This document shows positions 1 to 20,009 of a stretch of DNA of 20,009 bases, in pieces. Positions within the stretch are counted from its first letter, which is position 1. The number at the start of each line of letters is the position of its first letter. This stretch comes from a virus. The stretch is from positions 1 to 20,009 of IMG/VR virus record IMGVR_UViG_3300047470_000123; one strand, given 5' to 3'. The translations under genes were made by a program, and so were the position numbers. Under the pieces are notes generated by a model that saw nothing but the letters and a program-made list of their open reading frames with translations, made no database searches and was not told the origin of the DNA.

Positions 1-1790
1 GCCTGTCGTCCGAGACCAATGGTCGATAGCTCAGTGGTGCGCTGGTCGTTTTTGCTCTCGGAGGCCGAGGCGATCGAGGCCTGAATCTGCGCCGACCTCT
101 CCTGCAGCTTGATCGTCTCGGTGTGCAGCCGAACTTCCTCGGCAACCGCGACGTTCTTGTCGAGCTGGGCCTTGATGCCGGATTCGCTGGCCAGCAGGCT
201 TTTTTGATCCGCCGTCAGCACCGACCGCGTCTTGAGGTCGGCGATCTGCTGGGTGATCTCAGCGCGCTTGCGCTCGGCCTCTGTCAGCTTGTCGTCACTC
301 TTCAGCTGGGCAGAGAGCGAGCTTTCCTGGCTGCGCAGGGAGGTCAGAAGTCGCTCGCCGGCATCCTCGCGGAAGGTCGGGCCTTTCGGCGCCTTCGCAT
401 CCTTGTACTTGTCGTTGATGTTGGCGATGTTCTTGTCGATCGACGCCTGATTGAGCCTGGCATCGCTCGGGTTGGCCTCCCGGATCTTGTCGAGATCGGC
501 CTTGTACTTCTTGATTTCCTCGCCGCGCTTCTGCTCATTGGTGTAGGTCGACTTCGTCAACGCGTCCACACGCTCAGCCGCAGCCACGCCCGCGTCCTGG
601 ACCTTCTGCCGATCGCCGACGAACTTGGCGAGCGACTTCTCGGCCTCGATCTGCATTTCGAGAAAGCCGATTTCCTTGGTCGTCGACTCGTAGCGAAACG
701 GGTCTTCCTTGGCGGCATCGCGTCCGCCTGCGGTTAGATCTGCAAGGCGCTTCTTGGCATCGGCCAGCTGCTCGCCGAGCGTGCTGTCCCGGCCAACATT
801 CAGGGTTGCGTCAAGCGCGCCTAGGGCGGCGTTCTTGATCCCCAGCCAGGCGCGTTCGATCAACCCCAGGTTGCCGGTGACTTCTGCCGTGCGGTTGCGA
901 ATGGCGTTGGCGTAGGCCTCGGTCAGCAGGCGAGACGCTTCGGTCGTGTTCCCGCTTTCCTTGGCTGCCACGATCTGCGAATAGATCGACTGGGTCAGGA
1001 AGTGGTATTGGTCGTTCAGCTCTTTCGCTGCGGCGACCGGGTCCTTGCCGATCTTGACGAACTCGGCGACGGTTTCCCCGGCAGCCTTGCCGGTGGTCTG
1101 CTGCATGGACAGGGCCGCGACAGTGATTTCCTCGAAGCTGTCCGTTGCGACCTTGCCGCTGCCGGCCAGTTGAGCCAGCACGTCAGCCGCTGCGCCAGTG
1201 GTGCCGACACTCGAACTGACATTGCGCGCCATGGTGCCCAGGGCGTCAGCGGTGGTGCCGGCGACTTTCCCGGTCAGGATCAGCGCATTGTTGAAGACGT
1301 CCGCCTCCTTGCTGCCTTGGTTATACGCAACGGCCAAGGCCACAGCGGCAGCGCCCGCCAGGGTAAACGGATTCACCAGGCCAGCGACGTAGCCGCCCAA
1401 CGCCCGAGCCGCAGGCCCTACGCCGCCGAACATGTCCTTGAGCTGGCCACCTTGTTGCAGGAGGACCGTCAGCGGAGCCTGGCCGCCCTGGAGCGAGACA
1501 GCAATGTCGGTGAACTGCGCCGGCACACCACGAAGAGCCGCCGCCGTCTGCTTGGCCGAAATCCCGAGCTTTTCGGTCTGCTTGGTCAATCCTTCAGTGG
1601 ACTTCTCGGCCCCCTTTGCCCCTTCGCCCATACCCTTGAAGGACTTCTCGGACTTCTCAGTCGACTGGGTCAGGCCAACCGTGGCTTTTTCGGCCTTGGC
1701 CCCCGACTGCGCCAGCTTGTCGAGGTCGGTCGCCGCCTGGGCGGCTTCGGTAGAATTTACGCGTATGCCCAGTTCGGCAATCGAGGTCAT
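1..1790 (-). CDS. tail length tape measure protein (N-terminal part, runs off the left edge)
   Basis: This protein sets tail length and in known phages is also released during DNA entry. The minus frame is open for about 596 codons from an ATG at 1790 to the window edge and is not closed here. GGAGGAAAGC lies just before the ATG, a strong ribosome site. Residues ~1-75 are rich in Ala, Lys and Glu and look coiled-coil. They are followed by a stretch containing [16 protein letters not shown] and [14 protein letters not shown], which is the hallmark of the lambda gpH/TMP_2 family. A Gly/Ala-rich hydrophobic segment ([17 protein letters not shown]) follows, then long Lys/Glu/Ala-rich helical sequence. 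The gene follows the tail chaperone pair, as in lambda-type tails, but a lipoprotein gene and a terminator lie between. The total length cannot be known from this window. Confidence 0.93.
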
Positions 1791-1804
1791 GCTTTCCTCC
1801 AGGC

Positions 1805-1829
1805 AATAAAAAACCCGCCGAAGCGGGTT
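1805..1829 (-). terminator. intrinsic terminator after the lipoprotein gene
   Basis: On the minus strand a perfect 7-bp stem (AACCCGC/GCGGGTT, 1812-1829) closes a 4-base TTCG loop and is followed by a run of T residues. It lies 18 bases past the lipoprotein stop and just before the tape measure gene. It would limit read-through into the tape measure gene unless transcription is antiterminated. Confidence 0.85.
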
Positions 1830-1847
1830 GTGTTGTATTAGGCGTAT

Positions 1848-2129
1848 CTATTGAAAGCTGGACGGGATCACTGGAACCTCGGTGACCTTGCCGTCCTTCA
1901 TCTTGAAGGAAATAACTTGGCTTGCTCCGGTCAGCCCATTCGCATGACTCCAGATCCAAGTCTGCTCTTCAGCCCTCGATACAACCTGGTATGGCCGCCC
2001 CATAATTTCGGTGACCTGTTGCTCGGACATTCCCACGCGAACCTGTCGGGCCTGATCAAAAGTGAATGGTGAGCCAGCGCAGCCGGTAAGTGCGGCGACA
2101 AGAAAAAGTGAGGCGAGGAATGAGCGCAT
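1848..2129 (-). CDS. small outer-membrane lipoprotein with BamE/SmpA-like domain (cargo gene in the tail operon)
   Basis: This is a 93-residue protein with a lipoprotein signal. A hydrophobic segment (residues ~3-15) ends in the lipobox LTGC, with Cys17 as the expected lipidated residue. Ala follows the Cys, which favours outer-membrane sorting. Residues ~28-88 fit the small BamE/SmpA-like fold: VRVGMSEQQVTEIMGRP is the typical motif, and a WIW strand and a C-terminal strand follow. AAGGACG precedes the ATG at 2129. The gene sits between the tail chaperone and tape measure genes, where no virion protein of this type is expected, and ends in its own terminator. Known phage lipoproteins such as Cor and Llp block receptors after infection, so a role in superinfection exclusion or envelope change is possible, but this is inference. 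Confidence 0.85.
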   Translation of the reverse strand: MRSFLASLFLVAALTGCAGSPFTFDQARQVRVGMSEQQVTEIMGRPYQVVSRAEEQTWIWSHANGLTGASQVISFKMKDGKVTEVPVIPSSFQ

Positions 2130-2168
2130 TGGTTTTCGTCCTTGGTTAATCCTCGAACTTTAACATGC

Positions 2169-2483
2169 TCACTTCGACTCTCGCATCTGACTGAGCGCCT
2201 CTGCTTCCATCAGCATGATGCAGTCGAATACCTCAGCGCGATCCGCCTTCGGCACGCCGCGAAGGCGCATCACGTCGGGCAACACCCCGTAATCCAGCCC
2301 GGTCGGCCCGTTCATTCCTGTGCGCCACTGCGTACCCATCGACATGAATACGTCAACGATTTTCCAGTTGTCGGGCCAAATATCGAATTCGTCGCTGCCC
2401 ATATCCTCCGGGCGGAAGCCGAACGCGGCCAGCTCGCTTGTGTCAGGGCCTTTCGCGTACAGCCTACGGGCAGCGTCGATCAG
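2169..2483 (-). CDS. DUF1799-like C-terminal extension of the tail assembly chaperone (made by -1 frameshift)
   Basis: This open frame follows the chaperone gene in the -1 frame and is open from the slip site at 2489-2483. After the slip it reads KLIDAARRLYAKGP and continues for about 104 residues to a stop at 2169. An internal ATG at 2402 has GGAGG only two bases away, too close for efficient initiation. The part beginning GSDEFDIWPDNW resembles DUF1799, a phage family usually encoded beside the tail chaperone. The fused product would be about 208 residues, the counterpart of lambda gpGT, which recruits tail tube subunits to the tape measure protein. The frameshift reading rests on the heptamer and the reading frames; the family call is from pattern memory. 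Confidence 0.8.
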   Translation of the reverse strand: MIDAARRLYAKGPDTSELAAFGFRPEDMGSDEFDIWPDNWKIVDVFMSMGTQWRTGMNGPTGLDYGVLPDVMRLRGVPKADRAEVFDCIMLMEAEALSQMRESK

Positions 2484-2794
2484 TTTTTTCGGCGAGCCTG
2501 CAAGATCTCGTCAATATAGCCCTGCACGATTACCTTGCCGGATCCGGCGTAGTTCTGGATCAGCAGTTCGAAGCTGGCAGCAGTGCATTTGTCCTTGAGA
2601 TCCCACCCTGCGACGCAGTCGACCAAAACGTCGGCGTCTGATTTCGTCTCGATTCCTTCTAGCCAGGCATTCAGCTCGTCCTTGGTGCGGTGCTTGAACT
2701 CGAACTCGACGGGGGCGAAGCCACTTCCATGCACCGGAAGGTCCACGGTCTTTTTGAACGTCGGGGCTGCCTTCAGGCTGAATTTAACGGTCAT
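2480..2794 (-). CDS. tail assembly chaperone (lambda gpG analogue)
   Basis: This is a 104-residue protein directly downstream of the tail tube gene and upstream of the tape measure gene, the standard place of the short tail chaperone. The N-terminus (MTVKFSLKAAPTFKKTVDLP) and the following PVEFEFKHRTKDELNAWLE resemble the Phage_TAC families, which have a beta-rich start and then helices. It ends in KN followed by TGA, with a -1 slippery heptamer at the last codons, so a minor longer product is expected. It would coat the tape measure protein during tail assembly and be absent from the finished virion. The start is the ATG at 2794; CTGGAGCAGATAG lies upstream as a plausible ribosome site. Confidence 0.85.
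   Translation of the reverse strand: MTVKFSLKAAPTFKKTVDLPVHGSGFAPVEFEFKHRTKDELNAWLEGIETKSDADVLVDCVAGWDLKDKCTAASFELLIQNYAGSGKVIVQGYIDEILQARRKN
2483..2489 (-). promoter_or_regulatory. programmed -1 ribosomal frameshift site A AAA AAC
   Basis: The last sense codons of the chaperone gene read CGA AAA AAC before TGA. This gives the canonical X XXY YYZ heptamer A AAA AAC in the correct frame. Slipping back one base reads through the stop directly into the open frame encoding the DUF1799-like domain. Tail chaperone genes of siphophages commonly use such a site; lambda uses GGGAAAG. Confidence 0.82.
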
Positions 2795-2807
2795 CTATCT
2801 GCTCCAG

Positions 2808-2834
2808 AAAAGAAAGCCCGCACAGTGACGGGCT
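2808..2834 (-). terminator. terminator between tail tube and tail chaperone genes
   Basis: On the minus strand AGCCCG (2834-2829) and CGGGCT (2820-2815) form a 6-bp stem with an 8-base loop, followed by TTTCTTTTCT. It begins 8 bases past the tail tube stop. Partial read-through here could keep chaperone and tape measure levels far below those of the tube protein. Confidence 0.75.
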
Positions 2835-2841
2835 ATGGTGG

Positions 2842-3489
2842 TCAGGCCGAGTAGCGCATCGGCTCGGAGGTGAGCGAGACGGTGGCCTGCAAGCCCATGA
2901 TCTCGTTCTTCGTCAGGGTCGGGGTCTTGTTCAGCGTCACATACCCGTTGTAGAGGATGCTCGACTGCGACGGCAGGGTGATACGCACCGCCCGCGGCAC
3001 GCGGTCATCGTTGGCGGCAGACAGCAGCGCGTACCAGGGCAGCGATGCGTCGTCGCCGATGGTCATTGCGAAGCTTGATGCCGATTTGACAGTTGGGATC
3101 TGGTGCTCGACGTCTTCCTCGAGGAAGGAATAGGTCACGAACTGCTGCTCGCCTCCCGAGGTGGTGAACTCCAGCACCTGAGTGATCTGCACCCAAGTCA
3201 GGATTTTGCGGGCCGAGCCAGCGCCACCGCCGACCGGGTAAAGGTTGACGTTGCTGGTGTCCACGCCGTCAAGGACGTAAGCGTCGGTCGTCTGCGACTT
3301 CACGCGAACGATGCGGCTATTGAGGCGCGACCAGCCGGAAGTCAGCTCGAGGATGTCACCAGCCTCGAAGCCGTGGGCCACAGAGCTGACGGACGCCTCG
3401 GCGGCGTTGCTGATGGCGGTGATAGTCTTCGGCGCCGCGTAGGTGTTGGCGGCGGCAACTACCGCGCCGTTGGGAAGCGAAACAGACAT
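2842..3489 (-). CDS. major tail tube protein
   Basis: This is a 215-residue protein between the tail terminator and the tail chaperone, the canonical slot of the tail tube subunit that polymerises into the DNA conduit. The sequence is rich in Ser, Thr, Val and Gly and predicts beta structure throughout. VAHGFEAGDILELTSGWSRL followed by residues RIVRVK is typical of phage tail tube proteins of the TTP_12 type. No extra Ig-like C-terminal domain is present. GAGGAAAACCC precedes the ATG at 3489. The gene is bracketed by terminator hairpins on both sides, which may reflect separate expression control of this high-copy protein. Confidence 0.85.
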   Translation of the reverse strand: MSVSLPNGAVVAAANTYAAPKTITAISNAAEASVSSVAHGFEAGDILELTSGWSRLNSRIVRVKSQTTDAYVLDGVDTSNVNLYPVGGGAGSARKILTWVQITQVLEFTTSGGEQQFVTYSFLEEDVEHQIPTVKSASSFAMTIGDDASLPWYALLSAANDDRVPRAVRITLPSQSSILYNGYVTLNKTPTLTKNEIMGLQATVSLTSEPMRYSA

Positions 3490-3510
3490 GGGTTTTCCTC
3501 ATGCTCAAAT

Positions 3511-3532
3511 GAAAAAACCCGCACAAGGCGGG
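3511..3532 (-). terminator. terminator just upstream of the tail tube gene
   Basis: On the minus strand a 5-bp all-GC stem (CCCGC/GCGGG) with a 5-base loop is followed by six T residues. It lies between the stop of the tail terminator gene and the ATG of the tail tube gene. Confidence 0.7.
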
Positions 3533-3555
3533 CTCTGGTATTGCTCTGCGGCGGG

Positions 3556-3972
3556 TCAGTTGGTGTCGGCGCGATACTCGAAGCTGGCCGACACCGTCAG
3601 GTTGCTGTCGACCTCGACCTCTGGACCTGGCGCCACCGGTGTCAGCGTCATCACGGTGAGCCCTGCCTTTGTGTACCGAGCATTGAGCGGGAACAAGGCA
3701 GCCAGTTCGTCGACAATGCCCTCGGCCTTGCCGGTGCCACTGCCCGCGGGTGTCACGACATTGACCTGAAACAGCCCGGTATAGGCCCTATGGTCACCGC
3801 CAAGCGTCTCGCTATTGGTCCCGGCTGGCAGCGTGAAGGCCGCGAGGTAGGTTTCACCGGCCGTCTGAGTGAATACTACGCCTTGATAGGCGATGCGCAG
3901 TACCGGCGCCCTGGCGGCGGCCCAGGCAGCGAGACGTGCCTCATAAATCTGGCGGATGGTTCGATGGCTCAT
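3556..3972 (-). CDS. tail terminator / tail completion protein (DUF4128-like)
   Basis: This 138-residue protein probably caps the tail tube and joins it to the head connector. It starts MSHRTIRQIYEARLAAWAAA, an N-terminal helix followed by alternating strands including VLRIAYQGV. The Gly/Ala-rich stretch and LFPLNARYTKAGLTV are typical of phage tail terminator proteins (DUF4128/Phage_tail_terminator_5). Its ATG overlaps the stop of the upstream gp10-like gene as ATGA, so translation is coupled. The gene order (gp10-like, then this, then tube) supports the call. Family assignment is from pattern recognition, not from a search. Confidence 0.78.
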   Translation of the reverse strand: MSHRTIRQIYEARLAAWAAARAPVLRIAYQGVVFTQTAGETYLAAFTLPAGTNSETLGGDHRAYTGLFQVNVVTPAGSGTGKAEGIVDELAALFPLNARYTKAGLTVMTLTPVAPGPEVEVDSNLTVSASFEYRADTN

Positions 3973-4406
3973 ACCTGATGGTTCCTGACTGCCTCGTTGA
4001 CGATTGCCTGGAAGCGGGCCAAGGTCACTCGGACCATGCCCTTCGGGGCCTGGGTGGAATGCCCGTATTCCAACGGGACCGCGTACGGCAGGTTGTTGAT
4101 CAGATAAGCCGTCTGCCCAGCCGTGAAGTCGCTGACGGCCGAAACAATCGAGGCGATCGTCTCTTGCCCGGTCGGGTCCACGTCGCTGAACGTGACACTC
4201 TCGACGACGTCGATGGACAAGTGCCAGTTTGCCCGGAAGCGCCCTGAGTCCACCGGTGACATGCGGATCAGTGAGTTACCGACCTCGATGACGATCTCGC
4301 GCAGGCTGGCGTCGATCGCCTCCGTCGCCTGCTCGGCGAACTTGGCCAGCTCAAGGGCGAAGTTGCCCGACTTGCCGCCGTATTTGGCCTGCATCTTACT
4401 GGCCAT
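3969..4406 (-). CDS. HK97 gp10-like head-tail connector/neck protein
   Basis: This is a 145-residue protein. Two motifs mark the HK97 gp10/tail-component family: SPVDSGRFRANW (residues ~50-62), matching the usual PVDTGxLRxSW, and the later YAVPLEYGHSTQAPKGMVR, matching the YAxxxEYG...APxxMxR pattern. Proteins of this family act at the neck, between head closure and tail terminator. Its ATG shares one base with the preceding gene's stop (TAATG), and its own stop overlaps the next start (ATGA), so it belongs to a strictly coupled connector operon. Confidence 0.87.
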   Translation of the reverse strand: MASKMQAKYGGKSGNFALELAKFAEQATEAIDASLREIVIEVGNSLIRMSPVDSGRFRANWHLSIDVVESVTFSDVDPTGQETIASIVSAVSDFTAGQTAYLINNLPYAVPLEYGHSTQAPKGMVRVTLARFQAIVNEAVRNHQV

Positions 4407-4777
4407 TACGCGCGCACCTGCAGTTCATACAGCAGCGGCGTTCCGGCCGGGTTGACCTCCTTCAGCGGAGGCACGATTGACCAGGTCTTGCCGTTGGCGA
4501 TGACCTTGCTCAGCAGCGACGGTGCCGAGCTGAGTCCCTTGGCCGCCAGCTTCAGCTTCTTGTCGCCCTGCTTGATGAGGCTGTTTGCCTGGAACTCCAA
4601 ACCGGTGTAGTCGATCAGGATCCCCTGCCCGACTAGCTCGGTGATGGTTTCCAGAGAAGTTTCGCCGGTCTCAGGGTCGTACACGCCCGGCGTCACGGTG
4701 CGCAGGGTGATGGTCAGGCCGTACTGAGTGATCAGGCGCAGCGCAGTTGCAGCCATTCGATCGTAGAACGCGCTCAT
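4406..4777 (-). CDS. head closure (stopper)-type protein
   Basis: This is a 123-residue protein between the connector gene and the gp10-like gene, the usual position of the head-closure (stopper) protein. It starts MSAFYDRMAATALRLITQYG, an amphipathic helix, then has beta-rich sequence with PGVYDPETGE and GKTWSIVPP and the C-terminal strand YELQVRA, typical of small barrel head-tail joining proteins. The start lies two bases after the previous stop. I do not recognise an exact family; the role rests on length, predicted fold and gene order. Confidence 0.7.
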   Translation of the reverse strand: MSAFYDRMAATALRLITQYGLTITLRTVTPGVYDPETGETSLETITELVGQGILIDYTGLEFQANSLIKQGDKKLKLAAKGLSSAPSLLSKVIANGKTWSIVPPLKEVNPAGTPLLYELQVRA

Positions 4778-4779
4778 GA

Positions 4780-5277
4780 TCAGGCCCTGATGGCGAACAG
4801 GCCTTTGCGGGCGATGTACGCGGTGAACTGAAGGCTGCTCGGGCTGGCCGAGACAGCGGGCTTCTGGCTGCTGCTGGATGCAGCGGCGTATTGAACTTCG
4901 ACCGCTCCCTCGACGCGCTCCCTGGTAACGGCACCAGTGCGCTTGTCGACCGGGTCGATGTCGTCAGCGTGGATCTCGGCGGCAAGCGCCATCTGCCCGT
5001 TTTTGATTCGGACAGGAATGGAATCGGACGGCAAGATTCGTTCGTCGATGGTTATGTCTCGGCGTGGCCAGGACAGGGCCTGCTCGCCGTTGGTGCGGGT
5101 GCCTTTCCAGGTGTATCCGTCCATGGCCAATGCAGCGCGTCGCAATAGGGATTCCTGAGCTGGGGTATCTGCCGGGATGGTCGCGCCATAGTTCGCGGCG
5201 TAGGTGACCAGTTCAGCGGCCGTGGCGAAGCTCTCGGCGTCCGGCTTACCGGTGCCATCTTCAATGATCAGTGACAC
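4780..5277 (-). CDS. head-tail connector protein, DnaT-like (DnaT_2) family
   Basis: This is a 165-residue protein with a GTG start at 5277 and a strong GGAGGGG ribosome site about 8 bases upstream. The N-terminus MSLIIEDGTGKPDAESFATAAE and the following helical segment with AALAMDGYTWKGTRTNGEQAL match a widespread phage family annotated as putative DnaT-like ssDNA-binding protein. In phages this family is encoded between capsid and tail genes and most probably works as the head-tail adaptor. The C-terminus has a Ser-rich linker (ASSSSQKPA). The DnaT name probably misleads; position argues for a connector. Confidence 0.78.
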   Translation of the reverse strand: MSLIIEDGTGKPDAESFATAAELVTYAANYGATIPADTPAQESLLRRAALAMDGYTWKGTRTNGEQALSWPRRDITIDERILPSDSIPVRIKNGQMALAAEIHADDIDPVDKRTGAVTRERVEGAVEVQYAAASSSSQKPAVSASPSSLQFTAYIARKGLFAIRA

Positions 5278-5326
5278 GGTTTACCCCTCCGAAGTGCGCC
5301 CCTCCGAAGAAGGGCTGCATTACTGG

Positions 5327-5821
5327 TTACTCGCTGCCCTGGGCCGCCCTATCTGCGTGCTGCTTGGTGTCAGGCTTGGGCTTAGCCGCCGTCTTCAGTG
5401 CCTCGACCTCTGCCTGCAGGGCGTTACGCTCCTGGGCGACCTGATCTCGACTTTCTGCCAGTTCATCAACCTTGGTGCGGATATGGTCGAGGGAATCGAA
5501 CAAGCGGATCGCCAGCTCGCCCGCCTCTGGCTTCAAAATCTCACCAGATTCCAGGCCGTCGACCAGCACGCGAATGGCGTCGCTTTCGGCTTGCAGCTTG
5601 CCGATCAACTCTTCCCCCACGGCTTTATCGTCACCGACTACCACCAGGCGAGCCGCCACTTCCTTCAGCTTCACCTTCGGCGGTTTCTCGCATTCACCGT
5701 CGCGACTCTCGGTCACGTTGGCGTCGACGATGCGCAGGCCGGCCGCCTTGGCCAGCGCCTTCACGTCTTCCTGGTACTGGTGGAACGGGCCGGGCAGATA
5801 CCAGACGTTCTTGCTGCTCAT
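5327..5821 (-). CDS. phage head protein of unknown function with C-terminal coiled coil
   Basis: This is a 164-residue protein between the major capsid and connector genes. I prefer the ATG at 5821 (MSSKNVWYLPG), because GAGG lies 8 bases before it. The ATG two codons earlier, at 5827, has GAGG too close. Residues ~1-70 are a compact Lys/Val-rich region. Residues ~110-150 (DELAESRDQVAQERNALQAE) have a heptad pattern typical of coiled coil. The tail end is rich in Lys, Pro, Asp and Gln. No family recognised. It may be a minor head or assembly protein, by position only. Confidence 0.75.
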   Translation of the reverse strand: MSSKNVWYLPGPFHQYQEDVKALAKAAGLRIVDANVTESRDGECEKPPKVKLKEVAARLVVVGDDKAVGEELIGKLQAESDAIRVLVDGLESGEILKPEAGELAIRLFDSLDHIRTKVDELAESRDQVAQERNALQAEVEALKTAAKPKPDTKQHADRAAQGSE

Positions 5822-5870
5822 AATCATGTCCTCGCCAAACCGGGCACTCGGCCCGGCTCGGTTGTCAGGG

Positions 5871-6839
5871 TTACTTGGAGGCATCACCGATCAGAGCAAC
5901 ACCGGCGGTGTGCTTGATGCTGGTGGCGGTCTTGTCCCAGTTGGTACCGGTCGCCAGCTCGGCGTCGGTTGGCGACTTGCCACCGGTGGTGGTGTCCCAG
6001 GTGTAGCCCTTCAGGCCCAGACCGAAGGTGTAGTCGGTTTGGAGCGTGGTTTCGATACGCTCCTTACCATTGGTGGTCTGGACGTTGCTGATGATGTCGC
6101 GGCCGTCGTGGACCAGGGCAGCGCCCTGCACCAGGGACAGGATAATTTCCTTGTTTGGGGTGCCGGCCTGCATCAGCGCCGGGGCATCCGTCACAACGGA
6201 GATCTTGCCGAGGATGTCCACCACGCGGACGTTACCCGCCTGGAACAGCTGCTGCTGATTCGCCAGGTTCTGGCCGACCAACTTGTGGTAGCTGGTGCCC
6301 TGCATCACCTGAGTAACCAGGTTCTGGCTCGCGTCGCCGAACTTCGCGTGAGCGTTGTTCAGGCCGGCGTAGGTGATGCCTGCGGTAGCCGACACATCGT
6401 TGACCGCCGCGGCTTGGGCGGTGATTGCAGCAACCAAGGCAGCGATCGCAGTGTTCAGCTGATCCTTCAGCAGGATTTCAGCGAACGCACGGCTGGCTAC
6501 TTCGATGCCTTGCGCGGTAGGGCGCTCCAGCCAGGTCATTTGCGACGGCTCGTAACGGATCGGACCGAAGCCGCCGGCGACTTTCACCGAGGTGTTTTTC
6601 AGTTCGGTCAGGTCGGTGGTGGCAACAGTGGCGTTTGCGCTGTAGCGATCCACGCGGCGCTGGGCTGCCGCCAGGGTCTGAAAGAACGACTCTTGGAGGA
6701 AGTCGCCGGTAAAGCCGTCCGGAGACAGCACGATTGCGCCGCGGCTGGCAGCGTTGAAAGCGGCCAGATACTGGTCCAGCGTCTCAAGAGTCGCCGGCAT
6801 GATGTATTCGTTGAAAACCTGCATTTGCGACAGTGACAT
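5871..6839 (-). CDS. major capsid protein (gp13-like family)
   Basis: This is a 322-residue protein directly downstream of a scaffold-like gene, the standard capsid position. The N-terminus (MSLSQMQVFNEYIMPATLET), the segment FNAASRGAIVL with FTGDFLQESFF, and the later DLTELKNTSVKVAGGFGPI are typical of the gp13-like major capsid family that builds HK97-fold shells. A long Ala-rich helical stretch (residues ~125-150) is consistent with the spine helix. AAGGAAATAACTC precedes the ATG. The C-terminal half carries LSLVQGAALVHDGRDI and a Thr/Gly-rich end. No N-terminal delta domain or protease gene is visible nearby, so the separate scaffold gene is expected to guide assembly. Confidence 0.87.
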   Translation of the reverse strand: MSLSQMQVFNEYIMPATLETLDQYLAAFNAASRGAIVLSPDGFTGDFLQESFFQTLAAAQRRVDRYSANATVATTDLTELKNTSVKVAGGFGPIRYEPSQMTWLERPTAQGIEVASRAFAEILLKDQLNTAIAALVAAITAQAAAVNDVSATAGITYAGLNNAHAKFGDASQNLVTQVMQGTSYHKLVGQNLANQQQLFQAGNVRVVDILGKISVVTDAPALMQAGTPNKEIILSLVQGAALVHDGRDIISNVQTTNGKERIETTLQTDYTFGLGLKGYTWDTTTGGKSPTDAELATGTNWDKTATSIKHTAGVALIGDASK

Positions 6840-6850
6840 GAGTTATTTCC

Positions 6851-7561
6851 TTACGATTGTGGGAGATCAGGGAACCGGCTCGCGATTGCGGCCTGTCGCT
6901 CCTCTTTGGTGCCGCCGATTTTTCCTTTTGCGGCCCCGCCGCCATTGCCAGCACCTGAAGCCCCGCCACCGGATGCCTTGCTACCCGCGATCAACGGCGC
7001 GAAGGCCGCGTTGTTTGCGAATTCAGCTTTCAGCTCGTCCAGCGTTGACGCTGAGAGCTTGCCCTGCTTGTCGAGTACGACAACAACAGGCTTCCCGTCG
7101 CGCTGCTCGACGCTCAGGCGGCGCTCGATGTGCGGCAACAGGGCTTCTGCACTGCCTGGGATTGCCAGGGCAGACGCGATGTCAGTAGCGGTACGGCCGA
7201 CAGTCAGATCCCGGATCTGCCCGCCCAGGCTGCCACGCTCCTGTTCCAGCAAGCCGTTCAGCTCGGCTTCGCGGCGGTTGTACTTTTCCAACCAGGACTT
7301 TTCGAGCTCTTCGACGTTACCGGATTTGCGGGCCGCCTCTTCGCGCTCTGCGCGAGCTGCGTCCTCAGCTTCGCGACGAGCCTTCTCGGCCGCTTTCTTC
7401 TCGCTCAGCAGTTCCTCGACCTTCGACTTCAGGCCGCTCACGTCCTCGGGTTGCGGCAAGCCTTCGATGCCCAGCACGAATTTGCCGTCCTTCTCGACGT
7501 ACAGCGCTTTTACCGAATCGTCGACGCCTTCGAGGGTGTCCAGTTGGAATTTCAAGGTCAT
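6851..7561 (-). CDS. scaffold-like protein
   Basis: This is a 236-residue protein immediately upstream of the capsid gene. The start is taken at 7561 (MTLKFQLDTLEG). The frame stays open further upstream but crosses a terminator hairpin. The N-terminal part (LEGVDDSVKALYVEKDGKF) is typical of phage scaffold-type proteins. Residues ~45-105 form a highly charged Ala/Glu/Lys/Arg helix, almost certainly coiled coil. A Gly/Ala-rich linker (GGGASGAGNGGGAAKG) separates it from a short C-terminal tail (GTKEERQAAIASRFPDL) that could bind the capsid protein. Strong composition and position; no enzymatic motif seen. Confidence 0.85.
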   Translation of the reverse strand: MTLKFQLDTLEGVDDSVKALYVEKDGKFVLGIEGLPQPEDVSGLKSKVEELLSEKKAAEKARREAEDAARAEREEAARKSGNVEELEKSWLEKYNRREAELNGLLEQERGSLGGQIRDLTVGRTATDIASALAIPGSAEALLPHIERRLSVEQRDGKPVVVVLDKQGKLSASTLDELKAEFANNAAFAPLIAGSKASGGGASGAGNGGGAAKGKIGGTKEERQAAIASRFPDLPQS

Positions 7562-7605
7562 TGCTGTCTCCCAGAGACTTGGTGCAGGCCCTGCCTGCAG
7601 ATGTG

Positions 7606-7630
7606 AAAAACCCCGCACTTGGCGGGGTTT
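7606..7630 (-). terminator. intrinsic terminator upstream of the scaffold gene
   Basis: On the minus strand a perfect 9-bp stem (AAACCCCGC/GCGGGGTTT) with a 5-base loop is followed by TTTTT. It is the second of two terminators in the 176-base interval between the membrane-protein gene and the scaffold gene. Nothing else is recognised in that interval. Confidence 0.85.
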
Positions 7631-7703
7631 GGAGTGATGTGCGACACGAAATACGGATTACCGTTTTGTGGTGCGGACAAATAGAGCTCAACTCGAACCA
7701 GAA

Positions 7704-7733
7704 CTAAAAAAGCCCGACCAAATGGCAGGGCTT
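7704..7733 (-). terminator. intrinsic terminator after the membrane-protein cargo gene
   Basis: On the minus strand AAGCCC/GGGCTT form the outer stem, with an inner CCA/TGG stem, followed by TTTTTTAG. It starts 5 bases past the stop of the gene at 7738-8352. Confidence 0.8.
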
Positions 7734-7737
7734 ACCG

Positions 7738-8352
7738 TTACTCCATATTATTTGCGCCGGCCGTCATTTTTCGCATTTCAAATAGGCCTTCAGACAAAGC
7801 CCCCTCCCAATATCCGGTAGTCGTATGCACTACAAATTTGAGACCACCCACACGCCCACCACAATGCTCATTTACATATTTGGCTATCTCGAACTCTGAA
7901 CCAGGCTCCAGATGGAGGCTGCCTCTCTGACCGTACTCAAGACGAAGGGGGAACTTATCAGGCGAATGATGAGCAAAACCTGTTATTTGCAACCGCATTT
8001 TACTATGGGGGGAATTAACACTCAGCCCGGTAGCGGTTACTGGGCGCTTCCCTTCTGAAGTTAACTCCAAAGAAATGAATGGGTTACCTAAATAACCTGG
8101 CCCCACTGGAAAGCTGGCATTGGATATGACTTTGAGCAACTCGGCGTCTTCACGACGCTGTTTGTCTGCGAGCCATAGCGTAACGATGACCGCCAGTAGT
8201 GCTCCAGTTCCTGAAACCCAGTCCCCTACGCTACCCCAGTTCGGCACAAAACGTACCGTCGACTCCGGGTTCATGTTTATCCCAGCAGTTAACCCTAGGA
8301 ACCCGCAAATGACACATGCAGCGACACCGCATAACAATAAAATCCAGTTCAT
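7738..8352 (-). CDS. two-helix membrane protein with large C-terminal domain; probable moron
   Basis: This is a 204-residue protein of unknown family inserted between the minor head and scaffold genes. Residues ~2-25 (ILLLCGVAACVICGFLGLTAG) and ~44-63 (after WGSVGDWVSG) are hydrophobic and predict two membrane helices. A charged segment follows (ADKQRREDAELL), then about 130 residues of beta-rich sequence. The motif VGDWVSGTGALLAV recurs in many uncharacterised bacterial membrane proteins. GGAGGCGG precedes the ATG at 8352. Base composition is visibly lower in GC than the flanking head genes, and the gene ends in its own terminator. These are typical marks of a moron expressed on its own. Host-envelope modification or exclusion of other phages are reasonable guesses, not shown. 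Confidence 0.85.
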   Translation of the reverse strand: MNWILLLCGVAACVICGFLGLTAGINMNPESTVRFVPNWGSVGDWVSGTGALLAVIVTLWLADKQRREDAELLKVISNASFPVGPGYLGNPFISLELTSEGKRPVTATGLSVNSPHSKMRLQITGFAHHSPDKFPLRLEYGQRGSLHLEPGSEFEIAKYVNEHCGGRVGGLKFVVHTTTGYWEGALSEGLFEMRKMTAGANNME

Positions 8353-8407
8353 TTCCGCCTCCTAATTTAAAGGCGCGGTTATATCAAGTGGTGCGGAATG
8401 CTGCCAC

Positions 8408-9478
8408 TCAAATGCCAGCACGCTTGAACATTTCCGGCTCAAGCTCGCGCATGCGGTCCAGGGTGATCGGCTTGAAGTTCTTGCCCAGCTGCAGGGCGGC
8501 GAACCTGTCAGCGTCGAGGCCGCCATTCATCAGCAGCTTGGCGCGGTTTGGGCCGATGGCCAGCTCGATAAAGCTCATCGGCTGGGTCTTCAGCCAGGCG
8601 TAATACGTGAGGCTCGCCGGCACCTGGCCGGTGACGCTCGCCCGGGTCGCGCCCTTGCTGAACATCTGGCTGAACTTGGTCAGCAGGATGAAGCTGGTGC
8701 GGCAGTTCGGGTGGAACGGAGGCCGGGGCCCAGAGTCGACCGGGTAGACCTGCTGATCGATCGATCGACACAGCGGCGTCGTCTTGCTGTCCAGAGTGGC
8801 GATCAGTTGCACACCGGAGACGAACTCGTCGTTCGCCTTGGCTACCTCATTGCGCGCCTGGCTGGCGACATGCTGCACCGACGTGCGAACCACCGTGCCG
8901 GCATTGCGTTCGGTCGTGGCCAGGATGCCGTCGGAGTAGGCGAGCGCCTTGGTGCCGCGGATCTGCCGGACTATCTCGGCGTTGGTCTGCCCCTCGAACC
9001 AGCCCTGCCGGATCGCCCCGCCGATCTTCTCGATTTCGGCTTTCGACCAGTCTTTGATGAACGAGTCGAGCAGCTTGCCGCCTCCGTTGCCCTTGATGCT
9101 GAGCGGGTTCTTGAAGGCTGCTGTCCTGAGTGCCTGGAGCGCTGGCACGGCCGCATCGAGGCTGATACCGACCGGCAGCGTATTGGTCAGTATCTTGGCC
9201 TCAAAGCTGGCCTGCGACTGCGCAATGTCCATCAAGTCGAGCTGCAGCTGATCGGTGTAACGGCCGAGAATGTCAGCCAGGACCGTGTCGACTTCCTTCA
9301 GCAGCTTGTCCAGGCGCGCCCGGGTGAAGTCGGTCAGTTCGTCGCCGCTCAACCTCTCCCGGATGCTCTGGTCGATCTGCACCAGGAAGGGACCGAATTT
9401 CTTCGCTTCCCCTGACTTCAGCCGCTCGAGCATGACCATGTTGCGGATGCTGCTGTCGAGCTGCTCGATGGTCGTCAT
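8408..9478 (-). CDS. Mu gpF-like minor head protein
   Basis: This is a 356-residue protein directly after the portal gene, with the ATG overlapping the portal stop (TGATG). The C-terminal half carries the family signature of phage minor head proteins (PF04233): TERNAGTVVRTSVQHVASQA, then TPLCRSIDQQVYPVD, and PPFHPNCRTSFI. The Cys and His-Pro-Asn-Cys-Arg residues are the conserved core. The N-terminal half is helical. Such proteins sit inside the capsid next to the portal and may be ejected with DNA. The protein is close to the normal length of the family and appears intact. Confidence 0.9.
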   Translation of the reverse strand: MTTIEQLDSSIRNMVMLERLKSGEAKKFGPFLVQIDQSIRERLSGDELTDFTRARLDKLLKEVDTVLADILGRYTDQLQLDLMDIAQSQASFEAKILTNTLPVGISLDAAVPALQALRTAAFKNPLSIKGNGGGKLLDSFIKDWSKAEIEKIGGAIRQGWFEGQTNAEIVRQIRGTKALAYSDGILATTERNAGTVVRTSVQHVASQARNEVAKANDEFVSGVQLIATLDSKTTPLCRSIDQQVYPVDSGPRPPFHPNCRTSFILLTKFSQMFSKGATRASVTGQVPASLTYYAWLKTQPMSFIELAIGPNRAKLLMNGGLDADRFAALQLGKNFKPITLDRMRELEPEMFKRAGI

Positions 9479-10905
9479 CAGTCACCGCCAAGGGCCAGGC
9501 CCGCCGTACTTGACTCCAGTTCGCCCCGGATTTCCTCGTCGGTCTTCTCGGCGTCGATCACACCGCGATCACGCAGGTATTGCCAGAAATCCGACTCAGG
9601 CACGCGACCGGCCTGCACGGCATTGAACAGGGCGGACATGATCGATGCGTCCAGGCTGACCTGGGTGAAGTCCTGATTGATCTTGTAGACGGTCTCGCCT
9701 GATGCGTTCGAGAACTCAGCCATCCAGGCCAGGCACTGACTGTATGCCTCGCTGACGTTGCTCACGATCAGCGACAGGACGCTATGCTCGGCGGCGCTGT
9801 CGTTGTCGGCCTGGGTGGCAGTCTTCACCGCACTGCCACGCTCGATCAGCCGGGCGCCGAGGGAAACCATGTCCCCCTTCTTGGCGTCCATGGCCTCTTT
9901 TACGAGGGTGTTTGGCTCAGGCTGGGCAAACCCGCACGATCCATCCTTTGGCAGCGTGAGCGGCGCCCGGGAGCCAACATAGATGCCGTTCGCCTCCAGA
10001 TGATCGCGCCAGGCTTCATCAAGCCCAGCAATCCAGAATTGAGGTTGACCGGCGAAGTAGGCCGAATCCTCATAATCCGCGCTGTTGTGATAATGGCCGA
10101 TGTTGATCTCGGCCATGTCGTACAGCGGGGAGTCGTCTACCGAAGAGTCATTGTTTTCGCTACCCAGGAACTGGAAGGGGATCACGCGCCACGGCTGGCC
10201 GAGGCCATTCAGTGGGGCGAAGGGTTCGACAATCCGCGAACTCTCCTTTGACCCGTCTTCCCAGACCTCCTGCGTGTACACGCCCGAGTCATCGAGGCGC
10301 AGAACCCGAAACTGAACCTTCTGTTCGGTGCCAAACCCGTCATCGGTGTCGACATCCACCGTCTCGCGCAGCACGATCAGGCACAGCAGATGCTGGCCGC
10401 CGACTTGGCGAGTCTTCCAGTTGATGATTGCCTCGGCCGGGTAGCTGGCAATGTTCGCCCGAGCCCGACCGGATTGTTCGTCTGCCTTGCTCACGGTGCC
10501 CGACTTCACGGCGGCATAGTCCACCAGCAGCCCATGACGGCCGACTTCGAGCAGATGCCCGGTCACCGACTGCGACTGTTGATAAATACTCACGCCCTGG
10601 CCGTCGATGTCCTTGGCCACATATTCGAGTGCGCCGGGAACGGTCAGCGTTGGCCAGGTGCGAAACGCCGCACCCACCAGACTGTGTTTCGTGCGCCCGG
10701 TGGCGTTGTAGAACACGGCCCGCTTGAGATAATCCTCGTAGCGTGCGGTGTTGGCCGCGCTCTTGTCGTCCGGGTTCGGCTTCGGCAGATACCGTTCCTT
10801 GCCGGCCTTGATCGCCTCTGACCCTTTGCACACGTCACGCACCAGGCGCCAACGGCTCAGGGCCGCGTCGTATTCCGGTCGGGTAAAAGTGACATCGTTG
10901 GCCAT
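9478..10905 (-). CDS. portal protein (DUF4055 family)
   Basis: This is a 475-residue protein between large terminase and minor head gene, the fixed position of the portal, the dodecameric ring through which DNA enters and leaves the head. The N-terminus (EYDAALSRWRLVRDVCKGSEAIK), the tract YLKRAVFYNATGRTKHSLVG and the central FQFLGSENND with INIGHYHNSADYED are characteristic of the DUF4055 portal group. The C-terminal part is helical with acidic stretches. Its ATG shares one base with the terminase stop (TAATG), and its stop overlaps the next ATG. Complete in length, with no sign of disruption. Confidence 0.88.
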   Translation of the reverse strand: MANDVTFTRPEYDAALSRWRLVRDVCKGSEAIKAGKERYLPKPNPDDKSAANTARYEDYLKRAVFYNATGRTKHSLVGAAFRTWPTLTVPGALEYVAKDIDGQGVSIYQQSQSVTGHLLEVGRHGLLVDYAAVKSGTVSKADEQSGRARANIASYPAEAIINWKTRQVGGQHLLCLIVLRETVDVDTDDGFGTEQKVQFRVLRLDDSGVYTQEVWEDGSKESSRIVEPFAPLNGLGQPWRVIPFQFLGSENNDSSVDDSPLYDMAEINIGHYHNSADYEDSAYFAGQPQFWIAGLDEAWRDHLEANGIYVGSRAPLTLPKDGSCGFAQPEPNTLVKEAMDAKKGDMVSLGARLIERGSAVKTATQADNDSAAEHSVLSLIVSNVSEAYSQCLAWMAEFSNASGETVYKINQDFTQVSLDASIMSALFNAVQAGRVPESDFWQYLRDRGVIDAEKTDEEIRGELESSTAGLALGGD

Positions 10906-12392
10906 TATCGAGCGAATCCCATGCTGATTGATTTAACCGGCTTTCTCGCGCTCTTCGCGACGGCGAAGTAACGAAAGGCGTCAGAGCCGTGCGATGTCCA
11001 GTCGTGCAGCGGGTTGTCTTTCCAGCAGCCGCGCTTGTCGTCCCATTCCTTGCGACAGCCCTCAAGGCATGCGATCCCCTCTTCGCACTTGGCGCTATCG
11101 AAAACGCATTTGGGCAGGATCTCGCGCGCCTGCTCGATACCGTCATTGACGCCGAGCTTCGGCACGACCTGAAACGTCATGCTGTATTTCTGTCCGTCGA
11201 TCTCGTAGCCCTCACGGGCCAGCTCGCGGCGGGTCTTGGCATCGCTGCCGAACTCGCGGTTATCGATGTCGTGCGGCCCCCAGTGCTCGGAATAGGTGTA
11301 ACCCCGATCCTTGAGCACCTTCATGTAGTGCCGCAGGCCTTCGCCCGAGTTCTCGTAGTAGTCGATGACGTGATACTCGTCTCCGACCTGGCGCACGAAC
11401 CAGATGGCCGTAGAGTCGCCGACGCCGATATCCCAGAAGGTCATCACCGGCTGATGGCTGTTGTCCGGCACGGAGCCGATGCGCTGATTCAGGTAGAGCT
11501 TGGCGAACTGCTTGGCGTAGTAGGCGCCCTCTCCCGACTGCTGGAAGGCCTCGGCCGGTATCGACGGGTATTCCCGCTTCATGTCTTCGCCGAGCGTCTT
11601 CTCCTTGGCTGCGTACCAGGCCCGCTGACCGTCGTTGGTGACGATCCCGTGCTTGGCGTGCAGTTCTTTGAAGTAATCGGTCAGGCGCTGCGGAATAACC
11701 GCTCCTACGGGGTCCAGCCAGTAGCCTTTGTTCTTCCACCAGGAGAAGAAAAAGAATTTCCAGTCCAGCAGGCCCAGGGGCGTGCCGCTCATCTGCTGTT
11801 TCTCAGCGCTCTGGCTGTAGTCGTAGAAGTAACCGGCCCGGCCCTCTGCCGTGGACTCGATGGTCACGAAGCAATCGGTGGCCACTGCCTCGAAGGCACC
11901 GGTGACGATCTCCCGCGCCTTGTCGGGGAACTTGGCGCAGATCTTCCCGAACTCGGACACATGCAGATAGCGCAGGGTGCCGCCCCGGAAGGATGTACTC
12001 ACATACAGCGAGCCGCCTTTACGGAAAACCAGCTCGCCCGCGGCGTCGTTGCTGGCCGGGTTGGCTGCGCGGATCTCGGCGGGCAGGTTGTCGTAGGCAT
12101 ATTTGATCTTCTCACGGAACAGGCGCTTGGCGTCCGTCAGGGTGTGAGCGATCAGGGCGCACTTGGCCGACTCGAACAGGGCGGCGTCCAGCTGGATGAT
12201 GCACTGCTCAGTCGTGAAGCCGAGTTGCCGGGCCTTCAGGATGATGTTGCGGGTGTGCAGGCCGTCGTAATACTCGATCTGCTCGTCCGTCATCCGAAAA
12301 CGGACTTTCTTACCCTGCTTGTCGGTGATGCAGTACAGATTGTTCAGGCGCCAACGCTTGTCCCTGAGCAGCTTCATGTGCTCGGGCTTCAT
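10905..12392 (-). CDS. terL: terminase large subunit
   Basis: This 495-residue DNA-packaging motor combines an ATPase and a headful or cos nuclease. An adenine-binding region precedes a Walker A-like motif ARQLGFTT (residues ~54-61). The Walker B-type segment is LRYLHVSEFGK (~140-150), with Glu147 as likely catalytic residue. The coupling motif is TIESTAEG (~177-184). The nuclease domain follows with TFWDIGVGDSTA (Asp321), HVIDYY (Asp344), GPHDID (Asp375) and SDAFRY (Asp471), the acidic cluster expected for the RNase H-like fold. AAGGACG precedes the ATG. It lies two bases after the small subunit and overlaps the portal gene. Confidence 0.95.
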   Translation of the reverse strand: MKPEHMKLLRDKRWRLNNLYCITDKQGKKVRFRMTDEQIEYYDGLHTRNIILKARQLGFTTEQCIIQLDAALFESAKCALIAHTLTDAKRLFREKIKYAYDNLPAEIRAANPASNDAAGELVFRKGGSLYVSTSFRGGTLRYLHVSEFGKICAKFPDKAREIVTGAFEAVATDCFVTIESTAEGRAGYFYDYSQSAEKQQMSGTPLGLLDWKFFFFSWWKNKGYWLDPVGAVIPQRLTDYFKELHAKHGIVTNDGQRAWYAAKEKTLGEDMKREYPSIPAEAFQQSGEGAYYAKQFAKLYLNQRIGSVPDNSHQPVMTFWDIGVGDSTAIWFVRQVGDEYHVIDYYENSGEGLRHYMKVLKDRGYTYSEHWGPHDIDNREFGSDAKTRRELAREGYEIDGQKYSMTFQVVPKLGVNDGIEQAREILPKCVFDSAKCEEGIACLEGCRKEWDDKRGCWKDNPLHDWTSHGSDAFRYFAVAKSARKPVKSISMGFAR

Positions 12393-12394
12393 GG

Positions 12395-12916
12395 TCAGGC
12401 GTCCTTCGATAGTTCGTCCATCAGGTCGGACAGGCCGCTGACTGTCTTGTCGCCTTCATCGGTGTCGAGGTTGTAGGCCTGGCGCTCACCCTTGATCACT
12501 TTCAGCTGAGCATCGACACCGGCGTTTAGTGCGCGGGAGATATCGCCCAGGTTCTCGGCGACCACTTCCATGTCGCTCAAGGCATCGCTGAGCTTGTCAG
12601 CAATGGCTCGCCACTTCGCCAGACCAGCACGATGCGCAAGCACGACAGCGGCCGCCTGATCGGATGCTTCGTCGATTATCTCGGCATCAGTAACCACTGG
12701 TGCTTGGTTACCGGCAGTGGTTACCGCCCTGGTTACCTTCTGCTTGGTTGCCGTCCTTACTTGCTCAGTGAGATCACGGGTCCAGCCTTCCTTCTTGGCG
12801 CGCTTGAGGATCGTTGCGTGGTTGACGCTGTGCTGCTCACCAATAGATCGCACCGAAAGCGACCCGGCCCGGTAGGCTCGTTGGATTGCCTCCCAGTCGG
12901 GTTGCTTGATTGTCAT
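12395..12916 (-). CDS. terS: terminase small subunit
   Basis: This is a 173-residue DNA-recognition subunit of the packaging machine. Residues ~8-48 form a helix-turn-helix of the type WEAIQRAYRAGSLSVRSIGE followed by a second helix and KRAKKEGWTRDL, common to small terminases of Pseudomonas and enteric phages. The middle region (~75-150) is Ala-rich and helical, suited to oligomerisation, and the C-terminus is acidic (SDLMDELSKDA), probably the part that contacts the large subunit. It is followed after two bases by terL. A terminator lies upstream, so a promoter or read-through must supply its transcription. Confidence 0.9.
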   Translation of the reverse strand: MTIKQPDWEAIQRAYRAGSLSVRSIGEQHSVNHATILKRAKKEGWTRDLTEQVRTATKQKVTRAVTTAGNQAPVVTDAEIIDEASDQAAAVVLAHRAGLAKWRAIADKLSDALSDMEVVAENLGDISRALNAGVDAQLKVIKGERQAYNLDTDEGDKTVSGLSDLMDELSKDA

Positions 12917-12927
12917 GTCGCACCTAT

Positions 12928-12955
12928 AAACAAAACACCCCGCTATCGCAGGGTG
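12928..12955 (-). terminator. terminator between the 71-residue gene and terS
   Basis: On the minus strand CACCC/GGGTG form a 5-bp stem around a partly paired 10-base loop, followed by TTTTGTTT. It begins about 17 bases after the stop at 12973. Confidence 0.65.
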
Positions 12956-12972
12956 CTGTCCACTGAGTAAAA

Positions 12973-13188
12973 CTAAATAGGAGAGGCTGTCACCCCGAGG
13001 GTTACTAGCTCAAAATCACCGTTGCCCAGAAGGTTTACACCTCGACCGTTGTACTGGAATCGCTTGTACCCTGGTATGCGGTCCCCCTCGGAAATCAGAT
13101 ACTCCTGAATCTCCTGGATGTCGAACTCTCTCCCGTCTGCCGCCCTTGCTCGATGAACCTTAACTAACTTGTCTTCACGCTTAGTCAT
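12973..13188 (-). CDS. small phage protein of unknown function
   Basis: This is a 71-residue protein starting MTKREDKLVKVHRARAADGR. The N-terminus is basic. The middle (FDIQEIQEYLISEGDRIPGY) predicts one helix, and the C-terminus (FQYNGRGVNLLGNGDFELV) predicts a beta-hairpin ending in the strand of the last residues. AGGCGAGCAGC precedes the ATG at 13188. It stands alone between the lysis genes and terS and has its own downstream terminator. The 137 bases upstream show no gene. I do not recognise a family. It may be a regulator or cargo gene; only expression and intact frame can be argued. Confidence 0.65.
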   Translation of the reverse strand: MTKREDKLVKVHRARAADGREFDIQEIQEYLISEGDRIPGYKRFQYNGRGVNLLGNGDFELVTLGVTASPI

Positions 13189-13325
13189 GCTGCTCGCCTT
13201 TTGGATGGTGAGCCCAGACTATAGCGCCGACCTGCCGTTGAGCTCCCGCCCAGATTAATGAATCGTATGCGGAAACCTTTTTGCAGGCCCTCTAATTGGG
13301 TCCATCCCTGCCGAAGCGACTTTGG

Positions 13326-13520
13326 TTACTTGCTCAGCTTCGGCTGAAGGACCACGCGAGCGATCATCACCAGCAGACCCAACACGCCATAGGCCACCGG
13401 TGGCAGCACTGCCTGAAGTTGCGGCATCATCTGCTCAGCCACGCCCAGTGCAGCAATGGCGCCACCCGCCTGCACGCTGGTCATGCTCAGCGCTTGTTTC
13501 CAGTTGTCGATCAGTTGCAT
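13326..13520 (-). CDS. small membrane protein paired with the holin (second holin or antiholin candidate)
   Basis: This is a 64-residue protein immediately after the holin gene (3-base gap; the SD lies inside the end of that gene). It starts MQLIDNWKQALSMTSVQAGG with an amphipathic helix. A hydrophobic stretch AIAALGVAEQMMPQL follows, and then a clear membrane helix AVLPPVAYGVLGLLVMIARVV ending in a basic tail (LQPKLSK). Similar small proteins accompany holins in many phages and are called holin-like. With one or two membrane helices it could act as a second holin, antiholin or pinholin. No signal-anchor plus proline-rich segment is seen, so it is not a recognisable spanin. Confidence 0.75.
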   Translation of the reverse strand: MQLIDNWKQALSMTSVQAGGAIAALGVAEQMMPQLQAVLPPVAYGVLGLLVMIARVVLQPKLSK

Positions 13521-13523
13521 GAG

Positions 13524-13853
13524 TCACTCCTGCCGCTTGGGCAACTTGAAGTCGGTGAAGCGGTCAGCCAGGGCGGCAACCTTCTTCACGCCGAGGGTGC
13601 CGATGCAGGCGCCGACGGCAGCTGCAAGGCTCGATGGAAGGTTGAAGTATTCGAGCAGCGGGAATGCCCCGGCTGTGATCGCACCGCACAGGCACGACTC
13701 AAGCAGGGCTTGCCGCCTTCCCCCGCCGCCGTAGATGACGCGCAAGAAGGCGATCCAGCACGACAGAGCAGCGGCATAGAACATCGGAGAGTGTTGGCTA
13801 AGCCAGGCCATGACAATGAGCCAGGTGTCTGGTTTGTCGGGCATATGTGTCAT
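13524..13853 (-). CDS. holin, lambda S-like (phage_holin_3_1 type)
   Basis: This is a 109-residue membrane protein that would form lesions in the inner membrane at lysis time. Three hydrophobic segments are visible: ~11-40 (including MFYAAALSCWIAFLRVIY), ~51-69 (ESCLCGAITAGAFPLLEYF) and ~75-96 (LAAAVGACIGTLGVKKVAAL). A short Gly/Arg loop (GGGGRRQ) separates the first two, and the C-terminus is basic. This is the topology and look of lambda-family holins. It has two in-frame ATGs, Met1 at 13853 and Met4 at 13844, and a hairpin over the ribosome site, recalling the dual-start control of lambda S. The small gene directly downstream is probably its partner. No endolysin gene follows in this window. 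Confidence 0.88.
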   Translation of the reverse strand: MTHMPDKPDTWLIVMAWLSQHSPMFYAAALSCWIAFLRVIYGGGGRRQALLESCLCGAITAGAFPLLEYFNLPSSLAAAVGACIGTLGVKKVAALADRFTDFKLPKRQE

Positions 13854-13860
13854 CTCGGGT

Positions 13861-13876
13861 CCTCCCTATCAGGGAG
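13861..13876 (-). promoter_or_regulatory. hairpin covering the holin ribosome binding site
   Basis: On the minus strand CTCCCT-GAT-AGGGAG forms a perfect 6-bp stem whose 3' arm is the holin Shine-Dalgarno (AGGGAGG, 7 bases from the ATG at 13853). Folding would hide the ribosome site. In lambda, the sdi stem-loop at the S gene sets the ratio of the two start codons. Confidence 0.6.
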
Positions 13877-13881
13877 TTAGG

Positions 13882-13906
13882 ATTTTAAAGCCCGCTCAGT
13901 GGCGAG
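13882..13906 (-). terminator. weak terminator-like hairpin upstream of the holin
   Basis: On the minus strand CTCGC/GCGGG pairs (one G-U) around a 6-base loop, followed by CTTTAAAAT. The sequence looks like a decayed copy of the terminators elsewhere in the window, such as the one at 2808-2834. The TTTAAAAT could instead be the -10 region of a holin promoter. Confidence 0.35.
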
Positions 13907-13919
13907 AATGGCCATGTGC

Positions 13920-13925
13920 TATCAT
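13920..13925 (+). promoter_or_regulatory. possible extended -10 promoter of the plus-strand gene
   Basis: TGTGCTATCAT contains TATCAT preceded by TGC, close to an extended -10 element. No good -35 is present at 17 bases. A start of transcription near 13932 would leave only a few bases before the ATG at 13936, but a normal leader for the ATG at 13954. Confidence 0.35.
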
Positions 13926-13935
13926 CGCGATTCCA

Positions 13936-14190
13936 ATGGAAATGGACGAAACCATGAAAAAAACAAGGACTGTGCAAACCGATTTGTTTGAGACGAAAAG
14001 CAAAACAGGGCGGGTCTACGAGATAACCGAACAATCCACTCTGATCATGACCACTGTTTTGGATAACTCGGATACAGGCTGGATGGTGGAAACGAAACAC
14101 TACAAGGTCCGAAGTGGCGGTTTCGCGAACAAGCTAAGCGAAAACGAATTCCATATCTTTGCATCTGGCGAGAACGCTACTCGTATTTGA
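13936..14190 (+). CDS. plus-strand small protein of unknown function; probable cargo gene
   Basis: This is an 84-residue protein from the ATG at 13936 (78 from the ATG at 13954). The later start is supported by GGAAATGGACG upstream and by the possible promoter. It is the only plausible plus-strand protein gene in the window. It runs divergently from the holin and ends facing the 87-residue exported-protein gene. It is hydrophilic, without signal peptide or membrane helix. Basic residues and TDLFETKSKTGRVYEITEQS give way to predicted strands (TLIMTTVL, WMVETKHYKV, EFHIF). GC is low relative to neighbours and the gene lies between hairpins, the marks of an independently expressed moron. No family recognised. 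Confidence 0.65.
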   Translation: MEMDETMKKTRTVQTDLFETKSKTGRVYEITEQSTLIMTTVLDNSDTGWMVETKHYKVRSGGFANKLSENEFHIFASGENATRI

Positions 14191-14341
14191 CTACGAACCG
14201 ATCGCTCTCTTTAGAAAGCACGATTGCCTCAATCGGGATGCTCAACTCATCCAGCTCAAAGCAATGGATGTAGCGGACCCGAAGACGAAATAGCCCTGCA
14301 AATGAAGAGGCCTGAATGAGGCCCTCTTCCGGCGAGACGAG
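14177..14341 (-). pseudogene. possible remnant of the end of a minus-strand gene
   Basis: A minus frame without any ATG, GTG or TTG start runs for 54 codons between stops at 14342-14344 and 14177-14179. Its second half reads like protein (RYIHCFELDELSIPIEAIVL, then SKESDRFVVKYE and stop). It overlaps the last bases of the plus-strand gene. It may be the leftover C-terminus of a gene displaced by insertion of the neighbour. A chance open frame is equally possible. The rest of the 14191-14421 interval holds only hairpins. Confidence 0.25.
14304..14329. terminator. hairpin between the plus-strand gene and the converging exported-protein gene
   Basis: GAAGAGGCCT (14304-14313) pairs with AGGCCCTCTTC (14319-14329) with one bulged C and a 5-base loop. 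No T run follows on the plus strand; ATTT follows on the minus strand. It could end transcription of the plus-strand gene, but the lack of a T tract makes this weak. Confidence 0.4.
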
Positions 14342-14373
14342 TTAACGCGCCAAGGCTTGGGAAATCGCGGGCA

Positions 14374-14401
14374 TTAAAAACCCGGCGCAGTGGCCGGGTT
14401 T
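14374..14401 (-). terminator. intrinsic terminator after the exported-protein gene
   Basis: On the minus strand a perfect 9-bp stem (AAACCCGGC/GCCGGGTTT) is followed by TTTTTAAT. It lies 20 bases past the stop at 14422. Confidence 0.85.
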
Positions 14402-14421
14402 CATAATTCTGTTTTGCAATT

Positions 14422-14685
14422 TCAAATTGATCTTGCGAAGGAGTTCCACTCCTCGATTGCATCGTCTGCGGCTGACTTATGCTTTCGGATTGCTTCCTGT
14501 TGCTCTTCTACGAAATCGCTTATGCAGGTTTTGTACTCTTCAGTATCAGAAACGAATTGATCACGCTCGAATTGATCTTCAAATTCGTAGGGTATGTCTG
14601 GCTGATTGCAATTATGGGAAGGCGGGTAAGAATCCGCGAAGGCAAGTGGCGTAAACAATATTCCCATCAATACGAGAGTTCGCAT
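14422..14685 (-). CDS. small exported (periplasmic) protein of unknown function
   Basis: This is an 87-residue protein with a cleavable signal peptide: MRTLVLMGILFTPLAFA, cut expected before DSYPP. The mature part is acidic and helical with two Cys (26 and 54) that could form a disulfide. The pattern C..P..P.EF, then YKTCISDFVEEQ, then H..AADDAIEEWNSF matches a conserved family of uncharacterised secreted proteins seen in many gamma-proteobacteria. The segment GAGGCAAGGAAG precedes the ATG. It is isolated by terminators on both sides, between the end of the middle operon and the lysis genes, so it is likely a cargo gene acting in the host periplasm. Function unknown. Confidence 0.75.
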   Translation of the reverse strand: MRTLVLMGILFTPLAFADSYPPSHNCNQPDIPYEFEDQFERDQFVSDTEEYKTCISDFVEEQQEAIRKHKSAADDAIEEWNSFARSI

Positions 14686-14701
14686 CTTCCTTGCCTCACA
14701 T

Positions 14702-14728
14702 AAAGAAGCCCGACTTCGTGCCGGGCTT
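14702..14728 (-). terminator. terminator at the end of the replication/nin operon
   Basis: On the minus strand a perfect 7-bp stem (AAGCCCG/CGGGCTT) with a 9-base loop is followed by CTTTATG. It lies about 80 bases past the stop of the 223-residue gene and just before the exported-protein start. The 123 bases between these two genes contain no other gene, only a purine-rich tract on the minus strand. Confidence 0.75.
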
Positions 14729-14808
14729 TACTGTGCAACCTCAACGCGCAAGATCGACAGGATGGATAAATCCTCTCTCATTCTCTCACTCATTGCAATG
14801 GCTATTTG

Positions 14809-15480
14809 CTACGCCGCGCAACTTTCGATCAACCCCTCCGAATCCAGTAGTTCCTGAGCAGCTGTGAGCGCCTCGTTCACCTGGTCGTCCAACGACTTGC
14901 GGATCGACGAGCGCCACCGATACCGAGTTGATTCTGGCTTTCCGTCATTGTCCCAGTTGGCCATGTCATACCAGCCGGCCGGGAGAACCGATGTGGATCG
15001 CTTCAGCGTTTGCTTGCGGTCCACGGTGTCATCCATACCTCGCAGCCCCTTCTCATTGAACGTATCAACTAGGGCCTTGTTCTTGGCCATGGCCTCGGCC
15101 TCACGACTTACCACCTCGATAGTGGTCGACTCATGCTTGCCGCCAACCTGCGGGATTGCCCAGGTCAGAATCGCACACTCCCGGAACCGCTTCGGTGCCG
15201 GCGACCTAACCGAGTTCAACAACTCAAGGATGGCGCCGTGTTTGCGCTCGTCGTGCGTGGAGTACTTCGCAACCAGAGCTCTCCAGTGCGCCGGCGACAG
15301 CGACTTGTGCAGGCGGCCGAACACCCAGCAGTCGGTGAGAAAAGCGGCCTCCTTGCCAACGATCTCCCCCTTCTGTTTGGCGCACTGCACCTTCGGCTCA
15401 AAGTCGCACCCACCAGCAGAGTTGATGGTTTCGGCGGCCAACGCCCGAACAACTGCGGATACCACGTTGCGATAAGTCAT
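14809..15480 (-). CDS. last gene of the nin-type operon; candidate late antiterminator (Q-like)
   Basis: This is a 223-residue protein whose ATG overlaps the NinG stop (ATGA), so translation is coupled. It starts MTYRNVVSAVVRALAAETIN. The central part includes FGRLHKSLSPAHWRALVAKYS and a Lys/Arg-rich segment. The C-terminal third is helical (DDQVNEALTAAQELLDSEGL). Three Cys (25, 33 and 51) fall in the N-terminal quarter. The gene after ninG and before the lysis genes is often the late antiterminator in lambdoid phages, and HWRALV..Y resembles segments seen in such proteins. Several terminators lie between this gene and the late genes, which fits. The sequence evidence alone is weak, so the role stays a hypothesis. 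Confidence 0.75.
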   Translation of the reverse strand: MTYRNVVSAVVRALAAETINSAGGCDFEPKVQCAKQKGEIVGKEAAFLTDCWVFGRLHKSLSPAHWRALVAKYSTHDERKHGAILELLNSVRSPAPKRFRECAILTWAIPQVGGKHESTTIEVVSREAEAMAKNKALVDTFNEKGLRGMDDTVDRKQTLKRSTSVLPAGWYDMANWDNDGKPESTRYRWRSSIRKSLDDQVNEALTAAQELLDSEGLIESCAA

Positions 15481-16079
15481 GCTGCTGCTCCCTTCAATTC
15501 TCTGGTCAGTGCCCGGTAGTCGGCCTTGATGGTCTTGATCTCGTCGACGGTGTACTTGCGGGCCGAATGAGGCCCTTCTAACCAATCCACTTTGTCGGCG
15601 CCGATGCGCTTCACCAGCCGAATGCGGTACTCCACCGCGTTTCCGGACAGGTTCCGATTGCACTTCACGCACTGGCGGTGGATGTTCAGCGGCTCGAAGC
15701 GCAGCTCAGGACAGGCGCCCACAGAACGGTAATGTCCCGCGTCCCAGCGGCTGCCCGTGATCAGGTCGTGATCGCTGGGCATGGAGTCGCAGCTGATACA
15801 CGGCAGGTGTGCGTCACGCAGGCGGACAAACTCGTTCACCGCTGTCTGGGCTTCGCGCAGGTGATCCGCCCTACTCTTCAGCCTCTCCTTGCGAACCTTG
15901 ATCTCGGCGCGCTCGATCTGGGCGAGCGACTTGCGCGCCTTCTCCTGATTCACGTCCTTGATGGCCAGGCCGCACTTGGGGCTGCACACTGCCTGCCCCA
16001 GGCGCTGCGGTGGGAAGCTGATGCCGCACGCCGGGTTACCGCAGATTTTCTTCTTCCGTTCCTTGGGAGCTACAGGCAT
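15477..16079 (-). CDS. ninG: NinG/Rap recombination protein
   Basis: This 200-residue protein belongs to the lambda NinG (Rap) family, a structure-specific nuclease that helps phage recombination. The start is taken at 16079 (MPVAPKERKKKICG); the frame is open further upstream but overlaps the previous gene. There are two zinc-type clusters. The first is Cys13, Cys18, Cys32 and Cys36 (ICGNPACG, VCSPKCG). The second is Cys94, Cys97, Cys137 and Cys140 (LPCISCD, QCVKCNRNLSG). Between them lies the conserved GSRWDAGHYRSVGACPELRF with FEPLNIHRQC, an HNH-like core containing His116 and His134. A basic helix occupies ~45-75. Overlaps both neighbours. Complete and close to family length. Confidence 0.93.
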   Translation of the reverse strand: MPVAPKERKKKICGNPACGISFPPQRLGQAVCSPKCGLAIKDVNQEKARKSLAQIERAEIKVRKERLKSRADHLREAQTAVNEFVRLRDAHLPCISCDSMPSDHDLITGSRWDAGHYRSVGACPELRFEPLNIHRQCVKCNRNLSGNAVEYRIRLVKRIGADKVDWLEGPHSARKYTVDEIKTIKADYRALTRELKGAAA

Positions 16080-16348
16080 GGCTCGGCCTCCTTGGCTTTT
16101 TGTTGCTCGGGCGCGAAGTCTCCGCGTAGCGGCATCAGCCACTTTTCCCAAACGATGGCCTTGTCCTCGCTTACCACCCATACAACCTCCCCTCCCTCCT
16201 GCTCGTAGACGCCAGGGTCCATCGGGTCCTTGCGATCCACTGGACTCACGCAGTGGCGGCTGATCAGCTCGACGCACGTACCGATTGCAGGCGGAAAGGT
16301 GTGATTGATCACTAAAGCCAGATCGCCCGGCTTGAATTGATTGCTCAT
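16070..16348 (-). CDS. small phage protein with SH3-like appearance, unknown function
   Basis: This is a 92-residue protein between ninB and ninG, overlapping both (ATGA with ninB, 10 bases with ninG). FKPGDLALVINHTF, then IGTCVELI, then the Gly-rich turn and VVWVVSEDKAIVWEKWLMPL look like a small beta-barrel of the SH3 or KOW kind. Proteins with this pattern are common in Pseudomonas phage replication operons but have no assigned function. The C-terminal tail is charged (EQQKAKEAE). The tight overlap shows that it is translated together with the recombination genes, so a role in DNA metabolism or RNA handling is possible. Confidence 0.75.
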   Translation of the reverse strand: MSNQFKPGDLALVINHTFPPAIGTCVELISRHCVSPVDRKDPMDPGVYEQEGGEVVWVVSEDKAIVWEKWLMPLRGDFAPEQQKAKEAEPCL

Positions 16349-16815
16349 GCAGCCACCTCGCCCAGCAGATCCGAAAACACCACGCCGCGCGCCGTGAAGT
16401 CGGCAACGATGCGATCCGTGTAGGCGATGCCCTGGGCACGACTGAACAAGCGGGTAACCGGGAATCCGTCCGGACCGAACAGCGGGTTGCCGCCCATCAG
16501 GTCCAGCTTTTCCGCATAGGTCAGGTGGCGCATGGTCCGGTACCAGCCGTTGCGGAAATCGTCGTCCTCGTTCACCAAGATCTGCACGCCGAAGTGCAGC
16601 TTGCAGTAGCGGCGGGAGTCCTCCACGTCACCGATCTGCGTCATCGCGGCGATGCGCTGGTACAGCGAGAACCACAGCGCGTTTTGATCGAGGGTGCGAT
16701 CCCTGCCCGGGCGCAACGACACAACGACGAACTTCTTTTCGCGGAACATGGTGGTCAGGCTGGTGATGGCCTCGGACAGCTTGGCCTGGCAGTTGACGCT
16801 GATCTTGTCGGTCAT
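16345..16815 (-). CDS. ninB: NinB recombination protein
   Basis: This 156-residue protein belongs to the lambda NinB (Orf) family, which binds single-stranded DNA and helps load recombinase in the phage RecFOR-like route. The start at 16815 (MTDKISVNCQAKLSEAIT) is chosen because it overlaps the preceding stop as ATGA. The frame stays open upstream through another small gene. Family features are SLRPGRDRTLDQNALWFSLY, the HFGV..L region, the YRTMRHLTYAEKLDLM segment, and the ending FPVTRLFSRAQG. It is encoded between a small membrane peptide and an SH3-like protein, in an operon shared with ninG and the replication genes. Confidence 0.93.
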   Translation of the reverse strand: MTDKISVNCQAKLSEAITSLTTMFREKKFVVVSLRPGRDRTLDQNALWFSLYQRIAAMTQIGDVEDSRRYCKLHFGVQILVNEDDDFRNGWYRTMRHLTYAEKLDLMGGNPLFGPDGFPVTRLFSRAQGIAYTDRIVADFTARGVVFSDLLGEVAA

Positions 16816-16907
16816 GACGTCACCGCCATTGTGATCAGGACGCAGAACACGCCGATGGAAAAACCAGCCATCGTCCAGGCCAGCGTGATTTTGGATTGGG
16901 TAACCAT
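16812..16907 (-). CDS. 31-residue single-helix membrane peptide between dnaC-like gene and ninB
   Basis: This is a short frame reading MVTQSKITLAWTM and then GFSIGVFCVLITMAVTS. Its ATG shares one base with the helicase-loader stop (TGATG), its stop overlaps the ninB ATG (ATGA), and AAGGAGG sits 8 bases upstream. Without it there would be a 91-base hole in an otherwise fully overlapping operon. Residues ~8-28 form one clear membrane helix after a short polar N-terminus with one Lys. The coupling signals at both ends are strong evidence of translation. The function is unknown. Small membrane peptides in phages can act as inhibitors, exclusion proteins or anchors. Confidence 0.7.
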   Translation of the reverse strand: MVTQSKITLAWTMAGFSIGVFCVLITMAVTS

Positions 16908-17701
16908 CAGAAAGCCTCCTTGCCGCGCTGCGATTCCCACTCAAACGGAACGACGATCACCCCGCCCTCACGCAGGCGATCGGCGCAGCGCTCACCAATG
17001 GCGGCCGGCAGCGCTGTCGCGTCCAGATTTGAAATGATCACCGTCGGACGCATTTGCTCGTAGCGGCCGTTGATGATCGAGAACAGCGTGGTCAGCTCGA
17101 AGTCGCTCGGGGTTTCCTTGCTCACACCGATCTCATCGAGGATGAGCAGCGACGGACTGATCAGTCCCGACAGAATCCAGCTCTCACTACGGTCATTGGC
17201 CTTGTCATAGGTGGCGCGGATATCCTGCAGAACCGAGCCTATCGTTCGGTACACGGCCGTAGCGGCGGTTTTGCGCATGATCTCGTTGGCAATGGCCACG
17301 CCCAGGTGCGTCTTGCCAGTGCCGGGCTTGCCCAGAAGCAACAGGCAGCGACCGGTGTGCGAGATCTCTGGAAACTTGTCCGCGTACTTACGGCAGATGC
17401 GCAGCGCTTCCTGCTGGCTGGCCGACTCCGCGACGTAACCATTCAGGGTCTTGGTTGTGAAGCGCTTCGGCACCAGGGCAGAACCGAGCTTGTAGACCAG
17501 CTCGTCTCGAGCCTGCTGCTTGACGCGAGCGGCCTCGGTTTCCTTGGCGAGCTGCTGGCAGTCCGGGCAGGCCGTCTTGAACTCTTTGCCGAAGATCACG
17601 TTAACGGTCTGCGGGAACTGGCCGTGCTCTTCGCACACGCCGGTGGTTCGCCGTGGACCAGGTGCGGCCGTAGGCATGGTGATAACTTTTTCAGAACGCA
17701 T
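16907..17701 (-). CDS. DnaC-like replicative helicase loader
   Basis: This is a 264-residue AAA+ ATPase. A zinc-ribbon-like N-terminus (Cys23, His26, Cys45, Cys48: VCEEHGQFP, ACPDCQQ) precedes a charged helix (~50-70). The ATPase domain has Walker A GKPGTGKT (124-131), Walker B SLLILDEIG (~184-192), sensor 1 in TVIISNLD (Asn225) and the arginine-finger region DRLREGG (Arg242). This layout is typical of phage DnaC/IstB-like loaders that deliver the host DnaB helicase to the phage origin, working with the O-like protein encoded just upstream. It overlaps that gene by 11 bases. Complete. Confidence 0.93.
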   Translation of the reverse strand: MRSEKVITMPTAAPGPRRTTGVCEEHGQFPQTVNVIFGKEFKTACPDCQQLAKETEAARVKQQARDELVYKLGSALVPKRFTTKTLNGYVAESASQQEALRICRKYADKFPEISHTGRCLLLLGKPGTGKTHLGVAIANEIMRKTAATAVYRTIGSVLQDIRATYDKANDRSESWILSGLISPSLLILDEIGVSKETPSDFELTTLFSIINGRYEQMRPTVIISNLDATALPAAIGERCADRLREGGVIVVPFEWESQRGKEAF

Positions 17702-18497
17702 AGGTGCCGTCCTCCCGCTGGGTTAGGCCCGCGCGGTAATCGCGCTCAGCAAAGCCGGTGTGCCGGCTGGTTGGCAGGTGGTGCACGTTGCTCGGCATCG
17801 TGACTTCGTCCTCCCAGCGTTTGCCGTTCAGCCAGGTGGAAGGATGTGGGATGAACTGCCCGCCATCCTTGGTCCAGTCAGCGCACACCACCTGCTTGGC
17901 GAGGCCCTGGGCGATCAGAGCAAACAGGTCGTCTGTGACCTTGAGTTTCTTCCATACCTTCTCTGCGGCCGCCTTACCCTTCTTGTTCGGGTACAGCTTC
18001 CAGAACTTTGGGAAGAGCTCGTCGCTCGGCGAGTTCGGCAATGCCGGAGGCGTTGACGTGTTGAGGGGGTCAGGCATCAGGGATCCGGAATCAGGAATCA
18101 GAGAATCAGCCGGTGCGCTCCCGAGAATGGCAGAAGTAGTTCTGCCAAAATCGGTAGTGATACAACCCATTGATGCGCAAGGGATAACTGACTCCGGCTC
18201 ATTACGATGCGGGTTCTGATGTTTGTCGAAGTTCTCAACCTGGATGTACCGCTTTGCCTCAACGGTGTACCGAGTGATGAAGCTTTCCGAAGCCAAAAAT
18301 CCCAATAGACCTTCGATGTCCACGCCATCGCGGTACGGAAACAGCTCTCCCTTAATGCGCAACGGTCGGTCTTCGAGACGGCCGGCTTTGTCAGCCAGCA
18401 GCCACAGGCCCTCAAACAACAACGTCGCCATCGGATCGGCGACACCGAGGATCTCGTTCTTGAACAGGGCTGGTTTGATGTTGCGTGCACGGGCCAT
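17691..18497 (-). CDS. O-like phage replication initiator
   Basis: This is a 268-residue protein. Residues ~1-105 (MARARNIKPALFKNEILG, ATLLFEGLWLLADKAGRLED, FLASESFITRYTV, FDKHQNPHRNEP) are the winged-helix-type N-terminal domain of phage replication proteins. A low-complexity linker (~127-155) follows, with SLIPDSG and SLMPDPL repeats. The C-terminal domain has FPKFWKLYPNKKGKAAAEKVW and GQFIPHPSTWLNGKRWEDE, common to primosome proteins. The gene's ATG overlaps the previous stop (TAATG), and the helicase-loader gene follows with overlap. It should bind the origin and recruit the loader-helicase complex. The DNA of the linker contains iteron-like repeats, as in lambda O. Confidence 0.9.
   Translation of the reverse strand: MARARNIKPALFKNEILGVADPMATLLFEGLWLLADKAGRLEDRPLRIKGELFPYRDGVDIEGLLGFLASESFITRYTVEAKRYIQVENFDKHQNPHRNEPESVIPCASMGCITTDFGRTTSAILGSAPADSLIPDSGSLMPDPLNTSTPPALPNSPSDELFPKFWKLYPNKKGKAAAEKVWKKLKVTDDLFALIAQGLAKQVVCADWTKDGGQFIPHPSTWLNGKRWEDEVTMPSNVHHLPTSRHTGFAERDYRAGLTQREDGTYAF
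18069..18147. repeat. iteron-like repeats and palindrome inside the O-like gene: candidate replication origin
   Basis: Six near-copies of a 7-base unit lie in tandem at 18069-18110: GTCAGGC, ATCAGGG, ATCCGGA, ATCAGGA, ATCAGAG, AATCAGC. Eighteen bases further on is a perfect 8-bp inverted repeat TGGCAGAA-gtag-TTCTGCCA (18128-18147), followed by a more AT-rich stretch. The period is not a multiple of three, so repetition is at the DNA level. The site falls in the protein's variable linker. Lambda ori has the same plan inside gene O. Confidence 0.6.
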
Positions 18498-19276
18498 TAG
18501 ATGCCCTCCTCTAAACGGTAGGCATCTACAACGTTCTCGCCGGCACCAACAATCACCTCCAGAGCTTCACCAGGATTAGCGAAGACTGAGCCATAGATAC
18601 CCGCAATTTGCGAGTCATCCATACTGTGGAGGGCAAGTGCGGCAAGTGTTTCGAAATTCGTCATTCCCCATGGGGCGGCCTGAAATAGCTGCCCGCCATA
18701 GAGGTCACCGATGTAAATGCTGTTGATGATTCGCGCATGGGACATGCTTGTCGCCCAGCGGATCGGGTCCTCGACGCTGGAGGATTTGACGTCGCCCCCG
18801 GGAGCGAAAGCCTTATTGATCGATTTGAACAGGCTGTCTTGCGCCTTGTCAGAGCGAGCCTTGGCGACAGCGAAAGACTCATCTGAGTCCCCTTGAAATT
18901 CGGCATTGATGATTGATTCAACTGACTCGAAGTCAACCCCCACGAACCACTCTCGACCGTGTACAGGCAGTGCGATGCTCATGCAGTAATCAATCAGCCT
19001 TTTCTCTGCCTTTTTTGGGCTCACCAGCAGCCCGGATACGACAGATTTCATTACCGTCGCATTACGCATTGAGGAAATACCCGCGTGCGATCCAATCCTT
19101 GCTTGCGCGTTTCGTCCGCGGCCCACCTTCAGCCAACCATCGGAGAAAAGAACGGCATAAACACACCCACCGCCCCGCGTGCTGCTACTGCTTTCGTCAC
19201 GCGACACGTTTTGCGATTGCATAAAACGTGTCGCCCCATTGTTCTGGGGATTGCTGGTTTCTATTGAATGGTGCAT
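18497..19276 (-). CDS. GIY-YIG-type protein (T5orf172/MUG113-like) heading the replication operon
   Basis: This is a 259-residue protein from the ATG at 19276, chosen for GTGGAGC 8 bases upstream. A GTG at 19312 lies inside a terminator hairpin, and a later ATG at 19222 is also possible. After a Ser/Asn-rich N-terminus, residues ~38-125 carry the GIY-YIG nuclease plan: CVYAVLF in place of GIY, WLKVGRGRN for YIG, the conserved Arg60 in QARIGSH, and HGREWFVG with the expected catalytic Glu109. This resembles the T5orf172 branch. The second half (WATSMSHARIINSIYIGDL, then APWGMTNFETLAALALHS) is unknown. It overlaps the O-like gene and may be a nuclease or DNA-binding regulator. Confidence 0.8.
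   Translation of the reverse strand: MHHSIETSNPQNNGATRFMQSQNVSRDESSSSTRGGGCVYAVLFSDGWLKVGRGRNAQARIGSHAGISSMRNATVMKSVVSGLLVSPKKAEKRLIDYCMSIALPVHGREWFVGVDFESVESIINAEFQGDSDESFAVAKARSDKAQDSLFKSINKAFAPGGDVKSSSVEDPIRWATSMSHARIINSIYIGDLYGGQLFQAAPWGMTNFETLAALALHSMDDSQIAGIYGSVFANPGEALEVIVGAGENVVDAYRLEEGI
19201..19234. repeat. perfect 12-bp inverted repeat with 10-base spacer
   Basis: GCGACACGTTTT (19201-19212) and AAAACGTGTCGC (19223-19234) are exact reverse complements around GCGATTGCAT. The 34-bp element lies in the N-terminal codons of the GIY-YIG gene, and an alternative ATG of that gene (19222-19220) falls in the spacer. It could be an RNA hairpin, an operator, or a recombinase site (loxP is 13-8-13, also 34 bp). 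Confidence 0.6.
19239..19267 (+). promoter_or_regulatory. weak candidate promoter for a plus-strand antisense RNA
   Basis: TTGTTC and TATTGA are separated by 17 bases. Both are poor matches (about 3 of 6 each), but the spacing is right and transcription would begin near 19274, just before a hairpin and terminator on the same strand. Confidence 0.25.
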
Positions 19277-19329
19277 GATTCGCTCCACGAGCGTTGAAGA
19301 GAGCCGGGTCACTACCCCGGCTTTTTTTT
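19274..19329 (+). ncRNA. candidate antisense RNA, OOP-like, across the start of the replication operon
   Basis: The plus strand carries a perfect small hairpin CGCTC-CAC-GAGCG (19281-19293) and then a canonical terminator ending in eight T residues (19302-19329). No plausible plus-strand protein gene precedes it. The RNA would be antisense to the leader and start codon of the GIY-YIG gene. Lambda OOP RNA is short, antisense, terminator-ended and placed just before gene O, a close positional parallel. The 5' end is a guess; a longer RNA could include the hairpins at 19201-19249. Confidence 0.4.
19302..19329 (+). terminator. strong plus-strand intrinsic terminator
   Basis: AGCCGGG/CCCGGCT form a perfect 7-bp stem with a 7-base loop followed by eight T residues on the plus strand. 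On the minus strand the A run precedes the hairpin, so it would not terminate the operon. Confidence 0.8.
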
Positions 19330-19346
19330 GCCTACTGAAAACTTCA

Positions 19347-19388
19347 GTCCCCTTAGAGGGACCTTTTCTTTGGTCCCTAATAAGGGAC
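19347..19388. promoter_or_regulatory. tandem 16-bp palindromes, probable operators
   Basis: GTCCC-CTTAGA-GGGAC (19347-19362) and GTCCC-TAATAA-GGGAC (19373-19388) share the same arms, with centres 26 bp apart. Their outer flanks also match (CAGTCCC/GGGACTG). They lie between two ribbon-helix-helix-like genes and the replication operon, where a repressor would control transcription. A further copy of the outer sequence, GCTCAGTCCCTT, occurs at 19907-19918 and, inverted, at 19382-19393. Confidence 0.6.
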
Positions 19389-19395
19389 TGAGCGC

Positions 19396-19611
19396 TTACC
19401 TTCGCGGCCCGAACTGGACGATGTTGTCACCCGCTGTCGCCTTCCCTCTCCGCGAGAGAAACCGGCCGGCTTTGCGCAAGATCTGCGATGCCAGTTCATC
19501 GGTGCTTATCCCCATCTCCAAGGCCCAAAGCTCTAGGTCCTCGAAGTCGTTCTTCCTGAAATGCGCGACTTCAACCTCACGGATTGGCGTTGCATCGTTT
19601 GCTGCTGGCAT
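19396..19611 (-). CDS. small ribbon-helix-helix-like protein (Arc type)
   Basis: This is a 71-residue protein. The start at 19611 (MPAANDATPIREVEVAHFRK) is preferred because GGGAGG lies 4 bases upstream. The ATG at 19623 would place that ribosome site inside the coding region. A beta strand (REVEVAHF) followed by two helices (NDFEDLELWALEMG and STDELASQILRKAGRFL) is the ribbon-helix-helix plan of Arc/MetJ-type repressors. A basic, glycine-containing tail follows. The tandem palindromes immediately downstream are suitable targets. Regulation of the replication operon is inferred from position. Confidence 0.72.
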   Translation of the reverse strand: MPAANDATPIREVEVAHFRKNDFEDLELWALEMGISTDELASQILRKAGRFLSRRGKATAGDNIVQFGPRR

Positions 19612-19630
19612 CGGTCCTCCCATGACCTAT

Positions 19631-19837
19631 TCAGGCCCTGAGCTTTTTTTCGCTAATAAACGGCAGGTAGCCGTGCTCTTTCTTGAATGCCAAGGCGGCG
19701 AGAATGATTTCGCGAGCCAGCACGCTGTGTTGCGCCTTGAGCTCATGGGCGTATCCCTTGAGCTCATGGAAGTCTTCGTCATCCAGACGAACCTTGACCT
19801 GGTGGTCGTGGCGGTGGGCTTTGTCGTCATAGGCCAT
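19631..19837 (-). CDS. ribbon-helix-helix-like DNA-binding protein
   Basis: This is a 68-residue protein. HDHQVKVRLDDEDFHELKGY gives the strand and first helix of a ribbon-helix-helix domain, and KAQHSVLAREIILAALAF the second. The C-terminus is GYLPFISEKKLRA. AGGGGAACACCTG precedes the ATG at 19837. The next ribbon-helix-helix-like gene begins about 20 bases after its stop, so the pair is cotranscribed. Such proteins act as dimers on short palindromic operators. It could repress the early genes on one or both sides. No toxin gene is next to it, so antitoxin function is not supported. Confidence 0.75.
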   Translation of the reverse strand: MAYDDKAHRHDHQVKVRLDDEDFHELKGYAHELKAQHSVLAREIILAALAFKKEHGYLPFISEKKLRA

Positions 19838-19908
19838 CAGGTGTTCCCCTGCTTGCTTCTGTGATCGTGTGGTCTGGATGAGCTTTGCAGTTACGCTTCA
19901 GGGCCTGC

Positions 19909-20009
19909 TCAGTCCCTTCTTCGGAAAGGCTTTACTGCTCCCCGCGGATTTCGGGGTTTTGTCCGTTGAGCCAGCTCTCGACGCATCAACTCGGCGGCCA
20001 GTTCTTCGG
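19909..20009 (-). CDS. C-terminal end of a gene cut by the right edge
   Basis: A minus frame open from the right edge ends at the stop 19909-19911. About 32 residues are visible: a helical acidic part (EELAAELMRRELAQ) followed by a basic, proline-rich tail (RTKPRNPRG and FRRRD). The composition is consistent with a small DNA-binding or structural phage protein, but no family can be named. Its last bases include one copy of the 12-base sequence GCTCAGTCCCTT, which is repeated inverted near the tandem palindromes. Confidence 0.55.
   Translation of the reverse strand, partial: EELAAELMRRELAQRTKPRNPRGAVKPFRRRD

What the first reader, a model, noticed from the sequence alone, without database searches (positions are those of the whole stretch)
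7704..8352. Lower-GC two-helix membrane protein inserted in the head operon
The gene separates minor head and scaffold genes, has different base composition, its own strong ribosome site and its own terminator, and a large soluble domain of no recognised family behind two membrane helices. These are marks of recently acquired cargo, possibly a defence or exclusion factor.
Basis: partly seen in the sequence, partly recalled or inferred. Interest (0 to 1): 0.55.

Follow-up and report, generated by a model that had tools for sequence, protein, structure and literature searches.

The report
Membrane-protein cargo in phage head operon
A phage related to Pseudomonas phages carries, between two head-building genes, a swappable accessory gene for a membrane protein; related phages keep that spot empty or fill it with other genes, some resembling known anti-immunity genes, so the protein probably serves in conflicts between phages and bacteria.

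Summary
In detail: a 204-aa gene (7738-8352, minus strand) between the MuF-type head gene and the scaffold gene, GC 49% against 62% for MuF, with a strong ribosome site, its own terminator, two membrane helices and a soluble beta-sandwich without a Pfam, NCBIfam or PADLOC match. The new result is that this junction is a cargo slot: of 249 MuF-selected loci with a resolved junction (259 examined), 71 are empty and 178 hold cargo, while neighbouring junctions rarely do (1 of 257, 2 of 85, 0 of 197). The window's family is the commonest cargo found (29 loci, four MuF backgrounds, always in operon sense). Other occupants include Acb2/Tad1-hairpin and Tad2-like genes, HNH and GIY-YIG nucleases and a CBASS-2TM-like protein. 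A homologue lies in the P2-like anti-phage hotspot. 'Recently acquired' is not supported: low GC marks 30 of 30 carriers and 141 of 144 other cargo ORFs, and whole-gene synonymous change against the nearest relatives is saturated. Best reading: a moron-type cassette for an inner-membrane conflict factor, more likely prophage exclusion/defence than counter-defence; function is inferred. It is laid out like Cap15/OptE effectors but fails the sequence and profile tests for that family.

The parts
7738..8352 (-). 2TM / beta-sandwich cargo gene, 204 aa (P0001)
   Evidence: homologues at the same junction
8272..8349 (-). membrane helix 1 (residues 2-27)
   Evidence: model; hydropathy
8149..8238 (-). 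membrane helix 2 and its extension (residues 39-68); W45 invariant, G48 and G50 nearly invariant in alignment A4
7798..8136 (-). soluble beta-sandwich domain (residues 73-185), fast diverging
8402..8407 (-). possible -35 (GTGGCA), beginning at the first base after the MuF stop codon
   Evidence: 97th-98th percentile of own shuffles; GTGACA in the relative L002; not found by the strict scan
8378..8383 (-). possible extended -10 (TG-A-TATAAC)
   Evidence: TG-G-TATAAC in L002 and L069
8358..8363 (-). ribosome binding site AGGAGG
   Evidence: sequence
7706..7733 (-). cassette's own intrinsic terminator
   Evidence: z -2.7
7606..7630 (-). slot terminator, also present in empty relatives
   Evidence: z -4.2
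8408..9478 (-). MuF-type minor head gene, upstream border of the slot
   Evidence: PF04233
6851..7561 (-). scaffold gene, downstream border of the slot
   Evidence: phrog_206 E 4.9e-58

Best explanation
The gene is one allele of a cargo slot between the MuF-type head gene and the scaffold gene of Pseudomonas siphophages/prophages (shown). It is a self-contained moron-type cassette: ribosome site, ORF and terminator (shown), and a possible weak extended -10 promoter starting right after the MuF stop codon (suggestive). Its product should sit in the inner membrane with both ends inside: two helices joined by a conserved short periplasmic loop, carrying a cytoplasmic Ig-like beta-sandwich (model plus inference). 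Most likely function (inferred): a prophage-expressed exclusion or defence protein. The conserved membrane module would be the acting part (blocking genome entry or disturbing the membrane) and the fast-diverging cytoplasmic domain would recognise the trigger or partner.
For: Slot: 71 empty and 178 filled of 249 resolved loci (gaps 35-153 and 331-1274 nt); gaps of 200 nt or more at 177 of 248 MuF-scaffold junctions against 1 of 257 portal-MuF, 2 of 85 TerL-portal and 0 of 197 scaffold-MCP. Family: 29 loci, four MuF backgrounds. Exchange: the window gene is 74% identical to that of L003 while MuF, portal and capsid are 61, 46 and 27% identical. Company: Acb2/Tad1 hairpin (E 5.8e-19), Tad2-like (E 5.3e-24), DUF6998, CBASS 2TM effector-like (E 1e-5). 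Homologue in the P2-like cos-proximal region (portal next to it in L055), described as an anti-phage hotspot in PMC9122126 (passages). Promoter-like score >=6 upstream of 14 of 26 distinct carriers against 1 of 45 sampled empty junctions. Conserved N-module, divergent C-domain: 44 of 128 pairs with N>=60% have C<=20%; no pair has C>=60% with N<=20%. Purifying selection.
Against: No function was tested. All 29 carriers have the gene in late-operon sense, which also fits late co-transcription with MuF and a lytic-stage role. The strict promoter scan finds no site for it. Promoter percentile against own shuffles is only moderately raised (mean 0.71; 6 of 26 at >=0.95), and minus-strand cargo, which should need own promoters, shows no enrichment (mean 0.52, 4 of 35). 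The best PDB match has Foldseek E 1.6e-3 and VIA Z stays under 8: a common beta-sandwich that gives no mechanism. A chromosomal relative lies 1.7 kb from a CBASS operon in L018, but its near twin L019 has no CBASS hit in the 5.8 kb downstream where L018 has it. One relative (L011) stands in a P. jessenii chromosome with no hit to my phage queries around it.
Confidence: 0.5

Rival explanations
1. Counter-defence: the protein is made late from the head operon and blocks a host immune system that acts at or through the inner membrane, as its slot companions Acb2/Tad1 and Tad2 block nucleotide-signalled immunity.
For: Acb2/Tad1-hairpin and Tad2-like genes fill the same slot in close relatives of the window phage: L067 and L078 were scanned; L066, L068 and L074 are alike in sequence. 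The 2TM gene is in operon sense in 29 of 29. In JBD26 the counter-defence gene anti-Tab is on the late-operon strand while tab is on the other strand with its own promoter (PMC10884400 passages).
Against: Promoter-like sequence at the cassette start; a homologue in the P2-like hotspot, several of whose systems were shown to defend; I know of no membrane-anchored counter-defence protein of this form (recall).
Confidence: 0.3
2. Virion or head-assembly part: a membrane-linked factor of head morphogenesis.
For: Recurrent position between MuF and scaffold; operon sense.
Against: 71 of 249 resolved junctions are empty and most filled ones hold other genes, including phages with MuF and capsid 86% identical to the window's (L077); in the named phages Medea1, Aurca01, Cruim01 and PSASB_03 the next gene follows MuF within 35-121 nt. 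It has membrane helices.
Confidence: 0.04
3. Other lysogenic-conversion cargo that changes the host for reasons not tied to phage conflict (envelope, stress or signalling).
For: Membrane protein without recognised family; a stand-alone chromosomal relative in P. jessenii (L011).
Against: Slot company and P2-hotspot location point to conflict genes.
Confidence: 0.13
4. Selfish or neutral passenger: the slot tolerates insertions and the gene has no benefit.
For: Empty and filled alleles coexist.
Against: dN/dS 0.04-0.13 in the computable homologue pairs; retention in four backgrounds.
Confidence: 0.03

Closest known systems
Tab / anti-Tab of Pseudomonas phage JBD26 (PMC10884400)
   Same: Accessory gene lodged in the late operon between core packaging genes, varying among related phages, prophage-expressed defence (passages).
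   Different: Between TerS and TerL, 83 aa, opposite strand with its own promoter, acts on the tape measure protein; the window gene is 204 aa, in operon sense, with membrane helices.
Single-gene accessory sites and morons of P. aeruginosa Mu-like phages (PMC4378225)
   Same: Single ORFs inserted between conserved adjacent genes, with different composition (passages).
   Different: Another phage group; the passages I saw name a site between protease-scaffold and major head gene, not MuF-scaffold, and no 2TM family.
P2-like gpA-gpQ and P4 anti-phage hotspots (PMC9122126)
   Same: One fixed site, many alternative conflict genes; a 28%-identical homologue of the window protein lies in the P2-like site (passages).
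   Different: Cos-proximal and 3.2 kb on average in P2-like phages; here the slot is inside the head operon and filled gaps are 331-1274 nt.
HK97 gp15 moron and P22 SieA (superinfection exclusion)
   Same: Prophage proteins that stop incoming phages (HK97 gp15 from recall and a reference title; SieA from the start of an abstract in a search listing; that both act in the membrane is recall).
   Different: No sequence relation tested.
Cap15 / OptE S-2TM-beta effectors (CBASS, Panoptes)
   Same: Two membrane helices followed by a soluble beta-rich domain (PMC12657218 passages); similar length.
   Different: No PF18153 match, profile comparison probability 0.2%, no synthase gene beside it.
Acb2/Tad1 and Tad2 anti-immunity sponges
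   Same: Relatives occupy the very same slot in related phages.
   Different: Nucleotide-sequestering proteins (PMC12043709 passages); the window protein matches neither Pfam family.

Membership tests
Moron (accessory phage gene cassette) | Present in some and absent from other close relatives at one site between conserved genes | tested here: met
   71 empty and 178 filled of 249 resolved junctions; named phages with empty slot
Moron (accessory phage gene cassette) | Base composition differs from flanking genes | tested here: met
   30 of 30 carriers below their MuF gene, mean 48.4 vs 61.0% GC
Moron (accessory phage gene cassette) | Own terminator | tested here: met
   7706-7733, z -2.7
Moron (accessory phage gene cassette) | Own promoter | tested here: inconclusive
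   Promoter-like score raised in carriers against empty sites but only moderately against own shuffles; strict scan finds none for the gene; activity not testable here
S-2TM-beta (Cap15/OptE) effectors | Two membrane helices fused to a soluble beta-rich domain | tested here: met
   Model m061e382f48dd, pLDDT 87.1; a sandwich, not shown to be the nucleotide-binding barrel
S-2TM-beta (Cap15/OptE) effectors | Sequence match to Cap15_CD_rec PF18153 | tested here: not met
   No Pfam match at E<=0.1; in the same 298 Pseudomonas genomes none of the 14 family places coincides with the 23 PF18153 places
S-2TM-beta (Cap15/OptE) effectors | Profile-level homology to Cap15 | tested here: not met
   hhalign A5 (45 rows) against A7 (5 rows): probability 0.2%
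S-2TM-beta (Cap15/OptE) effectors | Adjacent nucleotide synthase (CD-NTase or mCpol) | tested here: not met
   Window neighbours are head genes; of the chromosomal loci checked only L018 lies near a cyclase operon
S-2TM-beta (Cap15/OptE) effectors | Fold of the soluble domain like 7n34/7n35 | tested here: inconclusive
   Not among the 50 rows shown by Foldseek or VIA, which does not exclude it
Superinfection exclusion protein | Expression blocks infection by other phages | not testable with these tools
   Needs plaque assays
Head or virion protein | Conserved in all relatives of the head module | tested here: not met
   71 of 249 resolved junctions are empty

The most novel reading that the evidence does not exclude
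The family is an unrecognised, phage-borne counterpart of 2TM-beta immune effectors. A conserved two-helix membrane module is joined to a fast-diversifying cytoplasmic sensor domain (in L184/L296 apparently replaced by an all-helical one). It senses or intercepts a signal or protein of competing phages or of host cyclic-nucleotide immunity and acts on the membrane. It shares its slot with Acb2/Tad2-type sponges because both sides of that signalling war are stored there.
Probability: 0.13. Interest if true: 0.85.

Novelty: new variant of a known kind. Interest (0 to 1): 0.55.

Why it matters
A single intergenic site in the head operon of a group of Pseudomonas phages and prophages turns out to be a short cargo slot holding relatives of known anti-immunity genes and many unknown ones. 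Anchoring on MuF and scaffold gives a simple way to mine candidate defence and counter-defence genes. The commonest occupant found, the window's 2TM protein, is a concrete test case. I did not see this slot described in the listings of my searches or in the passages of the papers I opened. I read no paper whole, and the library holds open-licence papers only.

Tried and rejected
Recent acquisition: rejected as a claim.

Structural head protein: rejected because of the empty sites.

Cap15/OptE membership: rejected at sequence and profile level.

C-terminal domain swapping as the general rule: not shown. With my criterion (best N partner and best C partner differ by at least 12 points each way) only 1 of 48 members (L252) qualifies. 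Much of the pattern is fast divergence of the C-domain. The L184/L296 type has a predicted all-helical C-domain, but that model is poor (pLDDT 60.6, three sequences).

Fold search gave no mechanism: PDB Foldseek had no match at E<=0.001 (best 1.6e-3, an archaeal pilus protein), VIA best Z 7.6, viral library four matches at E<=0.001, all unnamed or uncharacterised. KirBac potassium channels (two helices plus an Ig-like cytoplasmic domain, recall) appear in the Foldseek list at E 0.02-0.07 with TM about 0.35; I treat this as a shared arrangement only. Sequence search of solved structures gave nothing better than E 0.087. The PseuP_222 annotation 'pilin' for the homologue may reflect the same weak archaeal-pilus likeness and is not supported. 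The PseuP_222 paper holds none of my five terms.

No E. coli genome record matched the PHB48 homologue's DNA at E<=1e-5. The junction palindrome was looked at, but no covariation test was run.

Biases: all four MuF queries (window, L008, L049, L059) come from loci that carry the 2TM gene, and keep the best 80 of 520, 139 and 543 relatives (one search kept 19 of 19), so 29 of 249 is not a population frequency. Ten of 259 loci had no scaffold hit and were dropped (listed); at least one of them, L094, is on the contig of L053, which carries the 2TM gene. Cargo ORFs were called by a simple start/SD rule, so cluster counts are approximate; nine clusters judged antisense or spurious, and clusters with median under 60 aa, were left out of the family scans. 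In the promoter test the 'other plus-strand' and 'empty' groups were random draws of 45 (from up to 99 ORFs and 71 junctions, before removing identical upstreams); related loci are not independent. In one search at most 10 first-look candidates per genome were scored. Searches with A1 and A5 include relatives in the query, so E-values for those relatives are circular; the P2-like homologue rests on the single-sequence search, E 1e-6. A sixth phage, Lebethron, was looked at and not counted: a large opposite-strand ORF is annotated behind MuF and no scaffold is named. In Medea1, Aurca01 and Cruim01 the gene after MuF is annotated only 'hypothetical protein'; I take it as the scaffold from its size and place.

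Full report
WHAT IS THERE. The window is a virus record of 20,009 bases. The minus strand carries a head operon: small terminase 12395-12916, large terminase 10905-12392, portal (DUF4055) 9478-10905, MuF-type head protein 8408-9478, the gene in question 7738-8352, scaffold 6851-7561, major capsid (Gp13-like) 5871-6839. The 204-aa product has two hydrophobic helices and no match in Pfam, NCBIfam or PADLOC; PHROGs give two weak matches, the better one N-terminal (phrog_16957, E 7.7e-4). GC is 49.4% against 62.5% for MuF, GC3 47.8 against 85.9. AGGAGG precedes the ATG by 5 nt. A hairpin with a U-run at 7706-7733 follows the stop codon.

SAME PLACE IN OTHER PHAGES. Homologues in seven viral contigs and in Pseudomonas phage PseuP_222 (34% identity, annotated 'pilin') all follow MuF directly (8 of 8). 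The one further named record found, Salmonella phage PHB48, has it elsewhere. In L003-L005 the gene is 74% identical to the window's while MuF, portal and capsid are about 61, 46 and 27% identical, so the cassette seems to have moved between backgrounds that otherwise diverged.

A CARGO SLOT. I then searched by MuF, not by cargo (259 loci with a MuF hit). In 249 the scaffold could be placed; 71 junctions are under 200 nt (35-153) and 178 hold cargo (331-1274 nt). Control junctions in the same loci: gaps of 200 nt or more at 177 of 248 MuF-scaffold, 1 of 257 portal-MuF, 2 of 85 TerL-portal, 0 of 197 scaffold-MCP. Among the nearest relatives (MuF 79-96% identical) five loci show a 117-nt empty site that keeps the second terminator and the scaffold ribosome site, and others hold unrelated genes. 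Named phages agree: PseuP_222 has the 2TM gene, phiAH14a a different ORF, and in Medea1, Aurca01, Cruim01 and PSASB_03 no gene is annotated in the gap.

WHO SHARES THE SLOT. The ORF heuristic gave 200 ORFs in 65 clusters. The window's family is the largest: 29 loci, all in operon sense, in four MuF backgrounds. The second, a protein with one helix by eye, is in 22 loci, always on the other strand. Scanning 47 representatives found HNH, GIY-YIG, DUF6998, NinX, gp49/66, crAss001_48, Acb2/Tad1 hairpin and Tad2-like families (single proteins); at least 37 of the 47 match no Pfam family at E<=0.001. PADLOC matches are a CBASS 2TM effector and, weakly, PtuB, PDC-S57 and mREase_II. So the slot stores, among many unknown genes, relatives of genes known to block nucleotide-signalled immunity (PMC12043709, passages).

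FAMILY BEYOND THE SLOT. In 298 Pseudomonas genomes, 13 carry 14 copies at E<=1e-10. Nine lie between MuF and scaffold hits, seven of these with an extra small gene behind MuF; of the other five, one follows a portal-like hit, one lies in a prophage remnant, one at a contig edge, and two show no phage hit. A 28%-identical homologue lies at the end of Salmonella phage PHB48 beyond the replication gene, and in the longer contig L055 a portal and a gpP-like terminase follow. This fits the gpA-gpQ region that PMC9122126 describes as an anti-phage hotspot holding old and tin in P2 (passages). The chromosomal relative in L018 lies 1.7 kb from a CBASS operon with cyclase, E1-E2, JAB and SAVED-2TM genes; its near twin L019 has no CBASS hit in the 5.8 kb downstream, so that association is not fixed. 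L015 sits near a DUF6602/NucC-like gene.

PROTEIN. The model (pLDDT 87.1, pTM 0.67, 45 sequences) shows helices 2-27 and 39-68, a beta-rich domain over 73-185 and a C-terminal helix. Positive residues after helix 2 suggest that both ends are inside (inference). Residues 1-70 are better conserved than the rest: median pairwise identity 44% against 17%; 44 of the 128 pairs with N-module identity of 60% or more have C-domain identity of 20% or less, and no pair has C>=60% with N<=20%. W45 is invariant in A4, and G48, G50, G101 and V175 nearly so, so most C-domains look related; clear swapping passed my criterion in 1 of 48. Fold matches are generic beta-sandwiches.

AGE AND SELECTION. dN/dS is 0.04-0.13 in the 7 computable of 21 pairs; whole-gene synonymous change against the window gene is beyond the formula's limit in all six of its pairs. 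Low GC holds in 30 of 30 carriers and 141 of 144 other cargo ORFs. 'Recently acquired' therefore does not follow.

EXPRESSION. The strict scan finds no sigma-70 site on the minus strand. A weighted score finds GTGGCA-18-TATAAC with a TG extension, starting at the first base after the MuF stop codon (97th-98th percentile of shuffles; GTGACA-18-TATAAC in L002). Scores of 6 or more occur in 14 of 26 distinct carrier upstreams, 19 of 45 other plus-strand cargo (drawn), 13 of 35 minus-strand cargo and 1 of 45 empty junctions (drawn). Against own shuffles the means are 0.71, 0.57, 0.52 and 0.36. This leans to an own promoter but does not settle it, and the minus-strand group, a would-be positive control, is not enriched.

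INTERPRETATION. That the gene is cargo in a hotspot is, in my view, near certain. Its role is inferred: phage-host or phage-phage conflict at the inner membrane. I favour exclusion/defence because of the promoter-like start, the P2-hotspot homologue and the membrane-effector-like layout; counter-defence is next, because of the Acb2/Tad2 company and the constant operon sense. Tab and anti-Tab of JBD26 (PMC10884400, passages) show that both kinds can live in a late operon. PMC4378225 (passages) describes morons as single ORFs with promoter and terminator between adjacent genes, and single-ORF accessory sites in Mu-like Pseudomonas phages, so the kind is known; the site and the family are what is new here. 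The protein is laid out like Cap15/OptE (PMC12657218, passages) but is not a member by sequence or profile.

Noticed in passing
window 7638-7680 and the L068, L069, L074, L077 junctions: Window-type MuF junctions carry a palindrome (for example CGCGCCACG..CGTGGCGCG; perfect 14-bp stem in L069), degenerate in the window; cargo can lie on either side of it. Role unknown.
   Followed up: partly
L069:5125-6170: The slot holds the 2TM gene and, behind it, a 52-aa very acidic ORF (also in L152), possibly a nucleic-acid mimic.
   Followed up: no
L086, L097, L255 and others (cluster 1): Second commonest slot occupant: a membrane protein (one helix by eye), median 175 aa, on the opposite strand in 22 loci; its representative has no PADLOC match.
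   Followed up: partly
L342, L344, L345, L347-L350: In these prophages a gene similar to window gene 4780-5277 (32-42% identity) stands between MuF and the 2TM gene, as if a post-capsid gene had been copied or moved into the slot.
   Followed up: no
L018:2893-12357: A Pseudomonas chromosome places a family member between an unknown 459-aa ORF with a TniQ-like gene beyond it and a CBASS operon with a SAVED-2TM effector.
   Followed up: partly
L076 and L080 (contig IMGVR_UViG_3300046542_000211): One contig has two MuF loci at its two ends, one with an empty slot and one with an HNH gene; perhaps a joined assembly of two phages.
   Followed up: no
OP626800.1 21864-22469: The PseuP_222 homologue is annotated as 'pilin'; nothing here supports that name.
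   Followed up: partly
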